Part shown: in pieces, positions 1 through 64,000 of the stretch
Position numbering within the stretch: the stretch's first letter is position 1
Layout of the letters: the number at the start of each line of letters is the position of its first letter
Origin: Cyclobacteriaceae bacterium
GTDB taxonomy: Bacteria > Bacteroidota > Bacteroidia > Cytophagales > Cyclobacteriaceae
Length of the DNA: 64,000 nt
Assembly: GCA_019638395.1 (NCBI GenBank)
Contig: JAHBTX010000002.1
Span: forward strand, 434,001-498,000
Reading direction: 5' to 3'
Notes under the pieces: generated by a model
Told to the model about the DNA's origin: nothing
Database searches by the model: none
What the model saw: only the letters and a program-made list of their open reading frames with translations
Position numbers and translations under genes: made by a program

Positions 1-373
1 ATACGTAACTGCCACCAGCCATACACTTGGTGGCACAATCATAAACACCGTACTCAAAATCTGCTGTAACGTGTCGTTTTTCAAATTCTGTAACTAATAA
101 AAACTCAAGCAGGTTATTGTCGATAGGACCGTTTACAAGTACAGTAAAATAGTTTGTAGAAATCTGGTTAACGAGTGTGTTGGCTGGCGATGGCGATTTG
201 TTGATCTCCAGAATCTTATTGGCCACGTTGCTCAAAGCCGCAGTAACATCCTGATTAAATTGGTTTTCGCGCAAATCGTACGCTTTGCGCACCCAATACA
301 GTTGTGTGGCTACAATACCCACAATGCTTATAGTGGCTAAAACAATTACAATTCGCAGGGTTAATCGGCTCAC
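1..373 (-). CDS. Sensor histidine kinase, N-terminal part (runs off the left edge)
   Basis: Only the first 124 codons are in the window; the 3' end lies beyond base 1. Translating from a GTG at 373-371 gives a short basic N-terminus, one hydrophobic helix at about residues 5-24, and then a segment with the motif QLYWVRKAYDLRENQF. That helix plus a periplasmic sensor segment starting with a tryptophan/aspartate-rich stretch is typical of Bacteroidota two-component sensor kinases, but the kinase core itself is outside the window. No in-frame ATG is visible just upstream, so the GTG is the best start. It is divergent from the DUF1573 gene across about 150 bases. The family call comes from recognising the N-terminus alone. 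Confidence 0.6.
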   Translation of the reverse strand, partial: MSRLTLRIVIVLATISIVGIVATQLYWVRKAYDLRENQFNQDVTAALSNVANKILEINKSPSPANTLVNQISTNYFTVLVNGPIDNNLLEFLLVTEFEKRHVTADFEYGVYDCATKCMAGGSYV

Positions 374-523
374 CTTGCAAAGGTATGCAGTATTTAACAG
401 CCGGGGATACATTAACAAGTCCTTAACACTAATTAGGCACCCCTTAACACGGGGCCTGCTTTTTGTTTCCGATGTTTGTATCGTTAAAAGAAACCGATTA
501 AGTTTAACCTAAAATTGAATAAT

Positions 524-955
524 ATGAAAAATTGGATGTTTGTAGCGGCTATTGTGTTCTGCTCGGCAGCAGTTTATGCCCAGCAGGTACCGCAGCCTAC
601 TACGCTAAATAAGAATGAAGTAAAAACGGATGTAGCTGTTTTCAGCTGGGATAATACCACCCACGATTTTGGCAAAGTAAAGCAGGGTACACCAGTTACA
701 CACGAGTTTAAGTTTACCAACACGGGCAAAGTGCCTTTGGTAATTACCAATGTGCAGGCTTCATGCGGATGTACAACTCCCGCCTGGACGAAAGAGCCGG
801 TAATGCCGGGTGGCCAGGGATTTATTAAAGCGACTTACAACTCAGCTTCGGCTGGGGCATTCAATAAAACCGTTACCGTTACCGCCAATATTGAAACGGG
901 ATTCGTTCAGCTTACTATTAAAGGCGAAGTGCAGCCTACAGAAGTGGGTAAGTAA
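524..955 (+). CDS. DUF1573 domain secreted protein
   Basis: A 143-residue protein with a clear signal peptide (hydrophobic stretch ending in VYAQQ) and one DUF1573 domain from about residue 40. Visible landmarks are HDFGKVKQG, HEFKFTNTGK and the cysteine pair in ASCGCTTP, the family hallmark. DUF1573 has an immunoglobulin-like beta-sandwich related to ASPM-SPD-2-Hydin domains; its molecular role is not established, and it is very common in exported Bacteroidota proteins. The ATG at 524 was chosen over a TTG nine bases upstream because it begins a standard signal peptide (MKNW). It appears monocistronic, with a terminator right behind it. Confidence 0.85.
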   Translation: MKNWMFVAAIVFCSAAVYAQQVPQPTTLNKNEVKTDVAVFSWDNTTHDFGKVKQGTPVTHEFKFTNTGKVPLVITNVQASCGCTTPAWTKEPVMPGGQGFIKATYNSASAGAFNKTVTVTANIETGFVQLTIKGEVQPTEVGK

Positions 956-974
956 TTTTTGCTGTATGGAATTA

Positions 975-1010
975 AAAGGAAGGTCAGGCGAGAGTCTGAC
1001 CTTTTTATTT
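975..1010 (+). terminator. Intrinsic terminator after the DUF1573 gene
   Basis: A 7-bp perfect stem, AGGTCAG paired with CTGACCT, with a loop of about eight bases, followed by TTTTTATTTT. It starts about 20 bases after the DUF1573 stop codon and separates it from the convergent gene at 1032-1292. Confidence 0.75.
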
Positions 1011-1031
1011 TAAAGATATAGTACATCGACC

Positions 1032-1292
1032 CTATTTTGTTGCAGCCCATTTTGCAATCTCGGTTCTAAACCATTCATTCGCAGCATCAGTCCACTTGTA
1101 GTTATCGCGAATGTATTCCATAGTTTCTTTCTCAATATCGGTGTAGGTGCCGCCATCCTTTACGGCACGTAATAAATTTTCAGCGTCAACAAGCGAAATC
1201 CGACCATCACCTGCTCCTGAAACAGCTTGATCGGCCATTTCTAATAATTTCGCATCTAACTTTTTACTGCCAACTGTTTTATAATAGCTCAT
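1032..1292 (-). CDS. Small conserved protein with an EF-hand-like segment
   Basis: An 86-residue, soluble, acidic protein without signal peptide or membrane segment. Around residues 24-40 it carries GAGDGRISLVDAE, which resembles a degenerate EF-hand or dockerin calcium loop (acidic residues around a central G-x-I/L-S). The rest is predicted helical and ends in a tryptophan-rich stretch (KWTDAANEWFRTEIAKW). I do not recognise a named family. It is convergent with the DUF1573 gene and lies downstream of the DUF2520 gene on the same strand, 90 bases away. The start ATG at 1292 is the first in frame. Function unknown; calcium binding is only a possibility. Confidence 0.6.
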   Translation of the reverse strand: MSYYKTVGSKKLDAKLLEMADQAVSGAGDGRISLVDAENLLRAVKDGGTYTDIEKETMEYIRDNYKWTDAANEWFRTEIAKWAATK

Positions 1293-1382
1293 AGGTTTTT
1301 TATTTATGAAGATACCCCGCTAATCTAAGATTTGGACACATCTCATATTAAGGTTTTGTTACGAGTAAGTGTTTTGAGCAAA

Positions 1383-2174
1383 TCAATTACCATGATATGT
1401 ATCAATAATATGTTGACTGATGATACGATAGATTTCAGCCAATCGCTCATCCTCACCTAAAAACTGTAAGTGGTTATCCAGAATTTCAAGGTCGCCCCGC
1501 CTGGCCGGCCCGGTTTGTGCCAACTGCGGCCCGATGGCCATGCTTTTGGTTACCATTTCGGTAATGAGTGGTTTTAGCCAATTATAATCAAGCGAGTTTT
1601 GTTGCATTACCTGTTGCGCAAGTGTAAGCATGTGGTTGGTAAAGTTGGAAGCAAACACTGCGGCCACATGCAAGGCCTTGCGTTCTTCTGAGGTAATCTT
1701 ACGAACTTGTTTGCTTAAACTTTTTGCCAACAGCATTACCGCACCTGCGGCTTCATCGGTTAATGTTTCTACAAACAGTGGAATGGTGGAGAAATCAATC
1801 TTGCGTTCTTTGCTGAAGGTTTGCAACGCATACAAAACACCTACATGCGGTGTGGCTGCATATTGTAACTCTGTTATCGGTATACTTCCTGATGTATGAA
1901 TTAAAATGGCATCATCGGGTAAAATAATTTCGCGGGCAACTTGTGCGATGGCTTCATCGCGCACTGCCACAATAAAAATGGAAGAAGTACTGGTTGAAAA
2001 ATCAAGCGTTGCTTTTACTTCGGCCTGGTACAAGCGTTCTGTAAGTGCTTCGGCATGTTGTGGGTTAGGACTATAAACCTCTTTCACTACAAAGCCCGCA
2101 TTATCCAATGCCGGTGCCAAATGCCAGGCTAAGTTGCCCGAACCAATAAACGATAAAAAAACCTGAGCGGCCAT
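1383..2174 (-). CDS. DUF2520 Rossmann-fold oxidoreductase-like protein
   Basis: A 263-residue protein with an N-terminal Rossmann nucleotide-binding fold; GSGNLAWHLAPAL at about residues 11-23 is the glycine-rich loop of the F420/NADP-dependent oxidoreductase superfamily. A C-terminal helical DUF2520 domain follows from about residue 130, with the typical ERKALHVAAVFASNFTNHML. Proteins of this architecture resemble ketopantoate reductases and pyrroline-5-carboxylate reductases, but no substrate is assigned. It is probably cytoplasmic. It stands alone, with 243 bases of non-coding DNA upstream. The family is clear; the biochemical role is not. Confidence 0.8.
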   Translation of the reverse strand: MAAQVFLSFIGSGNLAWHLAPALDNAGFVVKEVYSPNPQHAEALTERLYQAEVKATLDFSTSTSSIFIVAVRDEAIAQVAREIILPDDAILIHTSGSIPITELQYAATPHVGVLYALQTFSKERKIDFSTIPLFVETLTDEAAGAVMLLAKSLSKQVRKITSEERKALHVAAVFASNFTNHMLTLAQQVMQQNSLDYNWLKPLITEMVTKSMAIGPQLAQTGPARRGDLEILDNHLQFLGEDERLAEIYRIISQHIIDTYHGN

Positions 2175-2417
2175 TTAACTATGATTATACACTTAACTAA
2201 ACCAACAGAACTAAAAATTTCTACTGTCTGAATTCCTTCCTGATTTATTTGATTCTTATGATTTTTTGATCGCAGTTCTTTTCAGGAGGCTATTCGCCAT
2301 TTGTAACCTTTTTGTTCTATTGGTACCATTAAAAATAAATAAAACCATGATATTAATCAGTTCGCGATGTAAAATCGCTTGCTACCTTTCGGTCTAATAA
2401 AGTCAACAGAAATATTT

Positions 2418-3713
2418 ATGAACACGAATTATACAACCGCTGCGGAAGCCATAAAACTTATCCAATCGGGCGACCGCGTGTTTATCCATGGAAGTGCAGC
2501 CACACCACAAGTATTACTGAAAGCATTGGCTGAAAATTCGGAACACCTGCGCCAGGTTGAGTTAATAGCTGTAAGTACTCTCGGCCAATTGGATATAGCC
2601 AAACCTGAATTTAAAGACCGGTTTTATTTCAATTCGCTTTTTGTTTCGGAGAATATCCGTGCCTGTGTGAATGGCGATAATGGCGAATACATTCCTATTT
2701 TCTTAAGTGAAATTTCGAGGCTGTTCGAGAAAGGAATTTTAACGATTGATGTGGCCTTGATTCACGTTTCGCCACCCGATAAACATGGGTTTTGTTCGTT
2801 GGGCACTTCCGTGGATGTAGCTAAATCGGCCGTGAAGCATGCTAAAAAAATTATTGCGCAGGTAAATCCCAACATGCCGCGAGCGCATGGCGATGGATTT
2901 ATTCACGTAAGTAAACTGGATGCCATGGTGGAGGCACACGATACATTACCACAAGTAAACTATGGTGCCCGCATCTCTGAATCCGATCGGATTATAGGCC
3001 AGAAAGTAGCCGAGTTGGTGGAAGATCGTAGCACGTTGCAAATGGGAATTGGGGCCATTCCCGATGCGGTGTTGCAATCGCTGGGGCATTGCAAAGATTT
3101 AGGTGTACATACCGAAATGTTTTCGGATGGTGTGATTGATCTGGTGAAGCAAGGGGTAATTACAAATGCCTACAAGAAAAAACATCGGGGTAAAGTGGTT
3201 TCCGCTTTCGCGATAGGTACCGATAAGTTGTATCATTTTATTGATGATAACCCCGGCTTTGGTTTTCTGGAAGCAGATTATGTAAATGATACGCGCGTAA
3301 TTCGGGCTAACCCAAAAGTAGTTGCGATTAATAGCGCGATTGAAATTGATTTAACGGGTCAAGTGTGTGCCGATTCGATTGGTACGTATCAATACTCGGG
3401 TGTTGGGGGACAAATGGATTTTATTCGCGGAGCTTCTTTATCAGAAGGTGGTAAACCGATTATTACGTTGGCTTCGGCTACTAAAAAAGGCGAATCGAAA
3501 ATTGTTCCGTTCTTAAAGCCTGGTGCAGGCGTGGTTTCCACTCGGGCGCATGTGCATTATGTAGTTACCGAGTATGGCATTGCCAATCTATACGGAAAAA
3601 ATTTACATCAACGCGCGTTGGCCTTGATGAATATTGCACATCCCAACAATAGGGAAATGTTAGAGCAGGAAATTATAAAACGATTTGGTAGTAGACAGTT
3701 TGCGGTGAGTTAA
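2418..3713 (+). CDS. Acetyl-CoA hydrolase/transferase family protein (4-hydroxybutyrate CoA-transferase-like)
   Basis: A 431-residue member of the acetyl-CoA hydrolase/transferase family, which moves CoA between carboxylic acids through a glutamyl-CoA thioester. The sequence shows the conserved blocks MGIGAIPDAVL, HTEMFSDG, FGFLEADYVND, SAIEIDLTGQVCADS and VVTEYGIANLYGK. By comparison with 4-hydroxybutyrate CoA-transferase the catalytic glutamate is probably Glu233 in HTEMFSDG. The length fits the short (about 430 residue) subgroup. The ATG at 2418 is preferred over a TTG at 2379, which would add 13 unrelated residues. Substrate could be acetate, butyrate or 4-hydroxybutyrate; the sequence alone does not decide. 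Confidence 0.85.
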   Translation: MNTNYTTAAEAIKLIQSGDRVFIHGSAATPQVLLKALAENSEHLRQVELIAVSTLGQLDIAKPEFKDRFYFNSLFVSENIRACVNGDNGEYIPIFLSEISRLFEKGILTIDVALIHVSPPDKHGFCSLGTSVDVAKSAVKHAKKIIAQVNPNMPRAHGDGFIHVSKLDAMVEAHDTLPQVNYGARISESDRIIGQKVAELVEDRSTLQMGIGAIPDAVLQSLGHCKDLGVHTEMFSDGVIDLVKQGVITNAYKKKHRGKVVSAFAIGTDKLYHFIDDNPGFGFLEADYVNDTRVIRANPKVVAINSAIEIDLTGQVCADSIGTYQYSGVGGQMDFIRGASLSEGGKPIITLASATKKGESKIVPFLKPGAGVVSTRAHVHYVVTEYGIANLYGKNLHQRALALMNIAHPNNREMLEQEIIKRFGSRQFAVS

Positions 3714-3737
3714 GTATCTTGATTTTGGCTTTAAAGG

Positions 3738-4313
3738 TTATTCAAGCCAATCTTTTAAGATGTTAATTCTTTTATGAAACAGCTTGTCTGAATAATCCAT
3801 ATGCTCACGTGAACCACGTGTAAGCACTATTTGTTTTTTGTCACTAAATCCGAAAGAAAACTTTGTATCTTCTTTATCTTGAGTTTTAAGCTTAAGACTT
3901 CCAAGAAAGTTTATCATTTCACTTTCAGTAAAAAGAAGCAAAATGTGATCATACCAGTCATTTCTTTTTACGCTTCTTGATTTTTCATTTCTGGTTGGAT
4001 TTGTAATAAAAAGTCCAAACAAAACATAAAAATCGGCAAGTCCCTTTTCAATCTTGAATTTACTAAACCAAGTATAGTTTTTGTATTTGATAATTTTAGT
4101 ATTCTTTGGTGGTGTTGGATTATATGTTCGTGATCCTTTCACCTGAAGTGTCAAAGATTTTTTGGTTTTGCTGTTGTAAAGCAAAAGATCAAATCCTTTT
4201 TGCTGGCGCGTAGATGGAATCAAAATGGAGTATCCATCTCGCTTGTTGAGTTTTTTCTCTAACTCATTTATAACCAAACTCTCAAAAAAAGGTAATGTGA
4301 TGACGGGATCCAT
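3738..4313 (-). CDS. Orphan protein with PD-(D/E)XK-nuclease-like motif
   Basis: A 191-residue, basic, soluble protein. Residues 35-62 hold KGFDLLLYN followed about ten residues later by LTLQVKGS, the spacing and pattern (D ... (E/Q)xK) of PD-(D/E)XK nuclease folds, with Q replacing the usual acidic residue. An upstream glutamate in the N-terminal helix (INELEKKL) could complete the site. The remainder is rich in lysine and aromatics and is not recognised. The codons are AT-richer than in the neighbouring cysteine desulfurase, which hints at recent acquisition. No methyltransferase or partner gene is adjacent. It could be a stand-alone nuclease, or a DNA-end or RNA-binding relative without activity. 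Confidence 0.55.
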   Translation of the reverse strand: MDPVITLPFFESLVINELEKKLNKRDGYSILIPSTRQQKGFDLLLYNSKTKKSLTLQVKGSRTYNPTPPKNTKIIKYKNYTWFSKFKIEKGLADFYVLFGLFITNPTRNEKSRSVKRNDWYDHILLLFTESEMINFLGSLKLKTQDKEDTKFSFGFSDKKQIVLTRGSREHMDYSDKLFHKRINILKDWLE

Positions 4314-4330
4314 TTAGTTGATTTAGAAGC

Positions 4331-5476
4331 CTAAACGATCTCTTTTACCCCGTAAATCTCCGCCACTTTATTAACCACAAAATCAATCTCCTCGGGCTTA
4401 TTGTATTTGCTGAAAGAAAACCTCACCGCACCCCGTTTAGAGTTGGGATAGATCGCACCCAATACATGTGAGCCGGTACTCGCCCCGCTGGAGCAGGCAC
4501 TTCCACCCGATGCAGAAATTCCAGCCATGTCGAGATTAAACAACAGCATTTCGTTTTCATCGCTTTCGGGCAGACTTACATTCAATACGGTGTACAAACT
4601 TTTAGTTAAGTCGCCAGAGTTACCATGAAACGTAATGCCCGGTACCGTTGCCGTTAACTTTTCAATCATCGTCTTTTTAAGCGAAGTGATGTAAGCTTCG
4701 TGCTCCTCCATTTCGCGGTAACAGATTTCAAGCGCTTTGGCTAAACCGATAATACCATATACGTTTTCAGTACCACCGCGCATATTGCGTTCCTGTGCAC
4801 CACCGTGTATCAGTTGCTTAATCTTTTTGTCTTTGTTGATGTACATAAAGCCAACGCCTTTCGGACCGTGAAACTTATGGGCAGCAGCCGTAATGCCATG
4901 CACTTTCAGTTTCTTCATATCGTGGCGATAGTGCCCCATGGTTTGTACGGTATCCGAGTGAAAGTAGGCTCCGTATTGTTCACACAAATTGCCAACTGCT
5001 TCCAAGCTCAACAGGTTACCGATTTCATTATTGGCATGCATGAGCGACACCAAGGCATTGGAATGTGCCTTCAATAATTCCTCCAAGTGTTGTAAATCTA
5101 CACTACCATTTGCATCAAGCTTTACAAAATGCAATTCAACTAGGCCTTGTTTTTCTAATGTTTCGAGTGTATGTGTTACGGCATGATGCTCGATTGGCGT
5201 TGAGATGGCATGCTTGATACCATACGTTTCAACCGCACAGCGGATAATGGCATTATCGGCTTCGGTACCACCCGATGTAAAAATTATTTCGCCCGGAGTG
5301 CAGTTCAATAATTCTGCGATTTTCTTTCGTGCCGATTCAATAGCAGCACGAACCTTACGGCCGTGGGCGTGTGTGGACGAAGGATTTCCAAAATCTTCCA
5401 GCATGAAGGGTTTCATGGCCTCAAATACCTCGGGGTCGAGCGGGGTAGTGGCAGCATTGTCTAGGTAAACTCGCAT
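4331..5476 (-). CDS. Cysteine desulfurase (IscS/NifS family)
   Basis: A 381-residue PLP enzyme that takes sulfur from cysteine as an enzyme-bound persulfide for iron-sulfur clusters and thio-cofactors. It begins with the diagnostic YLDNAATTPLDP, has the PLP-binding lysine in AAHKFHGPKG (Lys201), and has the persulfide-forming cysteine in GGSACSSGAS (Cys328). The extended SACSSGAS loop marks the group I (IscS/NifS) class rather than SufS. It is full length for the family and starts at an ATG preceded by a short leader. No iscU or regulator lies next to it; the 3' neighbour is the PD-(D/E)XK-like gene and the 5' side carries a palindromic repeat element. Confidence 0.93.
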   Translation of the reverse strand: MRVYLDNAATTPLDPEVFEAMKPFMLEDFGNPSSTHAHGRKVRAAIESARKKIAELLNCTPGEIIFTSGGTEADNAIIRCAVETYGIKHAISTPIEHHAVTHTLETLEKQGLVELHFVKLDANGSVDLQHLEELLKAHSNALVSLMHANNEIGNLLSLEAVGNLCEQYGAYFHSDTVQTMGHYRHDMKKLKVHGITAAAHKFHGPKGVGFMYINKDKKIKQLIHGGAQERNMRGGTENVYGIIGLAKALEICYREMEEHEAYITSLKKTMIEKLTATVPGITFHGNSGDLTKSLYTVLNVSLPESDENEMLLFNLDMAGISASGGSACSSGASTGSHVLGAIYPNSKRGAVRFSFSKYNKPEEIDFVVNKVAEIYGVKEIV

Positions 5477-5530
5477 ATGGCCAGCAAAGTTAAATTATTT
5501 GGTGATCTGTTTGAAAAATGAGGGGTGCAT

Positions 5531-5720
5531 TTCAATTGTAACGCCACTTCAACATTCGACCCCGCTGGGGTCGCTTTAATCTTCGATTCGGGTTTTTCTA
5601 CCAACATTAAATCCCTAACGGGATTTCTTGAATGGAGGACTCCGATAGGAGTCTAATATTGGTAGTCTGAATCATAATGATGAGCGACCCCGTAGGGTCG
5701 AATGTTGTAAGAGGCAATTT
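5531..5720. repeat. Nested palindromic repeat element, copy 1
   Basis: About 180 bases built of four short hairpins in a row: CGACCCCGCTGGGGTCG (5557-5573), AATCCCTAACGGGATT (5610-5625), GACTCCGATAGGAGTC (about 5638-5653) and CGACCCCGTAGGGTCG (5685-5700). The outer parts are also complementary: CAACATTCGACC on the left against GGTCGAATGTTG on the right, and CTACCAACATTA against TAATATTGGTAG inside. The whole element is therefore a large imperfect inverted repeat. A second copy lies at 41218-41425 with sequence differences that keep the stems paired. No coding capacity is seen. It resembles REP/BIME or MITE-type elements. Confidence 0.8.
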
Positions 5721-5761
5721 TAAAGGTATTCGAGATAAGCTCAGTGCAACTAAATTTTAGT

Positions 5762-5769
5762 TACATTTG
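5762..5769 (+). promoter_or_regulatory. Putative Bacteroidota -7 element for hicAB
   Basis: TACATTTG matches the Bacteroidota -7 consensus TAnnTTTG and ends seven bases before the hicA ATG, implying a very short or absent leader. No good -33 TTTG is seen at the usual distance, so this is a partial match. Confidence 0.35.
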
Positions 5770-5775
5770 TTTTTA

Positions 5776-6024
5776 ATGAGTAAGTTTGAGAAAGCCTTAA
5801 GTTGTCTAAGATCAAAACCAAAGGACTTTACATGGAAAGAGTTAGTGAGTATCATGACTCATTTTGGATACACAGAAATCAAGGGCGGTGGTTCCAGAAG
5901 AAAATTTTACCATACTCAAACTAAGTCGGTTGTAAGTTTGCATGAGCCACATCCGCGTCCGGTTTTAAAGACTTATGCAATTGAAATAATTATCGATCAT
6001 TTAAAGGAGCAAAAATTAATATGA
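5776..6024 (+). CDS. hicA: HicA-type mRNA interferase toxin
   Basis: An 82-residue protein of the HicA family: a double-stranded-RNA-binding-like fold that cleaves mRNA and is held inactive by HicB. The glycine-rich turn with the catalytic histidine is visible as IKGGGSRRKFYH at about residues 36-47, preceded by the FTWKELVSIMTHFGY helix that opens HicA domains. A second conserved basic/His-rich strand, SLHEPHPRPVLK, follows. The ATG at 5776 is chosen over a TTG nine bases upstream. It overlaps hicB by the four bases ATGA, so the two are translationally coupled. Size and toxin-first gene order are typical of HicAB. Confidence 0.88.
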   Translation: MSKFEKALSCLRSKPKDFTWKELVSIMTHFGYTEIKGGGSRRKFYHTQTKSVVSLHEPHPRPVLKTYAIEIIIDHLKEQKLI

Positions 6025-6356
6025 AGAACGTATTAGAACATAAGGGATATACCGGAACTGTTGAGTTTAGTGCTATTGACGAAGTTTTCTTTGGAAAAAT
6101 TAACGGCATACGTGATGTAGTAACCTTTGAGGCTGATACTGTAAGTAAATTAAAAAAGGCCTTTCGTGATGCTGTTGAAGATTATATTGAAACTTGTGCG
6201 GAAATCGGGAAGGAACCCGATAAAGAATTTAAGGGGAGTTTTAACGTTAGAATAAAACCCAAACTTCATCGGCTTGCCGTTATCAAATCTTCGGCAATGA
6301 AAATTTCTTTAAATCAATTTGTGGAACAGGTGATTGCCAAAGAAGTGATTGATTAA
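6021..6356 (+). CDS. hicB: HicB-type antitoxin
   Basis: A 111-residue antitoxin. The N-terminal part (residues 1-60) has the partial RNase H-like HicB fold (YTGTVEFSAIDEVFFGKINGIRDVVTFEADTVSKLKKAFRDAVEDYIE). The C-terminus (about 75-108) reads as a ribbon-helix-helix DNA-binding segment (FNVRIKPKLHRLAVIKSSAMKIS), so it likely binds and represses its own promoter. It is joined to hicA by a four-base overlap. It belongs to the long subgroup with a built-in DNA-binding domain. Confidence 0.88.
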   Translation: MKNVLEHKGYTGTVEFSAIDEVFFGKINGIRDVVTFEADTVSKLKKAFRDAVEDYIETCAEIGKEPDKEFKGSFNVRIKPKLHRLAVIKSSAMKISLNQFVEQVIAKEVID

Positions 6357-6389
6357 CCTCACTAACTTCAAACTACTTAGCCCCAAATG

Positions 6390-7778
6390 TCATTTGCCAA
6401 TTATTTCAGTAATGTCTGATATGATTCGTTGTGCCAACTCAGCTGCCTTCTTCTCGTTTTGCGATTCGGCATAAATCCGAATGATGGGTTCGGTATTGCT
6501 CTTACGCAGGTGTACCCACTCCTTTTCTTTTTCAAAGTCGATTTTTACACCATCACTGGTGTTAATGTTTTCGTGGGCGTATTTCAGCTTCACTTTATTC
6601 AGCACATCATCTACGTTGATCTGAGGTGTGAGCTCAATTTTATTTTTAGAAATGAAGTAAGCCGGGTAACTTTTGCGTAGTTCTGAAGCTTTCAGTTTTG
6701 ATTTAGCCAAATGACTTAAGAACAACGCAATGCCCATCAGTGCATCGCGACCGTAATGAAAATCGGGAACGATAACCCCACCATTGCCTTCGCCACCAAT
6801 AACCGCCTTAACTGCTTTCATTTTATTCACCACATTTACTTCGCCTACGGCTGCGGCATGATACTGGCCACCGGCTTGTTCGGTAACATCGCGCAAAGCT
6901 CGCGTGGATGAAAGGTTTGAAACGGTATTGCCTTTTTTCTTTTTCAGGATGTAATCGGCCACAGCTACTAACGTATATTCTTCACCAAACGGTTTACCAT
7001 CTTCCTGAATCAAGGCTAAACGATCTACATCGGGATCAACCACAATTCCCAAATCACATTTTTCTTTTTTAACGACTGAAGTAATCTTTTTAAGATGTTC
7101 TGGTAACGGCTCAGGGTTATGCGGAAACTTGCCATTGGGTTCGCAATACAAAGGAACAATCTTTTTAACACCCAAAGCTTTCAGCAACAGCGGTACAGCA
7201 ATACCACCGGTTGAGTTAACCGCGTCCACCGCAATTTTAAATTTTGCATTTTGAATGGCGCGTTTGTCAACCAATTTATGTTTCAAAATGAGGTTGATGT
7301 GTTTTTGATTGTAGTTGTTGTTTTGCGCGTAGCTCCCTAAATCGGTAACAGCCGCAAAGTTGAAATTATCTTGTTGAGCAAGTTGCAGCACTTCGGCTCC
7401 ATCTTCGGCTGAGATGAATTCACCATTTTCGTTCAGCAGTTTTAGTGCATTCCATTGTACTGGGTTATGACTGGCCGTTAGGATAATTCCACCACCCGCT
7501 TTTTCAAGAGGCACAGCAATTTCAACTGTGGGTGTAGTGGATAAACCAAGATCAACCACGTTAAGTCCCAACCCTTGTAGGGTTGAAGAAACCAATTGGC
7601 TCGCCATTTCACCGGAAGGCCGGGCATCGCGACCGATAATTATTTTTTTTGCACCACGAGCCTTTGCCCACGTGCCGAAGGCAGCAGCAAATTTTACAAC
7701 ATCAACAGGAGTTAAGGCTTCGCCCGGTTTGCCACCAATGGTACCGCGTATGCCGGAAATAGATTTGATTAGGGTCAC
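6390..7778 (-). CDS. glmM: Phosphoglucosamine mutase
   Basis: A 462-residue alpha-D-phosphohexomutase. The phosphoserine active site is TASHNPVQ with Ser103, the metal-binding loop is DPDVDR (Asp248, 250, 252), the sugar-binding loop is GGEGNGG, and the C-terminal phosphate-binding loop is RKSNTEPIIRIYAE. It interconverts glucosamine-6-phosphate and glucosamine-1-phosphate for peptidoglycan and lipopolysaccharide precursors. Bacteroidota proteins of this exact type are annotated GlmM, but phosphomannomutase activity cannot be excluded from sequence. It is convergent with hicAB (33-base gap). Confidence 0.85.
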   Translation of the reverse strand: MTLIKSISGIRGTIGGKPGEALTPVDVVKFAAAFGTWAKARGAKKIIIGRDARPSGEMASQLVSSTLQGLGLNVVDLGLSTTPTVEIAVPLEKAGGGIILTASHNPVQWNALKLLNENGEFISAEDGAEVLQLAQQDNFNFAAVTDLGSYAQNNNYNQKHINLILKHKLVDKRAIQNAKFKIAVDAVNSTGGIAVPLLLKALGVKKIVPLYCEPNGKFPHNPEPLPEHLKKITSVVKKEKCDLGIVVDPDVDRLALIQEDGKPFGEEYTLVAVADYILKKKKGNTVSNLSSTRALRDVTEQAGGQYHAAAVGEVNVVNKMKAVKAVIGGEGNGGVIVPDFHYGRDALMGIALFLSHLAKSKLKASELRKSYPAYFISKNKIELTPQINVDDVLNKVKLKYAHENINTSDGVKIDFEKEKEWVHLRKSNTEPIIRIYAESQNEKKAAELAQRIISDITEIIGK

Positions 7779-7842
7779 AGAAAGGGATTATATGTGCCCG
7801 CAAATTTAAGAAACGAGAGTTGTAATTTAAGATACTAGAGGA

Positions 7843-8091
7843 CTAACCTTTCTTTCTGATCTCAGGCATTTTAGCAATAGCTTCTGCTTTTTCTTTTTCA
7901 GGATCACCACAGGCGTCACCTTCGCCAATGGTTTTACCACAATAACCGCAGGTAATTCCTTCTTTGGCCAGAAAGGGACTTTGCGTAGCACACGTACCTC
8001 TAAACTCGCCATTTTTTACAAAAAACAAACGCACCGACATCAGAATAAAGAACAGTGCAAAAATTCCGAGTGTTAAAAGAAAGATAGCCAT
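7843..8091 (-). CDS. Small membrane protein with cysteine cluster (NqrM/DUF539-like)
   Basis: An 82-residue protein. The first 22 residues from MAIFLLTLG form one membrane helix; after a short basic loop come cysteines arranged as GTCATQ, CGYCGK and ACGDPEKEK. The overall plan (one N-terminal helix, then a cysteine-rich tail) resembles the NqrM/DUF539 family, which helps deliver iron to Na+-NQR, and related Bacteroidota proteins, but the match is by eye and the cysteine spacing is not identical. The start at 8091 is chosen because the upstream in-frame ATG at 8145 adds a hydrophilic stretch before the helix and overlaps the promoter. It is divergent from mazG. Confidence 0.5.
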   Translation of the reverse strand: MAIFLLTLGIFALFFILMSVRLFFVKNGEFRGTCATQSPFLAKEGITCGYCGKTIGEGDACGDPEKEKAEAIAKMPEIRKKG

Positions 8092-8134
8092 TGTACTGCG
8101 ATTTTGATTTAACGAATACCGACTTTTGTAGTCG

Positions 8135-8142
8135 CAAAAATA
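8135..8142 (-). promoter_or_regulatory. Putative -7 element for the small membrane protein gene
   Basis: On the minus strand TATTTTTG fits TAnnTTTG and lies 43 bases upstream of the chosen ATG at 8091. It falls inside the longer alternative reading frame, which supports the shorter start. No clear -33 element. Confidence 0.3.
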
Positions 8143-8176
8143 CAACAGTTAACTCGTAAAGTTAAGTTTCAACCCT

Positions 8177-8992
8177 ATGAAAAAAAGTCCCCTTTCCGCA
8201 CCTGATCTAAATCGTGAAGCTAAACTAAAGGCTTTCGACCGCCTGCTTAAGGTTATGGACGAGCTACGCGAAAACTGCCCGTGGGATAAGAAACAAACAC
8301 TGGAATCGCTCCGCCATTTAACCATTGAAGAAACCTATGAGTTATCGGATGCTATTTTGGAAGGTAATCTGAATGAAGTAAAAAAAGAGTTAGGCGATTT
8401 GATGCTACACAATGTGTTTTATGCGCGCATTGCCTCAGAACAAGGTGCGTTTGATGTTGCCGATGTATTGAACTCCATTTGCGATAAACTTATTGAGCGC
8501 CATCCGCATGTTTATAGCGATACCATTGCTGAAGATGAAAAAACAGTGAAAGAAAACTGGGAGAAGATAAAGCTAAGAACCGGAAATAAATCCGTATTGG
8601 AAGGCGTGCCTAAATCGTTGCCCGCTTTGGTAAAGGCTATTCGCATTCAGGATAAAGCGCGGGGTGTTGGTTTTGATTGGGAGAAGAAAGAGCAGGTTTG
8701 GGAGAAGGTTGAAGAAGAAATGCAGGAATTTAAATCTGAATTTAATGTTGAATCTGAGGAAGCGATTAATAAAGAAAAGGCAATGGCTGAGTTTGGTGAT
8801 CTGTTGTTTTCGTTGGTGAACTACGCACGGTTCATCAACATCGATCCGGAAGAAGCATTGGAGCGCACCAATAAAAAATTCATCAAGCGCTTTCAATACC
8901 TCGAAACAGAATCTGCCAAAGATGGGAAGAAAATGGGTGAGATGACACTGGCCGAAATGGATGAGTATTGGAATAGAGCTAAAGCAATTTAG
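8177..8992 (+). CDS. mazG: Nucleoside triphosphate pyrophosphohydrolase MazG
   Basis: A 271-residue protein with two tandem MazG domains. The first holds CPWDKKQTLESLRHLTIEE and the metal-binding set EETYEL ... ELGDLMLH at residues 54-78; the second, in the C-terminal half, has a parallel acidic set (EEEMQEF, MAEFGDLLFSLVNYARF). This all-alpha dNTPase converts NTPs or dNTPs to monophosphates plus pyrophosphate, cleaning abnormal nucleotides and affecting ppGpp levels. Length fits the E. coli type. Its 3' end overlaps the convergent AsmA-like gene by four bases, leaving no room for a terminator between them. Confidence 0.93.
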   Translation: MKKSPLSAPDLNREAKLKAFDRLLKVMDELRENCPWDKKQTLESLRHLTIEETYELSDAILEGNLNEVKKELGDLMLHNVFYARIASEQGAFDVADVLNSICDKLIERHPHVYSDTIAEDEKTVKENWEKIKLRTGNKSVLEGVPKSLPALVKAIRIQDKARGVGFDWEKKEQVWEKVEEEMQEFKSEFNVESEEAINKEKAMAEFGDLLFSLVNYARFINIDPEEALERTNKKFIKRFQYLETESAKDGKKMGEMTLAEMDEYWNRAKAI

Positions 8993-11466
8993 TTATCGTT
9001 CCAATCAAACTCTTCTTCGGTAAGTTCCAGTTCTTTTTTCTTTTTCTGGCCTTTCAGTTTAAAGGCATCTTTCAATTCCTGCACTTCTTTCTTTAAATCG
9101 CTGGCAATTTTTTTCTTCACAGCATCCTTATCCAGGCTTACATCATACGCATCGGTTGTGCCGGTAATTTTTAAGAAGATTTTTGCCTTACCACTGCCAT
9201 CTTCTTCGATAGCCCCAAAGGCTTCATCGGGATCAATTTTCTTTTTGTTGCGCAACGGAGCGGCTACCCGGTAGTCAATGTGTTGATCGAACGTATGGGT
9301 ACCGCTAATCTGAATGGTGGTAACATTACTTTTTACTTCCATTTGAGGTAAGTAAATGGTTTGCTTTTCAATATGAATTTCATTTTTAAGATCGGCAAAA
9401 CGCATTTTGCTCAAGCCTTCATCATCTAAGTATTTGTTGAGCTTTTTCATAGGCTCAAAATTATTCAACTCACCATTTTTGATTGTTGCACTGATGTCGG
9501 CAATCAATGTAGGTGCGATAAGATTAAGTTTTTCGTTCAGGGTCATTTCAATATCTACGTTCGCGTAAGCGCGGCCTTTCAAATGTTTATCCTGAATGAA
9601 AGTCTGATCGAAATTTTCAAACACATAGAACACACTATCTACATGCAGCCCGTCAAGCTTAAAAGTTGAAATTACATCTATAGCCTTTGGATTTTTAGCA
9701 TCAACTATTCCATTTAATGTAAGTGAGCCGCCCATCGCATTCATGGTAATGTTGCGCGATACCGCCACTTGATTTTTAACCAACAGATCGCCTTTAATGT
9801 TAGTTGGTTTGAAGCGCTTGTACTTCATCTTCTTAACATCACAATTAAAATTGAGTTGCACATCAGGGGAGATGTGAAACTGATACTCGTTGGATTCTTC
9901 CTGTTCAAAGCCAATAGAAAAGAGTTGGTCCAGATCTAAGAAATCAGATTTAAGATCGGTCTCAATGCCGATGGGTTGATTTTCAAATAACAAAAACGTG
10001 ATGATATTTTTAAAGAACCCATTAAGCTGAAAATCACTATTCTCAAAATGTCCGCGCACATTGCTTAATGCCAGATCGTTATTATTGAATTGCAGCGTAC
10101 CCTTAATATCTTTAAAGTGAATGTTTTGTTTGCCATACGTAAAGTTTACCTCATTTAACGTAATGGCTCCATTGGTCTTTACCTTCTGAGCTGTAGTTTT
10201 TTTCTTGAGAAGGGAGGTCTTTCCTTCAAACATAATGTCGGCATCCACTAATCCGGTAAGTTCTTTTACTTCGGGTATCGGGTAAAAATTATTCACGGAA
10301 GAGGCATCTAATTCCCCTTTAAAATCAAGAACAATGTAAGGATCGTTAAACTGACTGATGCCGAGATTTCCGGTAAACAGCTTACCATTCAACTCGCCTT
10401 CCATGTCCTTCAAGAATAATTTAGCATCACTAAAGTCAGTAAGCGAAGGGCTCGCAAAGGAACCATTCAGATTTGCTTTTGTGATTCTGGATTTATAATC
10501 GGGGTGGTAAAGCGTAGCGTCCTTACATCCAAAAGAAACGGAAATAAACGGACTTTTCCGGTCGCTGATTTCCCCCTTCAATGTGAGATTAAAAAACACA
10601 TCGCCTTCGCTGCGGTATTGTTTCAGTTTTTTGCTGATTTCATCGGGTAGTAAAGAAAGCAGGGTTTGAATGTCAGTATCTTTTCCGGCTGCGGTCAGAT
10701 CGATCAGATTTTTATCCTTAAAGGTATAGTTGCCTCCAATTTCAAATTTCGACCGTGCAATTTTTAAAACAGACGAGTTGAAGGCCACAATCTTTTTATC
10801 GTCATCGTAATCAACCTGCGCATCAACTTCAAAAGTTTTGTTGGTTAGAAAAAGTGTTTTACCCACGCCTATCTGTTCAGTAATCACATCGCCTTTGGCG
10901 GCAATGCTGTATAAATCGCCATTAACTGAAATGGAGGCCGTAAGCTTTTCGCTGTTAAACACATGATGTTGGTCGGCCTGTTGATCGAGGTAACTTACAA
11001 TGGTATTATTCAATCGCACATTGCGCAGATCGAACTGAACCGCGCCCCCTGTTCCATCACCTTGCGTTTCTTTAAGAATAATGTAGTTGGCTTTACCTGC
11101 CGCATTGATGCGCAGGTTAGTTTCACTTCCTGTTATGGATAAGCCACGGATGGAATAATTGCCCTGCCATAGTTGGACAGGGCTTAAGGTAAAAGCTATG
11201 CGCTCGGCCGTTAGTAATGGGTAAATGCCAGGGTGGCTATCCTCCACATATACATCGGTAAACACGATGGCCAGGTTGGGAAAATCATCAAACATCGATA
11301 CATCTATCTTTCCGATTTTGACGGGAGTATTGAGCTGTTTGTTGGCTTCGGTTACAAACCGCTGAATGATCTTATCCTTGAAGAGAGAAACCGATATGAC
11401 AGCACTGGCAAAGAGCACGGCCAATACAACAACGGTGTAAATCAGGATTTTCTTAAGCCGTTTCAA
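8989..11466 (-). CDS. AsmA-family envelope protein
   Basis: An 825-residue protein with one N-terminal membrane helix (residues 8-28, KILIYTVVVLAVLFASAV), then a long beta-rich region and an AsmA-like C-terminal segment (LNKYLDDEGLSKMRFADLKNEIHIEKQTIYLPQMEVKSN). It ends in a charged lysine-rich tail after residue 780. AsmA-like proteins belong to the bridge-like lipid-transfer group spanning the periplasm and affect outer-membrane lipid homeostasis; this is family knowledge, not seen here. It appears monocistronic. Confidence 0.82.
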   Translation of the reverse strand: MKRLKKILIYTVVVLAVLFASAVISVSLFKDKIIQRFVTEANKQLNTPVKIGKIDVSMFDDFPNLAIVFTDVYVEDSHPGIYPLLTAERIAFTLSPVQLWQGNYSIRGLSITGSETNLRINAAGKANYIILKETQGDGTGGAVQFDLRNVRLNNTIVSYLDQQADQHHVFNSEKLTASISVNGDLYSIAAKGDVITEQIGVGKTLFLTNKTFEVDAQVDYDDDKKIVAFNSSVLKIARSKFEIGGNYTFKDKNLIDLTAAGKDTDIQTLLSLLPDEISKKLKQYRSEGDVFFNLTLKGEISDRKSPFISVSFGCKDATLYHPDYKSRITKANLNGSFASPSLTDFSDAKLFLKDMEGELNGKLFTGNLGISQFNDPYIVLDFKGELDASSVNNFYPIPEVKELTGLVDADIMFEGKTSLLKKKTTAQKVKTNGAITLNEVNFTYGKQNIHFKDIKGTLQFNNNDLALSNVRGHFENSDFQLNGFFKNIITFLLFENQPIGIETDLKSDFLDLDQLFSIGFEQEESNEYQFHISPDVQLNFNCDVKKMKYKRFKPTNIKGDLLVKNQVAVSRNITMNAMGGSLTLNGIVDAKNPKAIDVISTFKLDGLHVDSVFYVFENFDQTFIQDKHLKGRAYANVDIEMTLNEKLNLIAPTLIADISATIKNGELNNFEPMKKLNKYLDDEGLSKMRFADLKNEIHIEKQTIYLPQMEVKSNVTTIQISGTHTFDQHIDYRVAAPLRNKKKIDPDEAFGAIEEDGSGKAKIFLKITGTTDAYDVSLDKDAVKKKIASDLKKEVQELKDAFKLKGQKKKKELELTEEEFDWNDN

Positions 11467-11680
11467 AAGTTTAAAAAATGGTTAGGCAAAAATACAAACA
11501 ACCATCATACCAACGTATGGGTTGGTTATTTTGATAGGTTAATGCATCTTTATTTTTTAAAGGCTGAATCTTTATTCTAATATCCAAAATAGGTATTAAA
11601 ACCATGTCGTCACAATTTGTGATGACAAGTCTATCAATCAAAATCTACTATCGATGACAGTGTGAAGTTTGAAGGTTCAA

Positions 11681-12136
11681 TCAGAACAATCCAAATTTCT
11701 TTTTCGTACGCACCGGAATGGTTCTCGCTTCTTTTACGGTTCTCTTCACCAATTTTAAATCATCGGTGCTTAGCTGGCCAATCAAACAACTGGCATCCTG
11801 TTGCAGTACAGCCAACAAGTCTTCATATTCTTTTTCGTAAACCTTGCTGCAATCCAGGAAGGAATCATGATCAAGATATTTGCGATTTTCTTTTTCAAGT
11901 TTAAGATGAAGATTCTTTAGTTCTGCTGTAGGAAAAAGATTGGGATTAACTTCAGAGTTGATGTAGAGCGTACCAATAGCGAGTTTATCAGCCGAGATAC
12001 CCAGCACTACAAATCGTTTTATTTTTGGTGGAGTGGTGTCGGTTACAAACGTTTTAATAACTGAACCTATGGTTAGATTGGTTTCAGCAAATTGTTTTCT
12101 GAATTCTTCTGGAAAAGCATCACCGAGCGGAGGCAT
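11681..12136 (-). CDS. Probable toxin partner of a Panacea-domain antitoxin (PemK/MazF-like fold suspected)
   Basis: A 151-residue protein whose start overlaps the end of the upstream Panacea-domain gene by 17 bases. The core (residues 22-95) reads TIGSVIKTFV, PPKIKRFVVLGIS, GTLYINSEVNP, then YLDHDSFLDCSKVYE. That order (G-x-[IV] strand, basic residue before a hydrophobic strand, later D-x-S-F-[LV]-D-C-S) looks like the SH3-barrel of PemK/MazF-type RNases. The C-terminus is basic (RTIPVRTKKKFGLF). It has no signal peptide. The toxin role is inferred from gene context and this resemblance; the family should be confirmed by profile search. Confidence 0.5.
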   Translation of the reverse strand: MPPLGDAFPEEFRKQFAETNLTIGSVIKTFVTDTTPPKIKRFVVLGISADKLAIGTLYINSEVNPNLFPTAELKNLHLKLEKENRKYLDHDSFLDCSKVYEKEYEDLLAVLQQDASCLIGQLSTDDLKLVKRTVKEARTIPVRTKKKFGLF

Positions 12137-12665
12137 GCAACGGCCGTTGATTTTCGAGTACCTCTTTTATGTAGTGCAGCATTTGATCGTTAGCACCCCC
12201 GGTTTGGGCAATATCAAAAATTGACATCGTATCATTTTGATCAGCCTTTTTCCAGGCATCATCGTGAGACTTATCAGTTAATAAGTTTTTAGACAGTGCT
12301 TTATTTTCCGCTATAGACTCATTCAAGCACTCTAATTCTGTTTCGGAGAATAATTCTAGATCAATCTCTCCAACAGGATGAACGATATAACTGTTCTTAA
12401 CTTCTATCAATTTCTTTTCAAATTGGGTATCGACCTCAAACGCCAACTCGTTACGCAGGGCTTTAAGAATATCATAAATCTTAGAAGGAACTGGTCCATT
12501 CTTCATGGCAACAAATACATCACCCAGAATAGATGATCCGTATTTCGCCAGGTGCTTCTGTTCAGCGAAGTATAAAATCTTAAACACTTTATGAAAATCG
12601 GCTTTCTCTAATTTTTTAGAAATATAGAGAACCGTGTTCAAGGCTTTTTCTCGGTCAAAAGTCAT
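12120..12665 (-). CDS. Panacea-domain (DUF4065, SocA-like) antitoxin
   Basis: A 181-residue protein with the DUF4065/Panacea signature in its first half: ADFHKVFKILYFAEQKHLAKYG, then LGDVFVAMKNGPVPSKIYDILK, the strongly conserved block of this domain. Panacea proteins neutralise many unrelated toxins encoded next to them and were first known through SocA of Caulobacter. The gene is immediately followed by the 151-residue putative toxin gene, overlapping it by 17 bases, the arrangement expected of an antitoxin-first TA operon. There is no obvious helix-turn-helix, so autoregulation is uncertain. An alternative is a SocA-like proteolysis adaptor. Confidence 0.75.
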   Translation of the reverse strand: MTFDREKALNTVLYISKKLEKADFHKVFKILYFAEQKHLAKYGSSILGDVFVAMKNGPVPSKIYDILKALRNELAFEVDTQFEKKLIEVKNSYIVHPVGEIDLELFSETELECLNESIAENKALSKNLLTDKSHDDAWKKADQNDTMSIFDIAQTGGANDQMLHYIKEVLENQRPLHASAR

Positions 12666-12735
12666 AGACCAGTAATAATTTTAGTGTATTTACAGAAATA
12701 ACGCCAACCTGAACAAGAACCAGATAAAGCTAATC

Positions 12736-12767
12736 AAAAAAAGCCACCTTTTTAGAGTGGCTTTTTG
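12736..12767 (-). terminator. Terminator downstream of tRNA-Val
   Basis: A 10-bp stem, AAAAAGCCAC with GTGGCTTTTT, with a 9-base loop, lying four bases after the tRNA-Val 3' end on the minus strand. A-rich and T-rich flanks make it usable in both directions, though the plus strand has no gene ending here. Confidence 0.8.
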
Positions 12768-12770
12768 TTG

Positions 12771-12845
12771 TGGGAGCTGAGGGGTTCGAACCCCCGACCC
12801 TCTGCTTGTAAGGCAGATGCTCTGAACCAGCTGAGCTAAGCTCCC
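12771..12845 (-). tRNA. tRNA-Val (anticodon TAC)
   Basis: A 75-base cloverleaf on the minus strand. The acceptor stem pairs GGGAGCT with AGCTCCC, the D-arm is GCTC...GAGC, and the anticodon stem TCTGC/GCAGA holds the loop CTTACAA, giving anticodon TAC (valine). The T-arm has GGGGGTTCGAACCCC. The discriminator base is A and CCA is not encoded. Immediately upstream (12863-12903) lies a partial copy of its own 5' half carrying a palindrome. Confidence 0.95.
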
Positions 12846-12862
12846 TTTCTATTAGGTTTCTT

Positions 12863-12903
12863 CTCTGAACCTCCCGATAATTATCGGGATGAGCTAAGCT
12901 CCC
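12863..12903 (-). repeat. Partial tRNA-Val 5' copy with an 18-bp palindrome in its D-loop
   Basis: Read on the minus strand: GGGAGCTTAGCTCA, identical to tRNA-Val positions 1-14, then the perfect palindrome TCCCGATAATTATCGGGA (12872-12889), then GGTTCAGAG, identical to the following D-loop and D-stem bases. Compared with the real gene, the three bases GCT are replaced by the 18-bp palindrome. The copy ends 17 bases before the real tRNA-Val and has the same orientation, so it would lie in the 5' leader of the tRNA transcript. It cannot fold into a tRNA because everything after the D-arm is missing. Confidence 0.9.
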
Positions 12904-12952
12904 TATTTTAAAGGACTGCAAAGGTAGAAGAGAATTCTATTTGTGCAAAAAA

Positions 12953-13558
12953 TTATTTCCAATAATCGTATTGCATATACCGAGCGGTTTCAAGGGCTAC
13001 TTCAGCCCCTTGTAGCTTGGCCACCACATAAAAAGCCATGTCAATACCCGCTGAAACCCCGGCCGATAGAATCACTTTTCCACTATCTACATAGCGCTGA
13101 TCGGCAAGTACATTGGTGCTGGGTGAAATTTCTTTCAGCGCTTCAACAGCCATAAAATGGGTTGTTGCCTGTAACCCATCCAGCAATCCGGCTTTAGCCA
13201 GAATCAATGCCCCGGTACATACTGAGAGCGTTAACTCACTTTGAACATGTTGTTGCTTAACCCAGTTCAGCATTACCGGATTATTCATTTCCCTGCGCGA
13301 GCCAAACGGTTTGCCGTCAGCATCATAACCGCCACCGCCAGGTACCAGAAAAATGTCGGCAGGTGGGGCATTGGTAAACAGGTAGGTGGGTTTTACAACC
13401 AGGTTGTTGCGGGCAATTATGGTTTCAGTTTCAGCCACCGTAAAAACTTCGTACGGTTCGCCCAGCTTTCTTTTCCCGGTAACGGAAAATACTTCAAACG
13501 GCCCGGCAAAGTCCAGCACTTCTACTTCATTAAAGAGAATAATAGCTATTTTTTTCAT
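12953..13558 (-). CDS. DJ-1/PfpI family protein (isocyanide hydratase-like)
   Basis: A 201-residue class I glutamine amidotransferase-like protein. The start KKIAIILFNEVEVLDFAGPFEVF, the glutamate/aspartate in the first loop, LVPGGGGYDA, and the nucleophile elbow SVCTGALILAKAGLLDG (cysteine at about residue 114) are typical of the DJ-1/PfpI subgroup that includes isocyanide hydratase and the N-terminal half of FtrA/GlxA regulators. There is no C-terminal AraC domain, so it is the stand-alone enzyme form. It is divergent from the aldo/keto reductase gene. The substrate is unknown. Confidence 0.85.
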   Translation of the reverse strand: MKKIAIILFNEVEVLDFAGPFEVFSVTGKRKLGEPYEVFTVAETETIIARNNLVVKPTYLFTNAPPADIFLVPGGGGYDADGKPFGSRREMNNPVMLNWVKQQHVQSELTLSVCTGALILAKAGLLDGLQATTHFMAVEALKEISPSTNVLADQRYVDSGKVILSAGVSAGIDMAFYVVAKLQGAEVALETARYMQYDYWK

Positions 13559-13630
13559 AAATGGAAGAACGCTAAACTTTTTTAAACTAAACTACATTAG
13601 TATAAAGTTAGCTTGTAACCAAGTCATTTT

Positions 13631-14656
13631 ATGAATTATAAACTTTTAGGTCAGTCGGGTTTGCGTGTATCTGAATTAAGCCTGGGCACCATGGGCTTTG
13701 GTACCGAATGGAAGTGGGGTTGCGATAAAGAACTCAGCAAGCAAATTTTTGATGCGTATGCAAATGCAGGGGGTAACTTTATCGATACGGCCAATCGTTA
13801 TACCGAGGGCACCTCCGAAAAATTTGTAGGCGATTTTATTGCCAAAGACCGCGATCATTTTGTGGTGGCTACCAAGTATTCTTTACGCGATCGATCGGGC
13901 GATTTAAACTTTGCCGGCAACCATCGCAAAAACTTAATGCGCAGTGTAAAGGAAAGTTTGTGGCGACTCAACACCGAGTATATTGATTTGCTGTGGGTGC
14001 ATGCCTGGGATAGCTGGACTCCTACCGAAGAAATAATGAAAGGCCTGGAAGATCTGATCAGCCGCGGAATGGTTCACTACATTGGTATAAGCGATACACC
14101 TGCCTGGGTAGCAAGCCAGGCCAACACGATGGCACAACTGCGCGGCTGGAATCAGTTTGTAGGATTGCAGGTTGAATACAGTTTAATACAACGCACGGTG
14201 GAGCCAGAGTTGCTGCAGATGGCAAAAGCATTTGGAATGACGGTAACACCATGGGCACCCTTGGGTGGCGGTGTGCTTACCGGCAAATATTTGAAAGGTG
14301 ATAAAGGCCGTTTGCCGGATTCAAGTATTCGGTTGGGTGAACGCGCCACATTAATCGCAAAAAAAGTAGTTGAGTTGGCTGAGCAAATGGGTGTAACACC
14401 GGGCCAGTTAGCCATTAACTGGACGCGCCAGCACAAAGATCAATCTGTAATTCCAATTGTAGGCGCAACCAAGGTAAATCAATTACAGGATGTGTTGGGT
14501 TGTTTAGCATTTGAAATACCCGTTGATGTGATGAAACAACTCAATGAAGTTTCGGCTATTGAGTTACCATTTCCACATCGGTTTTTGAACGAGCCCGGAG
14601 TGTTGGATGTATTATACGGTGGTGTAAAAAATCAAATGAAAGACAGTAGGTATTGA
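13631..14656 (+). CDS. Aldo/keto reductase
   Basis: A 341-residue NADPH-dependent (beta/alpha)8 oxidoreductase. The catalytic tetrad is visible: Asp in NFIDTANRYTEG with the following Tyr, Lys in VVATKYSL (about 84), and His in LLWVHAWDSW (about 117). The cofactor end shows VIPIVGATKVNQLQDVLG. The overall form resembles the YdhF/Tas-like class that reduces small aldehydes and ketones. It starts at ATG 13631 after a 70-base divergent intergenic region shared with the DJ-1/PfpI gene. Substrate not deducible. Confidence 0.9.
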   Translation: MNYKLLGQSGLRVSELSLGTMGFGTEWKWGCDKELSKQIFDAYANAGGNFIDTANRYTEGTSEKFVGDFIAKDRDHFVVATKYSLRDRSGDLNFAGNHRKNLMRSVKESLWRLNTEYIDLLWVHAWDSWTPTEEIMKGLEDLISRGMVHYIGISDTPAWVASQANTMAQLRGWNQFVGLQVEYSLIQRTVEPELLQMAKAFGMTVTPWAPLGGGVLTGKYLKGDKGRLPDSSIRLGERATLIAKKVVELAEQMGVTPGQLAINWTRQHKDQSVIPIVGATKVNQLQDVLGCLAFEIPVDVMKQLNEVSAIELPFPHRFLNEPGVLDVLYGGVKNQMKDSRY

Positions 14657-14685
14657 TTTCAGACTGAGTCTGTCGAAGTAATTCG
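14657..14685. repeat. Short palindromic repeat (CTTCGACAG... type)
   Basis: Just after the aldo/keto reductase stop, CAGACTGAGTCTG forms two 6-base arms around one base, followed by TCGAAG. The complementary strand reads CTTCGACAGACTCAGTCTG; the same opening CTTCGACAG precedes another palindrome at 62371. It is a dispersed intergenic hairpin. Confidence 0.5.
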
Positions 14686-14790
14686 CTACAAGTTTGAACT
14701 AACAGTAGGCAATGCTTCGTGTACCATCAATTAATAATTTAGGTGGTGACTTCGAGTCCTGATACATAAACGTTTAAATTAATTTCAACC

Positions 14791-15153
14791 ATGAAAAACC
14801 TGGTCGTGATTTTATGCATGGGTTTGTCTGGGTTTGCGTACAGCCAAAACCCATCAGATAGTTTATATATAGTAACCTACACAATAGGCACTGCTTGGGA
14901 TGTTTCCAAACAACCCACCGAGCAACCGTGGTTTAAGGAGCATTCAGCTAATCTTTCAAAGCTGCGGAAAGATGGAATAATTAAAGCCGGTGCCCGTTAT
15001 GCCGATAAAGGTATTATTGTAGTAACAGCAAAGTCTTTAGCCAACGCTCAAGAAATTGTTTTTGCTGATGCTGCTGTGATTAATAAACTTTTTGTAGCCG
15101 ATGTTCAGAAGCTGAATGTTTTTTACGAAGGTTGTCTGGAGCGACCGAAATGA
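14791..15153 (+). CDS. Secreted YciI-like (dimeric alpha/beta barrel) protein
   Basis: A 120-residue protein with an N-terminal signal peptide (about 19 residues, ending in FAYSQ). The mature part has YIVTYTIGTAW, then PWFKEHSANLSKLRKDGIIKAGARYADKGIIVVTAKSLANAQEIVFADAAVI, and ends with VQKLNVFYEG. This follows the YciI/YCII-like ferredoxin fold (strand, helix containing H..L..L...G, strand, acidic helix). Exported YciI-like proteins occur in Bacteroidota without a known function. It lies 15 bases upstream of the alpha/beta hydrolase gene, so co-transcription is likely. Confidence 0.65.
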   Translation: MKNLVVILCMGLSGFAYSQNPSDSLYIVTYTIGTAWDVSKQPTEQPWFKEHSANLSKLRKDGIIKAGARYADKGIIVVTAKSLANAQEIVFADAAVINKLFVADVQKLNVFYEGCLERPK

Positions 15154-15168
15154 TGTTTATTTTGCCAC

Positions 15169-15975
15169 ATGCATATTGAAAAGGGAATTCATTTAAACGG
15201 AGTTGAGATCAGTTACCTGGAAGAAGGTGCTGCTAACGCTTTACCCATAATTTTTATTCACGGCTTTCCATTTAATAAGTGGATGTGGTCGCGGCAATTG
15301 GATTCGATGAAGCATCTATATCGTTGTATTGCTTATGATGTACGCGGCCATGGGCAATCACAAGCTGGCGAAAAAGATTTCAGCATGGATTTGTTTGGTG
15401 ATGACCTGCTTGCATTTTTTGATGCGTTGAAAATTAATAAAGCAGTAGTATGCGGTCTTTCAATGGGGGGTTACATTGCGCTTAACGCGATCCGAAAACA
15501 ACCCGATCGGTTTGCGGCCCTGCTTTTGGTGGACACCCAATGTGGGGCCGATACTCCGGAAGGTCGCGAAAAACGCATGAAGACTATTGCATTCATTAAA
15601 AAAAACGGATTACAAGTTTATGCCGATGAATCACTGAAGAATTTATTTGCTGCTGGATCCTTTCAATCGCGCCAGCAGGAAGTACAATTCATTCATCAAA
15701 CCATACTTAACACTCCGGCCGAAGTAATATGCAGAACGTTGCAGGCATTAGCCGATCGGAAAGAAAGTTGTTCCTACTTGCCAAAAATCAATACCCCCGT
15801 TTGTGTAATGGTAGGTATTGAAGACAAACTAACCCCACCTGATGTGGCTCAAAAAATGGCCGATTCTATAACCGGCTCTACGTTGCGGGTAATTGAAAAT
15901 GCCGGTCATCTTACAAACCTGGAACAACCCATTGCTTTTAACAAGGTACTGGCAGATTTTCTGAACCAGCATTAG
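15169..15975 (+). CDS. Alpha/beta hydrolase
   Basis: A 268-residue alpha/beta-hydrolase-fold protein. The oxyanion region IIFIHGFPFNKWMW, YDVRGHGQSQ, the nucleophile elbow VCGLSMGGYIALNA (serine at about 98), the acid in VGIEDKLTPPD, and the histidine in ENAGHLTNLEQP form a complete catalytic set. It looks like the 3-oxoadipate enol-lactonase/esterase type, but the substrate cannot be fixed. Starting at ATG 15169 it follows the YciI-like gene closely and is followed 52 bases later by an MFS gene, suggesting a three-gene unit. Confidence 0.88.
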   Translation: MHIEKGIHLNGVEISYLEEGAANALPIIFIHGFPFNKWMWSRQLDSMKHLYRCIAYDVRGHGQSQAGEKDFSMDLFGDDLLAFFDALKINKAVVCGLSMGGYIALNAIRKQPDRFAALLLVDTQCGADTPEGREKRMKTIAFIKKNGLQVYADESLKNLFAAGSFQSRQQEVQFIHQTILNTPAEVICRTLQALADRKESCSYLPKINTPVCVMVGIEDKLTPPDVAQKMADSITGSTLRVIENAGHLTNLEQPIAFNKVLADFLNQH

Positions 15976-16027
15976 TCAGGATGTATAATGATTATGTCAG
16001 TACTTCTTTCTTGATTTCTAAACCTTC

Positions 16028-17266
16028 ATGAGCACAGCAGCAGACCCCTACGCAGCCATACGCATCCGCGATTTCCGGTTGTTTGTTACCTCACGCTTGT
16101 TTATTACGCTCGCCATGCAAATGCAAGGCGTAATTGTGGGCTGGCAAATTTATGAGCTCACCAAAGATCCACTTTCGCTTGGGCTTATCGGGTTGGCAGA
16201 AGCCATTCCGGCCATAACGGTCTCGCTCTATGCCGGCCACCTGGCCGATATTGTAGAACGTAAAAAAATTATTGTTGCCTGTGTAAGTGTACTAGCTTGC
16301 TGTTCTGCTGCACTGTTATTCTTTACCACAAATCCAGGTGCATATTTAATTGCGCATGGCGCACTTGCTATCTATGCCGTAATTTTTGTTAGTGGTATTG
16401 CGCGTGGATTTTTATCACCTGCTAACTTTTCGTTTATGCCGCAGTTGGTTAATCGCAACCTGTATCAAAATGCTATTACGTGGAACAGCACCATCTGGGA
16501 AGGCGCGGCCGTAGGAGGCCCCATGCTGGGTGGTTTGATTTACGGATTCTTTGGTATTACTACAGCGTATGCAACCGATGCTATACTGGTTGTTATTGCC
16601 TTAATCTGTTATCTCTCTATTCCCAACCGGCCGCTACCCGCGGTTAGCAACGAGCAAGGTACGTGGACTAAAATAAAAGCCGGACTAAAATTTGTCTTTA
16701 ATCATCAGATTATTCTAAGTGCCATCTCGCTGGATTTATTTGCGGTACTTTTTGGTGGTGCGGTGGCGCTGTTGCCTTTCTTTGCAGATGAAATTCTACA
16801 TATTGGTAAAACCGGGCTCGGATTTTTGCGAGCAGCACCAGCCATAGGAGCAGTAATAATGGCAGTTTACATTACCCGAAATCCAATTAAGAAAAATATT
16901 GGGAAAATTTTATTGATCTGTGTGGCTGGTTTTGGTTTGGCCATGATCGCGTTTAGCCTTTCTACCTGGTTCTGGTTATCGATGGCCTTGCTTGTTCTTA
17001 GTGGCATGTTTGATTGTGTGAGTGTCATTGTGCGCAGTACATTAATTCATACACTAACACCCGAAAACATGAAAGGCAGAGTTGCAGCCGTTAACAGTAT
17101 GTTTATTGGTTCGTCTAATGAGATAGGTATGCTGGAATCGGGAATTGCTGCAAAGTTACTGGGTGTGGTGCCTTCGGTAATTTTCGGGGGGCTAATGACA
17201 CTTAGTGTGGTGGGGATTACGGCCTGGAAGGCGCCTGCATTGAGAAGGCTGCAGCAGGTGAAGTAG
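16028..17266 (+). CDS. MFS transporter, EntS-type
   Basis: A 412-residue inner-membrane protein with about 12 hydrophobic segments. It belongs to the MFS_3/EntS-type branch of the major facilitator superfamily; RIRDFRLFVTSRLFITLAMQMQ at the start, the loop-2 motif YAGHLADIVERKK and VSGIARGFLSPANFSFMPQL are typical. Members export small molecules including siderophores and drugs, but the branch is broad. Start is ATG 16028. It probably forms the last gene of the unit beginning at 14791. Confidence 0.85.
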   Translation: MSTAADPYAAIRIRDFRLFVTSRLFITLAMQMQGVIVGWQIYELTKDPLSLGLIGLAEAIPAITVSLYAGHLADIVERKKIIVACVSVLACCSAALLFFTTNPGAYLIAHGALAIYAVIFVSGIARGFLSPANFSFMPQLVNRNLYQNAITWNSTIWEGAAVGGPMLGGLIYGFFGITTAYATDAILVVIALICYLSIPNRPLPAVSNEQGTWTKIKAGLKFVFNHQIILSAISLDLFAVLFGGAVALLPFFADEILHIGKTGLGFLRAAPAIGAVIMAVYITRNPIKKNIGKILLICVAGFGLAMIAFSLSTWFWLSMALLVLSGMFDCVSVIVRSTLIHTLTPENMKGRVAAVNSMFIGSSNEIGMLESGIAAKLLGVVPSVIFGGLMTLSVVGITAWKAPALRRLQQVK

Positions 17267-17285
17267 CTAGGATTACGATTATTGA

Positions 17286-17362
17286 CTTGTGATGATTGAT
17301 TTGTGATCGTTTATCAGTAACTCCAAATTCTAAATCACAACTCACCAATCAATGATCACAAA
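17286..17362. repeat. Imperfect inverted repeat after the MFS gene
   Basis: TTTGTGATC at 17300-17308 and GATCACAAA at 17354-17362 are perfectly complementary 9-base arms about 45 bases apart, with extra TTGATT/AATCAA and TTGTGA/TCACAA blocks between. No T-tract follows, so it is not a standard terminator. It could be a decayed intergenic repeat. Confidence 0.4.
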
Positions 17363-17427
17363 TAGGTTTTTAAAATTATGACTTCTCCCAATTAAATTAT
17401 CTTAGCCTGTAGTATATTGTATTTGAA

Positions 17428-18174
17428 ATGAACAAAGGAATGATTCTTTTAATTGTCATAATAGGATTCGTCATTTTAACGATTGGCCTTTACTATGCAT
17501 TTACATCATTTAAACCTTTACACTTTAATCTTTTGGCCGGTTTAATGGCATTAATAATTGGAGGTTTTGCGCTATTTGGGAAGCACAAACAAGATAAGTA
17601 TTCATCAGAAAAATCTGATAAGATTCTGAGGTCAGAGTAAATAACAATTGAAAAAATTGATAGCCTTGAACTTCAGAATGCTGAATTAACCCTTAACCTT
17701 GAAAAACAATCGAAAACTATAGATAATTTAAGAAGAGAAAATACTGACCTCCATTCAAAACTAGCCAATGTAAGCAATCAGATTTACTCAAAGATTACTG
17801 GTGGTAATAGTTATATTGAGGTTATTCCCGCCTTCTTTGGTGAAGAACCTAAATTTTTGCTCAATCTCATTGGTCAAGAACCATTAGAAAATGTTATGAT
17901 GATTATAAATGATGTCGAAAGAGCAAAAGTCTTGACAGAAAAAGCTCGGATAACACCAGAAACCACTGCGGAGGCTATAATCAAACTGATGTCTCAATCT
18001 AGATACTCCTTTCAAATTAGCCTACGTCCAAATGTTGGGCAAGAAATTTCAATCCCAATAGGCAAGGATCAAAATGAAATAGATTTACAAATAAGTATCC
18101 ATCAAAGTAATGGTGTGGTTGAGGAAACAATAAAAATATTCAAACTTCAGATCACCGAAGGAAAGGAAGGTTAA
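17428..18174 (+). pseudogene. Gene interrupted by an in-frame stop (membrane and coiled-coil protein)
   Basis: The first 70 codons (17428-17640) encode two membrane helices (MNKGMILLIVIIGFVILTIG and a second at about residues 34-50) followed by a charged tail, and end at TAA 17638-17640. The same frame then stays open without another stop to TAA at 18172: codons from 17641 give a leucine/glutamate/asparagine-rich coiled-coil stretch (EKIDSLELQNAEL, TIDNLRRENTDL) and then a folded part (NLIGQEPLENVMMIINDVERAKVL). Removing the one stop would give a single 248-residue protein. A nonsense mutation, a sequencing error, or two separately translated genes are all possible; the second part has no good early ATG (first at 17896, or a weak TTG at 17857). 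Family not recognised. Confidence 0.5.
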
Positions 18175-18448
18175 AATAGAAATAAAAAAAGATGGAGTTT
18201 TGCTACCTCGGAACTAATTAACAGTTTCATATAATGTGGCTTTCTGTTTGGTGTTATTAATCTATTGCTTTCACTTCTTAGATCGTGACAAAAAGCAAAA
18301 ACTTATTATTACACCAACCAAAAGCTAAGTCATGGCTATACGTACCGGATTAAGGAATATATAGAAAAACAGTTTAGTAAATCCATTGCCCAACACTGGC
18401 AAAAATCTGATCTCAAAAACAATTACATTGAATTTCAAATTACTCTCG
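18175..18448. other. Intergenic stretch with a possible decayed reading frame
   Basis: These 274 bases hold no start-to-stop gene. From about 18289 the plus strand stays open into the next gene in a different frame, reading in part TNQKLSHGYTYRIKEYIEKQ and FSKSIAQHWQKSDLKNNY, which looks protein-like in composition. It has no start codon and runs into the aminotransferase out of frame. It may be the remnant of a lost gene. Confidence 0.3.
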
Positions 18449-19738
18449 ATGTCCACCCGCAGATCGTTCTTTCAAAAAGCGTTAAGCGCCACCGGTGCGC
18501 TTTCATTAACCTCAATCGCCAGCCAGGCTTTAGCCGAAGATATTAGCGAGGCTTTGGTTTCGCTCAATAAACTTTCGCCAACGCTGGCCGCTGCCGATGA
18601 AGAACTATGGGCCCGCATGGCGCAGGCCTACACGGTTAGTGCCAACATCATGAACCTGAATAATGGTGGTGTTAGTCCACAGCCTAAGGTGGTGCAAGAT
18701 GCTGTTGATCGTTATTACCATTTGAGTAACGAAGCGCCCACGTATTACATGTGGCGCATTCTCGATGCCGGGCGCGAACCCTTGCGCAGAAAACTGGCCG
18801 ACCTTGCCGGAGTGGATGCCGATACGATTGCCATAAATCGAAACACCACCGAAGCGCTGGGTACTATTACATGGGGCACTGATCTCAAACGTGGTGATGA
18901 AATTGTAATGACGCGTTATGATTATCCTAACATGATACATGCCTGGAAGCAACGCGAACTGCGCGAAGGCATCAAGATAAATTGGATTACACCTGAGTTG
19001 CCCATTGAAAATGATGAAACACTGTTGAACCTTTATACAAGTGCAACCACACCCAAAACCAAAGTGTGGCACCTTACACACATCATTAACTGGAGCGGAC
19101 AAATTACACCCGTAGCTAAACTTTGTGCCGAAGCGCGCAAGCACGGCATTACTACTATTGTCGATGCTGCACATTCCTTCGCGCATCTTGATTATAAAAT
19201 TTCAGATTTTGAATGCGATTATTTTGGAACGAGTTTACATAAATGGTTGTGCGCACCTTTTGGCACCGGTATGTTACACATGCGTAAACCATTGATAGAA
19301 AAAACATGGCCATTATTCTCGGTGGAAAAACCACAAAGTGCCGACATCCGAAAGTTTGAAGCGTTGGGCACCCGATCATTCGCACCCGAGCAAGCCATTG
19401 GGCAGGCTATAGATTTCCATAACGCCATAGGAAGTAAGCGTAAACAAGAACGCTTGCATTACCTGAAGTTATATTGGTGCGAGGCGGTTGCCAAACATTC
19501 TAAAATTAAATTACACATCTCGTTAAAACCCGAATACTCGTGTGCGTTGGGTACATTTAGCATTGCCGGCATGGAAGCGGTTGATATCTCCGCCAAACTT
19601 TTTAACCAGTTTCAGATACACACTACTTCCGTAAAATGGGAGAAGTTGAATGCCGTGCGCATCACCCCGCACGTTTACACTACCACTAAAGATTTAGATC
19701 GGTTTATTGATGCCGTGCTAAAGATTGCTAACGCGTAA
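18449..19738 (+). CDS. Tat-exported class V aminotransferase family protein (isopenicillin N epimerase-like)
   Basis: A 429-residue PLP-dependent fold type I protein. It starts at ATG 18449 with a twin-arginine signal (STRRSFFQKALSATGALSL), which points to export of the folded enzyme. The catalytic domain shows NRNTTEALGTITWG (substrate/PLP phosphate loop), DAAHSFAHLD (the PLP-ring aspartate) and SLHKWLCAPFGTGML with the Schiff-base Lys265. The closest named class is the isopenicillin N epimerase/CsdA-like group; the only well-known periplasmic, Tat-dependent members are PvdN-type enzymes. It lies 12 bases upstream of a penicillin acylase family gene. A TTG start at 18386 would bury the Tat signal and is rejected. 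A paralogue lies at 56568-57827. Confidence 0.82.
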   Translation: MSTRRSFFQKALSATGALSLTSIASQALAEDISEALVSLNKLSPTLAAADEELWARMAQAYTVSANIMNLNNGGVSPQPKVVQDAVDRYYHLSNEAPTYYMWRILDAGREPLRRKLADLAGVDADTIAINRNTTEALGTITWGTDLKRGDEIVMTRYDYPNMIHAWKQRELREGIKINWITPELPIENDETLLNLYTSATTPKTKVWHLTHIINWSGQITPVAKLCAEARKHGITTIVDAAHSFAHLDYKISDFECDYFGTSLHKWLCAPFGTGMLHMRKPLIEKTWPLFSVEKPQSADIRKFEALGTRSFAPEQAIGQAIDFHNAIGSKRKQERLHYLKLYWCEAVAKHSKIKLHISLKPEYSCALGTFSIAGMEAVDISAKLFNQFQIHTTSVKWEKLNAVRITPHVYTTTKDLDRFIDAVLKIANA

Positions 19739-19750
19739 TTCACAACTCAA

Positions 19751-22141
19751 ATGAAAAATCTCCTTTACCTGTTCTTGCTTTTCGTTTTTGCGTGTTCAGA
19801 AAAAAATCAAAACACACTTCAGATATCCGGACTGCAACAACCCGTTGAAATTCTGCGCGACTCGGCCGGAGTTAATCACATCTACGCACAAAACGAACAC
19901 GATTTGTTTTTTGCGCAAGGCTATTGCGCAGCGAAGGATAGACTTTTTCAATTTGAAATCTGGCGCAGACAAGCCACCGGCACCGTAGCTGAAATTTTAG
20001 GCGAAGCTGAACTGAAGCGCGATATAGGTACGCGCTTATTTAAATACCGGGGCGACTTGAAAAAAGAATTTAATCATTATCATCCCAATGGCGAGGCTAT
20101 CATTATTGCGTTTACCGAAGGCATTAATGCATACATCACCAAAACAAAAAGCGATTCATCGCTACTGCCCATCGAATTCAAGCTTTTAGGAATTAAGCCA
20201 GAGTTGTGGACACCCGAATTAGTAATCTCGCGCCATCAAGGTTTGCTGGGTAACATCACCGATGAGTTGGTGATAGCGCGGGCCGTTGCGTTGATAGGCG
20301 AAGATAAAGTAAAAGACCTGCGCACGTTTGAACCCGGACAACCGCATTTAACACTCGATAAAAAAATTGATACCGAGGGTCTGTTCGAAAATATAGTAGA
20401 GCTCTATGATGCTTTTCGCAAACCAATTGCATTTAAGCCCGAGTATCTCGCACATGCGCATAATCCCGATCAAACAAATTTTAAAAAATTGGCCTTGGCC
20501 AATGAGGCTGCCTATGCGGATATGATTGATTCCGAAAGCCGGTCTATTGGTAGCAACAACTGGATTGTTAGTGGTGCAAAATCAGAAACCGGTTCGCCTA
20601 TGTTGGCGAATGATCCGCATCGTGCAGTGGCGGTACCCTCGCTGCGCTACATGGTTCATCTCAATGCACCCGGTTGGAATGTAGTGGGTGGTGGCGAACC
20701 TACTATTCCCGGCATTTCCATCGGGCATAATGATTTTGGTGCATGGGGGTTAACCATTTTCAACATTGATGGTGAAGACCTGATGGTGTATAACATCAAT
20801 CCGCAAAACCCAAATCAATATTGGTATAACAATGCATGGGAAGAAATGACTTTGATTGTGGATACCATACATGTTAAAAATGCAAATCCGGTTTTTGTTG
20901 AACACAAATACACGCGGCATGGCCCTGTTACATTTGTGGATGTAAAGCGCAACAAGGCGTATGCTGTACGTGCTGCGTGGATGCAACCCGGTGGCGCTCC
21001 TTACCTGGCCAGCTTACGTATGAATGCTGCCACTACGTGGGAAGAGTTTCGTGAGGCCTGCACTTACAGCCACATACCCGGTGAGAATATGATTTGGGCT
21101 GATCAGAAAGGAAACATTGGTTGGCAAACAGTGGGCATTGCGCCCATTCGAAAAAACTGGGATGGACTTGTACCTGTACCAGGCGATGGCAGTTACGAGT
21201 GGGAAAGTTTTCTACCTATAAAAGAATTACCCAACACCTTCAATCCGCAAAAAGGATTTTGGGTTACCGCCAATGAAAACTTAGTAGCTGCCGATTACAA
21301 CCATCGCTATGCCGTAGGTTGGGAATGGGCCGATAGCAGCCGCGCCAATAGAATTAATGAAGTGCTGACTACGCGCGATAAAATTTCGTTTGCCGATATG
21401 CAGCAACTGCAATTTGATTACCTGAGTAACCCCGCACGCAAGCTTGTGCCTTTTTTACAAAACTTAACTGCAACTGGTGAAACTGAAAAAGCGCGACAAC
21501 TTTTATTAGGTTGGGATTACACCATGAACCAACAATCCATAGCAGCAACCATCTACGCGGCATGGGAAAAGAAAATGTTGGAGAAAGCGTATGGCTTATT
21601 TGTTCCGGAAAATGCCCGAACAATTCTAAAATCAGTGTCCACAAAAAAATTGATCCTTTGGTTAACCAGCAATAGAAAAGAATTGGGTAATCGCGATCAG
21701 TTTTTACTTACTGCGTTAACGGAAGCGATTGAAGCTGTAACGAAAAAATTAGGTGCTGATAAATCGAAATGGCAGTACGGGCAACCGGCTAATCATCATG
21801 TGTTAATAAAACATCCACTCAGTAATGCCGTGAATGATTCGGTTCGTAAAATATTGGAATGCGGACCACTACCGCGCGGTGGTTCAGCCTCTACACCTGG
21901 TGTTACCAGCAACAACGATAATCAAAGTCATGGCGCTACATTTAGAATGGTGGCCGATGTTACCGATTGGGATAGAACCCGCTTCACCAATGCGCCAGGC
22001 CAAAGTGGCGATCCGGCAAGTCCGTATTACCGCAACTTATTTGAAGGCTGGGCTACCGATCAACATTTTACCGTTTACTTCAGTCGGGCTAAAATTGAAA
22101 AGGCAACGGCACAAAAAATCAAATTACTCCCAATAAAGTAA
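19751..22141 (+). CDS. Penicillin acylase family lipoprotein (Ntn hydrolase)
   Basis: A 796-residue precursor with a lipoprotein signal (LLYLFLLFVFAC, lipobox cysteine at about residue 15). The alpha-chain part begins VEILRDSAGVNHIYAQNEHDLFFAQGY, the usual opening of penicillin G acylase and PvdQ/quorum-quenching acylases. The beta-chain nucleophile is Ser268 in SIGSNNWIVSG, where autocleavage would occur after Gly267. Later conserved parts include ANDPHRAV, GGGEPTIPGISIGHNDFGAWG and ADVTDWDRTRFTNAPGQSGDPASPYY. The family hydrolyses amide bonds of beta-lactams, N-acyl homoserine lactones or acylated peptides; the substrate is not deducible. It likely forms an operon with the aminotransferase just upstream. 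Confidence 0.88.
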   Translation: MKNLLYLFLLFVFACSEKNQNTLQISGLQQPVEILRDSAGVNHIYAQNEHDLFFAQGYCAAKDRLFQFEIWRRQATGTVAEILGEAELKRDIGTRLFKYRGDLKKEFNHYHPNGEAIIIAFTEGINAYITKTKSDSSLLPIEFKLLGIKPELWTPELVISRHQGLLGNITDELVIARAVALIGEDKVKDLRTFEPGQPHLTLDKKIDTEGLFENIVELYDAFRKPIAFKPEYLAHAHNPDQTNFKKLALANEAAYADMIDSESRSIGSNNWIVSGAKSETGSPMLANDPHRAVAVPSLRYMVHLNAPGWNVVGGGEPTIPGISIGHNDFGAWGLTIFNIDGEDLMVYNINPQNPNQYWYNNAWEEMTLIVDTIHVKNANPVFVEHKYTRHGPVTFVDVKRNKAYAVRAAWMQPGGAPYLASLRMNAATTWEEFREACTYSHIPGENMIWADQKGNIGWQTVGIAPIRKNWDGLVPVPGDGSYEWESFLPIKELPNTFNPQKGFWVTANENLVAADYNHRYAVGWEWADSSRANRINEVLTTRDKISFADMQQLQFDYLSNPARKLVPFLQNLTATGETEKARQLLLGWDYTMNQQSIAATIYAAWEKKMLEKAYGLFVPENARTILKSVSTKKLILWLTSNRKELGNRDQFLLTALTEAIEAVTKKLGADKSKWQYGQPANHHVLIKHPLSNAVNDSVRKILECGPLPRGGSASTPGVTSNNDNQSHGATFRMVADVTDWDRTRFTNAPGQSGDPASPYYRNLFEGWATDQHFTVYFSRAKIEKATAQKIKLLPIK

Positions 22142-22147
22142 TTACTC

Positions 22148-22163
22148 TGTAACATTTGTTACA
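22148..22163. promoter_or_regulatory. Palindromic operator candidate 1 (TGTAACA-N2-TGTTACA)
   Basis: Perfect 7-base arms TGTAACA and TGTTACA around a TT centre, seven bases after the acylase stop and 51 bases before the YgaP-like start. The pattern looks like a dimeric helix-turn-helix regulator site of CRP/FNR type, but no such regulator is encoded here. Confidence 0.55.
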
Positions 22164-22182
22164 AACAAAGTTTGGCATAACC

Positions 22183-22197
22183 TGTAATGTTGTTACA
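22183..22197. promoter_or_regulatory. Palindromic operator candidate 2 (TGTAA-N5-TTACA)
   Basis: TGTAATGTTGTTACA repeats the outer TGTAA/TTACA arms of the site 35 bases upstream, with one base less in the centre. A nested palindrome, TGTTGT-T-ACAACA, ends at 22200. Two similar sites in tandem directly in front of the YgaP-like gene suggest real regulation. Confidence 0.5.
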
Positions 22198-22214
22198 ACA
22201 AACCGCTTAACACA

Positions 22215-22433
22215 ATGAAAAAGAACATGGGAAATGCAGATCGAATTATTCGCGTTGCGCTGGCACTAATTTTTGCAGTACTTTATTTTACAGATGTTGT
22301 TACAGGCACGCCTGGGCTACTATTAGTAATAGCAGGAGGAGTGTTTTTACTTACCAGTTTAGTTAGTTTCTGCCCGCTGTACACTTTATTTGGAATCCGA
22401 ACCTGTTCTTTAAAGGAATTGGGCAAAGTCTGA
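22215..22433 (+). CDS. YgaP-like DUF2892 membrane protein
   Basis: A 72-residue protein made of one DUF2892 domain: the opening KNMGNADRIIRVALALIFAVLYF, a second hydrophobic helix (PGLLLVIAGGVFLLTSLVSF), and the closing CPLYTLFGIRTC. In E. coli the same helical pair anchors the rhodanese YgaP; here no rhodanese is fused or adjacent. The two conserved cysteines (CPLY and RTC) are present. Two palindromic operator candidates lie upstream. It is convergent with the VTT gene, only three bases apart. Confidence 0.85.
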   Translation: MKKNMGNADRIIRVALALIFAVLYFTDVVTGTPGLLLVIAGGVFLLTSLVSFCPLYTLFGIRTCSLKELGKV

Positions 22434-22436
22434 GTT

Positions 22437-23030
22437 TTACCCATTAAACCAATTCGGGAAACTCCACACCATCCACCCATATAATGCAAAGCGTAACACA
22501 CGGCTGATACAAATCAGCATAAAGTATTTAAAGTTCATATTTACTGAGCCGGCCAGCATACACATGGCAGAAAATGGCAGGGGTGTAATGGCTCCAACAA
22601 AAACCAGGTAGCCACCAAATTTTTTCAGATTCTTTTCGTACTGTTTCAAATATTTTTCGCGGATGCGATTTTGGTAAAAAGCGGTTTTGGAGAATTTATT
22701 ACCGATGAAGTAACCCAATATTCCGGCTCCATAGGAGATTACTGTTAGAATAGAGAGGTTGATAATAAAGCCGGCCAGATCAATTTTATCCAACACCCAA
22801 ATCATCATAAAAAGCTCTGGAGGAAGAATTCCAAAAACGATTTCTGAAAGCGTGTACATGCCGTATAAAATACCGGGGTTGGCCCTTATGTCTTCTATAT
22901 GACTTTTGAAGTTTTCCTGAATATAACCTTCCAGCAGAATAAACGTGGTAATAATTACGGCAAACCAGATTAACCCCCGCAGCAGGTTGCGAATTAAAAA
23001 ACCAGATCGTGTTTCTTCTTCCTCTTGCAT
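22437..23030 (-). CDS. VTT/DedA-like membrane protein
   Basis: A 197-residue protein with about five hydrophobic segments. The block GILGYFIGNKFSKTAFYQNRI, the amphipathic stretch YLKQYEKNLKKFGGYLVFVGAITPLPFSAMCMLAG and the final membrane helices match the VTT (SNARE-associated, DedA) domain, with the conserved G-x-[IV]-TPLP re-entrant loop. VTT proteins act as lipid or lipid-carrier scramblases in membranes. One base separates its start from the stop of the upstream GNAT-like gene, so the two are co-transcribed. Confidence 0.78.
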   Translation of the reverse strand: MQEEEETRSGFLIRNLLRGLIWFAVIITTFILLEGYIQENFKSHIEDIRANPGILYGMYTLSEIVFGILPPELFMMIWVLDKIDLAGFIINLSILTVISYGAGILGYFIGNKFSKTAFYQNRIREKYLKQYEKNLKKFGGYLVFVGAITPLPFSAMCMLAGSVNMNFKYFMLICISRVLRFALYGWMVWSFPNWFNG

Positions 23031-23031
23031 A

Positions 23032-24201
23032 CTATTTCACAATTGGCATTCGCGTAAAAGGCTTGGTTTCATCAAATAGTTTCCGGTAGGTGGCATGTCG
23101 TTTTACTACTACAGCATTAATTTGTTCAGCAACGCGTATCATCTTCGGATTAAAATCACCTATCCAATTCATTTCATATTCAGTATAAGCAAACCCACCG
23201 CCATGTGCCAGCTTGCGAAAGGCTTCAATAATGGCCCCATCCACACCCTTGCCTTGATGTTCAGGCACCAATCCAAATAAAACACCAAACGCTTTCTTGT
23301 TTGTCTTCATCCATGTATGCCATACAAACTTTACTTTACCAAGCCAATTCATCTTTCCGTTTACATGTTTAAAAATCTGGTTTACCTCCGGTAAGGAAAG
23401 AAAAAATGCAATGGGTTCATTTTTGTAGTACCCAAACCACAATAACTTCTCATCCATAATGGGCTTCATCTGCTTTACCAGGTGTTTTGCCTGTAATTCG
23501 GTTAACTCCGGTATTTCGCCTCGCTTTGCCCAAGCCTGGTTATACACCTGGCGGATTAGTGACGGTAATTTGTTCCATTCGGATTTTTTCAGGTAACTAA
23601 AACTATACTCCGGATTTTTTGCCACCAGCGCAGCCTTTTCATAAAGCCGGTCATCCAGCGGGCCCTCTATTGGCCGGCCGAACGTAAACTGATAGAAGTA
23701 AACCTGAAAACCGTATGCTTCAAAAAATTTCTGGTAGTATGGAAAATTGTAATTGCATTGGTAGTTTGGTTGGCGCTCGTAACCTTCCAGCAATAAACCC
23801 CACCACCTATCGCGATTGCCAAAATTTACGGGGCCGTCCATGGCTTCCATACCTCGTTGCTGCAACCAATTTTTGCATGTATCGAAAAGTAAAAATGCCG
23901 CCTGCTCGTTTTCAATGCACTCAAAAAATCCCAAGCCACCGGTGGGTTGATCATTCCCTTTGTTAGTGGTTTTCTGGTTTACAAAAGCAGCCACGCGGCC
24001 AATTGTTTTACCGGCATCATCAAGCAAAATCCAACGAATGCATTCGCCATGCTGAAACGTTTTATTCTTTTCTTTGTCGAACACACCTTCTATGTCGGCA
24101 TCCAAGGGTCTTATCCAGTTGGGTGTATGTTGATACAACCTTACCGGTAGTTCAATAAATTCGCGCTTATGCTGGGGCGTACTAACTTCTTTAACTTGCA
24201 T
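23032..24201 (-). CDS. GNAT-fold acyltransferase-like protein
   Basis: A 389-residue soluble protein. It reads as two GNAT-like halves: an N-terminal one (WIRPLDADIEGVFDKEKN, then ILLDDAGKTIGRVAAFVNQ) and a C-terminal one with FGYYKNEPIAFFLSLPEVNQ and the acetyl-CoA loop-like GLVPEHQGKGVDGAIIEAF (R/Q-x-x-G-x-G/A pattern). The form is common among Bacteroidota and often listed as a hypothetical GNAT protein. The acceptor substrate is unknown. It sits between the PAS sensor kinase and the VTT gene on the same strand with gaps of six and one base, suggesting a three-gene operon. Confidence 0.65.
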   Translation of the reverse strand: MQVKEVSTPQHKREFIELPVRLYQHTPNWIRPLDADIEGVFDKEKNKTFQHGECIRWILLDDAGKTIGRVAAFVNQKTTNKGNDQPTGGLGFFECIENEQAAFLLFDTCKNWLQQRGMEAMDGPVNFGNRDRWWGLLLEGYERQPNYQCNYNFPYYQKFFEAYGFQVYFYQFTFGRPIEGPLDDRLYEKAALVAKNPEYSFSYLKKSEWNKLPSLIRQVYNQAWAKRGEIPELTELQAKHLVKQMKPIMDEKLLWFGYYKNEPIAFFLSLPEVNQIFKHVNGKMNWLGKVKFVWHTWMKTNKKAFGVLFGLVPEHQGKGVDGAIIEAFRKLAHGGGFAYTEYEMNWIGDFNPKMIRVAEQINAVVVKRHATYRKLFDETKPFTRMPIVK

Positions 24202-24207
24202 GCAAAA

Positions 24208-25701
24208 TCAAGATAACAATTGGCTGGCTTTATTGGGCAATGTAATTTCAAACGTGGTACCAATACCGGGTTGGCTGTGTACGGTTAGTGTACCATTCAG
24301 TTTATCAACCGCATTTTTAACAATATACAATCCCAGGCCCGAGCCCTGCGATTGCTCGCTGGCGCGATAAAACATTTCAAAAATCCGGCTCAGGTTTTCA
24401 GCACTTATTCCAATGCCATTATCTTTAAATTCAATATCCGCTTGCTCATCGGTTACATCTACCCGAATGTAAACGCGGCAAGTATCATCATTAATTTTAC
24501 GATACTTAATGGCGTTGGAAATCAGGTTGCGAAAAATCTCGCCTATGCGCCAAGGGTCGCTGTGAAAAACAGGGCCTGTTACTTTTAAATCTAAATCCAC
24601 CTTGTCGGCTCCGGTCATGTAATTCAAATCCTGAAAGGTTTTGTGAATAATCGATTCAAAATCGATGGCCCCCGTTTTCACATCCAACTTCAGGTTTTTA
24701 GAATGGCTTAACACATCGCTGATAAAATGATCCAGTTGGTCAACCTTATCGCCAATAATTTTTACATACTCCGCCAGGCTATCGTCATTGCCGGGCATTC
24801 GGGCCAGGTTAACAAGACCCAAAACGGATGATAAAGGTGCTCGCAGATCGTGCGATACTTTGTAAACAAAATTATCAAGCTCAGAATTTCTGATCTTCAA
24901 CTCCTCTTCAATTTTTTTCTGATCGGTTATATCCACATACACACCGAAAATACCAATGGTTTTATCTTCCAGATGGATGGGCACACCGTAAATAATTACC
25001 GATACCGGCACATCGTCTCTGCGCAAGCGTGTGGTTTCAATTTTCACAACCTGCTCAGCCGAAATTAACGAGTTCAGATCATTGCCTTCCGACTCCAACT
25101 CAGCGGGTACAATAAACTCATTTAAACTACTGCCCCGCAATTCGGTTATGGTATAGCCAAATAGTAATTCAAAACCCCGGTTTACCTGCTGCACATTGCC
25201 TTCGCTATCCAGCAATACAATGGCCATAGGCGAGTTGTTGAATAATTCCGAAAAGAGGCTTGCCGCTTCGCGGTAACGCCTGTCTGCTTCACGTTGTCTA
25301 TTCTCAAGTTCTTTTCGTTCGCCTATATCGTTTATCACACCACTCCACGTAATACGGCCATCGGGTAACAAAACCGGATCGCCCGAAACTTCCACCCAAA
25401 TGGCTTGACCTTTGGCATTTAAAATTCTGCCCTCCCATTTAAAAGTAGTTACCTCGCGTATGGTGAGCTCCAGGTTTTGCTCAAAGTGAGGCCAATCGGC
25501 ACGATGAATAAAAACCTTCATCGGATACGAACCGCTAAGTAAGAGCTCGCGCTCAATGCCTAGAATTTTTTCGCAGGAGGTGCTCAGGTAAGTAAAGTCG
25601 CGCGAACCATCTGGCTGCACGGTATATTCAAAAACAACCACCGGCAGGTTGTCAATGATCTGTTGCATGGTGAGTGTCTGCGAGCGCTTTTCCGTATTCA
25701 T
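24208..25701 (-). CDS. PAS-domain sensor histidine kinase, cytoplasmic
   Basis: A 497-residue soluble kinase without membrane helices. Two PAS/PAC domains come first (about residues 15-130 and 140-265: GRITWSGVINDIGERKELE and IGIFGVYVDITDQKKIEEE). Then comes the HisKA dimerisation domain with the phospho-acceptor histidine in VSHDLRAPLSSVLGLV, and the HATPase with N box RNLISNAIKYRK, G1 DNGIGI and G2 GSGLGLYIV. No response regulator is adjacent. The ATG at 25701 is preferred to an upstream TTG. It probably senses a cytoplasmic signal and may act in a phosphorelay with an unlinked regulator. Confidence 0.88.
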   Translation of the reverse strand: MNTEKRSQTLTMQQIIDNLPVVVFEYTVQPDGSRDFTYLSTSCEKILGIERELLLSGSYPMKVFIHRADWPHFEQNLELTIREVTTFKWEGRILNAKGQAIWVEVSGDPVLLPDGRITWSGVINDIGERKELENRQREADRRYREAASLFSELFNNSPMAIVLLDSEGNVQQVNRGFELLFGYTITELRGSSLNEFIVPAELESEGNDLNSLISAEQVVKIETTRLRRDDVPVSVIIYGVPIHLEDKTIGIFGVYVDITDQKKIEEELKIRNSELDNFVYKVSHDLRAPLSSVLGLVNLARMPGNDDSLAEYVKIIGDKVDQLDHFISDVLSHSKNLKLDVKTGAIDFESIIHKTFQDLNYMTGADKVDLDLKVTGPVFHSDPWRIGEIFRNLISNAIKYRKINDDTCRVYIRVDVTDEQADIEFKDNGIGISAENLSRIFEMFYRASEQSQGSGLGLYIVKNAVDKLNGTLTVHSQPGIGTTFEITLPNKASQLLS

Positions 25702-25774
25702 TTCGTAACACCAAACCGACAAGATAAGTTACTTTTTGGGAATTTCATGACCGCAGGTAAGAGTAGCGTAAGAT

Positions 25775-26395
25775 TCAGGTAATGTTAACATGAAACGCTA
25801 CTGATCGAATAAATCTGTTGGTGGAATATGCACTTTGTAATGCAACACAACCAGCCTGAATCAACACCCGATGCCAGGCCGGTAAAGCATTGGTTCGAAG
25901 GTTGGTAACCATCCGAAAGAACAAGTACATGGCCCGGGTTTGAAGCCGATGCACCCAGGTTTGATTCTCAAAATCCGACACTAGCCAAAGGGCATCTTTT
26001 ACGAGGTGAAGTTTTAGCTGGACTATCAACCTGGTGAGTTGTGTTTCCGGAAACAGATCCAGGTAAAAATGTGTAAGCACTGCATCATAGTTGTAGGCAG
26101 GTATAGCCGCTTCTGTTCCCTTAATAAACTGAATCAACTTATTTTCTGCAGCATTTCTTTGCGCCTGTATAAGCATTTTTTCGGATGCATCCACATAATG
26201 AATAATCAGGGTAGGATTAACACGAAAAATGTATGGCAAGATCCAACCGGTACCACCACCAATTATCAAAAGCTTTTTGCGATTATGAAGATGGCGGAGC
26301 AATTTTAATTGCATTTGCTGAATCTGTTTACCTACAACTACCCGCGCCAACGCATCGTAAAAGGGTGCCAACCAATTATACCCGCCACCCTTCAT
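25775..26395 (-). CDS. Class I SAM-dependent methyltransferase
   Basis: A 206-residue protein. Motif I is LLIIGGGTGWILPYI, motif II ends the second strand at IHYVDASEKMLIQAQ, and the third strand reads YDAVLTHFYLDLFPE. The opening YNWLAPFYDALARVVVG resembles UbiE-type and other small-molecule methyltransferases. The start at ATG 26395 is preferred: a longer frame upstream overlaps the UbiA-like gene and adds 48 unrelated residues. It lies five bases downstream of the UbiA-like gene, so the two likely act on the same lipid or quinone-like product. Confidence 0.8.
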   Translation of the reverse strand: MKGGGYNWLAPFYDALARVVVGKQIQQMQLKLLRHLHNRKKLLIIGGGTGWILPYIFRVNPTLIIHYVDASEKMLIQAQRNAAENKLIQFIKGTEAAIPAYNYDAVLTHFYLDLFPETQLTRLIVQLKLHLVKDALWLVSDFENQTWVHRLQTRAMYLFFRMVTNLRTNALPAWHRVLIQAGCVALQSAYSTNRFIRSVAFHVNIT

Positions 26396-26400
26396 TTCAA

Positions 26401-27204
26401 TTAGCGATTGATGAATAGCCCGATTGCGGGCAGATAAAAGACCGCATCGCCCCATAGCCGGTAGCGTTCCGCCATACCGAAATAACTTTGAAAGGTATAT
26501 ACTACAACCAGGCATAACCACATGCAAAAAAATATCCAACCTTGGGGATTAAACATCGAAGCATAGAAAAGACTAAAAACCATGCCGCAGCCCATCAACA
26601 CAAAAATGCAGCGGGCAACAGCCCACTTGCCAACCCGAGTGGCCATCGAGTGCTGGCCCATAGCCCGATCTGCCGATTCTTCAAACCATGCAAACAATAA
26701 CAAGTTGGTGAGTGCTATGAAAAAAAGCTGTGCAATCATTCCAGCCTCTGAAAAGAGGATGTTCCAACTACCGGGCCAGGCTGGAAGCAACACACCAAAC
26801 GTGTACATAAGCGCAACGATTAACTCTTTAATGGGTAGTTTTTTCTGAAGCAGCAGATACAAGGCAATAAGTGGAGCAAGCAGCAACCCCCCTGCAAGTA
26901 CCGCTGGCCTTACAAAGAGTACCAGTATGCACACAACCACTATAGTTAAACCAACTGCTATGCTTAAAACCTTATAATTGTTTTGGTGAAACTTGTGCCG
27001 TTCGCTAATGGCTGACTGCTTCAACTTCCTCACATCCATTAACCGATCGGTTGTGTAAATGATCCATACGGTTAAACCCAGGGCAACCACTCCGTAATAG
27101 CGCACCGGTGCCTGCCATACCTTTGAAAAGAACAATGCGGTTATAATTGCACCAAATGCCACATCTAAACTGAGCAGATTCAGAAGCCGATATACCCGAA
27201 GCAT
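26401..27204 (-). CDS. UbiA-like prenyltransferase family membrane protein
   Basis: A 267-residue protein of about eight membrane helices. The motif YTTDRLMDVRKLK near residues 50-62 corresponds to the first aspartate-rich D-x-x-x-D motif of UbiA prenyltransferases. The second acidic motif is weaker (FAWFEESADRAMGQ), so activity may differ from the classical type. UbiA proteins attach prenyl chains to aromatic or heme acceptors at the membrane. It is paired with a methyltransferase five bases downstream. A terminator separates it from the ATP synthase genes upstream. Confidence 0.65.
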   Translation of the reverse strand: MLRVYRLLNLLSLDVAFGAIITALFFSKVWQAPVRYYGVVALGLTVWIIYTTDRLMDVRKLKQSAISERHKFHQNNYKVLSIAVGLTIVVVCILVLFVRPAVLAGGLLLAPLIALYLLLQKKLPIKELIVALMYTFGVLLPAWPGSWNILFSEAGMIAQLFFIALTNLLLFAWFEESADRAMGQHSMATRVGKWAVARCIFVLMGCGMVFSLFYASMFNPQGWIFFCMWLCLVVVYTFQSYFGMAERYRLWGDAVFYLPAIGLFINR

Positions 27205-27214
27205 CCCTAAAAAT

Positions 27215-27250
27215 AAAAAAAGCTCTTAGGTTTTTCCGAGAGCTTTTATT
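27215..27250 (-). terminator. Terminator after atpG
   Basis: Stem AAAAGCTCT with AGAGCTTTT around a loop of about 12 bases, with A- and T-rich flanks, beginning 20 bases after the atpG stop on the minus strand. It closes the ATP synthase cluster. Confidence 0.8.
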
Positions 27251-27269
27251 TGATGGTTAGTGTTTTTTG

Positions 27270-28151
27270 TTACGCGGACTTCAATGCTTCGGCACCAGCC
27301 ACAATTTCCAGAATTTCTTTGGTAATGGCTGCCTGGCGGGTACGGTTGTAGGTAAGCTTCAAGTCTTTTAGTAACTCGCCCGCATTTTCGGTTGCTTTAT
27401 CCATAGCTGTCATCCGCGCACCGTTTTCTGCAGCATTGGAATCAAGTACAGCTTTATACAATTGTATTTTAAGTGCTTTTGGAACAAGACCTGTAACAAT
27501 TTCTTCTTGGTTAGGCATGTAGATATAATCTACTTCGGTTTGCGATGATTTTTCTTTCGCCACCGGCAATACCGGCAAGAATTGTTCGGTACGCAAAATC
27601 TGAGTAGCCACATTTTTGAATTCGTTATACACGATTTCAATTTTATCGTATCGACCTGCCTTGAACTCATCCATCAAAAACTCGCCCACCTGCGCTACAC
27701 CATCGTACGAAAGTCCTTGAAAAATATTCCAAAAACCATTCTCCATTTTGTAGCCCCGTTTGCTGAAATACTCAAATGCTTTTTTTCCTAAAGGTAGAAC
27801 GGTAAGCTTACCCTTTGCATTTTGATCACTGTATTTTTCTGAAGCCAGTTTGCTTGCAGCCTTAATAATAGTGCTATTAAAGGAACCGCAAAGTCCGCGA
27901 TCAGAACTGATAACAACCAACAATACATTTTCAACCGAGCGTTGCTTGCTATACCAGGCTTGCTCATCTTGTCCGGCAGCCGAAAGGTTTTGAAATAACC
28001 CGGTAAGCTTTTGAGCATACGGACGCATTTGCGTAATCCGCTCCTGCGACTTTCTCAATTTAGCAGCCGCCACCATTTTCATGGCTTTGGTAATCTGCTG
28101 GGTAGAGATTACTGAGGTTATTCTGCTTTTAACTTCCTTTAAACTTGGCAT
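27270..28151 (-). CDS. atpG: ATP synthase F1 subunit gamma
   Basis: A 293-residue central-stalk subunit. It has the family's N-terminal block PSLKEVKSRITSVISTQQITKAMKMVAAAKLRK and the C-terminal signature RMTAMDKATENAGELLKDLKLTYNRTRQAAITKEI, the coiled coil that turns inside the alpha/beta ring. Middle part: VVISSDRGLCGSFNS. Length is normal. It is the last gene of the cluster and follows atpA by 84 bases that contain a hairpin-forming AT-rich repeat. No atpD or atpC follows, unlike the standard operon. Confidence 0.96.
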   Translation of the reverse strand: MPSLKEVKSRITSVISTQQITKAMKMVAAAKLRKSQERITQMRPYAQKLTGLFQNLSAAGQDEQAWYSKQRSVENVLLVVISSDRGLCGSFNSTIIKAASKLASEKYSDQNAKGKLTVLPLGKKAFEYFSKRGYKMENGFWNIFQGLSYDGVAQVGEFLMDEFKAGRYDKIEIVYNEFKNVATQILRTEQFLPVLPVAKEKSSQTEVDYIYMPNQEEIVTGLVPKALKIQLYKAVLDSNAAENGARMTAMDKATENAGELLKDLKLTYNRTRQAAITKEILEIVAGAEALKSA

Positions 28152-28159
28152 AAATTCAA

Positions 28160-28234
28160 TTAGGCAATTTGAGAATTTGAAAATTTGAAAATGAGAGACT
28201 CTCTCTTCAAATTTTCAAATCAGCTAATTTTCAA
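28160..28234. repeat. AT-rich hairpin repeat between atpA and atpG
   Basis: The segment holds AATTTGAGAATTTGAAAA, TTTGAAAATGAGAGA, then TCTCTCTTCAAATTTTCAAA and TTTTCAAATT: the left half is complementary to the right half across the centre GAGAGAC/TCTCTC. A near copy of the right half (TTTTCAAATTCTCAAATCA) lies at about 48793-48830. It is an intercistronic hairpin likely to influence stability of the atpA-atpG message. Confidence 0.6.
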
Positions 28235-28235
28235 A

Positions 28236-29810
28236 TTAGTATTTCGATGCTAACTCAGTTGCTACTTTCTTAATCACATCCACATCGGCATCTTCAAATT
28301 TACCACCCCTGAAGTTGGCTAATGTTTGCTTGTTCTGAGCGCGCAACAATTCAATAAATTCTTTTTCAAACTCCTTTACCTTGGTTACAGGCACACGATC
28401 GATATAACCGCGGGTAGAAGCCAGAATCATCGCCACCTGTTCTTCAACGGGCACGGGCGCATATTGCGGTTGCTTCAATACTTCTGTATTTCTGCGACCA
28501 CGTTCAATAGTCAATTTGGTAGCTGCATCAAGGTCGGAACCGAACTTGGCAAACGCTTCCAATTCGCGGAACTGTGCCTGATCTAACTTTAATGTACCGG
28601 CAACTTTCTTCATCGATTTGATCTGCGCATTACCACCCACACGCGATACCGAAATACCTACGTTGATAGCTGGACGGATACCAGAGTTAAATAAGTTAGT
28701 CTCCAAGAAGATCTGGCCATCGGTAATCGAAATCACGTTTGTTGGGATATATGCCGACACGTCATTGGCCTGTGTTTCAATAATCGGAAGCGCGGTTAGT
28801 GAACCGCCACCTTTTACAACCCCTTTCAATGAAGGTGGCAGGTCGTTCATGTTGGCAGCAATACCATCGTTGTTGATAATCTTAGCGGCACGTTCCAATA
28901 AGCGTGAGTGAAGATAAAATACGTCACCTGGATAAGCTTCACGTCCTGGAGGTCTGCGTAACAACAACGACACTTCGCGGTAAGCAACAGCCTGCTTCGA
29001 AAGGTCATCATAAATTACCAATGCCGGGCGACCGGTATCGCGGAAGAACTCGCCAATAGCCGCACCGGTAAACGGAGCAAAGAATTGCATCGGAGCCGGA
29101 TCGGAAGCCGAAGCCGAAACAATTACAGTATATTTTAGTGCGCCCGCCTTTTCTAAGGTGGCAGCCACACCAGCAACAGTAGAAGCTTTTTGTCCAACCG
29201 CTACATAAATACAATAAACCGGTTCGCCTTTTTCGTAAAATTCTTTTTGATTGATAATGGTATCAATCGCAACAGCAGTTTTACCAGTCTGGCGATCACC
29301 AATAATCAGCTCGCGCTGACCGCGACCAATCGGAATCATCGCATCAATTGCTTTGATGCCGGTTTGCAGGGGTTCGTTTACCGGCTGGCGGAAAATTACT
29401 CCGGGAGCCTTGCGTTCCAATGGCATTTCATATACCTGGCCTTCCACCGGACCTTTGCCATCAATTGGCTCGGCCAACGTGTTTACCACACGACCCAACA
29501 AACCATCGCCTGCTTTGATAGAGGCAATCTGACCGGTGCGTTTTACTGTAGCACCTTCTTTAATGCCTTTGCCATCGCCCAACAATACGGCACCTACGTT
29601 ATCTTCTTCCAGGTTAAGCACCAATGCTTTTAGTCCGTTCTCAAATTCAACCAACTCACCCGCTTGTGCTTTGGTAAGTCCATAAATACGAGCCACACCA
29701 TCACCAATGGTAAGTACGGTACCTACCTCTTGTAATTCAGTAGCGGTGCGCGACTGCGAAAGTTGTTCGCGAAGTATTGCTGAGATTTCTTCGGGTCTGA
29801 TTTCTGCCAT
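28236..29810 (-). CDS. atpA: ATP synthase F1 subunit alpha
   Basis: A 524-residue regulatory subunit of the F1 hexamer. Walker A is [15 protein letters not shown], the Walker B end is [11 protein letters not shown], and the signature [24 protein letters not shown] is present. The N-terminal beta-barrel ([13 protein letters not shown]) and C-terminal helices are complete. The conserved alpha-subunit ending and length are normal. It is preceded by atpH with a gap of 95 bases holding a small palindromic repeat. Confidence 0.97.
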
Positions 29811-29867
29811 ATACTTTTAATTCAAAATTTCTATTAACTAATTTTTTCAATCTACTCTCCACACCGC

Positions 29868-29905
29868 CTATGTTCCCCTCTCTATGAGAGGGGTTAGGGG
29901 TGAGG
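29868..29905. repeat. CCCCTCTC palindromic repeat between atpH and atpA
   Basis: CCCCTCTCTATGAGAGGGG forms 8-base arms around a short loop, followed by TTAGGGGTGAGG. The same module appears at 44726-44788 in a split form. It is a dispersed intergenic hairpin of the kind common in bacterial genomes. Confidence 0.6.
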
Positions 29906-30466
29906 TCAAAATTCTTTTACGAAAGGGTTTTCACTGAACTTCAGTTTCAACGCCTTGAGTTTACTTTTTACTGAAGCATCTATCTGGCGGTCGCCTACGT
30001 TCAACACAAAACCACCAATCAGATCTTTATCTACTTTCTCTTCCAGTTCAACTTCTTTTTTGTTGCTAAGCTGTTTCACCAGCAACTCAATTTCGCTGCG
30101 CAATTTGGCATCCAAAGGTTGAGTGGAAGTAACTGAAGCTTTTCCAATGCCTTTAAAATCGTTGTATGCAACATGAAACTCGCTTGCAATAGCAGGCAAA
30201 AGTGGTTCACGGTTTTTCTTGGTAAGGATGTCAATAATCCCCATGGTAAGCGGATGTACCTTTCCTTTGAACAACGTTTCTAACACCGCGCGCTTTTTTT
30301 CGTGGCGAACAATCGGGCTTTTGAGCATGAGCACAAAGTCGCGGCTGTTGCGACATACCTGAGCAAACAGTTGCATATCCTGATGTACAGGCTCAACTAC
30401 ACCTTGCTGCACGGCCAGACCAAGGAGTGATTTTACGTATCGGGAAGCAACGCGAGAATCGGCCAT
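29906..30466 (-). CDS. atpH: ATP synthase F1 subunit delta
   Basis: A 186-residue peripheral-stalk subunit (OSCP homologue). It opens with SRVASRYVKSLLGLAVQQG, has the helical N-terminal domain, and ends with the family's GGFVLNVGDRQIDASVKSKLKALKLKF. Three bases separate it from atpF, implying translational coupling. Length and position are typical. Confidence 0.93.
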   Translation of the reverse strand: MADSRVASRYVKSLLGLAVQQGVVEPVHQDMQLFAQVCRNSRDFVLMLKSPIVRHEKKRAVLETLFKGKVHPLTMGIIDILTKKNREPLLPAIASEFHVAYNDFKGIGKASVTSTQPLDAKLRSEIELLVKQLSNKKEVELEEKVDKDLIGGFVLNVGDRQIDASVKSKLKALKLKFSENPFVKEF

Positions 30467-30469
30467 GTA

Positions 30470-30964
30470 TTAGTTCAACTTAAGTTCTTTGATGTAAGCT
30501 TCGGCCAGATCCTTCTGCGCCTTATCGTCAGACAAATTTTTCTTAATCAGCTTTTCAGCAACTTCAAGCGAAAAGGCCGCAACTTGTGCTTTTACATCGC
30601 GCAATGCGGCATTCTTTTCGGTTTGAATGATGGCTTTGGCATCCTCAATAATTTTATCTGCAGTTTTCTTCGCATCGGTTTGTGCCTGCTCGTGCATTTG
30701 ATTAGCCGCTTCGCGTGCAACCTTCAAGATTTTATCGCGCTCCTCACGAGCCTCGCGCAAAAGTTTTTCATTATCAGCTTTCAGGTTAGCCATTTCTTTT
30801 TTGGCTTGCTCCGCAGCATCCAACGCTTGTTGAATAGATTGCTCACGTTCTTTAAGCGAACCCAGAATTGGTTTCCACGCAAGTTTTGCTAACAAGAATA
30901 TTAACAGCAAGAAGATGAATGCTTGCCAGATAATGAGACCGGGGCCGGGGGTTAGTAAATCCAT
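30470..30964 (-). CDS. atpF: ATP synthase Fo subunit b
   Basis: A 164-residue stator subunit: one N-terminal membrane helix (LIIWQAFIFLLLIFLLAKLAW, residues 10-30) followed by a long charged coiled coil of about 120 residues (EREQSIQQALDAAEQAKKEMANLKADNEKLL...). The tail ends KKNLSDDKAQKDLAEAYIKELKLN, typical for b subunits. It is separated from atpE by 92 bases containing a strong terminator-like hairpin. Confidence 0.95.
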   Translation of the reverse strand: MDLLTPGPGLIIWQAFIFLLLIFLLAKLAWKPILGSLKEREQSIQQALDAAEQAKKEMANLKADNEKLLREAREERDKILKVAREAANQMHEQAQTDAKKTADKIIEDAKAIIQTEKNAALRDVKAQVAAFSLEVAEKLIKKNLSDDKAQKDLAEAYIKELKLN

Positions 30965-31008
30965 AGAACTTTGTTTTACCTAAAACTTTTGTTGTTAAAT
31001 AAGAACTC

Positions 31009-31052
31009 AAAAAAAGACTACCCCGATCCAGTATCGGGGCGAGTCTTTTAAA
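31009..31052 (-). terminator. Terminator/attenuator between atpE and atpF, with palindrome inside the loop
   Basis: On the minus strand, just after the atpE stop, AAAAGACT pairs with AGTCTTTTTTT (a classic intrinsic terminator). Inside its loop sits a second palindrome, CCCCGAT-ACTGG-ATCGGGG. It is placed within a co-directional operon, so it most likely works as a partial terminator that raises the c-subunit message over the genes that follow. Confidence 0.75.
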
Positions 31053-31056
31053 TTTT

Positions 31057-31314
<258 letters not shown>

Positions 31315-31367
31315 TTAAGTTAAACACACCCGCGACCTACTGCCGAGGGATTTCTTTAATACTATTT

Positions 31368-32396
31368 TTAATGATCGTGTCCGTGATCGGCCACAGCCAT
31401 ACCAATGTACATCGATGAGAACATCGTAAACACATAAGCCTGAATTCCGGCCACCAACAACTCAATCAGATTAATAAACAACACAATTAACGATGAGCCA
31501 AGACCCACCGCGTAACTCCCAAATATGAATGCGAGACAAATCAAACTCAACAACACGATGTGACCAGCAGTAATGGCCACAAACAAACGAATCATTAATG
31601 AGAATGGCTTGGTAAAAATTCCAATGATTTCTACTGGTAGAATTACAATACGTAATGGAAGTGGTACTCCCGGAGTCCAGAAGATGTGGCCCCAATAACC
31701 TTTATTACCATTGAAGTTGGTGATCAAAAACGTGAACACTGCCAACGTCATCGTTACTGCGATATTCCCCGTAAGGTTACCCGCGCCTGGCAGTAAGCCT
31801 AACAAATTTCCGAACAGGATAAAGAAAAACAAGGTAAGCATGTACGGCATAAAGCGCTCGTAATGGTGCCCGATATTCGGCTTCACAATTTCATCGCGTA
31901 CAAACAAAATGATGGGTTCAAAGAAAGACTGCAAGCCGGTTGGCGCTTTGCCGTTGTTCTTTTTAAAGCCTTTGGCTACAGATGTAAATACAAACAATAA
32001 TAACGCAGCATTTATAAACAGCATGGCTACGTTCTTGGTGATGGATAGATCCAGAACCGCTTTGCCCGAATCGGCCAGGGTAATGTGATTATGATCTAGT
32101 TTATAGCCGTTGTATTCAACTGTATTGTGGTGTTCATCATAAAACCGGCTGGAAGAAAACACGTCCAGGCCTTTTTCAGAAGAATATACAATTACCGGCA
32201 GCGGCATTACGAGCCAATCGGCAAAATGCCACTGGTGGTCGTCCATTACGTGGTGTAGAATTACTTCGCTGGCATTAAAAGGCTCGGCTTCGTGGCCTGC
32301 TTCGTCCGATGCTAAAACCGGTGAAAAAATGCCTGAAAAAACGATTAGAATAAGGGCGAAAAACGTTGATTTCTTGGCAAAAAACGGCTTTTTCAT
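31368..32396 (-). CDS. atpB: ATP synthase Fo subunit a
   Basis: A 342-residue membrane subunit with an extended N-terminus: a signal-like hydrophobic segment (residues 8-30), about 80 extra residues, then the usual five helices. The channel arginine lies in the helix FSLMIRLFVAITAGHIVLL, and the last helix pair contains NLIELLVAGIQAYVFTMFSSMYIGMA. The N-terminal extension with a cleavable-type signal is common in Bacteroidota. It leads the atpB-E-F-H-A-G cluster behind two small membrane-protein genes. Confidence 0.94.
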   Translation of the reverse strand: MKKPFFAKKSTFFALILIVFSGIFSPVLASDEAGHEAEPFNASEVILHHVMDDHQWHFADWLVMPLPVIVYSSEKGLDVFSSSRFYDEHHNTVEYNGYKLDHNHITLADSGKAVLDLSITKNVAMLFINAALLLFVFTSVAKGFKKNNGKAPTGLQSFFEPIILFVRDEIVKPNIGHHYERFMPYMLTLFFFILFGNLLGLLPGAGNLTGNIAVTMTLAVFTFLITNFNGNKGYWGHIFWTPGVPLPLRIVILPVEIIGIFTKPFSLMIRLFVAITAGHIVLLSLICLAFIFGSYAVGLGSSLIVLFINLIELLVAGIQAYVFTMFSSMYIGMAVADHGHDH

Positions 32397-32480
32397 CGCA
32401 GTCGGAACAGAGGCTTTTATTTGGACTGCAAAAGTATCAATTAAACCATCTGAAAAAAATGTTTTGTCTGAATTTTGGAT

Positions 32481-32861
32481 TTAACTCCGGTGTTCCTGGC
32501 CGGGGCTTGTGCGCAACAAATAAACAACCTCGGCAATGGTAAAAAAGATATAAGCAACCAGAAACAATGCTACGGTGGGCGAAGCATGAGCCGGGTTATC
32601 CCAAACCAAAAAAAAGATAAAGGCAAGCCCTGCTACCATCTTTACGGCAATAGATAACAAATAAAAAAGTGCAAAAGTCTGAGGCTGCTTTTTGCGAATG
32701 TGCACCAGGTTAAATCCTATAATAAGAGTAGCCAGAAATAAAAATACCAATACCTGTATCCACATGTGGGGTAAAGGCCACCAGCCCTGCCCGTTGCCAA
32801 GCCACACCAAGCCTGATAAAAAAACCAAAACCGCCAGCATTATAATTAAATACCGAATCAT
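32481..32861 (-). CDS. Small four-helix membrane protein in the ATP synthase cluster
   Basis: A 126-residue protein with four hydrophobic segments (about 5-20, 33-49, 65-85, 95-112) and a short charged tail (LRTSPGQEHRS). Its position between AtpZ and atpB matches the second atpI-like gene found there in Bacteroidota, but the sequence is not a clear AtpI. Its start overlaps the end of the AtpZ gene by four bases (ATGA), so the two are translated together. Probably an assembly factor for Fo; this is inference from context. Confidence 0.6.
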   Translation of the reverse strand: MIRYLIIMLAVLVFLSGLVWLGNGQGWWPLPHMWIQVLVFLFLATLIIGFNLVHIRKKQPQTFALFYLLSIAVKMVAGLAFIFFLVWDNPAHASPTVALFLVAYIFFTIAEVVYLLRTSPGQEHRS

Positions 32862-33067
32862 TCCTTATTCAATGTTCTGTACAGTTGATACATCACTCCG
32901 CCAAAGAGCAGAAACACAAACGTGAGTAAAAACACAGGAAACTTTAATTGAAGGTATTGATCTAGTTTGTAGCCCAGCCAAGCACCCACTCCAATTGTTA
33001 CCAGCATTTGCAAGCCCAGGCCACTGTATTTAAGAAAGGAGTTTGCGGGTTTTTGATCGTTACGCAT
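32858..33067 (-). CDS. AtpZ/AtpI-type ATP synthase accessory protein
   Basis: A 69-residue protein with two membrane helices. YSGLGLQMLVTIGVGAWLGYKLDQYL is the typical first helix and turn of the AtpZ/AtpI (DUF. F0F1 ATPase assembly) family, and FLLTFVFLLFGGVMYQLYRTL forms the second. The family assists c-ring assembly or Mg2+ supply. The ATG at 33067 is chosen; a longer frame would add eight hydrophobic residues that overlap the terminator upstream. First gene of the ATP synthase cluster. Confidence 0.82.
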   Translation of the reverse strand: MRNDQKPANSFLKYSGLGLQMLVTIGVGAWLGYKLDQYLQLKFPVFLLTFVFLLFGGVMYQLYRTLNKE

Positions 33068-33078
33068 GGCTGATAAAA

Positions 33079-33118
33079 ACAAAAGCCACACATCCGGGTT
33101 CAGAAATGTGGCTTTTAA
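33079..33118 (-). terminator. Terminator after the bactofilin gene
   Basis: A perfect 10-base stem, AAAAGCCACA with TGTGGCTTTT, with a loop of about 16 bases, 19 bases after the bactofilin stop on the minus strand. It separates the bactofilin unit from the ATP synthase cluster. Confidence 0.8.
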
Positions 33119-33136
33119 ATGTTGATCCGATTAATC

Positions 33137-33562
33137 TCAATTGGCTTTTACTTCGGGGCGCAGCGCATGCATTCCGTTTTCACCAATTTTAATATCTTTA
33201 ATAATGGCACCCATTTTACAACTTCCATTAAAAACAGCCCCTGGTTCTACCACCAATTTTCCGGTAAGGATATCGCCATGAATTTTAGCTGTAGCTTTTA
33301 GCACCAGCAGCTCTGAAATTTCAAGTTTGCCTTTTACTTCGCCTTCTATATCGGCATTTTGAGCCACGATGTTACCTTCAATGTGGCTGGAGTGCCCCAA
33401 CGCAATTTTCGATTTCGATTTAATGCTGCCCAGCACTTTGCCTTCTATACGAATGTTGCCATACGTTTCGATGTTGCCCTCCAGCACCGTACCTTTTCCT
33501 ATTACATTACTGGAGTTGCTGATTTCGTCTGCTGCTCGTTTTTGCTCTTTTGATGTTAACAT
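33137..33562 (-). CDS. Bactofilin (polymer-forming cytoskeletal protein)
   Basis: A 141-residue protein with the bactofilin (DUF583) right-handed beta-helix from about residue 20 to 118: hydrophobic repeats such as VIGKGTVLEGNIETYGNIRIEGKVLGSI, HIEGNIVAQNADIEGEVKGKLEI and AKIHGDILTGKL. Short disordered tails flank the core. Bactofilins polymerise without nucleotides and organise cell shape and peptidoglycan enzymes. The gene follows the M23 peptidase by 15 bases, a partnership seen in several bacteria. Confidence 0.92.
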   Translation of the reverse strand: MLTSKEQKRAADEISNSSNVIGKGTVLEGNIETYGNIRIEGKVLGSIKSKSKIALGHSSHIEGNIVAQNADIEGEVKGKLEISELLVLKATAKIHGDILTGKLVVEPGAVFNGSCKMGAIIKDIKIGENGMHALRPEVKAN

Positions 33563-33577
33563 GGCCTTGTGGTTTTT

Positions 33578-34444
33578 TTAAAACGTTACAAAATCTTCCG
33601 GGTTAATCGAGTTGCCATTGTACCACATTTCGAAATGAAGGTGTGGGCCATCGGTCATCTCGCCACTGTTGCCAACTATAGCGATAATATCACCGGCATT
33701 TACAAAACTACCAACTTTTTTTAACAATCCGGCATTGTGCTTGTAAACCGAAACCAGGTTACCCCGGTGTTGTACGGTTATTACATGACCCGAGTCTTGC
33801 GTCCACGAAGCTAACACTACTACACCATCGGCTACACATTTTACAGGCTCGTTTGTTTTGGCAACTATATCCACACCGTAATGTCCTTTCTTAATATCGT
33901 AATGATCGGACACAAAACCGGTAATGGGTGTAAAGAAAAACATCTCTTGTAACTCGCGGTACTTGCCACTGGCCAGGGTTACCAACGAAAACTCACTCTT
34001 CTCAAACTCTTTGCGAAACAACGAGTCGGACGGTGCGAGTTTCATATTACCCACTGCCGATAGTGGTCTGTTCTCTGAACTGAAAGCCTCGGCCGGATCG
34101 GTAAAACCACTGGCTGTATCGCCACTTAATACCCGTTGAAAGCTCTGAATGAACATATCCTTCTGGTGCACTTCAACAGCAAGCGAATCTACTTTTAACG
34201 CCAGTTCGTACAACTTTTTGTTGGCTTCCATCTGGGCATGCTTAGGATCGAACCATTTTGCCAGCAGTGTTTTGGATAAAAAGAGACTAAACGCAAACAG
34301 CAACACAAAAAGAGATACCGATATAACCAACACTTTGGCATAGGTAAAACCAATGTTAGATGTTTCTGCCAGGTTTTCCTCGTTGCGAATTACCATCAGG
34401 TATTTGTTGGTAAGCCGTTCCGATAAGGTCTTTTTGGGTTTCAA
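33578..34444 (-). CDS. M23 family metallopeptidase (peptidoglycan endopeptidase)
   Basis: A 288-residue protein anchored by one helix at about residues 30-54 (ending FSLFLSKTLLA), then a coiled-coil stretch and a LytM/M23 domain from about residue 175. The zinc site is complete: HYGVD (H, D), then HLHFEMWYNG near the C-terminus. It is expected to cut peptide cross-bridges in the cell wall in the periplasm. It is followed immediately by bactofilin, with only 15 bases between, so the pair probably works together in cell shape. A TAnnTTTG element lies upstream. Confidence 0.92.
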   Translation of the reverse strand: MKPKKTLSERLTNKYLMVIRNEENLAETSNIGFTYAKVLVISVSLFVLLFAFSLFLSKTLLAKWFDPKHAQMEANKKLYELALKVDSLAVEVHQKDMFIQSFQRVLSGDTASGFTDPAEAFSSENRPLSAVGNMKLAPSDSLFRKEFEKSEFSLVTLASGKYRELQEMFFFTPITGFVSDHYDIKKGHYGVDIVAKTNEPVKCVADGVVVLASWTQDSGHVITVQHRGNLVSVYKHNAGLLKKVGSFVNAGDIIAIVGNSGEMTDGPHLHFEMWYNGNSINPEDFVTF

Positions 34445-34462
34445 AATGTTTTAAATTTTGGG

Positions 34463-34470
34463 CAAAATTA
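34463..34470 (-). promoter_or_regulatory. Putative -7 element for the M23-bactofilin unit
   Basis: On the minus strand TAATTTTG matches TAnnTTTG, 18 bases before the M23 start. No clear -33 element. It faces the SprE promoter candidate on the other strand. Confidence 0.4.
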
Positions 34471-34508
34471 GATATTCCCTGCGATTATAATATTGATCAT
34501 CTGTTTTT

Positions 34509-34516
34509 TACGTTTG
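34509..34516 (+). promoter_or_regulatory. Putative -7 element for the SprE gene
   Basis: TACGTTTG fits TAnnTTTG and lies 19 bases before the GTG start at 34536. A TTG lies only 13 bases upstream, so the -33 match is poor. Confidence 0.4.
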
Positions 34517-34535
34517 TAGTTCTAAACTGTTTCCA

Positions 34536-37094
34536 GTGCGACTTTCCATAATCGTTTTGTTGGGTTTACTGCTTGTGGGCTGTTCGGTTGAACAGAACAC
34601 CTTTACCGCCAACATATATCATAATACGGCCGCACATTATAATGGATATTATTATGCCCGCGAAAAAACCCGCGAAGTAGAAAAGGTTATTGCCAAAAGT
34701 CTGGATGATGACCCCAACCAGATTTTACGATTATTTCCAAAGCTTGATTCTACGTTAGCCAAATCGTACCAAAAAGATACCGAAGAAATTATAAAGATGG
34801 CTTCGCTTGCCATACAACGGCACCCCAATAGCAAATGGGTAGATGACAGCTACCTGCTGGTGGGCAAAGCCCGGCTTTACGGGTACGATTTTCAAAACGC
34901 CATTCAAACTTTAAAATATGTAAACACCAAAAGCCCCGATGCCGATACCCGGCATCGGGCCCTGGTGCAATTGCTGCGTACGTTTACAGAGCAACAAGAG
35001 TATGACCGGGCCGAAGAAACTTTTCGCTACTTAGAAAAAGAAAAGCTAAGCAAGCAAAATGCAAAAGCGCTTTACTTAGAAAAAGCTTACTACTATCAGG
35101 AGCGCAATAATTATGATTACATGGTGCGCAACCTGGCCTTAGCCGATTCGCTATTGGAACGAGTCGATCGCAAAGGCAGAATTTATTTTTTGATTGGTCA
35201 GGTTTACCAAAAACTAGGCTTTGATGCCGAGGCCTACAATTATTATCGCAAATGCATTGGCACCAATCCCGATTATGAGATTGATTTTTATGCCCGGCTT
35301 AACATGGCACAGGTAGCCCGGTTAGATAACAGGCGAGACATAAAACACCTGCGGGGCCAATTCGAAAAAATGTTAACCGACACTAAAAACATTGAGTTTA
35401 AGGATAAGATCTATTACGAGCTGGGTGAGTTTGACCGCAAGCAAGGTAACCTGAAACAAGCTATCGAAAGTTATTCATTAGCTGCCCATGCCGGCACCAA
35501 CAAACGTATTCAGGGCAGCGCTTATTTGCGCATCGGGCAATTGCAATTCGATTCGTTAAAAAAATACAGCCTGGCCAAATTGTATTACGACAGCGCTATG
35601 GGTGCCTTGCCGAAAGATTTTGAAAACTATGAATTCATAAAAAAAAGACAGGAGGTGTTAGGTGAATTTGCAAAACATACCGAGGCTATAACCTGGAACG
35701 ACAGCTTATTAACTATGGCTGCTATGGATACTGCCCAACTGCGCAAACAGATTGATTCGGTATTGGCTGAGCGGGCTAAACCTTTGGCTTCGGCCAAAAA
35801 GAAAAAACGCAAGAGTTACACAGGCCCCTCCAATGCAAGTAATAGTCCATTTTTTAATCAAGATACTGGCGGTGGAGTAGATTGGTATTTTGGTAATCCA
35901 TCGGCAGTTGCTTTAGGCCAAACAGAATTTAACCGGATTTGGGGAGCCATACCCCTGGAAGACAATTGGCGAAGATCGAATAAAACTACTGTATTGCAGG
36001 AACCCGGGCCCCTGCTAGCAGGTAGCGGAAATCAAACACAAAAAATACAGGCCGAAGCCGCCACTGCCACCCAAAAAGTTGATGAAGCGGGCAAACTAAT
36101 CAGTCAGATTCCGCGCACAGCCGAAGATAAAGCCAAAGCACTTGCCCAAATTGAAGAGGGATACTTTAAGCTGGGCGACTTGTTTTACTTTCAGCTTAAC
36201 GAAAAGAATAATGCCGCAGAGTCTTATACCAAATTATTGAAACGCTTTCCTGAGTCGCAGCATATTCCGGAAGTGCTTTATAAACTATACTTAATTGCAA
36301 AAGATACAGACCCGGCCCGGGCCGAAGTGTATGCTAATGAGTTAAAATCCAACCACCCACGCTCTACCTTTACCCGCATTTTAATTAACCCCGACTATAT
36401 GCGCGAGACCAGCGTGGCAGCAGAAAAACAAAAACTGATTTACCAGGATGCCTACACATTGTTTCAAAATAATAATCTGCGTGCCGCACAGGATAAACTA
36501 AAGCAAGCCCTGCAGGAAGGTGAAACTACGTTTACACCTCAATTGGAATTACTGCAGGTTTTGATTACCGGCAAAACAGAAGATATAACCCGCTATCAAT
36601 TTGAATTAGGAGAATACATCAAAAAATATCCTGATGGAGAACTAAAGCCGTATGCAGAAGAATTGTTAGCCGCATCCAAAAACTTACTAAATAGGTTAGA
36701 GCGCGCGCGCGGAATTCAGTTTTTAAAATCGCTGGAAGGCACACATAGCTTTGTAATTGTTTACAACACAACCGATAAAATTACCATTCCCGTATCGAAT
36801 GCCCTTGATAAACTTAACAATACTCAATTTAAAGAGTTGAAACTTACCACCACCAACATTATTCTAAACGAAGAAAAAACCATTACACTGGTAAGCGATT
36901 TGCCAAACAAGAGTACCGCTTTGAGTTATTTCGACAAATTCCTCGCTCAGATTGCTCCTACCAAACCTGTTGCAAACTATAAATTCAATAGCTTTGTAAT
37001 TACAAAAGATAATTTTCAGATTTTTTACCGAACCAAGGCACTGGATGAGTACCTCACCTTCTTTGATCGTAACTATCAAAAACAAAATCAATAA
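34536..37094 (+). CDS. sprE: SprE/PorW-type TPR lipoprotein of gliding/type IX secretion
   Basis: An 852-residue outer-membrane lipoprotein candidate: signal MRLSIIVLLGLLLVGCS with a lipobox cysteine at residue 16. It then has the hallmark NTFTANIYHNTAAHYNGYYYAREK, and TPR-like helical repeats through most of the chain (such as YEIDFYARLNMAQVARLD and AAESYTKLLKRFPESQHIPEVLYKLYLIAKD). SprE (Flavobacterium) and PorW (Porphyromonas) are needed for type IX secretion and gliding. The start is GTG 34536. The last 50 bases overlap the start of the PBP1A gene. A perfect hairpin lies inside the coding sequence at 34935-34959. Confidence 0.82.
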   Translation: MRLSIIVLLGLLLVGCSVEQNTFTANIYHNTAAHYNGYYYAREKTREVEKVIAKSLDDDPNQILRLFPKLDSTLAKSYQKDTEEIIKMASLAIQRHPNSKWVDDSYLLVGKARLYGYDFQNAIQTLKYVNTKSPDADTRHRALVQLLRTFTEQQEYDRAEETFRYLEKEKLSKQNAKALYLEKAYYYQERNNYDYMVRNLALADSLLERVDRKGRIYFLIGQVYQKLGFDAEAYNYYRKCIGTNPDYEIDFYARLNMAQVARLDNRRDIKHLRGQFEKMLTDTKNIEFKDKIYYELGEFDRKQGNLKQAIESYSLAAHAGTNKRIQGSAYLRIGQLQFDSLKKYSLAKLYYDSAMGALPKDFENYEFIKKRQEVLGEFAKHTEAITWNDSLLTMAAMDTAQLRKQIDSVLAERAKPLASAKKKKRKSYTGPSNASNSPFFNQDTGGGVDWYFGNPSAVALGQTEFNRIWGAIPLEDNWRRSNKTTVLQEPGPLLAGSGNQTQKIQAEAATATQKVDEAGKLISQIPRTAEDKAKALAQIEEGYFKLGDLFYFQLNEKNNAAESYTKLLKRFPESQHIPEVLYKLYLIAKDTDPARAEVYANELKSNHPRSTFTRILINPDYMRETSVAAEKQKLIYQDAYTLFQNNNLRAAQDKLKQALQEGETTFTPQLELLQVLITGKTEDITRYQFELGEYIKKYPDGELKPYAEELLAASKNLLNRLERARGIQFLKSLEGTHSFVIVYNTTDKITIPVSNALDKLNNTQFKELKLTTTNIILNEEKTITLVSDLPNKSTALSYFDKFLAQIAPTKPVANYKFNSFVITKDNFQIFYRTKALDEYLTFFDRNYQKQNQ

Positions 37095-39387
37095 TCTGTT
37101 GCGGATTGAAAAACCGTGGATAGGCAAAACCATTCAATACATCTGGATTGCCTTCCTCTGTTTTATAATCGGGTTTCCCCTTTATATCTATTCTGTTAAA
37201 ATCGATTTGTTTGGTTTATATGGTGCTATGCCCAGCACCGTAGAAGTTGAAAATCCTGAAAACGATCTTTCCTCTGAAGTAATTTCAGCCGATGGTGTTT
37301 CGCTGGGGCGTTATTACCGGGGTGCTAACCGCAGCCAGGTACATTTCAGTGAATTGTCAGAAGACCTGGTTAAAACCCTGATTATTTCGGAAGACCACCG
37401 GTTTTACAATCACCCCGGCCTGGATTTTCCGGCCTACCTGCGGGTGTTGTACGGAATCATTACCTTAAATCCTCAGGGCGGTGGCAGTACCATAACCCAA
37501 CAGTTGGCCAAAAATCTTTACACCATGAATCCGGACAGAAGTTTGGATGGTCATTTGGCCAAACTTGGTAAATACCCAAGACGCATCATTCAAAAAACCA
37601 AGGAGTGGATTATTTCTATTCAATTGGAAGAAAATTTTACCAAAGAAGAAATTATTGCCATGTATTTGAATACGGCAACCTTTAGCAGTAACACATTCGG
37701 CATTAAAGTAGCAGCCGAAACCTACTTTGATAAAGCACCTGACAGTTTGAATATTCAGGAGTCGGCCGTGCTGGTAGGTATGCTGCAGGCTGTAACCTTG
37801 TTCGATCCTAAACGAAACCCCGAATCATCGCTGCGCAAACGAAACGAAGTGCTGTATAAACTTTTCCGGCATGGCTATAAAATAAAATCACAAGCGCAAT
37901 TCGATTCTGTAAGAGCACTGCCTATCGATTTGAAATACCGATTCCAAAATCAAAACGAAGGGTTGGCCACTTACTTTCGCACCGTATTAGGCAATTACAT
38001 GTTAACCTATTGCCGCAACCGCGGAATCGATTTATATAATTCAGGTCTAAAAATTTACACCACCATCGATACGCGCATGCAAAAGTATGCCGAAGAGGCT
38101 GTGGCTACCCACATGAAAACCTTGCAGAAACAATTTAAAGAAGAATGGAAAAAACGAGGCCGTAACCCCTGGGTAGATGAAGACGGTAAAGAGATAAAAG
38201 ACTTTTTACAAAAACGCATTCGCCAAACCGATGCCTACAAAGCTTACGCACAGAAGTATGGCGAGAATTCCGATTCGCTTAAGATCATGCTGAGTGTTAA
38301 AAAGAAGATGACTGTTTTTACCTGGGATGGCGAGCGCGATACGTTGTTCAGCAGCTACGATTCACTTAATTATTATAAACACTTTTTGCAAACCGGCTTT
38401 ATGGCGGTTGATCCCTACACCGGGTATATTAAAGCCTGGGTGGGCGGCATTAATCACAAATACTTTAAGTACGACCACGTAAAGCAAGGCACGCGGCAGC
38501 CGGGCTCCACTTTTAAATCTTTTGTTTATGGTTTGGCTATGGAAAATGGGTGGTCGCCCTGCGTAATTAAAAAAGATATTTCTCCGCAATTTAATATTCC
38601 CAATCAACCACCCTGGTACCCTTTAAACGCAGATGGCTCCAGAGGTACGGGCGAGTCTATGACCATTCGCAAAGCCATGGCACAATCTGTAAACTCCATT
38701 ACCGCACAAGTAATGCAAGAGTTAAAAGCCGAAAATGTAGTAGAGTTTGCACATCGGGTTGGTATTCAAAGCAAGTTAGACCCTGTTCCTTCCTTGTGCC
38801 TGGGCACCAGCGATGTTTCGTTGTATGAGTTGATTGGTGCCTATGCCACGTTTGTAAACAGTGGCATTTATACCGAACCGATTTACATAACCCGTATTGA
38901 AGATAAAAACGGTAATGTAATTGAAATCTTCAACCCAAAAACACGCGAGGCTATTAACGAACAAACGGCTTACAAAATGATTTACATGTTGCGTGGTGGT
39001 GCCGAAGAAGAAGGTGGCTCTTCTTTAGGCTTAAGCAGAGATGTACGACAAGGTAACGAAGTAGGTGGTAAAACCGGAACTACCAACGATGCCTCGGATG
39101 GTTGGTATGTAGGTATAACACACAATATGGTTGCCGGAGCCTGGACCGGTGGCGATGAACGCGCCATTCATTTCCCTACGTGGACGTTCGGGCAAGGCGG
39201 AAGAACTGCACGTCCCATCTGGGATTTATTCATGCAAAAACTCTATGCCGATCCACAATCCGGAATTGTAAAAGGCCAGTTTAAGCGCCCATCCAGCGGA
39301 TTGGATATGACACTGGATTGCAGCAAGCATATTGTAAACGATACTACCAGCATTGATTACGAACAACCATGGGATATTAAGCATTAA
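37045..39387 (+). CDS. Bifunctional penicillin-binding protein 1A
   Basis: A 780-residue class A PBP. One N-terminal membrane helix (residues 29-52) is followed by the GT51 glycosyltransferase with SEDHRFYNHPGLDFPAYLR and GGSTITQQLAKNL. The transpeptidase has the SxxK serine in RQPGSTFKSF, SxN in AQSVNSITAQ, and KTG in GGKTGTTNDASDGWYVG. It builds and cross-links peptidoglycan in the periplasm. The start ATG at 37045 overlaps the sprE end by 50 bases; a later start (for example TTG at 37097) cannot be excluded. The overlap suggests co-expression with SprE. Confidence 0.93.
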   Translation: MSTSPSLIVTIKNKINNLLRIEKPWIGKTIQYIWIAFLCFIIGFPLYIYSVKIDLFGLYGAMPSTVEVENPENDLSSEVISADGVSLGRYYRGANRSQVHFSELSEDLVKTLIISEDHRFYNHPGLDFPAYLRVLYGIITLNPQGGGSTITQQLAKNLYTMNPDRSLDGHLAKLGKYPRRIIQKTKEWIISIQLEENFTKEEIIAMYLNTATFSSNTFGIKVAAETYFDKAPDSLNIQESAVLVGMLQAVTLFDPKRNPESSLRKRNEVLYKLFRHGYKIKSQAQFDSVRALPIDLKYRFQNQNEGLATYFRTVLGNYMLTYCRNRGIDLYNSGLKIYTTIDTRMQKYAEEAVATHMKTLQKQFKEEWKKRGRNPWVDEDGKEIKDFLQKRIRQTDAYKAYAQKYGENSDSLKIMLSVKKKMTVFTWDGERDTLFSSYDSLNYYKHFLQTGFMAVDPYTGYIKAWVGGINHKYFKYDHVKQGTRQPGSTFKSFVYGLAMENGWSPCVIKKDISPQFNIPNQPPWYPLNADGSRGTGESMTIRKAMAQSVNSITAQVMQELKAENVVEFAHRVGIQSKLDPVPSLCLGTSDVSLYELIGAYATFVNSGIYTEPIYITRIEDKNGNVIEIFNPKTREAINEQTAYKMIYMLRGGAEEEGGSSLGLSRDVRQGNEVGGKTGTTNDASDGWYVGITHNMVAGAWTGGDERAIHFPTWTFGQGGRTARPIWDLFMQKLYADPQSGIVKGQFKRPSSGLDMTLDCSKHIVNDTTSIDYEQPWDIKH

Positions 39388-39425
39388 GCAAGTTTCAAAT
39401 TCATAATTTGTGATTCGTAACTTGC
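39388..39425. repeat. Inverted repeat just before uvrC
   Basis: Outer arms GCAAGTT and AACTTGC, and inner arms CAAATT and AATTTG around a three-base loop, give a nested hairpin between the PBP1A stop and the uvrC GTG. There is no T-tract, so it is not a good intrinsic terminator. It could influence uvrC translation, since it ends four bases before the start. Confidence 0.5.
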
Positions 39426-39428
39426 GGT

Positions 39429-41204
39429 GTGTCCATCGATCCGAAAAATATCCTTACATCCATCCCCGATTCTCCGGGTATTTATCGCTATTACAACAAA
39501 GAAGGCGAGCTGATTTATGTAGGTAAAGCTAAAAGTTTGAAGAAGCGGGTATCAAGCTACTTCAACAAACAATCGCAATACAATCGCAAAACCGAAAAAT
39601 TAGTAAGTGAGATTTTCAAGATAGAGTTTACACTGGCCAATACTGAGTTCGATGCGTTACTGCTCGAAAACAATTTCATTAAACAATACCAGCCCAAGTA
39701 CAACATCTTACTGAAAGACGACAAAACCTTTCCTTATCTCTGCATTTTAAATGAACCGTTTCCGCGTATTATCTACACGCGCAAATACATTCCCAAACAA
39801 GGCGAATACTTCGGGCCGTACTCCAGCGTGGTATCGATGAAAAGTGTGTTGGAATTAGTGCGTCAGATTTATTCCATCCGCACTTGTAACCTGCTGCTTT
39901 CGCAGGAAAACATTGAACAAAAAAAATTTAAAGTATGCCTGGAGTTTCACATCGGCAACTGCAAGGGCCCGTGTGAAGGATTGCAAAACGAAGCCGATTA
40001 CCTCGAAGATATTAAACAGGCGCGCAACATTTTGAAAGGCGATTTAAGCGTGGTGGAAGACGAACTTGCACTTAGAATGAAAAATGCTTCGGAAATAATG
40101 GAGTTTGAAAAGGCAGCTATCTTCAAACATAAATTAGAGTTGCTCGAAAAATTTCAAACCAAATCGTTAGTAGTAAATCGTAAGCTTACAGACATTGATG
40201 TAATTACCATTACCAGTACCGAAACCGATGCCTATATCAACTACATGCAGATAAAAGAAGGCTCGATCATTTTTTCTAAAAACCTGGAGGTTAAAAAGAA
40301 ACTGGAGGAAACCGATGAAGAGATTTTGAGCATGGTAGTGCAGGGCTTACGATCTACCTATCGCAGCAGCAATCCGGAAGTATATACCAATGTACCGCTT
40401 ACCGTTAAAGCAGATGCATTTGAAAATGTGCTGCCGCAAATTGGCGACAAGAAAAAATTAGTTGATCTATCCTTAAAGAATGCGCTTTATCAAAAGCGCG
40501 AGAAAGAAATCAGTAAGGAAGAGCAGAAAGACAAGAAGAATAAAGTTTTGCACATTATGCAAGAGAACCTGCGCTTGCTGCAATACCCAAAAATTATTGA
40601 GTGCTTCGATAACTCCAACTTTCAGGGTACATCGCCCGTAGCTTCGATGGTGCGCTTTGTAGATGGCAAACCCGATAAAAAAGGGTATCGTCATTTTAAC
40701 ATCAAAACCGTTGTTGGCCCCAACGATTTTGCTTCCATGAAAGAAATTGTAACCAGGCGTTACAAGCGCATTATGGAAGAACAAGGTGAGTATCCACAAC
40801 TTATTATTGTGGATGGTGGCAAAGGACAATTAAGCAGTGCGTGCGAGGCTTTGCAAGAACTTGGACTTTATGGTAAGATTCCCATCATTGGTATTGCCAA
40901 AAGGTTGGAAGAAATTTATTACCCGGAAGACAACCTGCCGTTGTTGATCAGTAAAAAATCGCCTGCGTTGCTATTGATACAACGCATCCGCGATGAGGCT
41001 CACCGGTTTGCCATTACGTTCCACCGGCTAAAACGCAGCAGCAATACATTCGTTACCGAGATTGAACAGATACCGGGCATCGGTAAAAAGACAGCCGATA
41101 AACTGTTGGCACATTTTAAATCTGTAAAGAAAATTAAGGAGGCGAGCGTGGAAGAGCTTACAGAATTGGTGGGCGAGAAAATTGCGAATAAACTGAAAGC
41201 ATAA
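39429..41204 (+). CDS. uvrC: UvrABC system protein C (excinuclease subunit)
   Basis: A 591-residue nucleotide-excision-repair nuclease. The N-terminal GIY-YIG domain is clear (PGIYRYYNKEGELIYVGKAKSLKKRVSSYF), followed by the UVR helical hairpin (about 200-240) and the C-terminal RNase H-like endonuclease domain (IECFDNSNFQGTSPVASMV, then IIVDGGKGQLSSACE). Tandem helix-hairpin-helix motifs close the protein (IPGIGKKTADKLLAHFKSVKKIKEA). The start is GTG 39429. Length is normal. A palindromic element follows downstream. Confidence 0.95.
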   Translation: MSIDPKNILTSIPDSPGIYRYYNKEGELIYVGKAKSLKKRVSSYFNKQSQYNRKTEKLVSEIFKIEFTLANTEFDALLLENNFIKQYQPKYNILLKDDKTFPYLCILNEPFPRIIYTRKYIPKQGEYFGPYSSVVSMKSVLELVRQIYSIRTCNLLLSQENIEQKKFKVCLEFHIGNCKGPCEGLQNEADYLEDIKQARNILKGDLSVVEDELALRMKNASEIMEFEKAAIFKHKLELLEKFQTKSLVVNRKLTDIDVITITSTETDAYINYMQIKEGSIIFSKNLEVKKKLEETDEEILSMVVQGLRSTYRSSNPEVYTNVPLTVKADAFENVLPQIGDKKKLVDLSLKNALYQKREKEISKEEQKDKKNKVLHIMQENLRLLQYPKIIECFDNSNFQGTSPVASMVRFVDGKPDKKGYRHFNIKTVVGPNDFASMKEIVTRRYKRIMEEQGEYPQLIIVDGGKGQLSSACEALQELGLYGKIPIIGIAKRLEEIYYPEDNLPLLISKKSPALLLIQRIRDEAHRFAITFHRLKRSSNTFVTEIEQIPGIGKKTADKLLAHFKSVKKIKEASVEELTELVGEKIANKLKA

Positions 41205-41217
41205 AGCTTGGATGGTG

Positions 41218-41425
41218 CATTTCGAATTGTCGAGGAATACTTCGTCATTCGACCCCGATGGGGTCGTTTTCATCTTTGGTTCATTTTCTACCAACATTAA
41301 ATCCCAAACGGGATTTTTTGGGTTTAATGAAAAAGGACTCCGTTAGGAGTCCAATATTGGTAGTAGATCGTAATACTTTTAAAACGACTCCGTAGGAGTC
41401 GAATATTTGTAAGAGACAATTTTGA
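41218..41425. repeat. Nested palindromic repeat element, copy 2
   Basis: This stretch aligns along about 200 bases with the element at 5531-5720. It holds CGACCCCGATGGGGTCG (41250-41266), AATCCCAAACGGGATT (about 41300-41316), GGACTCCGTTAGGAGTCC (41335-41352) and CGACTCCGTAGGAGTCG (41385-41401), in the same order and spacing. The last stem differs from copy 1 at a C-G pair now T-A, so base pairing is kept. The remaining bases to 41515 hold no clear gene. Both copies sit between genes. Confidence 0.8.
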
Positions 41426-41515
41426 AAGAAGATGAAAAGAAACCGAATGGAACAGCATACCGAATTACAGTCAAGCTTTCCATGGTCAATTGAAACGTTA
41501 GAGGCCACCAAAAAA

Positions 41516-41552
41516 CAAAAAGCTTAAAGCCTTCCGACTTTAAGCTTTTAAC
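41516..41552 (-). terminator. Terminator after the prolyl oligopeptidase gene
   Basis: Stem AAAAGCTTAAAG with CTTTAAGCTTTT around an eight-base loop, about 20 bases after the peptidase stop on the minus strand. Confidence 0.75.
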
Positions 41553-41570
41553 TTTTTAAGCAATAAACTA

Positions 41571-43700
41571 CTAAAGATCTTTCTTCGCCAAAGGTGGCAC
41601 TACACCCATGTTGTACCACGTAAACGCATATTGATCAGCTGCCGATTCAATTGCCTTGCTCAGGTTAGAAGAACCGTGGCCTGATTTCACATCAATGCGA
41701 ATAAGCACCGGGTTTGTTCCGGTATGATTCTCTTGTAGCGTAGCCGCAAACTTAAATGAGTGTGCGGGCACCACGCGGTCATCATGATCGGCCGTGGTAA
41801 CCATCGTAGCGGGATAAGCCGTGTTCGGTTTAATGGCATGTACCGGAGAATATTTTCTGATATACTCAAACATTTCCTTCGAATCATCGGCTGTTCCATA
41901 ATCGTAAGCCCAACCTGCACCTGCCGTGAATTTATGATAACGCAGCATATCCATTACACCTACTGCCGGTAACGCTACTTTGGCAAGATCGGGGCGCTGG
42001 GTCATCGTAGCGCCAACCAACAAGCCACCATTAGAGCCACCACTTATGGCTAAGTAATCACTTGACGTATATTTTTCGTTGATGAGGTATTCGCCTGCGG
42101 CAATAAAATCATCAAACACATTTTGCTTGTTCATTTTAGTCCCTGCCAAATGCCACTTCTCGCCATACTCGCCACCACCACGCAAGTTGGGTTGTGCATA
42201 AATACCGCCATTCTCCAACCACATAATGCGCGAAGGACTAAAGCCAGGCGTAAGGCTAATGCTAAAACCGCCATAGGCATACAGCCAGGTTGGATTTTTA
42301 CCATTCAACTCAATACCTTTTTTATGAACAATAAACATGGGCACCTTCGTGCCATCTTTACTGGTGTAGAATACCTGCTTGGTTTCATAGTCCTCCGGAT
42401 TGAAATCAACTTTGGGTTGATTGTATAAAGTCGATTTACCGGAAGCGATATCGTATTTGAAAATAGTAGTAGGATACGTGAATGAGGTGAATGAATAATA
42501 AAGCTCCTTATCTTCCAGCTTAGCACCAAAACCACCGGCAGAACCAATGCCTGGCAACTCAACATTGCGAATCAGTTTGCCTTTCATGTCGTATTGTTTT
42601 ACCTGCGTTTTCACATCTACGGTATAATCCGCAAACAGATAACCACCTCCTGTGGATGAACTCAACACGTTTTCAGTTTCAGGAATTACATCTTTCCAGT
42701 TCTCGATTGCCGGATTGGCAAAATCAAATTCCACCACACGATTGTTGGGGGCATTCAGATTGGTTTGTACCAGAAAGCGCGTGCCTTCATTGTCGATTAC
42801 ATTATGGTCGTTATCAAAATTGTTCACAATGGTTTTTAGTTTTCCTTTCGGGTCATTCAAATCCTGAATGTAAAGTTCATTACCGGTAGTACTGGTGGAA
42901 GCACTTACAATCAAAAAGCGTTCGTCTTCTGTTAAACCTCCACCTACATAGCGCCTTGGGTTATTATCATCGCCAAACACTAATTGATCTTGCGAACGCG
43001 GTGTGCCTACTTTGTGATAATACAGTTTATGATTTTGAGTCTTAGCCGAAAGCTGGCTGCCTTTTGGTTTTTCGTAGGTACTGAAATAAAAGCCATCGTT
43101 ACCGCGCCACGAAATACCACTGAACTTAATGTTGCGAATGGTATCTTCTAACGGTTGTTTAGTAACGGCATCAATAACAATCGCATCCGTCCAATCCTGA
43201 CCGCCAACTGAAAGTTGATACGCTACACGCGAACCATCTTTTGAAAAAGAAACTCCGCCTAAGCGCGTAGTACCATCTGCCGAAAAAGTATTCGGATCAA
43301 GAAAAACTTCCGCTTCACCTTGCTCACCTTTCTTACGATAAAGTACATAGTGGTTCTGCAGGCCATCATTCTTATAAAAGTAAATGTATTCGCCTCGCTT
43401 AAAAGGCGAACCTAATTTTTCGTAGTTATTAAGTGCTTCCAGGCGCGCTTTGATGGCCGCGCGGTAGGGAATCTTATCCAGAAACCCGAAGGTTACTTTG
43501 TTTTGTTCCGTAACCCAATCCGCTACCTGTTTGGTAGTATCGTTTTCCATCCAGCGATATGGATCCGGAACCTCTGTTCCAAAGTATGTATCCACGGTAT
43601 CTACTTTAGCCGATGTGGGGTATTGTGAAATGGTATCGGGAGTTTTTGAACAAGAACTGAGTACTGCCATAATGATTGCAGGGTAAACAATATTTCTCAT
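41571..43700 (-). CDS. Prolyl oligopeptidase family serine peptidase (lipoprotein)
   Basis: A 709-residue S9A peptidase. The signal (IVYPAIIMAVLSSC) has a lipobox cysteine, so it is probably anchored to a membrane facing the periplasm or surface. The N-terminal beta-propeller opens with the family's VDTYFGTEVPDPYRWMENDTT. The catalytic serine lies in ISGGSNGGLLVGA, the aspartate in DHDDRVVP and the histidine near KSGHGSSN. It cleaves short proline-containing peptides. Two ATGs are possible two codons apart; 43700 is the second and gives the cleaner signal. Confidence 0.92.
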   Translation of the reverse strand: MRNIVYPAIIMAVLSSCSKTPDTISQYPTSAKVDTVDTYFGTEVPDPYRWMENDTTKQVADWVTEQNKVTFGFLDKIPYRAAIKARLEALNNYEKLGSPFKRGEYIYFYKNDGLQNHYVLYRKKGEQGEAEVFLDPNTFSADGTTRLGGVSFSKDGSRVAYQLSVGGQDWTDAIVIDAVTKQPLEDTIRNIKFSGISWRGNDGFYFSTYEKPKGSQLSAKTQNHKLYYHKVGTPRSQDQLVFGDDNNPRRYVGGGLTEDERFLIVSASTSTTGNELYIQDLNDPKGKLKTIVNNFDNDHNVIDNEGTRFLVQTNLNAPNNRVVEFDFANPAIENWKDVIPETENVLSSSTGGGYLFADYTVDVKTQVKQYDMKGKLIRNVELPGIGSAGGFGAKLEDKELYYSFTSFTYPTTIFKYDIASGKSTLYNQPKVDFNPEDYETKQVFYTSKDGTKVPMFIVHKKGIELNGKNPTWLYAYGGFSISLTPGFSPSRIMWLENGGIYAQPNLRGGGEYGEKWHLAGTKMNKQNVFDDFIAAGEYLINEKYTSSDYLAISGGSNGGLLVGATMTQRPDLAKVALPAVGVMDMLRYHKFTAGAGWAYDYGTADDSKEMFEYIRKYSPVHAIKPNTAYPATMVTTADHDDRVVPAHSFKFAATLQENHTGTNPVLIRIDVKSGHGSSNLSKAIESAADQYAFTWYNMGVVPPLAKKDL

Positions 43701-43754
43701 ACACATGTTAATTTAAGGAGGCAATAATACCCTGCCGATTTCTTTTAACCAAGC

Positions 43755-43762
43755 TACCTTTG
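43755..43762 (+). promoter_or_regulatory. Putative -7 element for the TspO-like gene
   Basis: TACCTTTG matches TAnnTTTG and lies 15 bases before the chosen ATG at 43778. It overlaps the alternative TTG start, which supports the shorter protein. No -33 TTTG at the right place. Confidence 0.4.
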
Positions 43763-43777
43763 ACGAACGCAATTACT

Positions 43778-44533
43778 ATGTACCGAAACCTGCAAATCTT
43801 AAACTTCCTGGCCCTGCTGGCAACCCTTACGGTGAACGCATTAGCGAACATTTTACCGATTAACGGCATGAATACCGGTGAACTTTCGGCACTTTATCCA
43901 AGTTTGTTTACTCCGGCTGGTTTTACATTTTCGGTATGGTCAGTAATTTATCTGCTGCTAATTGGTTTTGTAATCGCGCAACGCAGCGTTGCATCCAAGC
44001 CCTACTTTGTGGAGCTGTCGCTTTGGTTTTTGGTATCGTGCGTAGCCAACAGCAGTTGGATTCTGGCGTGGCATTATCAGTACGTGTTTGCATCGGTTAT
44101 AATTATGTTAATGCTTTTGTTTTCGCTGGTGCGGATTTTTCTATTGGTGCAGGCCGATTCTGAATTAACCTTGCTTCAAAAAATTTTTGTACAACTGCCT
44201 TTTATAGTTTACTTATCGTGGATATGTGTGGCCACGATTGCCAACATCTCGGCTTTGTTAGTTTCGGTTCAATGGTCGGGTGGACCACTATCACCTGTAA
44301 CGTGGACTATCACCATGACGGGCATCGCAAGTTTGCTGGGGATTTTTATTGTGGAACGATACCGCAAACCAGCATTCTTTCTGGTGCTAATCTGGGCTTT
44401 ATTTGGAATCTATAGCAAATGGAACAACACCGAAAACCTGGCGATAGCCAATGCAGCACTTGGTGAGTTGATTTTATTGGCAGTTTTATTTCTGGTATTT
44501 CAATTTGGGTTTATCAAAAAATTGAGAGTGTAA
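43778..44533 (+). CDS. TspO/MBR-like (tryptophan-rich sensory type) membrane protein
   Basis: A 251-residue protein with about seven hydrophobic segments. The block LFTPAGFTFSVWSVIYLLLIGFVIAQ and the later LVSCVANSSWILAWHYQY resemble the W-P-x-x-W-x-x-Y pattern of TspO-type proteins, though the protein is longer than the usual five-helix TspO. TspO-like proteins bind tetrapyrroles or steroids and respond to stress. The start ATG at 43778 is preferred over TTG 43760. It is divergent from the peptidase gene. Confidence 0.6.
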   Translation: MYRNLQILNFLALLATLTVNALANILPINGMNTGELSALYPSLFTPAGFTFSVWSVIYLLLIGFVIAQRSVASKPYFVELSLWFLVSCVANSSWILAWHYQYVFASVIIMLMLLFSLVRIFLLVQADSELTLLQKIFVQLPFIVYLSWICVATIANISALLVSVQWSGGPLSPVTWTITMTGIASLLGIFIVERYRKPAFFLVLIWALFGIYSKWNNTENLAIANAALGELILLAVLFLVFQFGFIKKLRV

Positions 44534-44599
44534 GAAAAATTCTTTTGAACGAATAAAATATTCCTATTTGTCGGCTGGAAAATCTGCACTTTGAAAATC

Positions 44600-44695
44600 G
44601 CTCGCAGGCCGACACGTAGCTTTTACTATCCTTTAGCCACGGGCTGAAGCCCATGGTTAGTATATTACGCTCCTACGGAGCTATCAAACTATCAA
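44600..44695. repeat. Degenerate palindromic repeats near serS
   Basis: Two hairpins: CCACGGGCTGAAGCCCATGG (about 44637-44656, one mismatched pair) and GCTCCTACGGAGC (about 44669-44681). The second is like the GACTCC/GGAGTC hairpins of the element at 41218, but the overall sequence does not align. It is another palindromic family in the same style. Confidence 0.45.
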
Positions 44696-44723
44696 ACAAA
44701 ATATTGCGAGACAGATGTAACAA

Positions 44724-44792
44724 TTTCCCCTCTCCTATGGAGAGGGGTTTGCAAATTTTATGAACAGAAAAGTTTACCGGGGTGAGGCCCGC
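44724..44792. repeat. Split CCCCTCTC repeat
   Basis: CCCCTCTCCTATGGAGAGGGG forms a nine-base-arm hairpin at about 44727-44747, followed by TTT, about 28 unrelated bases and then GGGGTGAGG. Compared with the compact version at 29868-29905, the second part has been pushed away from the hairpin. No gene lies here. Confidence 0.45.
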
Positions 44793-44797
44793 GAAAA

Positions 44798-46069
44798 CTA
44801 AATCCACTCAAATCCAGCATACGGCACCAGCACTTTCGGAATTTTAATTCCATCGGGTGTTTGGTTATTTTCCAGAATGGCTGCCAAAATCCGCGGCAAC
44901 GCCAATGCACTACCATTTAGGGTATGCAACAATTGTGTTTTACCGTCTTTGTTTTTGTAGCGAAGTTTTAAGCGGTTAGCCTGAAACGTTTCGAAGTTGC
45001 TGACAGAACTTACCTCTAACCACCGTTGCTGTGCCGCAGAAAAAACTTCCATATCGTACGTAAGTGCAGAGTTAAAACCCATATCGCCCCCACATAATAA
45101 TAACTTGCGATACGGTAGCTCCAGCTTTTCTAACAAACTTTGTACGTGGGCACACATTATATCCAGCGTAGCGTAAGAATCTTCGGGTTTGGTTATTTGT
45201 ACTATCTCTACTTTATCAAACTGGTGCAGACGGTTTAGTCCCCGCACGTGCGCCCCCCAGCTACCAGCCTCTCTGCGGAAGCATGGTGTATAACCAGCAT
45301 TCTTTACCGGTAAATCTTCTTCGGTAAGAATTACATCGCGGTATAAGTTAGTGATAGGAACCTCTGCTGTAGGGATCAGGTACAATCCATCTTCATTTAC
45401 AAAATACATCTGACCTTCCTTATCGGGAAGTTGACCAGTACCGTAACCACTGGCTTCATTCACTACAATAGGTGGTTGTATTTCTTTGTAACCTGCTGCT
45501 TCAGCTTCATTCAAAAAGAAATTAATAAGTGCTCGTTGGAGGCGCGCACCTTTGCCTTTATACACCGGAAAGCCTGCACCTGAAATTTTTACTCCCAGGT
45601 CAAAGTCAATAATATCGTACTTCTTAATTAACTCCCAATGGGGCAAGGCCCCGGCATGCAACGTGGGAATAGTGCCATGCTCATGCACCGTAAGATTATC
45701 TTCTGCGCTTTTACCAGCCGGAACTTTTGCTGCCGGCACGTTGGGGATTTTATACAGAATGTCTTGCTGCTTCTTTTCAAAATCAGCCAGGCTATCTTCA
45801 AGTGCTTTCACCTTATCCTTACTGGATGCAACCGAAGTCCGGAGTACAGTTGCTTCCTCCGCTTTGCCCACCTTCATTAGTTCTCCTATCTTTTTCGAAT
45901 CGGCATTCAGGTTAGCCTTAATCGTATCTAACGTGTTCTGTGTTTCCCTGCGAAGTTTATCAATTTCCAATACCTGATTCACCAAGCTATCTGCGTCTTT
46001 AAAATTACGCTTGGCCAGTCCATCCAATACAAGTTCTGTTTGTTCGCGTAGTGTTTGAAGTGTTAACAT
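44798..46069 (-). CDS. serS: Seryl-tRNA synthetase
   Basis: A 423-residue class II aminoacyl-tRNA synthetase that charges tRNA-Ser. The N-terminal coiled-coil arm (about residues 10-100) binds the tRNA's long variable arm; motif 2 is TPCFRREAGSWGAHVRGLNRLHQFDKVEIVQI, and motif 3 is LHTLNGSALALPRILAAILENNQ. The start ATG at 46069 gives the normal opening MLTLQTLREQ; a TTG at 46090 lies on the promoter. Length is standard. The promoter has both -33 and -7 elements. Confidence 0.95.
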   Translation of the reverse strand: MLTLQTLREQTELVLDGLAKRNFKDADSLVNQVLEIDKLRRETQNTLDTIKANLNADSKKIGELMKVGKAEEATVLRTSVASSKDKVKALEDSLADFEKKQQDILYKIPNVPAAKVPAGKSAEDNLTVHEHGTIPTLHAGALPHWELIKKYDIIDFDLGVKISGAGFPVYKGKGARLQRALINFFLNEAEAAGYKEIQPPIVVNEASGYGTGQLPDKEGQMYFVNEDGLYLIPTAEVPITNLYRDVILTEEDLPVKNAGYTPCFRREAGSWGAHVRGLNRLHQFDKVEIVQITKPEDSYATLDIMCAHVQSLLEKLELPYRKLLLCGGDMGFNSALTYDMEVFSAAQQRWLEVSSVSNFETFQANRLKLRYKNKDGKTQLLHTLNGSALALPRILAAILENNQTPDGIKIPKVLVPYAGFEWI

Positions 46070-46087
46070 AGTTTCATGTTGAGGGGT

Positions 46088-46116
46088 CAAAATTAGCCAA
46101 TAATTATTTTAGACAA
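46088..46116 (-). promoter_or_regulatory. Promoter of serS
   Basis: On the minus strand TTG (46116-46114) and TAATTTTG (46095-46088) are 18 bases apart, close to the Bacteroidota consensus TTTG-(about 19)-TAnnTTTG. The -7 element ends 18 bases before the serS ATG. It is one of the best promoter matches in the window. Confidence 0.5.
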
Positions 46117-46300
46117 TTTGATAATATTCAATTTTGGCTTATACTTGCATCATCATTCAGGTCCTGTCGGGCCATCCGAATATAGATAAATCAGAACTTT
46201 GCCGTTTCTTTTCGATTGTTTCTAAATGCATTTTATCTCGGGTCTTAAGGGCCAAACTGAATAAATCTTGTTCTACTTATTAATCCTTTTTTAAACTCAC

Positions 46301-47866
46301 ATGTACACTATTGATGACCTGAACAACAGGCTGCTTTCTGAATTGAAGGAAATAGCAGATGGTATGGGCGTAAAAAACGCCAAGAAGCTGGCCAAGCAGG
46401 AACTGATTTACAAAATTCTGGATCAACAAGCCGTTAGCGGAGAGCCCAAACCCAAAGCCACCGAACAAGGTGAACGCAAAATGCGCCCACGCAGACGCGA
46501 GAATGTGGCTACTGAAACTTCAAAACCACAAGAGAAAGAACTAAGCAGCGATGAAATGTTGCAAAGTATCGACCTGGAAGTGGATCAAACCATTACCAGC
46601 TTCGAAAACACAAACGAACCGGAGCAACCACTTACAGAGGCCCCCAAAGAACAACGCGAAGAAAAACCCTATCAGCAAAATCAACAACCCAATCAAAATC
46701 AGAATCCGAATCAAAACCAACATCCACGCAAGGAAAACTTCATTCGCGACTTTGATGGTGTAGTAAGCAACGAGGGAGTTTTGGAAATTATGCAGGATGG
46801 CTACGGTTTCCTTCGCTCAAGCGATTACAACTACTTAGCCAGCCCCGATGATATTTATGTATCGCCTTCGCAAATCAAATTGTTTGGGTTAAAGACTGGC
46901 GATACCGTGAAAGGACAAATTCGTCCGCCAAAAGAAGGCGAAAAATATTTTGCTTTAATTAAAGTGGATAGCATTAACGGCAAGACTACTGAAGAAATCC
47001 GCGACCGCGTAGCATTCGAATACCTTACTCCGCTATTCCCAGAACAAAAACTAAAACTCAGTACTACGCACGATAATCTTTCTACCCGCATTCTTGATTT
47101 GTTCTCGCCTATTGGTAAAGGACAACGCGGTATGATTGTGGCCCAGCCGAAAACCGGTAAAACCGTTTTGCTGAAAAACATAGCCAACGCAATTGCGGAA
47201 AATCATCCGGAAGTTTACCTGATCGTATTGTTGATTGATGAACGCCCGGAAGAAGTTACTGACATGGCCCGCAGCGTAAAAGCCGAAGTAATTGCTTCTA
47301 CGTTCGATGAGCAGGCCGAACGCCACGTAAAAGTTGCTTCCATTGTATTGGAGAAAGCCAAGCGCATGACAGAGTGTGGCCACGATGTGGTCATCCTGTT
47401 GGATTCGATTACCCGTTTGGCGCGTGCGTACAATACGGTTGTTCCATCCTCAGGAAAAATTCTTTCGGGTGGTGTGGATGCAAATGCATTACACAAACCA
47501 AAACGTTTCTTCGGTGCAGCCCGCAAAATTGAGAATGGCGGTTCGCTTACTATCATTGCCACAGCATTGATTGATACCGGTTCGAAGATGGACGAAGTAA
47601 TCTTTGAAGAATTTAAAGGAACCGGTAACATGGAATTGCAGTTGGATCGCAAGCTTTCCAACCGCAGGGTTTATCCGGCTATCGATGTTCCTGCTTCTGG
47701 CACCAGACGCGAAGATTTATTGATGAAAGAAGAAGAACTGCAACGCGTATGGATACTGCGCAAGTTTATGGCCGATATGAATTCGGTTGAAGCAATGGAG
47801 TTCCTGCAAAGTAAGATGAAAGGCACCCGCAACAACGAAGAGTTTTTAACTTCGATGAATGGGTGA
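46301..47866 (+). CDS. rho: Transcription termination factor Rho
   Basis: A 521-residue RNA-dependent helicase. Residues 1-45 form the Rho N-terminal helical domain ([34 protein letters not shown]). Next comes a disordered charged and glutamine/asparagine-rich insert of about 90 residues (many QN repeats near 126-145), common in Bacteroidota Rho. The RNA-binding cold-shock domain follows ([21 protein letters not shown]), then the RecA-like ATPase with Walker [13 protein letters not shown] and Walker [17 protein letters not shown]. The 210 bases upstream hold a leader with no clear promoter on this strand. Confidence 0.95.
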
Positions 47867-47889
47867 CCTAATTTGAAGATTAGACACTT

Positions 47890-47922
47890 TGAAAATGGCT
47901 CGGGAAACTGAGCCATTTTTGT
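47890..47922 (+). terminator. Terminator after rho
   Basis: Stem AAAATGGCTC with GAGCCATTTTT around loop GGGAAACT, 24 bases after the rho stop. A near copy lies at 48706-48742, beyond the VapBC-type cassette. Confidence 0.8.
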
Positions 47923-47997
47923 TTAGTGCCACTCTGAACATGGGCTTTTAAGCGTGGTGGCCATACCACCAGCAAAAAAAATACTCTAAAATTTGAT

Positions 47998-48022
47998 TAT
48001 TTTTGGTGGACTACTTAGGAGG
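47998..48022 (+). promoter_or_regulatory. -7 element and strong Shine-Dalgarno before the antitoxin gene
   Basis: TATTTTTG (47998-48005) fits TAnnTTTG. AGGAGG (48017-48022) is a full Shine-Dalgarno sequence three bases before the antitoxin ATG, which is unusual in this window and in Bacteroidota generally. Confidence 0.4.
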
Positions 48023-48025
48023 ACA

Positions 48026-48283
48026 ATGAAAGCAACAAATTTAAAATTCAAATTAATAGATAGTTATCTAGGCCTTTTGGAGAACCTAAGCCCTGATAAT
48101 AAACTCGAACTCATTTCTAAACTTTCGGACTCCCTTAAAAGCTCGAAAAAAAATAATGAGAACCCATCCGACAAATCATTGGATGATTTATCAGGAGCGT
48201 TCATCTTCGACAAATCAAGTGATGATTTAATAAAAGAATTAAAAGAGAGCAGAAATTTTAACCGACAGATTGAAAGGTTTTGA
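48026..48283 (+). CDS. Antitoxin of a VapBC-type pair
   Basis: An 85-residue, highly charged protein beginning MKATNLKFKLIDSYLGLLENLSPDNKLELISKLSDSL. The helical N-terminus and flexible C-terminus (DDLSGAFIFDKSSDDLIKELKES) resemble other small Bacteroidota antitoxins paired with PIN toxins; no ribbon-helix-helix or AbrB domain is evident. Its stop overlaps the toxin's start (TTGA), so they are translated together. The ATG at 48026 is chosen because it follows AGGAGG. Confidence 0.65.
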   Translation: MKATNLKFKLIDSYLGLLENLSPDNKLELISKLSDSLKSSKKNNENPSDKSLDDLSGAFIFDKSSDDLIKELKESRNFNRQIERF

Positions 48284-48678
48284 AAAAGTATCTTCTTGAC
48301 ACGAACATTTGTATTTACTTCTTAAGTAATGAATACAACATCAAAGAAAAAATTGAAAAGGCTGGGCTAGAAAATTGCTTGGTTTCAGAAACAACTATAG
48401 CCGAATTAAAATTCGGAGCAGAGAACAGCCAGAATAAGGAAAAGAACCTCAAAACTATTGAGGCCTTCCTTAAAAAGTTTTCAATCATCCCCATCTACAA
48501 TTCACTCGATATTTACGCTAAAGAAAAGGCACGGCTTCGTAAAAAAGGCCAACCATTAGACGATTTTGATTTATTAATTGGGGCAACAGCCATTTCAAAT
48601 GATTTCACTCTTGTAACGAGAAACATTTCCGATTTTAACAGAATGGATGGAATTGAAATCGAGAATTGGGTTGGCTGA
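48280..48678 (+). CDS. vapC: PIN-domain (VapC-type) endoribonuclease toxin
   Basis: A 132-residue PIN domain. The acidic active site is seen as LLDTNICIYFL (first Asp), SETTIAELKFGA (Glu), and PLDDFDLLIGATAI (third Asp), with a late conserved TRNISDFNRMDGI (Asn/Asp). VapC toxins cleave tRNA or rRNA and are blocked by the adjacent antitoxin. It starts with TTG 48280, overlapping the antitoxin stop; the Bacteroidota preference for non-SD coupling fits. The subgroup resembles VapC of the MvpA/FitB type. Confidence 0.85.
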   Translation: MKKYLLDTNICIYFLSNEYNIKEKIEKAGLENCLVSETTIAELKFGAENSQNKEKNLKTIEAFLKKFSIIPIYNSLDIYAKEKARLRKKGQPLDDFDLLIGATAISNDFTLVTRNISDFNRMDGIEIENWVG

Positions 48679-48705
48679 TGAAAAGGCACGAACGCACAAT
48701 ACAGA

Positions 48706-48742
48706 ATTGAAAATGGCTCAAGAAACTGAGCCATTTTGTTTC
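48706..48742 (+). terminator. Terminator after vapC (duplicate of the rho terminator)
   Basis: Stem AAAATGGCTC with GAGCCATTTT around loop AAGAAACT, 31 bases after the vapC stop. It matches the rho terminator in 30 or so positions including the flanks TTGAAAATGG and CCATTTTGTTT, so the toxin cassette lies between two copies. Confidence 0.75.
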
Positions 48743-48789
48743 TGTACCTCGTCATGCTTACTTCATGCTTTGAATCAGTGATTTAAGAA

Positions 48790-48834
48790 TAGCCCATTTT
48801 CAAATTCTCAAATCATCTCATTTTCAAATTATAA
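48790..48834. repeat. AT-rich repeat (TTTTCAAATT family)
   Basis: CCATTTTCAAATTCTCAAATCATCTCATTTTCAAATTATAATTA, shown here only by its units, repeats the block TTTTCAAATT twice around TCTCAAATCA and matches the right arm of the atpA-atpG repeat at 28160-28234. It lies at the 3' end of the helicase gene. Confidence 0.5.
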
Positions 48835-50103
48835 TTAACGCCTCAACTCCCATTTCTTCAAATGAAACGCGCCCTTAAACTCCGGGTCTTCGTACCGCTT
48901 TTGCCGATCAATTTCGCGGGCCATGGCTTGAGCTTCTTCAAAAGGTGTTTCAGCAATTTCAACTTGTTTGGGTAACTTCTTTACCGGAATTTTTTCGCGG
49001 ATGATTTTTTCGATTTTGTCGATGTGGTACGTCTCCGCATCGGTTACCAAGGTAATGGCCTTCCCTTCCTGAAACGCACGACCGGTTCGTCCGGTACGAT
49101 GCACGTAATCTTCATACATAATGGGCACATCAAAATTAATTACATGCGATACATTCGTTACATCAATACCGCGTGAAGCCACATCGGTGGAAACCAGTAT
49201 GCGTAGTTTACCTTCTTTAAATTCATTCATCGCATTAATGCGACTGTTTTGTCCTTTGTTGGAATGAACCACACGCACGGGCCCAAGTTTTTTTCGTTCC
49301 AGAAATCGAAACACATTATCGGCCACTTCTTTGGTGCGTGTAAAAATCATCACACGTGTAAACTCATTTTTATCGGCAAGCAAGTATTCCAGAAAGTTTA
49401 TCTTGGTTAGTGCGTTGGGCACATGGTACAACTCCTGCTCCACTTTAACCGCTACCGTTGCTTGTGGGGTAACTTCAATCCTTACGGGGAAATCCAAAAA
49501 TTCAGCCGCTAACCTTTCCACCTTTTGCGGAAAGGTTGCCGAGAATAAAATGTTTTGACGCTTGGGCGGAATTACTTCAAAAATTTTTCGCAACTGCGGC
49601 ATAAAACCCATGTCCATCATTTTATCCGCCTCATCCAGCACCAACACTTTAATCTGTTTTACCGGCAATTCATTGCGCTGGTATATCTCCATAAACCTGC
49701 CCGGTGTTGCTATCAACAAATCAAGCCCGGCTTGAATTTTTTCAATTTGTGTTTTAGGACCCACACCGCCATAAATTTCCACAACGCGCAAGTCGGTGTA
49801 CTTGGCCAGGGCGCGGGTATGCTCAGCCACCTGTACCACCAGTTCTTTGGTAGGCACCAGAATTAATGCGCGCGCATCCGTTCCCTGCGCATACCGCAGT
49901 TTTAACAAAAGTGGTAGTAAGTAAGCGGCTGTTTTTCCGGTTCCGGTTTGTGCAATACCAATTACTTGCTGCCCGCCTGCAATAAGTGGCAGGCATTTTT
50001 CCTGAATTTCGGTAGGTGCGGCAAAGCCAGCATCGGCAATTGCATCCAGCAATTGTTTATTCAATTTAAACTCACTCCAATCGACCACGCTGCTCATTAA
50101 CAT
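48835..50103 (-). CDS. DEAD-box ATP-dependent RNA helicase
   Basis: A 422-residue helicase. The Q motif region GFAAPTEIQEKCLPLI, motif I AQTGTGKTAAYLLPLL, motif II VLDEADKMMDMGF, motif III SATFPQKVE, and motifs V-VI STDVASRGIDVTNVSHVINFDVPIMYEDYVHRTGRTGRAFQEG are all present. There is only a short C-terminal extension, as in RhlE-type helicases. Two starts two codons apart (50103, 50097) both fit. It remodels RNA in ribosome assembly or mRNA turnover. Confidence 0.93.
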   Translation of the reverse strand: MLMSSVVDWSEFKLNKQLLDAIADAGFAAPTEIQEKCLPLIAGGQQVIGIAQTGTGKTAAYLLPLLLKLRYAQGTDARALILVPTKELVVQVAEHTRALAKYTDLRVVEIYGGVGPKTQIEKIQAGLDLLIATPGRFMEIYQRNELPVKQIKVLVLDEADKMMDMGFMPQLRKIFEVIPPKRQNILFSATFPQKVERLAAEFLDFPVRIEVTPQATVAVKVEQELYHVPNALTKINFLEYLLADKNEFTRVMIFTRTKEVADNVFRFLERKKLGPVRVVHSNKGQNSRINAMNEFKEGKLRILVSTDVASRGIDVTNVSHVINFDVPIMYEDYVHRTGRTGRAFQEGKAITLVTDAETYHIDKIEKIIREKIPVKKLPKQVEIAETPFEEAQAMAREIDRQKRYEDPEFKGAFHLKKWELRR

Positions 50104-50129
50104 TTATCTTTACACAACTTTACAAGGTA

Positions 50130-51467
50130 ATGAACTCTACGTTAATCACGAATGCCCGCATCGTAAACGAAGGGCAGATTATAGAAAGCGATGTGTTGCT
50201 TACCGGGCAGCGCATTGAAAAAATTGCCCGATCGATTTCTGCCAAGCATGCAGAAGTAATTGATGCGAAAGGAAAATTTCTATTGCCTGGAGCCATTGAT
50301 GATCAGGTTCATTTTCGTGAGCCAGGACTTACGCATAAAGCCACAATTTACACCGAGGCAAAAGCGGCTGTTGCTGGCGGGGTAACCAGCTTTATGGAAA
50401 TGCCCAACACGGTGCCGCCTGTGTTTACTCAATCATTGTTAGAAGATAAATACCAGATTGCCGCGCGCTCTTCACTTGCTAACTACTCCTTCTTTATGGG
50501 TGCAGGAAATGACAACCTGGAAGAAGTTTTAAAAACCAACATCACCAACGTATGCGGCCTAAAAATATTTATGGGTTCCTCCACTGGAAATTTGCTGGTG
50601 GATAATCCCGTTGTTTTGGAACAGCTATTTTCAAAATTTCCTTCGCTTATTGCTACCCATTGCGAAGATGAAGCGATCATTTTGAAAAACACAGCCGACT
50701 ATAAAGCAATGTATGGCGAAGGTATGCCCGTGAGTTATCATCCGCTTATCCGCAGCGAAGAAGCCTGCTTTAAATCTTCTTCCTTCGCCATTGAGTTGGC
50801 CAAGAAGCATGGTACACGCTTGCATATTCTGCACATCTCCACTGCCAAAGAAACACACCAGTTTGATAATAGTATTCCATTAGAAAAAAAGAAGATCACG
50901 GCAGAAGCGTGTATTCATCACCTTTGGTTTAACGATACCAACTACGATAAATTGGGTATGCTTATTAAATGGAATCCGGCTATCAAAACAAAAGCCGATC
51001 AACAAGAAATTTTTAATGCTGTATTGAACGATCGCATTGATGTAATTGCTACTGACCATGCGCCCCATACCAGCGAAGAAAAAAGTAAAGGTTATTTCCA
51101 GGCACCTTCGGGCGGACCACTTGTTCAACACAGCATTGTAGCTATGTTGGAGTTTTATCATCAAAAAAAAATAAGCCTTGAAAAAATAGTGCAAAAGATG
51201 GCGCATAATCCGGCCGTCCTTTTTCAGATTGAGAAGCGCGGGTTTATTCGCGAAGGTTACTTTGCCGATGTGGTTTTAGTTGACCCTGCTAAACCGTGGA
51301 CGGTAAGCAAAGAGAATATACTAGCCAAGTGTGGTTGGTCGCCCTTTAAAGGGTACACATTTCAATCAGCCGTAACACACACCTGGATTTCGGGGCACCT
51401 GGCTTATGCCGAGGGAAAATTCAACGAACAAAAGCAGGGAGAACGATTAATGTTTTGCAGAAAATAA
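50130..51467 (+). CDS. pyrC: Dihydroorotase (class I, with Gln in place of the first metal His)
   Basis: A 445-residue amidohydrolase for the third step of pyrimidine synthesis. The signature opens as AIDDQVHFREPGLTHK: the usual H-x-H reads Q59-V-H61. The carbamylated lysine is Lys145 in GLKIFMGS, the metal histidines are in ATHCED and HILHIST, and the catalytic aspartate is in IATDHAPHT. The Q-x-H variant is seen in other Bacteroidota dihydroorotases as far as I recall. Allantoinase-like or non-catalytic alternatives are less likely because the other ligands are intact. It has a strong terminator shared with tRNA-His. Confidence 0.85.
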   Translation: MNSTLITNARIVNEGQIIESDVLLTGQRIEKIARSISAKHAEVIDAKGKFLLPGAIDDQVHFREPGLTHKATIYTEAKAAVAGGVTSFMEMPNTVPPVFTQSLLEDKYQIAARSSLANYSFFMGAGNDNLEEVLKTNITNVCGLKIFMGSSTGNLLVDNPVVLEQLFSKFPSLIATHCEDEAIILKNTADYKAMYGEGMPVSYHPLIRSEEACFKSSSFAIELAKKHGTRLHILHISTAKETHQFDNSIPLEKKKITAEACIHHLWFNDTNYDKLGMLIKWNPAIKTKADQQEIFNAVLNDRIDVIATDHAPHTSEEKSKGYFQAPSGGPLVQHSIVAMLEFYHQKKISLEKIVQKMAHNPAVLFQIEKRGFIREGYFADVVLVDPAKPWTVSKENILAKCGWSPFKGYTFQSAVTHTWISGHLAYAEGKFNEQKQGERLMFCRK

Positions 51468-51500
51468 AAAAGCCCTGACTTATAAAAATCAGGGCTTTGG
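51464..51500. terminator. Bidirectional terminator between pyrC and tRNA-His
   Basis: A 10-base stem AAAGCCCTGA with TCAGGGCTTT and a loop of about 10 bases, with A-rich left flank. It ends pyrC on the plus strand and tRNA-His on the minus strand. Confidence 0.8.
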
Positions 51501-51574
51501 GTGAGTAATGGGGCTCGAACCCACGACCCTCAGAATCACAATCTGATGCTCTAACCAACTGAGCTATACCCACC
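51500..51574 (-). tRNA. tRNA-His (anticodon GTG)
   Basis: The acceptor stem pairs GTGGGTA with TACTCAC (one G-U pair). The encoded extra G at -1 faces discriminator C73, the hallmark of tRNA-His. The D-arm is GCTC...GAGC, the anticodon stem TCAGA/TCTGA holds TTGTGAT, giving GTG, and the T-arm contains GTGGGTTCGAGCCCC. CCA is not encoded. A partial copy of its 5' half lies upstream at 51603-51651. Confidence 0.95.
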
Positions 51575-51601
51575 ATTTGAGGTTTTTATACCTCTACTTT
51601 T

Positions 51602-51651
51602 TCTGATGCTCTAACCATCCCGATAACTATCGGGAGAGCTATACCCACCAT
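51602..51651 (-). repeat. Partial tRNA-His 5' copy with an 18-bp palindrome in its D-loop
   Basis: Read on the minus strand: ATGGTGGGTATAGCTC, identical to the real gene and its two upstream bases, then the palindrome TCCCGATAGTTATCGGGA (51618-51635), then TGGTTAGAGCATCAGA, identical to the rest of the D-arm and half the anticodon stem. The three D-loop bases AGT of the real gene are replaced by the palindrome. The copy ends about 25 bases before the real tRNA-His, in the same orientation. It parallels the tRNA-Val copy exactly in design. Confidence 0.9.
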
Positions 51652-51822
51652 ATAATTTTCAGATTTGGGTTGCCAAAGGTAACGGACAGTGCTTAAAATT
51701 CAAAAAATGATTTATAACTCCTTTTTTTTAAGTTTAAATGTTATTCTTTCTCTTAGAGTATTGGTAAGAATTTGGCAAGCAGTTTTTAGTTGCTTGTTTT
51801 TAGTTGTAATGATCTAAAAGTT

Positions 51823-52068
51823 ATGGTTGGTTGGAGCGATTTAAAAAGTCTTCCATTAGAAAGGAAAGTAGCCTTGCTGTACGAGCATGCAGCATTTATA
51901 ATGGCCATTCGCTACTATAAATACAAAGTTAACCTGTATTTATTAGGATCGGATTATGTGGAAGTATTTGTAAACCACAAGTATGCCTCCATCGATAAAA
52001 TTGCTTTGCTGGATTCTACCCATAGCCGCATGAAGTTTTATTCCGATCAGATTAAGTTACCCCTCTAA
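51823..52068 (+). CDS. Small hypothetical protein
   Basis: An 81-residue soluble protein starting MVGWSDLKSLPLERKVALLYEHAAFIMAIRYYKYKVNLYLL and ending in a strand/helix pattern (DYVEVFVNHKYASIDKIALLDSTHSRMKFYSDQI). No known domain is recognised. The opening helix and the beta-strand-rich middle look like a compact alpha/beta fold; similar small proteins occur in Cytophagales by memory, without function. The ATG at 51823 is preferred over a TTG at 51790. It is convergent with the zinc-ribbon gene. Confidence 0.55.
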   Translation: MVGWSDLKSLPLERKVALLYEHAAFIMAIRYYKYKVNLYLLGSDYVEVFVNHKYASIDKIALLDSTHSRMKFYSDQIKLPL

Positions 52069-52069
52069 A

Positions 52070-52099
52070 ACAAAAACGCCCCGATTAAAACCGGGGCGC
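52070..52099 (-). terminator. Terminator after the membrane zinc-ribbon gene
   Basis: A GC-rich 7-base stem, CGCCCCG with CGGGGCG, around an eight-base loop; on the minus strand it is followed by TTTTTGTTTT. It lies 22 bases after the stop of the gene at 52121. Confidence 0.85.
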
Positions 52100-52120
52100 A
52101 TTGCTGAAGTATTATTTTAC

Positions 52121-52873
52121 TCAGGCAGTAGCTGGTGAAGACTCTTCCAGTTTTACCTGAGCTTTTAGAGCAACTGTTTTGCGGGCTTTGTAGCCGCAAT
52201 AACTGCACACGTAGTGTTTCATAATTTCACCCTCTTCGGTTGCAGTAGGTTGTTTTATAATCTCCTCGCGGTTAATCTTAAAGGTTTGATAATTACATTC
52301 CGGACATTGAATGGCATGGAGGTGCCCGGCATACTTTTCAATTTGCTTGTAACCCGTTTCTTCATCTAACCACACATCGTAGTCAACCGAAAACACGTTT
52401 TCTTCTGCAATCATACCTTCGTCCAGGTGAACGTCTTCTTCTTCCTCGCTTAGCAATTTCATCGGCTTGCCGGTTTTAGGAGAAATCCGGGGCTTGTAAC
52501 GCAATACCTTCAGGCGTCTTTCTATAAAAAACGGATAATAAAATTTAAGCAGGTTTTGAATTACCACCGCTACCAGAATTCCCATCATAATAGTGGTAAA
52601 CACGCGTACAAATATCCATAAGGTGGTAAGTTCAACCACGTTAGCATTTACAAAGAAACAGCCACCAATTACCAAAACTATTGTGGCAACCCACAATACC
52701 TTAATTTCATGACGATTGATGTAATCGTACTTGTTTTTGCTTCCGCCTATAGTACTTAACCTGATGATGTAGCCCAGAATAATCAAAATACCCAAGGCCC
52801 AAAAGCCTAAGGCCAGATTGAGCGCCAGGTTATTCCATGCATCGTACTTGTGTGGGTCAACGTATTCCTCCAT
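52121..52873 (-). CDS. Membrane protein with C-terminal zinc ribbon
   Basis: A 250-residue protein. Three hydrophobic segments (about 18-40, 55-75, 90-108) sit in the N-terminal half. The cytoplasmic-looking C-terminal half carries an acidic stretch (LLSEEEEDVHLDEGM) and a zinc ribbon with CPECNY ... CSYCGYKARK, i.e. two CxxC pairs 30 residues apart. I do not recognise a named family; it appears to be a Cytophagales-type protein of unknown role. Start ATG 52873 is used; a putative -7 element lies 75 bases upstream. Confidence 0.6.
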   Translation of the reverse strand: MEEYVDPHKYDAWNNLALNLALGFWALGILIILGYIIRLSTIGGSKNKYDYINRHEIKVLWVATIVLVIGGCFFVNANVVELTTLWIFVRVFTTIMMGILVAVVIQNLLKFYYPFFIERRLKVLRYKPRISPKTGKPMKLLSEEEEDVHLDEGMIAEENVFSVDYDVWLDEETGYKQIEKYAGHLHAIQCPECNYQTFKINREEIIKQPTATEEGEIMKHYVCSYCGYKARKTVALKAQVKLEESSPATA

Positions 52874-52947
52874 TGTGGTAATAAGTTTATGGGTTTATTC
52901 TTTACTTGCTAAGTTGGTAACAATCAATTTAAACTATTCTAGAAGTT

Positions 52948-52955
52948 CAAATATA
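52948..52955 (-). promoter_or_regulatory. Putative -7 element of the membrane zinc-ribbon gene
   Basis: On the minus strand TATATTTG matches TAnnTTTG, 75 bases before the ATG. A TTG lies 14 bases further upstream, a little close for a -33 element. The rest of the 52874-53089 gap shows nothing definite. Confidence 0.3.
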
Positions 52956-53089
52956 AATGCAATAAAGCACAATTTAGATGGATTGACCGAATTTTCAAAA
53001 AACAACAAATCAACTAAGGCATGTTGGGTGGTAGAAATAAATCAAATCATCTGGGTGGTAAGCGGGCGGGCTCGCTAAAATATTGACAT

Positions 53090-55042
53090 TCAGATGTTTT
53101 TTAGAGCAATATTGCGTCTAACGCTGGTAATCGGTACCTCAAGCAATGCTTGTACTGCTATTATAATACCTTCACTATCCATTCCGCATTCCTGGTGCAA
53201 CTCAAGTTGTTCGCCATGTTCAACTATCCTATCCGGAATACCCAATCGTTTTACCTGCGCTGTGTATTGGTTATCGGCCATAAACTCCAGCACGGCACTA
53301 CCTACGCCACCTTGTATGCAACCGTCTTCAACGGTAATTACTTTTGAGAATCGGGTAAATACATCATGCAAAAGTCCGGCATCAAGTGGTTTGGCAAAGC
53401 GTAAGTCGAAGTGGGCGGCACTAATTCCTTTCTTGCGTAATACCTCGCACGCGTCCACAACATAATTGCCAATGTGTCCGAAGGATAAAATCGCAATATC
53501 ATCACCATCCTCAATCAGGCGGCCTTTACCTATTTCAATCTTTTCGAAAGGTGTGCGCCAGTTGGGCATTACCCCCTGGCCGCGTGGATAGCGAATTGAA
53601 AATGCCTGTTCGGTGCGCGGCAACTGAGCCGTAAACATCAGGTTGCGCAACTCCTGTTCATTCATTGGAGCAGCCACAATTATATTAGGAATGCATCGGA
53701 AGTAAGCAATGTCATAAGCCCCATGGTGTGTGGGGCCATCCGCACCGGCAAAACCTGCTCTATCCAAACAAAAGTTTACAGGCAGATTTTGAATGCACAC
53801 ATCGTGTACCACCTGATCGTAAGCCCGCTGCATAAACGAACTATAAATATTGCAGAAGGGAATTAAACCTTGTGTAGCCAAACCTGCCGAAAAGGTTACA
53901 GCATGCTGTTCGGCAATGCCCACATCGAAGGCACGTTCCGGCATCTCCTTCATCATAATATTCATAGACGAACCGGAAGGCATGGCAGGTGTAATACCTA
54001 CAATTTTTTCATTCTGGCGGGCTAATTCTACCAACGTGTGTCCGAATACATCCTGATATTTGGGAGCCTGCGGTTTTTCATAAACCTTCTTATGAATTTC
54101 GCCCGTAATTTTATCGAACGTTCCGGGTGCGTGCCAGGTGGTAGCATTACCTTTTTCGGCCGGGCCATAGCCTTTACCTTTTACGGTTACACAGTGTAGA
54201 ATTTTGGGGCCTTTAATAGCCTTCAAATCGTTAAGTATGGCAACCAGATGGTCCACATCATGACCATCAACCGGGCCGAAGTAACGCAGGTTAAGTGCTT
54301 CAAACAGGTTGCTTTGACTGAGTAATGTGCTCTTGATTCCATTCTCAACTTTCGAAACAATTTCCTGTGCATTTTTCCCAAACGTAGAGAGCTTACCTAA
54401 TAATTTCCACACATCATCCTTCAACCGGTTATAGGTTCGTGAAGTAGTAATATCGGTAAGATAATCTTTCAGTGCCCCCACGTTGGGGTCTATCGACATG
54501 CAGTTATCATTGAGAATAATCAACAGGTTGGTATCAGAAACTCCGGCATGATTCAAGCCTTCAAATGCCATACCCCCTGTAAGCGCTCCGTCTCCAATTA
54601 CGGCTATGTGTTGTTTTTCATGCAAGCCCTGGTATTTAGAGGCTACCGCCATACCCAATGCAGCCGAAACCGAAGTAGATGAATGCCCTACACCAAACGT
54701 ATCGTACTCACTTTCTTTTCTTTTCGGAAACCCCGACAGGCCTTTGTACATCCGGTTGGTGTGAAAAGCATCTTTTCTGCCGGTTAAGATTTTATGGCCA
54801 TACGCCTGGTGGCCTACATCCCACACCAATTGATCGTGGGGTGTATTAAATACATAATGCAAAGCCACCGTTAGCTCTACCACACCCAAACTGGCTCCAA
54901 AGTGGCCTCCGTAAACAGAAACATTATCTACAATAAACTGGCGTAGCTCCTCACAAACCTGCACGAGTTGAACCTGATCAAGCTTTTTAAGGTCTTTCGG
55001 ACTGTTTATCTGGGCAAGTAATTTTCCGGGTGTAATCAACAT
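53090..55042 (-). CDS. dxs: 1-deoxy-D-xylulose-5-phosphate synthase
   Basis: A 650-residue thiamine-diphosphate enzyme that condenses pyruvate and glyceraldehyde-3-phosphate to open the MEP isoprenoid pathway. The TPP-binding motif is IGDGALTGGMAFEGLNHAG ... NDNCMSIDPN; the N-terminal part has GGHFGASLGVVELTVALHYVF, and the transketolase pyrimidine domain shows VGIAEQHAVTFSAGLATQGL and DRAGFAGADGPTHHGAYD. It is full length. An isoprenoid-related gene is not adjacent. The promoter region contains a TTTG and TAATTTTG pair. Confidence 0.96.
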   Translation of the reverse strand: MLITPGKLLAQINSPKDLKKLDQVQLVQVCEELRQFIVDNVSVYGGHFGASLGVVELTVALHYVFNTPHDQLVWDVGHQAYGHKILTGRKDAFHTNRMYKGLSGFPKRKESEYDTFGVGHSSTSVSAALGMAVASKYQGLHEKQHIAVIGDGALTGGMAFEGLNHAGVSDTNLLIILNDNCMSIDPNVGALKDYLTDITTSRTYNRLKDDVWKLLGKLSTFGKNAQEIVSKVENGIKSTLLSQSNLFEALNLRYFGPVDGHDVDHLVAILNDLKAIKGPKILHCVTVKGKGYGPAEKGNATTWHAPGTFDKITGEIHKKVYEKPQAPKYQDVFGHTLVELARQNEKIVGITPAMPSGSSMNIMMKEMPERAFDVGIAEQHAVTFSAGLATQGLIPFCNIYSSFMQRAYDQVVHDVCIQNLPVNFCLDRAGFAGADGPTHHGAYDIAYFRCIPNIIVAAPMNEQELRNLMFTAQLPRTEQAFSIRYPRGQGVMPNWRTPFEKIEIGKGRLIEDGDDIAILSFGHIGNYVVDACEVLRKKGISAAHFDLRFAKPLDAGLLHDVFTRFSKVITVEDGCIQGGVGSAVLEFMADNQYTAQVKRLGIPDRIVEHGEQLELHQECGMDSEGIIIAVQALLEVPITSVRRNIALKNI

Positions 55043-55101
55043 TCGGGGTTGAATTTGGTGTGGTAATTCTTAAACAACCTTATTTGGTAACTGTTTAAAA
55101 A

Positions 55102-55130
55102 CAAAATTAAATGTACTACTTAATTACAAA
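55102..55130 (-). promoter_or_regulatory. Putative promoter of dxs
   Basis: On the minus strand TTTG (55130-55127) and TAATTTTG (55109-55102) are 17 bases apart, near the Bacteroidota -33/-7 pattern. The -7 element is about 60 bases before the dxs start. Confidence 0.4.
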
Positions 55131-55205
55131 TGTAGTGAATTAAGCCCGGTGGAGGGTTTGTGATTAGTTTGCGGATAAATATTCCTGCCAGAAGTCAATC
55201 CTGAT

Positions 55206-55213
55206 TATTTTTG
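55206..55213 (+). promoter_or_regulatory. Putative -7 element of scpA
   Basis: TATTTTTG matches TAnnTTTG and lies 23 bases before the scpA ATG. No suitable -33 element is seen. Confidence 0.3.
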
Positions 55214-55236
55214 CGATCTTCTTTTCAGACTGAGTT

Positions 55237-56010
55237 ATGGAGCAGGAACAATTTGAAATTCGTTTGCCGTTATTTGAAGGTCCGTTCGACCTGTTGTTGT
55301 TTTTTATTGAGCGCGATGAGTTGGATATAAACGATATTCCCATCTCAAAAATTACCAACGATTTTCTGGAGTACATCCGCAGACTTGAAACCCTGAACGT
55401 AGAGGTTGCCAGCGAGTTTATACTGGTTGCGGCTACGCTTATGCGCATTAAATCCAAAATGTTGCTACCGCGGCCGCAGTTAGACGAACAAGGGAATGAA
55501 ATCGATCCGCGCGAAGAATTGGTTAAACACCTGATGGAGTACAAGAAGTACAAATCGGTGGTGGAGCATTTCCATAAAATGGAAGAGACGGAGCTGATGA
55601 AAGAGAAGCGCGGCAACCTGATGAAGGAGTTGCGTGCACTTGCCGAAAGCACCAATGTGGAGGCTGAACTTCAGGATGTAGATCTTTTTAAGCTGCTTAC
55701 TGTTTTTGAAAAGGTTTTAAAACGTGCCGAAGAAGAAAAGAATAAACCGGTGCACCAGGTTATTCAATATCCGTTTACCATCGAGGGCCAGAAAGAAATG
55801 ATTCTGAATGCTGTTACCGTAAAGGAACGGGTTTCGTTTGTAGAGTTGTTAGAAACCGCTCCTACCCGTATCGGGTTAATATTTAATTTTTTATCGGTGT
55901 TGGAACTACTGGCCACCGGGTATCTTACTATACAGGTAGGCGAAGGCTACAACAATTTTTGGGTTATGAAGCGCGAGGAAGAATCGGTGAAGGCGGAAAC
56001 AGAAAAATAG
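55237..56010 (+). CDS. scpA: Segregation and condensation protein A
   Basis: A 257-residue kleisin of the SMC-ScpAB condensin, which loads onto DNA and compacts the chromosome. The opening FEIRLPLFEGPFDLLLFFIERDELDINDIPISKITNDFLEYI is the ScpA N-terminus that binds SMC's neck; the middle EFILVAATLMRIKSKMLLP is also typical. The C-terminal winged helix (VSFVELLETAPTRIGLIFNFLSVLELLATGYLTIQVGE) is present. scpB is not adjacent. Start ATG 55237. Confidence 0.93.
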   Translation: MEQEQFEIRLPLFEGPFDLLLFFIERDELDINDIPISKITNDFLEYIRRLETLNVEVASEFILVAATLMRIKSKMLLPRPQLDEQGNEIDPREELVKHLMEYKKYKSVVEHFHKMEETELMKEKRGNLMKELRALAESTNVEAELQDVDLFKLLTVFEKVLKRAEEEKNKPVHQVIQYPFTIEGQKEMILNAVTVKERVSFVELLETAPTRIGLIFNFLSVLELLATGYLTIQVGEGYNNFWVMKREEESVKAETEK

Positions 56011-56154
56011 GATTCAAAACTTAGCAAGCATTTCGCAACGCGTTGGCTTTAAAAATACGTGGCATTAACAATTCCGTAATCTTAAACTTTTAGAGGGAAG
56101 CATATACTACCAGGTGCGTAAGAGCCACCTGTGTTGCAGAAAGCCTGAGTTGCC

Positions 56155-56364
56155 TTAAACTGCCAGGCGCAATTTCTTGCGGCCTTTCTCCTGGCGCAAT
56201 GCCTGCCGGATTTCCTTCATGGCTTCTTTCTTGAAGGCCTGGTAATCCGATGTTCTTACAGGCTGGTTAAGAATGCCCTTAATGTAAGTAAGCACCTCTT
56301 CCATTTGCACCTTGTCCATAGCATCCAGGCTTTGCAGGATAGCAAGTTTGGGTGATTGTAACAT
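56155..56364 (-). CDS. Small helical protein of unknown function
   Basis: A 69-residue protein: MLQSPKLAILQSLDAMDKVQ and EEVLTYIKGILNQP form two helices, followed by a basic tail (KEAMKEIRQALRQEKGRKKLRLAV). The size, charge and two-helix plan resemble solitary antitoxin-like proteins of Bacteroidota, but there is no toxin gene next to it and no domain is recognised. It could be an orphan antitoxin. Upstream, 203 bases with no gene separate it from the aminotransferase. Confidence 0.5.
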   Translation of the reverse strand: MLQSPKLAILQSLDAMDKVQMEEVLTYIKGILNQPVRTSDYQAFKKEAMKEIRQALRQEKGRKKLRLAV

Positions 56365-56567
56365 ACAATTAGTGGTTGTTGTTAGTACAAATAACGTAAA
56401 TCAATACCCTGTGGTTCAATAGGTAAGCCCCCAATTAACCTAATGTTGACTTGCCGGTAACATCAGCCTGAATTGTGATTAAAAGGGGTTATTATTTTCC
56501 TGCATAGAAGTATCAGGTTCAGCAATTTTCTAATCTTCTTAATGCATAGCAGGGTTAAAAACCGTGC

Positions 56568-57827
56568 TTATGCCAAATCTTTCAAGGCGGCCACAAAGGC
56601 ATCAAGCTCTTGAGTGGTAGTGTAAACATTGGGCGTAATACGGCAACCATGCACCCCGGCTCCGTCTATAGCTACAGTATAGATTTTGTATTTTTTCAAC
56701 AGGGTATCAGCCAAATCCTGTGGTTTCATTCCTTTTACGCCCACGTTACCAATACCTGCATGGCGCTTAGGGGCTTCGGGTGTATTTACACGTATGTGCG
56801 ATAGGTTGCGCACTTTGCTTGTCCAATAGGTTTGCAAATACCGAAGCCGTTCTTCTTTGCGGTCGCGGCCGATCATCAGATAATAATCAATGGCATTTGC
56901 AATTGCCAGATCGGTATGCACCGGATGTGTGCCTACCTGGTTTAAACTATAAATATCATTCCTATCGGGATTACCCGATGCCAGCAACGGCCACACGTTG
57001 GCAGCTTTCCCTTTCTTTACATATAAAATGCCGGCACCTAATGGCACGCTCAACCATTTATGCAAGCTGGAGCCATAATAATCGCAGCCCAAATCAGGTA
57101 AAGAAAAGTTAAGGTGTGCAAATGCATGGGCGCCATCTACCAATACCTCCACTCCTTTGGCATGGGCCATATCGCAGATTTTGCGTACTGGCAACACCTG
57201 GCCGGTAATATTTATCATGTGGCATACCATCAGCAATTTTGTTTTAGATGTGATGGCACTTTCATAAAGTTTTACAATTTCTTCGTCTGACTGCGGATGG
57301 TTGGGGACCGAAATAATTTTGTTTACAATTCCGTGTTTCTTCTCCATTAACTTAAAGTGATTCAGCATAGAACCGTAATCCTGCTCGGCCATTACGGCTT
57401 CATCACCCGCTTTCCAGTTTATTCCACCAATCACCATATCCAACGATTCCGTAGTGTTGCGTGTAATGATTAGTTCTTCGGGTAAGCAGCCCGCAAGCGC
57501 AGCCAGTTTAGCAGCCATCTTGCGCTTATTATCCCACTGCACGGTGCGCATGTAATACGAGCCCTGGTAATTTACCTCGCGTATATGATTGATGTGGTGT
57601 TCCAGAATTTCCTGTGGCAGAAAACAGTAATAGCCGTTTTCGAGATTGATATAATCAGGTTTTAGTTTATACCCTCCGCGAATGGCAGCCCAAAAATCTT
57701 CATTACGTGCTGCTGCTTCTGCAGAAAGATGTGCCGTATTTTTATTGGCTTCGGCCAGCGCATCCCACAAGGGCAAGGCACTAAGCGAAAGTAAACCTAC
57801 GTTTTTTAGAAAGGCGCGCTTGTTCAT
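56568..57827 (-). CDS. Exported class V aminotransferase family protein (paralogue)
   Basis: A 419-residue PLP-dependent protein paralogous to the one at 18449-19738. The opening NKRAFLKNVGLLSLSALPLWD has the form K-R-x-F-L-K with one arginine, so it is Tat-like but not canonical. The catalytic blocks match: ITRNTTESLDMVIGG, DGAHAFAHLNF (PLP aspartate), and SSLHKWLSVPLGAGIL with the PLP Lys257. The start ATG 57827 is preferred to 57860. Here the neighbours are an FKBP isomerase and an orphan helical protein; no acylase is near, so it may act on a different substrate. Confidence 0.82.
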   Translation of the reverse strand: MNKRAFLKNVGLLSLSALPLWDALAEANKNTAHLSAEAAARNEDFWAAIRGGYKLKPDYINLENGYYCFLPQEILEHHINHIREVNYQGSYYMRTVQWDNKRKMAAKLAALAGCLPEELIITRNTTESLDMVIGGINWKAGDEAVMAEQDYGSMLNHFKLMEKKHGIVNKIISVPNHPQSDEEIVKLYESAITSKTKLLMVCHMINITGQVLPVRKICDMAHAKGVEVLVDGAHAFAHLNFSLPDLGCDYYGSSLHKWLSVPLGAGILYVKKGKAANVWPLLASGNPDRNDIYSLNQVGTHPVHTDLAIANAIDYYLMIGRDRKEERLRYLQTYWTSKVRNLSHIRVNTPEAPKRHAGIGNVGVKGMKPQDLADTLLKKYKIYTVAIDGAGVHGCRITPNVYTTTQELDAFVAALKDLA

Positions 57828-57963
57828 CGGTTTTTGATTTTGGTTATCAAAGCTAACCAACTCTGCCCAACATGCTTTAAAATTTTTGTTAATCCATTAC
57901 TGTAGAAGAGGCTTTTGCGAAAGCCTTTAGTATTCGTTTCTTTGCACCGCTAAAAAAACCAAA

Positions 57964-58713
57964 ATGAAATTTCTGTTTTTTCCATTGTTACTGGGCGGCT
58001 TACTTGTAAATGCCCAATCTAAAAAAGAACTGATAGCCAAAACCCAACAACTGAGTGCAGAAGTTGAAGCTTTGAAAAAACAAATTGACGAGTTAAAGAA
58101 ACCCAAGACTGCCGATTTAAATGATCAGCATAAAAAAGCCAGCTACGCGTTGGGCATCCTGGTTTCCAAAAATTTAAAAATGCAAGGTGGCGATTCGCTG
58201 GATTATGAATCGTTAACGTATGGCATACGCGATGTTTTTAAAGAAGAGTTGTTACAACTTGAGCCACAAGAAGCCGCCATGTTTGTACAGATTTACATGC
58301 AACAAGCCATGCAGGCAAAAATTGAAAAAGCAAAAGCGGTGGGTGTGGCATTTTTGGCGGAGAACAAAACCAAAGCCGGTGTAATCGAAACAGCCAGTGG
58401 TTTGCAGTACAAAATAATTACTTCGGGCTCTGGAAAAAAGCCAACCGCTTCTAATCGTGTAACTGTACATTATACCGGCAAGCTATTAGACGGAACAACG
58501 TTTGATAGCTCTGTTGAAAGAGGTGAGCCCGCAACTTTTGGCGTGAATGAAGTTATTGCCGGTTGGACGGAGGCTTTGCAATTAATGCGTGAAGGTGATA
58601 GGTGGATTTTGTTTTTACCATCGGAATTGGCGTATGGCGAACAAGGTGCGGGTGGACAAATTCCACCACACTCAGTCTTGGTTTTTGAAGTGGAGTTAAT
58701 AAAGGTGAATTAA
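57964..58713 (+). CDS. FKBP-type peptidyl-prolyl cis-trans isomerase (exported)
   Basis: A 249-residue protein with a signal peptide (KFLFFPLLLGGLLVNAQ), then a coiled coil (about 20-45), an FKBP N-terminal dimerisation segment (KKASYALGILVSKNLKMQGGDSLDYESL) and a C-terminal FKBP domain from about residue 155: NRVTVHYTGKLLDGTTFDSSVERGEPATFGVNEVIAGWTEALQLMREGDRWILFLPSELAYGEQGAGGQIPPHSVLVFEVELI. All active-site aromatics are in place. It helps fold periplasmic or outer-membrane proteins (Mip/FkpA-like). It is divergent from the aminotransferase gene. Confidence 0.93.
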   Translation: MKFLFFPLLLGGLLVNAQSKKELIAKTQQLSAEVEALKKQIDELKKPKTADLNDQHKKASYALGILVSKNLKMQGGDSLDYESLTYGIRDVFKEELLQLEPQEAAMFVQIYMQQAMQAKIEKAKAVGVAFLAENKTKAGVIETASGLQYKIITSGSGKKPTASNRVTVHYTGKLLDGTTFDSSVERGEPATFGVNEVIAGWTEALQLMREGDRWILFLPSELAYGEQGAGGQIPPHSVLVFEVELIKVN

Positions 58714-58729
58714 TTTACAGCAGTGCTAC

Positions 58730-59701
58730 TCAAATCTGTACCACTGCCTTCCCAATTACTTTCCGATCCATCATATCCTGTAAGGCTTGTGGTGCTTCCG
58801 TTAATGAATAGGTTTTATAGATCTGTTGATTAATTTTTCCTTCTGTATGCCATTGAATTAATTGCTGCATGTTAGCAGCATTATGCGCGGGTTCCTGCTC
58901 GGCAAAGCCACTCCAGAAAACCCCTACTATCGAGGCCCCCTTCAACAAAGGAACATTTGCTGCAAAGTTCGGAATGGTGCCGGAAGCAAAACCCACTACC
59001 AGGTATCGGCCCCGCCATGAAATACTTTTAAGTGCGTTTTCGGCAAGCGTTCCACCTACAGAATCATAAATCACATCAACGCCACCGGGTGTAATTTTCT
59101 TTATACTTTCTTTTAAGTTGTGCGTAGAATAATTTATTCCAAAATCTGCAGCCTTACTTTTACAGATTGCTAATTTTTCATTTGTGGAAACGGCTGCCAA
59201 CACAGTAGCACCCATACGTTTACCCAACTGCACGGCTGCCAACCCAACCCCACCGGCAGCGCCCAGTACCAATAATTTTTCGCCCGGTTTTAGATTTGCC
59301 CTGTCTTTTAGTGCATGATAGGCTGTAGCATAGTTATAAAATGTAGCGCCTGCCTGAAGCAAGTTGGTTGCTGCGGGCAACACAAATACCCGTGTTGATT
59401 TTACTACTACATATTCTGCAAAACCACCCCAACCACTTAACGCTACAACGCGTGCACCAATGTTTATGTGGGTAATGTTTGCACCCACCGCTACAACTGT
59501 GCCTGCAACTTCGCCACCAGGTGCAAAAGGCAACGTTGGTTTAAACTGATATTTATTCTGAATGATGAGTGTATCCGGAAAGTTTGCACCACAATAAGCA
59601 ACTTTTACCAACACTGTATCGGGTTGAAGTTGTGGCAGTGGCAGCTCGGCTATTTCAAGCGTGTGGGGTAATCCGTAGGCGCGACAAACCAGTGCTTTCA
59701 T
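58730..59701 (-). CDS. NADPH:quinone oxidoreductase family (zinc-less MDR)
   Basis: A 323-residue medium-chain dehydrogenase/reductase. The N-terminal GroES-like domain reads VLVKVAYCGANFPDTLIIQ and PFAPGGEVAGTVVAVG; the Rossmann domain begins KLLVLGAAGGVGLAAVQLGKRMGATVLAA. The zinc-binding cysteines are absent, as in quinone oxidoreductases and related enoyl reductases. It reduces small quinones or enones with NADPH; the exact substrate is unknown. It is convergent with the FKBP gene. Confidence 0.9.
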   Translation of the reverse strand: MKALVCRAYGLPHTLEIAELPLPQLQPDTVLVKVAYCGANFPDTLIIQNKYQFKPTLPFAPGGEVAGTVVAVGANITHINIGARVVALSGWGGFAEYVVVKSTRVFVLPAATNLLQAGATFYNYATAYHALKDRANLKPGEKLLVLGAAGGVGLAAVQLGKRMGATVLAAVSTNEKLAICKSKAADFGINYSTHNLKESIKKITPGGVDVIYDSVGGTLAENALKSISWRGRYLVVGFASGTIPNFAANVPLLKGASIVGVFWSGFAEQEPAHNAANMQQLIQWHTEGKINQQIYKTYSLTEAPQALQDMMDRKVIGKAVVQI

Positions 59702-59733
59702 GTAGGCTCACGTTTATCGCGAAAAATTACATG

Positions 59734-60147
59734 CTATTTTTTGAAAAGCTTACTTAAAATTCCTTTCGGTGGCTGATTGAGTTTATCCATGGCTGTGCGC
59801 AGGTGTACCAGAAAGGCATCGTTCTTTAAAATATGATCTGTTACTTTCAGCTTTTTAGTTTGTGCTTTCAGGCCTTCATCGTTAAGCCCGGTAATGTAGA
59901 TAACCGGTACGCCCGATTGCTTTTTGCGAATCTCCTTCAGGTAATCCAAACCTGTTTTATCGGGAGCGTTGGTAAACAAATGGTCGAGTATAATCAGGTA
60001 GGGCCTGGTGGTTTCCAATGCTGCAATTCCTTCCGGCCCCGACTGAAACACCTGCGTTTCAAACTCAGGCATTTGCTTGAAGTGCCCCTTCATAAAATGG
60101 AGGTACACGGGGTCGTCATCGATAATAAAAACCAACTTTTTCATCAA
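59734..60147 (-). CDS. Single-domain response regulator (CheY-like)
   Basis: A 137-residue receiver domain. The acidic pair is in KLVFIIDDDPVYLHF, the phospho-acceptor aspartate in LIILDHLFTN, and the lysine in DHILKNDAF. No output domain follows, only a short proline-lysine tail (NQPPKGILSKLFKK). It could act in a phosphorelay, for example with the orphan PAS kinase at 24.2 kb, though this is speculation. Confidence 0.88.
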   Translation of the reverse strand: MMKKLVFIIDDDPVYLHFMKGHFKQMPEFETQVFQSGPEGIAALETTRPYLIILDHLFTNAPDKTGLDYLKEIRKKQSGVPVIYITGLNDEGLKAQTKKLKVTDHILKNDAFLVHLRTAMDKLNQPPKGILSKLFKK

Positions 60148-60246
60148 GTAAAGATATTCGCAAATACCACTTTAGAAAAAAAACAAGTCATTAAAAAAGC
60201 AAGTATGTACCATTTACCTTAAATTTCAATTTAAACCTTCGCAAGT

Positions 60247-61206
60247 ATGATACCACGCAGACGATTTATTCAATTGGCCGGCACCACGCTGGCGGCTTTA
60301 CCCATGTCCGGAATATTAGCCCAAACGCTTACCGAGCAGAAAAAACACTGGGGCATTCAGTTGTTCACCATTCCGCAAATGGCTTCTAAAGACATTAAGG
60401 GTACGCTTAAAACAGTAAGCGAAATCGGGTATAAGGAAATTGAATTTTTCGGGCCGTACGAATTCAGCGCCACCGAAACCAAAGAAAGCTGGAAAGGAAT
60501 TGCCGGCCAGTTGGGCATTCAGGGAAATGCATTTTATGGTTACTCCATTGCCGACATTAAATCTATATTGAAAGACTATGGTTTAACTACACCTTCGGTA
60601 CACATGGATCTGGCTACCATGCGCACCAATTTAAAACCCGCCATGGAAGCATTGCGTCAATTAGGAACCCGCTATGTAGCCGTGCCGGCCCTCAACAATG
60701 TAGAAGAACGTAAAACATTAGATCACTTTAAAAAGTTAGCTGAAGAGTTTAACCAGATTGGTAAGAAGATGGCCGACCATGGACTTACGTTTGTGTACCA
60801 CAACCACGGCTATGAACACTGGACAGAGAATGGTCAAACACCTATGGAAGTTCTATTGAAGAACACCGACCCGAAGTATGTAGTATTTGAGTTGGATATT
60901 TTCTGGATGACAGCCGGAGGCGCAAGCCCGATTGAATTTTTGAAAAACAACCCGGGTCGCTTTAAACTACTTCATATTAAAGATGCAAAAGAACCCGTGC
61001 GCTTTGCGGGCGATGGCAGCACGCCCGATCAATGGATTACCTTGTTTCCCAAAATGGCTGACCCCGGCACTGGTGTGTTTGATATTAAAGGCATTGTAAC
61101 GCAAGCAATAAAATCCGGAGCGGAACATTTTTATTTAGAACGCGACCTTACACCTACCCCGGTGGAAACACTGAAAAATTCGTTTGAATATTTTAAAGGT
61201 GTGTGA
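60247..61206 (+). CDS. Sugar phosphate isomerase/epimerase-type TIM-barrel protein (exported)
   Basis: A 319-residue AP-endonuclease 2/xylose isomerase-like TIM barrel. It begins MIPRRRFIQLAGTTLAALPMSGILAQ, a Tat-type signal with RRRF. The barrel's metal residues are visible: E in YKEIEFFG, H in LTFVYHNHGYEH, E/D in VFELDIFWM, and H in KLLHIKDA. Exported members in Bacteroidota often take part in breakdown of unusual sugars, including 3-keto-glycosides. It precedes a secreted protein of unknown function by about 70 bases. Confidence 0.85.
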   Translation: MIPRRRFIQLAGTTLAALPMSGILAQTLTEQKKHWGIQLFTIPQMASKDIKGTLKTVSEIGYKEIEFFGPYEFSATETKESWKGIAGQLGIQGNAFYGYSIADIKSILKDYGLTTPSVHMDLATMRTNLKPAMEALRQLGTRYVAVPALNNVEERKTLDHFKKLAEEFNQIGKKMADHGLTFVYHNHGYEHWTENGQTPMEVLLKNTDPKYVVFELDIFWMTAGGASPIEFLKNNPGRFKLLHIKDAKEPVRFAGDGSTPDQWITLFPKMADPGTGVFDIKGIVTQAIKSGAEHFYLERDLTPTPVETLKNSFEYFKGV

Positions 61207-61275
61207 TTTAAACAAGGTGATGCACGATACTTTAAATCTTTACTTGAAAAAATAAGTTTTGATTTTTAAGAGGAT

Positions 61276-61845
61276 ATGAAGAATTTACTTTTGATTTCAA
61301 TGGTATGGATTAGCAATGCATTGTTGGCACAGCCGGTTACTGAATCCGTACAAGATGCTGATGTGCCGGCTGTTGTAAAAGAGGCTTTTGAAAACAACGT
61401 GGGCCTTCCGGTTGATGAATGGCGAAAGTTAACTATTAGTGGAACGCCACGCTTTGTAGCCGTTTTCCAAATGCTGGACCCAACCAGTGGAAAGACATTA
61501 CAAAACCGGTATCGCTATAACAACAACGGTAAGTTAACTTCCTACTCGCAGTACCGGGGTAGTGGAATTGATCAGGCTAAGGACTTTTACCTCAACTTTT
61601 TCACGGACGCCAGTGATGCTTTACGCAAACGAATACAAAAGCTTTTACAAGATAACACCCTGCTATCAGTTGAGGGCTTTAGTTTCGTGCCGGGCAATCA
61701 AATTGATTTTATACACACGCACCGGTTTGTATTAAAGGATAAAAAAGGGAAGCGAACTGTTATCTACTTTAGCAAAGACGGCACAGAGGTAGATATGACT
61801 AATTATCCGCTACGAAAAACCGAAGCGGAAGAATTGGATTTGTAA
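61276..61845 (+). CDS. Secreted protein of unknown function
   Basis: A 189-residue protein with a signal peptide (LLLISMVWISNALLAQ). The mature part opens with VQDADVPAVVKEAFENNVG and shows alternating strands (TPRFVAVFQML, LQNRYRYNNNGKLTSYSQYRG), somewhat like PepSY-like or BLIP-like folds of Bacteroidota secreted proteins, but no confident assignment is possible. It lies 69 bases behind the TIM-barrel gene and may share its transcript. Confidence 0.6.
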   Translation: MKNLLLISMVWISNALLAQPVTESVQDADVPAVVKEAFENNVGLPVDEWRKLTISGTPRFVAVFQMLDPTSGKTLQNRYRYNNNGKLTSYSQYRGSGIDQAKDFYLNFFTDASDALRKRIQKLLQDNTLLSVEGFSFVPGNQIDFIHTHRFVLKDKKGKRTVIYFSKDGTEVDMTNYPLRKTEAEELDL

Positions 61846-61901
61846 AAGCTATGTTTTATAGCTTTTATAAACTAATTTTTTTAATAATGCACTTAGCGAT
61901 G

Positions 61902-62327
61902 TTACTTGTTTATAAAACGATCCACTTCCAAAAATTTCTCTTTCATGGTGCTTAATGCAAACGCGGCTGCGGCTGCCGTAAACACCGAAAAATCAAATGC
62001 ACCTTTTATACCGGTTGAGAACGCCATAGCCAGCGCGAAGGTTAACAATAAGATGCCACTGAGTTTGGCGACCAACTCCGTTTTAAATCCCACCAGCAAA
62101 CACACGGGAAAAATTACCTCGGCTGCAGTAGCCACAATGGCCGAGGGTGAAACCAAGACCTCGGGCAACCACGGATTAATTACTTGTGTGTAGGCCACAA
62201 AGTTTTCCCAATTGCCCCACACCGAAATTTTTGCCGGCCACCAACCAAACCGATCCGCTACAGCGGAAAGAAATGAAAGCGAAAGTGCGAGGCGAAGAAA
62301 GAGTTTGATGTTTTGGGTAGCGAACAT
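61902..62327 (-). CDS. DoxX family membrane protein
   Basis: A 141-residue protein with four hydrophobic segments. The opening LFLRLALSLSFLSAVADRFGWW, and PWLPEVLVSPSAIVATAAEVIFPVCLLVGFKTELVAKLSGILLLTFALAMAF, are typical of DoxX/YphA-type membrane proteins, whose members are linked to redox homeostasis. It ends in a charged tail. It is preceded by 160 bases carrying a palindromic repeat. Confidence 0.8.
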   Translation of the reverse strand: MFATQNIKLFLRLALSLSFLSAVADRFGWWPAKISVWGNWENFVAYTQVINPWLPEVLVSPSAIVATAAEVIFPVCLLVGFKTELVAKLSGILLLTFALAMAFSTGIKGAFDFSVFTAAAAAFALSTMKEKFLEVDRFINK

Positions 62328-62370
62328 GATAGCGGAAGATTTGTAGCTAAAGGTAGGAAAACTAATATGC

Positions 62371-62420
62371 CTTCGACAGATTTTAAAATCTGCATTATCT
62401 GTAGTTCGATATCACAGATG
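62371..62420. repeat. Palindromic repeat between doxX and mrr
   Basis: CAGATTTTAAAATCTG (62377-62392) is a perfect 16-base palindrome. It is preceded by CTTCGA and followed 13 bases later by GTTCGATATCACAGATGTCGAA, which holds partly complementary units. It belongs to the same CTTCGACAG style as the repeat at 14657. Confidence 0.5.
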
Positions 62421-62488
62421 TCGAACAGTTTATGGGAAGTAGTAGTGCAATTGCTACTTTGTTGGCAACTGGGCTGCTTCTCCACTCT

Positions 62489-63376
62489 TTATAAGTTGGT
62501 GAGCCAGTCACCTTTGATTTCAACTGTCTCAGTTAATTTTGTGTCAACACCCAATTTTAATTCTTTCATTTTATCACAAAGAAGTTCTCCGTCAATCAGG
62601 TCAATTGGTGGAGCTCCGTCTCTGGTCGCTTCTTTAATTGCTTCTCTCGTAAAGGTCCCTGTTGTTATAACAAGTCCTTTGTCTGCACGTCCTTGCATTG
62701 CTCCTCTAAAGTCTCGAATTTGACTTGGTGTTACGGAACCTCTGTACCGCTTGCACTGAAAAATAACATGAAAACTTAAGAGTCCGCTAACTCTAACAAT
62801 TCCTTTTCCATCAATCCCTCCGTCTCCTGATTTTCCAGTCACCTCAACTTGAAAGAATCCACTTTCTCTTAGTAATCGTTGAGCAAGTCTTTCAAAAGCT
62901 GCTGGTGTTATATTGTAAAGAATATTTAATAATTTCTCCTTCCATTCTTCGGTGTCGTCAACTTCATCACCAACTTCTTGTTCTATTTCGTCAGTCGTTT
63001 TCTTTGTTATCCTTGGTTTTGGTTCGGTAAGCTTATTCTGTTCTCTAACCGCTCTCGCAATTTCAATATGGTCAAGTTTGTCAACGTCAATGTCTGCCTT
63101 TGATAACGCCCAAATACCCCGTGAAGAATTTTCAAGAAGTCCAAACTTCTTTAAATATGTCCTGCTCCATGCAAGTCTATAATCAACTTCATTTGTTGTT
63201 CCTTCTTCCCCATGTGGAATTTGTAGAATGTCGTCAGGTAGTTTAGCAATTTCATACACTTTACTATTTATCTCCTCAACTGTTCCTGAACCACCTAACT
63301 GAATTAATGCTTTGACTGTCGGAATAATAAGTTGGTCAAACGAAGGTAAATTACTGTTCAGTTTTTTTCTTGCCAT
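62489..63376 (-). CDS. mrr: Mrr-type restriction endonuclease
   Basis: A 295-residue type IV-like enzyme. The N-terminal winged helix (about residues 10-95, SFDQLIIPTVKALIQLGGSGTVEEINSKV and RLAWSRTYLKKFGLLENSSRGIWALS) recognises DNA. The C-terminal PD-(D/E)XK domain has SGDGGIDGKG, then FQCKRYRG, the catalytic D...QxK set. Mrr enzymes cut methylated DNA and have no methyltransferase, and none is found here. It is the only gene on this stretch between DoxX and the sugar isomerase. Codon use is AT-rich compared with neighbours, consistent with acquisition. Confidence 0.9.
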   Translation of the reverse strand: MARKKLNSNLPSFDQLIIPTVKALIQLGGSGTVEEINSKVYEIAKLPDDILQIPHGEEGTTNEVDYRLAWSRTYLKKFGLLENSSRGIWALSKADIDVDKLDHIEIARAVREQNKLTEPKPRITKKTTDEIEQEVGDEVDDTEEWKEKLLNILYNITPAAFERLAQRLLRESGFFQVEVTGKSGDGGIDGKGIVRVSGLLSFHVIFQCKRYRGSVTPSQIRDFRGAMQGRADKGLVITTGTFTREAIKEATRDGAPPIDLIDGELLCDKMKELKLGVDTKLTETVEIKGDWLTNL

Positions 63377-63418
63377 GTCTTTATAGCTTGTTTGTCCCGA
63401 AGCCTTGCTGCCAAGCTG

Positions 63419-64000
63419 TTACACATCACAAATCCCAACCCCCTGCTTCAACGATGCCAACTTATCGGGGCGTTTGGGAATAAACTCCTGGCCTACAAAA
63501 CCGGTATAACCGGTTTCAACTATAGCCTTCATAATAGCCGGGTAGTATAACTCTTGTGTATCGTCAATTTCGTTGCGGCCCGGTACACCACCGGTGTGGT
63601 AATGGCCAATGTATTTATGGTGTTTACGGATGGTGGCAATTACATCGCCTTCCATAATCTGCATGTGGTAAATATCGTACAATAACTTAAAGTTGGGCGA
63701 GCCTAATTTCTCAGCCAGCGCTACACCCCAGGCGGTGTGGTCGCACTGGTAATCTTTATGATCCACTTTGCTGTTGAGTAATTCCATCTGCACCAGGATG
63801 TTATGTTGCTCAGCAATTTTCATAATCGGAGCTAAACCTTTGGCGCAGTTTTCAATGCCTTGTTCGGCACTCAGGCCATTGGCATTGCCGCTAAAGCAGA
63901 TTACACTTTTTAATCCCGCGGCAGCGGCTTTGGGAATACTGATGCTATAGTCTTTTAATAATTTTTCGTGCAGCGATGGATCGTTGAAGCCTTTGTTCAA
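63419..64000 (-). CDS. Hydroxypyruvate isomerase-like TIM-barrel protein (5' end beyond window)
   Basis: The C-terminal 193 codons of a TIM-barrel isomerase; the start lies past base 64000. Visible metal-binding positions are E in LVQMELLNSKVDH, D/H in LLYDIYHMQI, H in YIGHYHTGGVPGRNE, and E in GFVGQEFIPKR. The pattern fits the hydroxypyruvate isomerase (Hyi) group of the xylose isomerase-like superfamily. It is followed by mrr on the same strand with 42 bases between. Confidence 0.82.
   Translation of the reverse strand: MNKGFNDPSLHEKLLKDYSISIPKAAAAGLKSVICFSGNANGLSAEQGIENCAKGLAPIMKIAEQHNILVQMELLNSKVDHKDYQCDHTAWGVALAEKLGSPNFKLLYDIYHMQIMEGDVIATIRKHHKYIGHYHTGGVPGRNEIDDTQELYYPAIMKAIVETGYTGFVGQEFIPKRPDKLASLKQGVGICDV

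Follow-up and report, generated by a model that had tools for sequence, protein, structure and literature searches.

The window (the whole 64-kb stretch of DNA that was analysed) contains two tRNA genes, tRNA-His and tRNA-Val, and upstream of each lies a displaced, partial copy of the 5' end of that same tRNA, interrupted by an 18-bp palindrome, hereafter PAL. The features at the two sites are:

51499..51573, minus strand: intact tRNA-His (GTG), called by ARAGORN and matched by Rfam RF00005 at 66.6 bits
51574..51601, minus strand: 28-nt spacer, containing a small hairpin immediately ahead of the intact tRNA-His
51602..51617, minus strand: second block of the displaced tRNA-His 5' end (D-loop GG to anticodon stem), TGGTTAGAGCATCAGA
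51618..51635, minus strand: PAL, TCCCGATAGTTATCGGGA, at the D-loop position of the displaced tRNA-His
51636..51651, minus strand: first block of the displaced tRNA-His 5' end (ATG, acceptor 5' strand and D-stem 5' strand), ATGGTGGGTATAGCTC
51674..51681, minus strand: promoter-like box TACCTTTG, upstream of the displaced tRNA-His end
12770..12845, minus strand: intact tRNA-Val (TAC), called by ARAGORN
12846..12862, minus strand: spacer ahead of the intact tRNA-Val
12863..12871, minus strand: block following PAL in the displaced tRNA-Val, GGTTCAGAG
12872..12889, no strand assigned: PAL, TCCCGATAATTATCGGGA, in the displaced tRNA-Val
12890..12903, minus strand: first block of the displaced tRNA-Val 5' end

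The displaced end reproduces, imperfectly, the first ~33 nt of tRNA-His, and in it PAL (as RNA a 7-bp stem, −9.1 kcal/mol) replaces D-loop bases. tRNA-His and the 150 nt upstream of it share an exact block of up to 16 nt, versus a maximum of 10 in 300 shuffles, and PAL (allowing up to 3 mismatches) is confined within the window to the two tRNA sites (four strand-matches with both strands counted, 0.03 expected), so the half copy and palindrome pointed out in the earlier note are real, as is its tRNA-Val case (12846–12905), which has the same layout. The interval assigned there to the tRNA-His feature, 51575..51651, does hold the half copy and also takes in most of the 28-nt spacer, while the claim that exactly three D-loop bases are replaced is correct if PAL is bounded as above; equally, the replaced stretch can be read as AGTT (4 nt, from the D-stem 5' strand to the GG), which gives a 19-nt hairpin. 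Neither copy contains an ORF, and there is no nuclease match in the His and Val spacers, both of which are too short to reveal a remnant. The His spacer is, in fact, the site where related elements have a GIY-YIG gene.

tRNA-His was found in all 40 genomes of the genus that were searched, and its locus was fetched from 30 of these, 29 of which had a callable tRNA-His (L489, where none was called, was dropped; L484 and L556 are one His locus). With the source genome's own locus excluded, none of the remaining 28 has a copy in the 130 nt upstream (exact 11-mer test), and many of these copy-less loci have matching flanks (tblastx on the upstream side: 94% for L468, 86% for L469). Because the relatives lack the copy and their flanks match, it seems from this sequence comparison that the half copy was probably gained in the source lineage. 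The comparison of orthologous loci proposed in the earlier note thus came out in its favour, and the alternative named there, that the copy is what remains of another complete tRNA-His gene, is rejected on the same 0 of 28 loci. A box similar to TACCTTTG, which we take to resemble a Bacteroidota promoter motif, can be seen by eye in the equivalent stretch upstream in relatives that lack the copy; it lies next to conserved upstream sequence, has kept its place and now stands ahead of the half copy. Because it both keeps its place and precedes the half copy, the half copy would be the native 5' end of tRNA-His, and the intact tRNA would have acquired a new one.

Directly after tRNA-His, a GIY-YIG match is present in 7 of the 29 genus loci (partial in L473, L476 and L496) and absent from the other 22, and four of the seven (L474, L475, L484 and L493) also contain a displaced 3' piece of tRNA-His. 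These insertions are on the 3' side, however, and have other palindromes, which counts against a nuclease origin of the source copy.

Within the source genome (36 tRNA matches), the copies are not confined to the two tRNA genes of the window, where the earlier note had found them: six PAL-type 5' copies were found genome-wide. Besides those of His, Val, Phe and Arg-CCT, there is a decayed copy ahead of tRNA-Met and another that precedes a Leu-tRNA-like RNA (both read by eye; ARAGORN makes no call for the Leu-like RNA). The 4.78-Mb genome has 12 perfect PAL sites (the two central bases being free to vary) and a single further site with a 19-nt variant, while a reversed-PAL control gave no match there. 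Four of the 12 lie in the 5' copies before intact genes (His, Val, Phe and Arg-CCT), two in the Leu-tRNA-like RNA and its 5' copy, and one each in rnpB (P3), in tmRNA and in a hairpin between tRNA-Gly and tRNA-Leu; at the other three (L003, L007 and L008) no RNA was recognised. In an 11-mer search of the ARAGORN-called tRNAs in the own-genome loci, every 5' half copy that turned up contained PAL or a decayed PAL, the matches at Leu-CAG and Thr-GGT looking like adjoining tRNA genes. PAL is present in 26 of the 58 genomes searched, the source genome included. A RAYT/REP origin was rejected, as the source genome has 3 PF01797 Y1 transposase matches, none of them near PAL.

Several RNA genes carry PAL in other ways. 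In rnpB of the source genome (L004:1481-1887) it makes up helix P3 of the RNase P RNA, which in relatives is a variable hairpin with PAL inside it in some (L513, L516 and L081), and in the tmRNA (L010:1316-1725) it is an insert. The Leu-tRNA-like RNA (L001:1475-1700, by eye), called by neither ARAGORN nor cmscan, has a ~90-nt insert with a second PAL and its own PAL-bearing 5' copy ahead. A relative's tRNA-Lys (CTT; L036:1500-1518, by eye) is intact except that PAL extends its variable loop into a class-II-like long arm.

As for GIY-YIG genes in the source genome, an open one lies ~40 nt after tRNA-Thr (by eye), at a locus without a displaced copy, and a truncated second copy adjoins a PAL-interrupted 3' piece of tRNA-Thr (by eye). 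An insertion-sequence-like element splits the PAL beside the truncated gene and the tRNA-Thr 3' piece (L146, L375; G000:C1:258738-259688). The window itself contains a GIY-YIG domain (39474-39704, plus strand) in a 596-aa open frame, which is taken as UvrC by its length and stands outside the finding.

A scan of an 84,980-genome collection for AGCTC next to PAL yielded at least 119 stretches; all 80 titles listed name Bacteroidota taxa bar one 'bacterium', the membership of these taxa being in part presumed. Of the 137 pattern matches listed, 89 lie upstream of an intact tRNA (15 tRNA species, on contigs of other genomes, with tandem units counted separately) to which the copy agrees at 12–14 of 14 positions; the other 48, with no matching downstream tRNA, were dropped, and none of the 137 falls inside a called tRNA. 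Since among the matches listed these 89 match the tRNA directly downstream, they support the proposal of a recurring mechanism in which every half copy derives from the tRNA beside it. PAL fills the stretch from the D-stem 5' strand to the GG in these copies, with a hairpin of 16–19 nt in 80 of the 89 cases with the GG locatable among the matches listed. Some units also duplicate leader sequence, and tandem units of up to three repeats occur (L151, L220, L250 and L261). The motif GTTCTT is present in 11 of 83 short spacers among the loci listed, compared to 0.69 in shuffles, and the tRNA-Asn nuclease genes described below also have it in their leaders (by eye). The generality of the arrangement is nevertheless limited, as the strict PAL pattern was found in only 1 of 395 genomes sampled evenly across the phylum, namely the source genome.

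PAL also occurs in another recurring sequence (..ttgttggAGCTC-PAL-aagcgactg..), mostly of Flavobacteriaceae (L158, L180, L189, L209, L210, L213, L225, L237, L243 and L257), with no Rfam match at PAL in the six such loci searched, and in 106 viral-contig stretches.

Half copy, palindrome and nuclease gene are joined at a number of loci. At five tRNA-Asn loci the half copy and the intact tRNA are separated by a GIY-YIG gene (E 1.6e-15 or better), which codes for ~94 aa in L162 and is broken in L193 and L197; PAL is at the same place in the D-loop as in His. At L529 the order is displaced 5' tRNA-Met, exact PAL, GIY-YIG gene, intact tRNA-Met and a 3' piece of tRNA-Met with PAL; here PAL replaces ATAAT at the anticodon loop, and the 3' piece has it at the same point. 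L541 has a palindrome in place of the whole anticodon arm of a displaced tRNA-Gly, and L445 consists of tandem units of leader, tRNA-Arg 5' end, PAL and GIY-YIG gene. Against a nuclease origin counts that a GIY-YIG match was found in only 5 of 92 spacers among the loci listed, two of these broken, and that genome G071 has an ORF-less half copy, yet only two GIY-YIG proteins, both large. A coding remnant suspected in L202 was not significant (E 0.18). A group I intron in the tRNA was rejected, since none was found at the gathering cut-off in the loci searched and the intact tRNA is uninterrupted.

The association of small GIY-YIG genes with tRNA genes is not limited to loci picked for their palindrome. 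In the genus, a set chosen without regard to PAL, 46 of the 50 small GIY-YIG genes examined (part of the matches listed) adjoin a tRNA gene, all 46 on the strand of the tRNA. A protein search placed 28 of 30 loci at 0–222 nt from a tRNA (28 of 28 on the same strand, 20 after the tRNA and 8 before it), and because the query was itself tRNA-linked, with its own locus among the 30, 20 weaker matches were added, of which 18 were tRNA-adjacent, again all 18 on the same strand. The loci without a tRNA are L549, L555, L571 and L575, the last two cut by contig ends; the distance recorded for L565 is off due to wrong contig-end bounds. Beyond the GIY-YIG gene, 25 of 31 scored loci (the 28 tRNA-adjacent ones and three His loci picked for having the gene) contain a displaced piece of the same tRNA (exact match of at least 12 nt), compared to 1.5 expected with other tRNAs, and mirror-image 3' copies also occur; against this, the displaced copy is absent from 6 of the 31, including the source genome's own tRNA-Thr locus. 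At the break, 19 of the 25 displaced copies have a stem of at least 7 bp, versus 6.2% of random windows from the same loci. The palindromes found there include the PAL core (L529, L532 and L536) and others, such as TCCCGATGGCCATCGGGA, and PAL as a fixed sequence was rejected as the sole explanation of the copies, since other palindromes take the same place.

In 17 other genomes, chosen for PAL beside AGCTC (L382 and L395 left out for ambiguous ORF length), a tRNA or tmRNA lies within ~1.1 kb of 22 of 61 small GIY-YIG loci versus none of the 27 large GIY-YIG proteins that these genomes encode (Fisher p=1e-4), or 19 of 58 (p=4e-4) without the three re-found loci that had brought genomes in. The large controls are ~600 aa, taken as UvrC, and ~455–490 aa. 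Directly repeated sequence, whether tRNA-derived or not, flanks 32 of the 61 small versus 0 of the 27 large genes (p=3.5e-7), and a relaxed palindrome pattern is present at 20 of the 61 versus 1 of the 27. On the other hand, many of these repeats stem from sequence other than tRNA, and 36 of the 61 loci have neither tRNA/tmRNA nor PAL, for which reasons not every small GIY-YIG gene belongs to the tRNA-linked kind. Another Rfam RNA as a hidden target was rejected: the 39 small GIY-YIG loci without a called tRNA or tmRNA (L422, which has a tRNA, was included in this run) gave a trp leader and one weak tRNA match only, and the 20 of 27 large controls searched gave no Rfam match. Small GIY-YIG genes also lie near tmRNA (L421, L425, L435 and L443), suggesting that tmRNA is a target as well.

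Three element proteins match Pfam PF01541 at E 5e-12 to 9e-14, two of them with a weak T5orf172 match. Y5, Y16, G18, R26, H30 and E64, which we take to be the GIY-YIG active-site positions, are each conserved in at least 97% of the family-alignment members with a residue there. The element proteins thus have the domain and conserved residues of a free-standing homing endonuclease element, and the genes lie beside the presumed target, as tRNA neighbours, with gene-less alleles in relatives (7 versus 22 of the 29 tRNA-His loci). A structure model of the L162 protein (pLDDT 90) had no fold match at E<=0.001; the best were 1zg2 (UPF0213-type, E 2.5e-3; UPF0213 also tops the sequence search, at E 0.07) and Slx1 (E 6e-3; branched DNA, according to entry titles), and the match to I-TevI was weak. 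One element protein matches an NCBIfam group I intron endonuclease model below cut-off. Carriage of the L162 nuclease by phages was rejected, as tblastn of the protein against a phage collection gave no match at E<=1e-3.

From these observations, it appears fairly probable that the His and Val copies are nuclease-less relics of homing-endonuclease-like GIY-YIG insertions that target tRNA genes and rebuild the gene they enter. The element would be a free-standing GIY-YIG endonuclease gene, the product of which would cut a tRNA gene in or near a loop. A unit of displaced tRNA piece, nuclease gene and fresh tRNA end would then be inserted, either in repair templated by a copy with the element or through duplication in tandem where the break lies, and the palindrome would end up in an arm or loop of that displaced piece. 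At tRNA-His, the half copy would be the native 5' end, severed by the insertion, and a complete tRNA would remain because the insertion brought a replacement 5' end. Because the nuclease gene is absent from both sites, these would be either relics, i.e. short forms derived from gene-bearing forms through loss of that gene, or products made in trans. A point against the nuclease model is that the rebuilt tRNA retains the presumed cut site, while the model gives no account of self-protection. More generally, we lean towards the view that Bacteroidota chromosomes host a diverse family of ~90-aa GIY-YIG endonuclease elements that are specialised on tRNA (and tmRNA) genes. Each would bring along an extra copy of one end, 5' or 3', of the gene it targets, by which a working tRNA would be rebuilt upon insertion, with the displaced end marked by a hairpin in a loop (possibly the overwritten cut site) and with nuclease-less footprints at tRNAs.

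PAL may also be mobile in its own right, because it is found in rnpB, tmRNA and other hairpins away from the source genome's five GIY-YIG matches. That an autonomous mobile hairpin, entering the loops of DNA or RNA hairpins and surviving in tRNA genes through partial tandem duplication, accounts for everything, with GIY-YIG genes a separate matter, nevertheless seems unlikely. Such a hairpin would fit the presence of PAL in P3 of rnpB, in tmRNA, at the apices of other hairpins and, seemingly, in the variable loop of the otherwise intact tRNA-Lys at L036, but the displaced copies beside GIY-YIG genes have different palindromes in equivalent places, for which one mobile sequence is insufficient; in the source genome, moreover, no 5' half copy lacking both PAL and a decayed PAL was found among the called tRNAs, and no Y1 transposase match adjoins PAL.

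The same-strand arrangement of all 46 tRNA-adjacent genus loci, the 0 of 27 controls near a tRNA and the palindromes at 19 of 25 breaks make it improbable that the copies arose neutrally and without a nuclease, with slippage of replication at the D-arm hairpin producing the tandem duplication and a hairpin inserted independently afterwards, even though the tandem units at L151, L220, L250 and L261 and the occasional duplication of leader sequence are what slippage could leave behind. A conserved regulatory leader RNA of the tRNA gene (a tRNA mimic or antiterminator), for which the position of the half copy between promoter-like box and tRNA and the frequency of GTTCTT in the spacers could speak, is very improbable, given the absence of the copy from the 28 other genus tRNA-His loci, the different tRNAs concerned in different species and the single strict match among 395 phylum genomes.

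Like REP/RAYT palindromes and the Rickettsia palindromic elements, which are short dispersed palindromes, PAL is short and dispersed, but in the source genome no Y1 transposase adjoins it, and it takes the place of tRNA loops next to tRNA ends that have been duplicated. Essential as they are, tRNA genes are familiar chiefly as targets of integrases, which use the 3' end. If the reading as tRNA-targeting GIY-YIG insertions is true, a chromosomal element able to enter tRNA loops and to re-form the gene from its 5' or its 3' side would solve the problem of insertion into an essential gene in a distinct way, and would explain the odd half-tRNA repeats in draft genomes. The many tRNA species and genomes concerned would then form a large natural set on how homing endonucleases switch targets and why displaced copies are marked by palindromes.

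Among the nearest known systems is SegB of phage T6, a free-standing GIY-YIG nuclease that cuts a tRNA-containing region in vitro, is required for tandem repeats that combine tRNA and nuclease gene, and for which residues Y17/G19 are named (PMC13096335). T6/T4 SegB resembles the present elements in being a GIY-YIG nuclease beside tRNA genes of many isotypes, with microhomology between the tRNA 5' end and the nuclease 3' end; it differs in residing in a phage instead of a chromosome and in having a 718-bp unit with a full tRNA, and palindromes go unmentioned in the available text of that report (PMC13096335). In fungal mitochondria, endonuclease ORFs within genes (Allomyces atp6; Glomus atp6, atp9, cox2 and nad3) bring an inserted duplicate end that restores the gene while the native end is displaced (PMC3630166). 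The likeness is in the duplicated end, whereas the targets there are mitochondrial protein genes, the end is C-terminal, the nucleases are LAGLIDADG except for that of atp9 (GIY-YIG), and the available part of the article does not mention a palindrome (PMC3630166). A search of titles and abstracts in the open-access literature found no chromosomal tRNA/GIY-YIG element of this kind. Thus, phage SegB at tRNA genes and the restoration of gene ends in fungi are known already, while the chromosomal tRNA form appears to be new.
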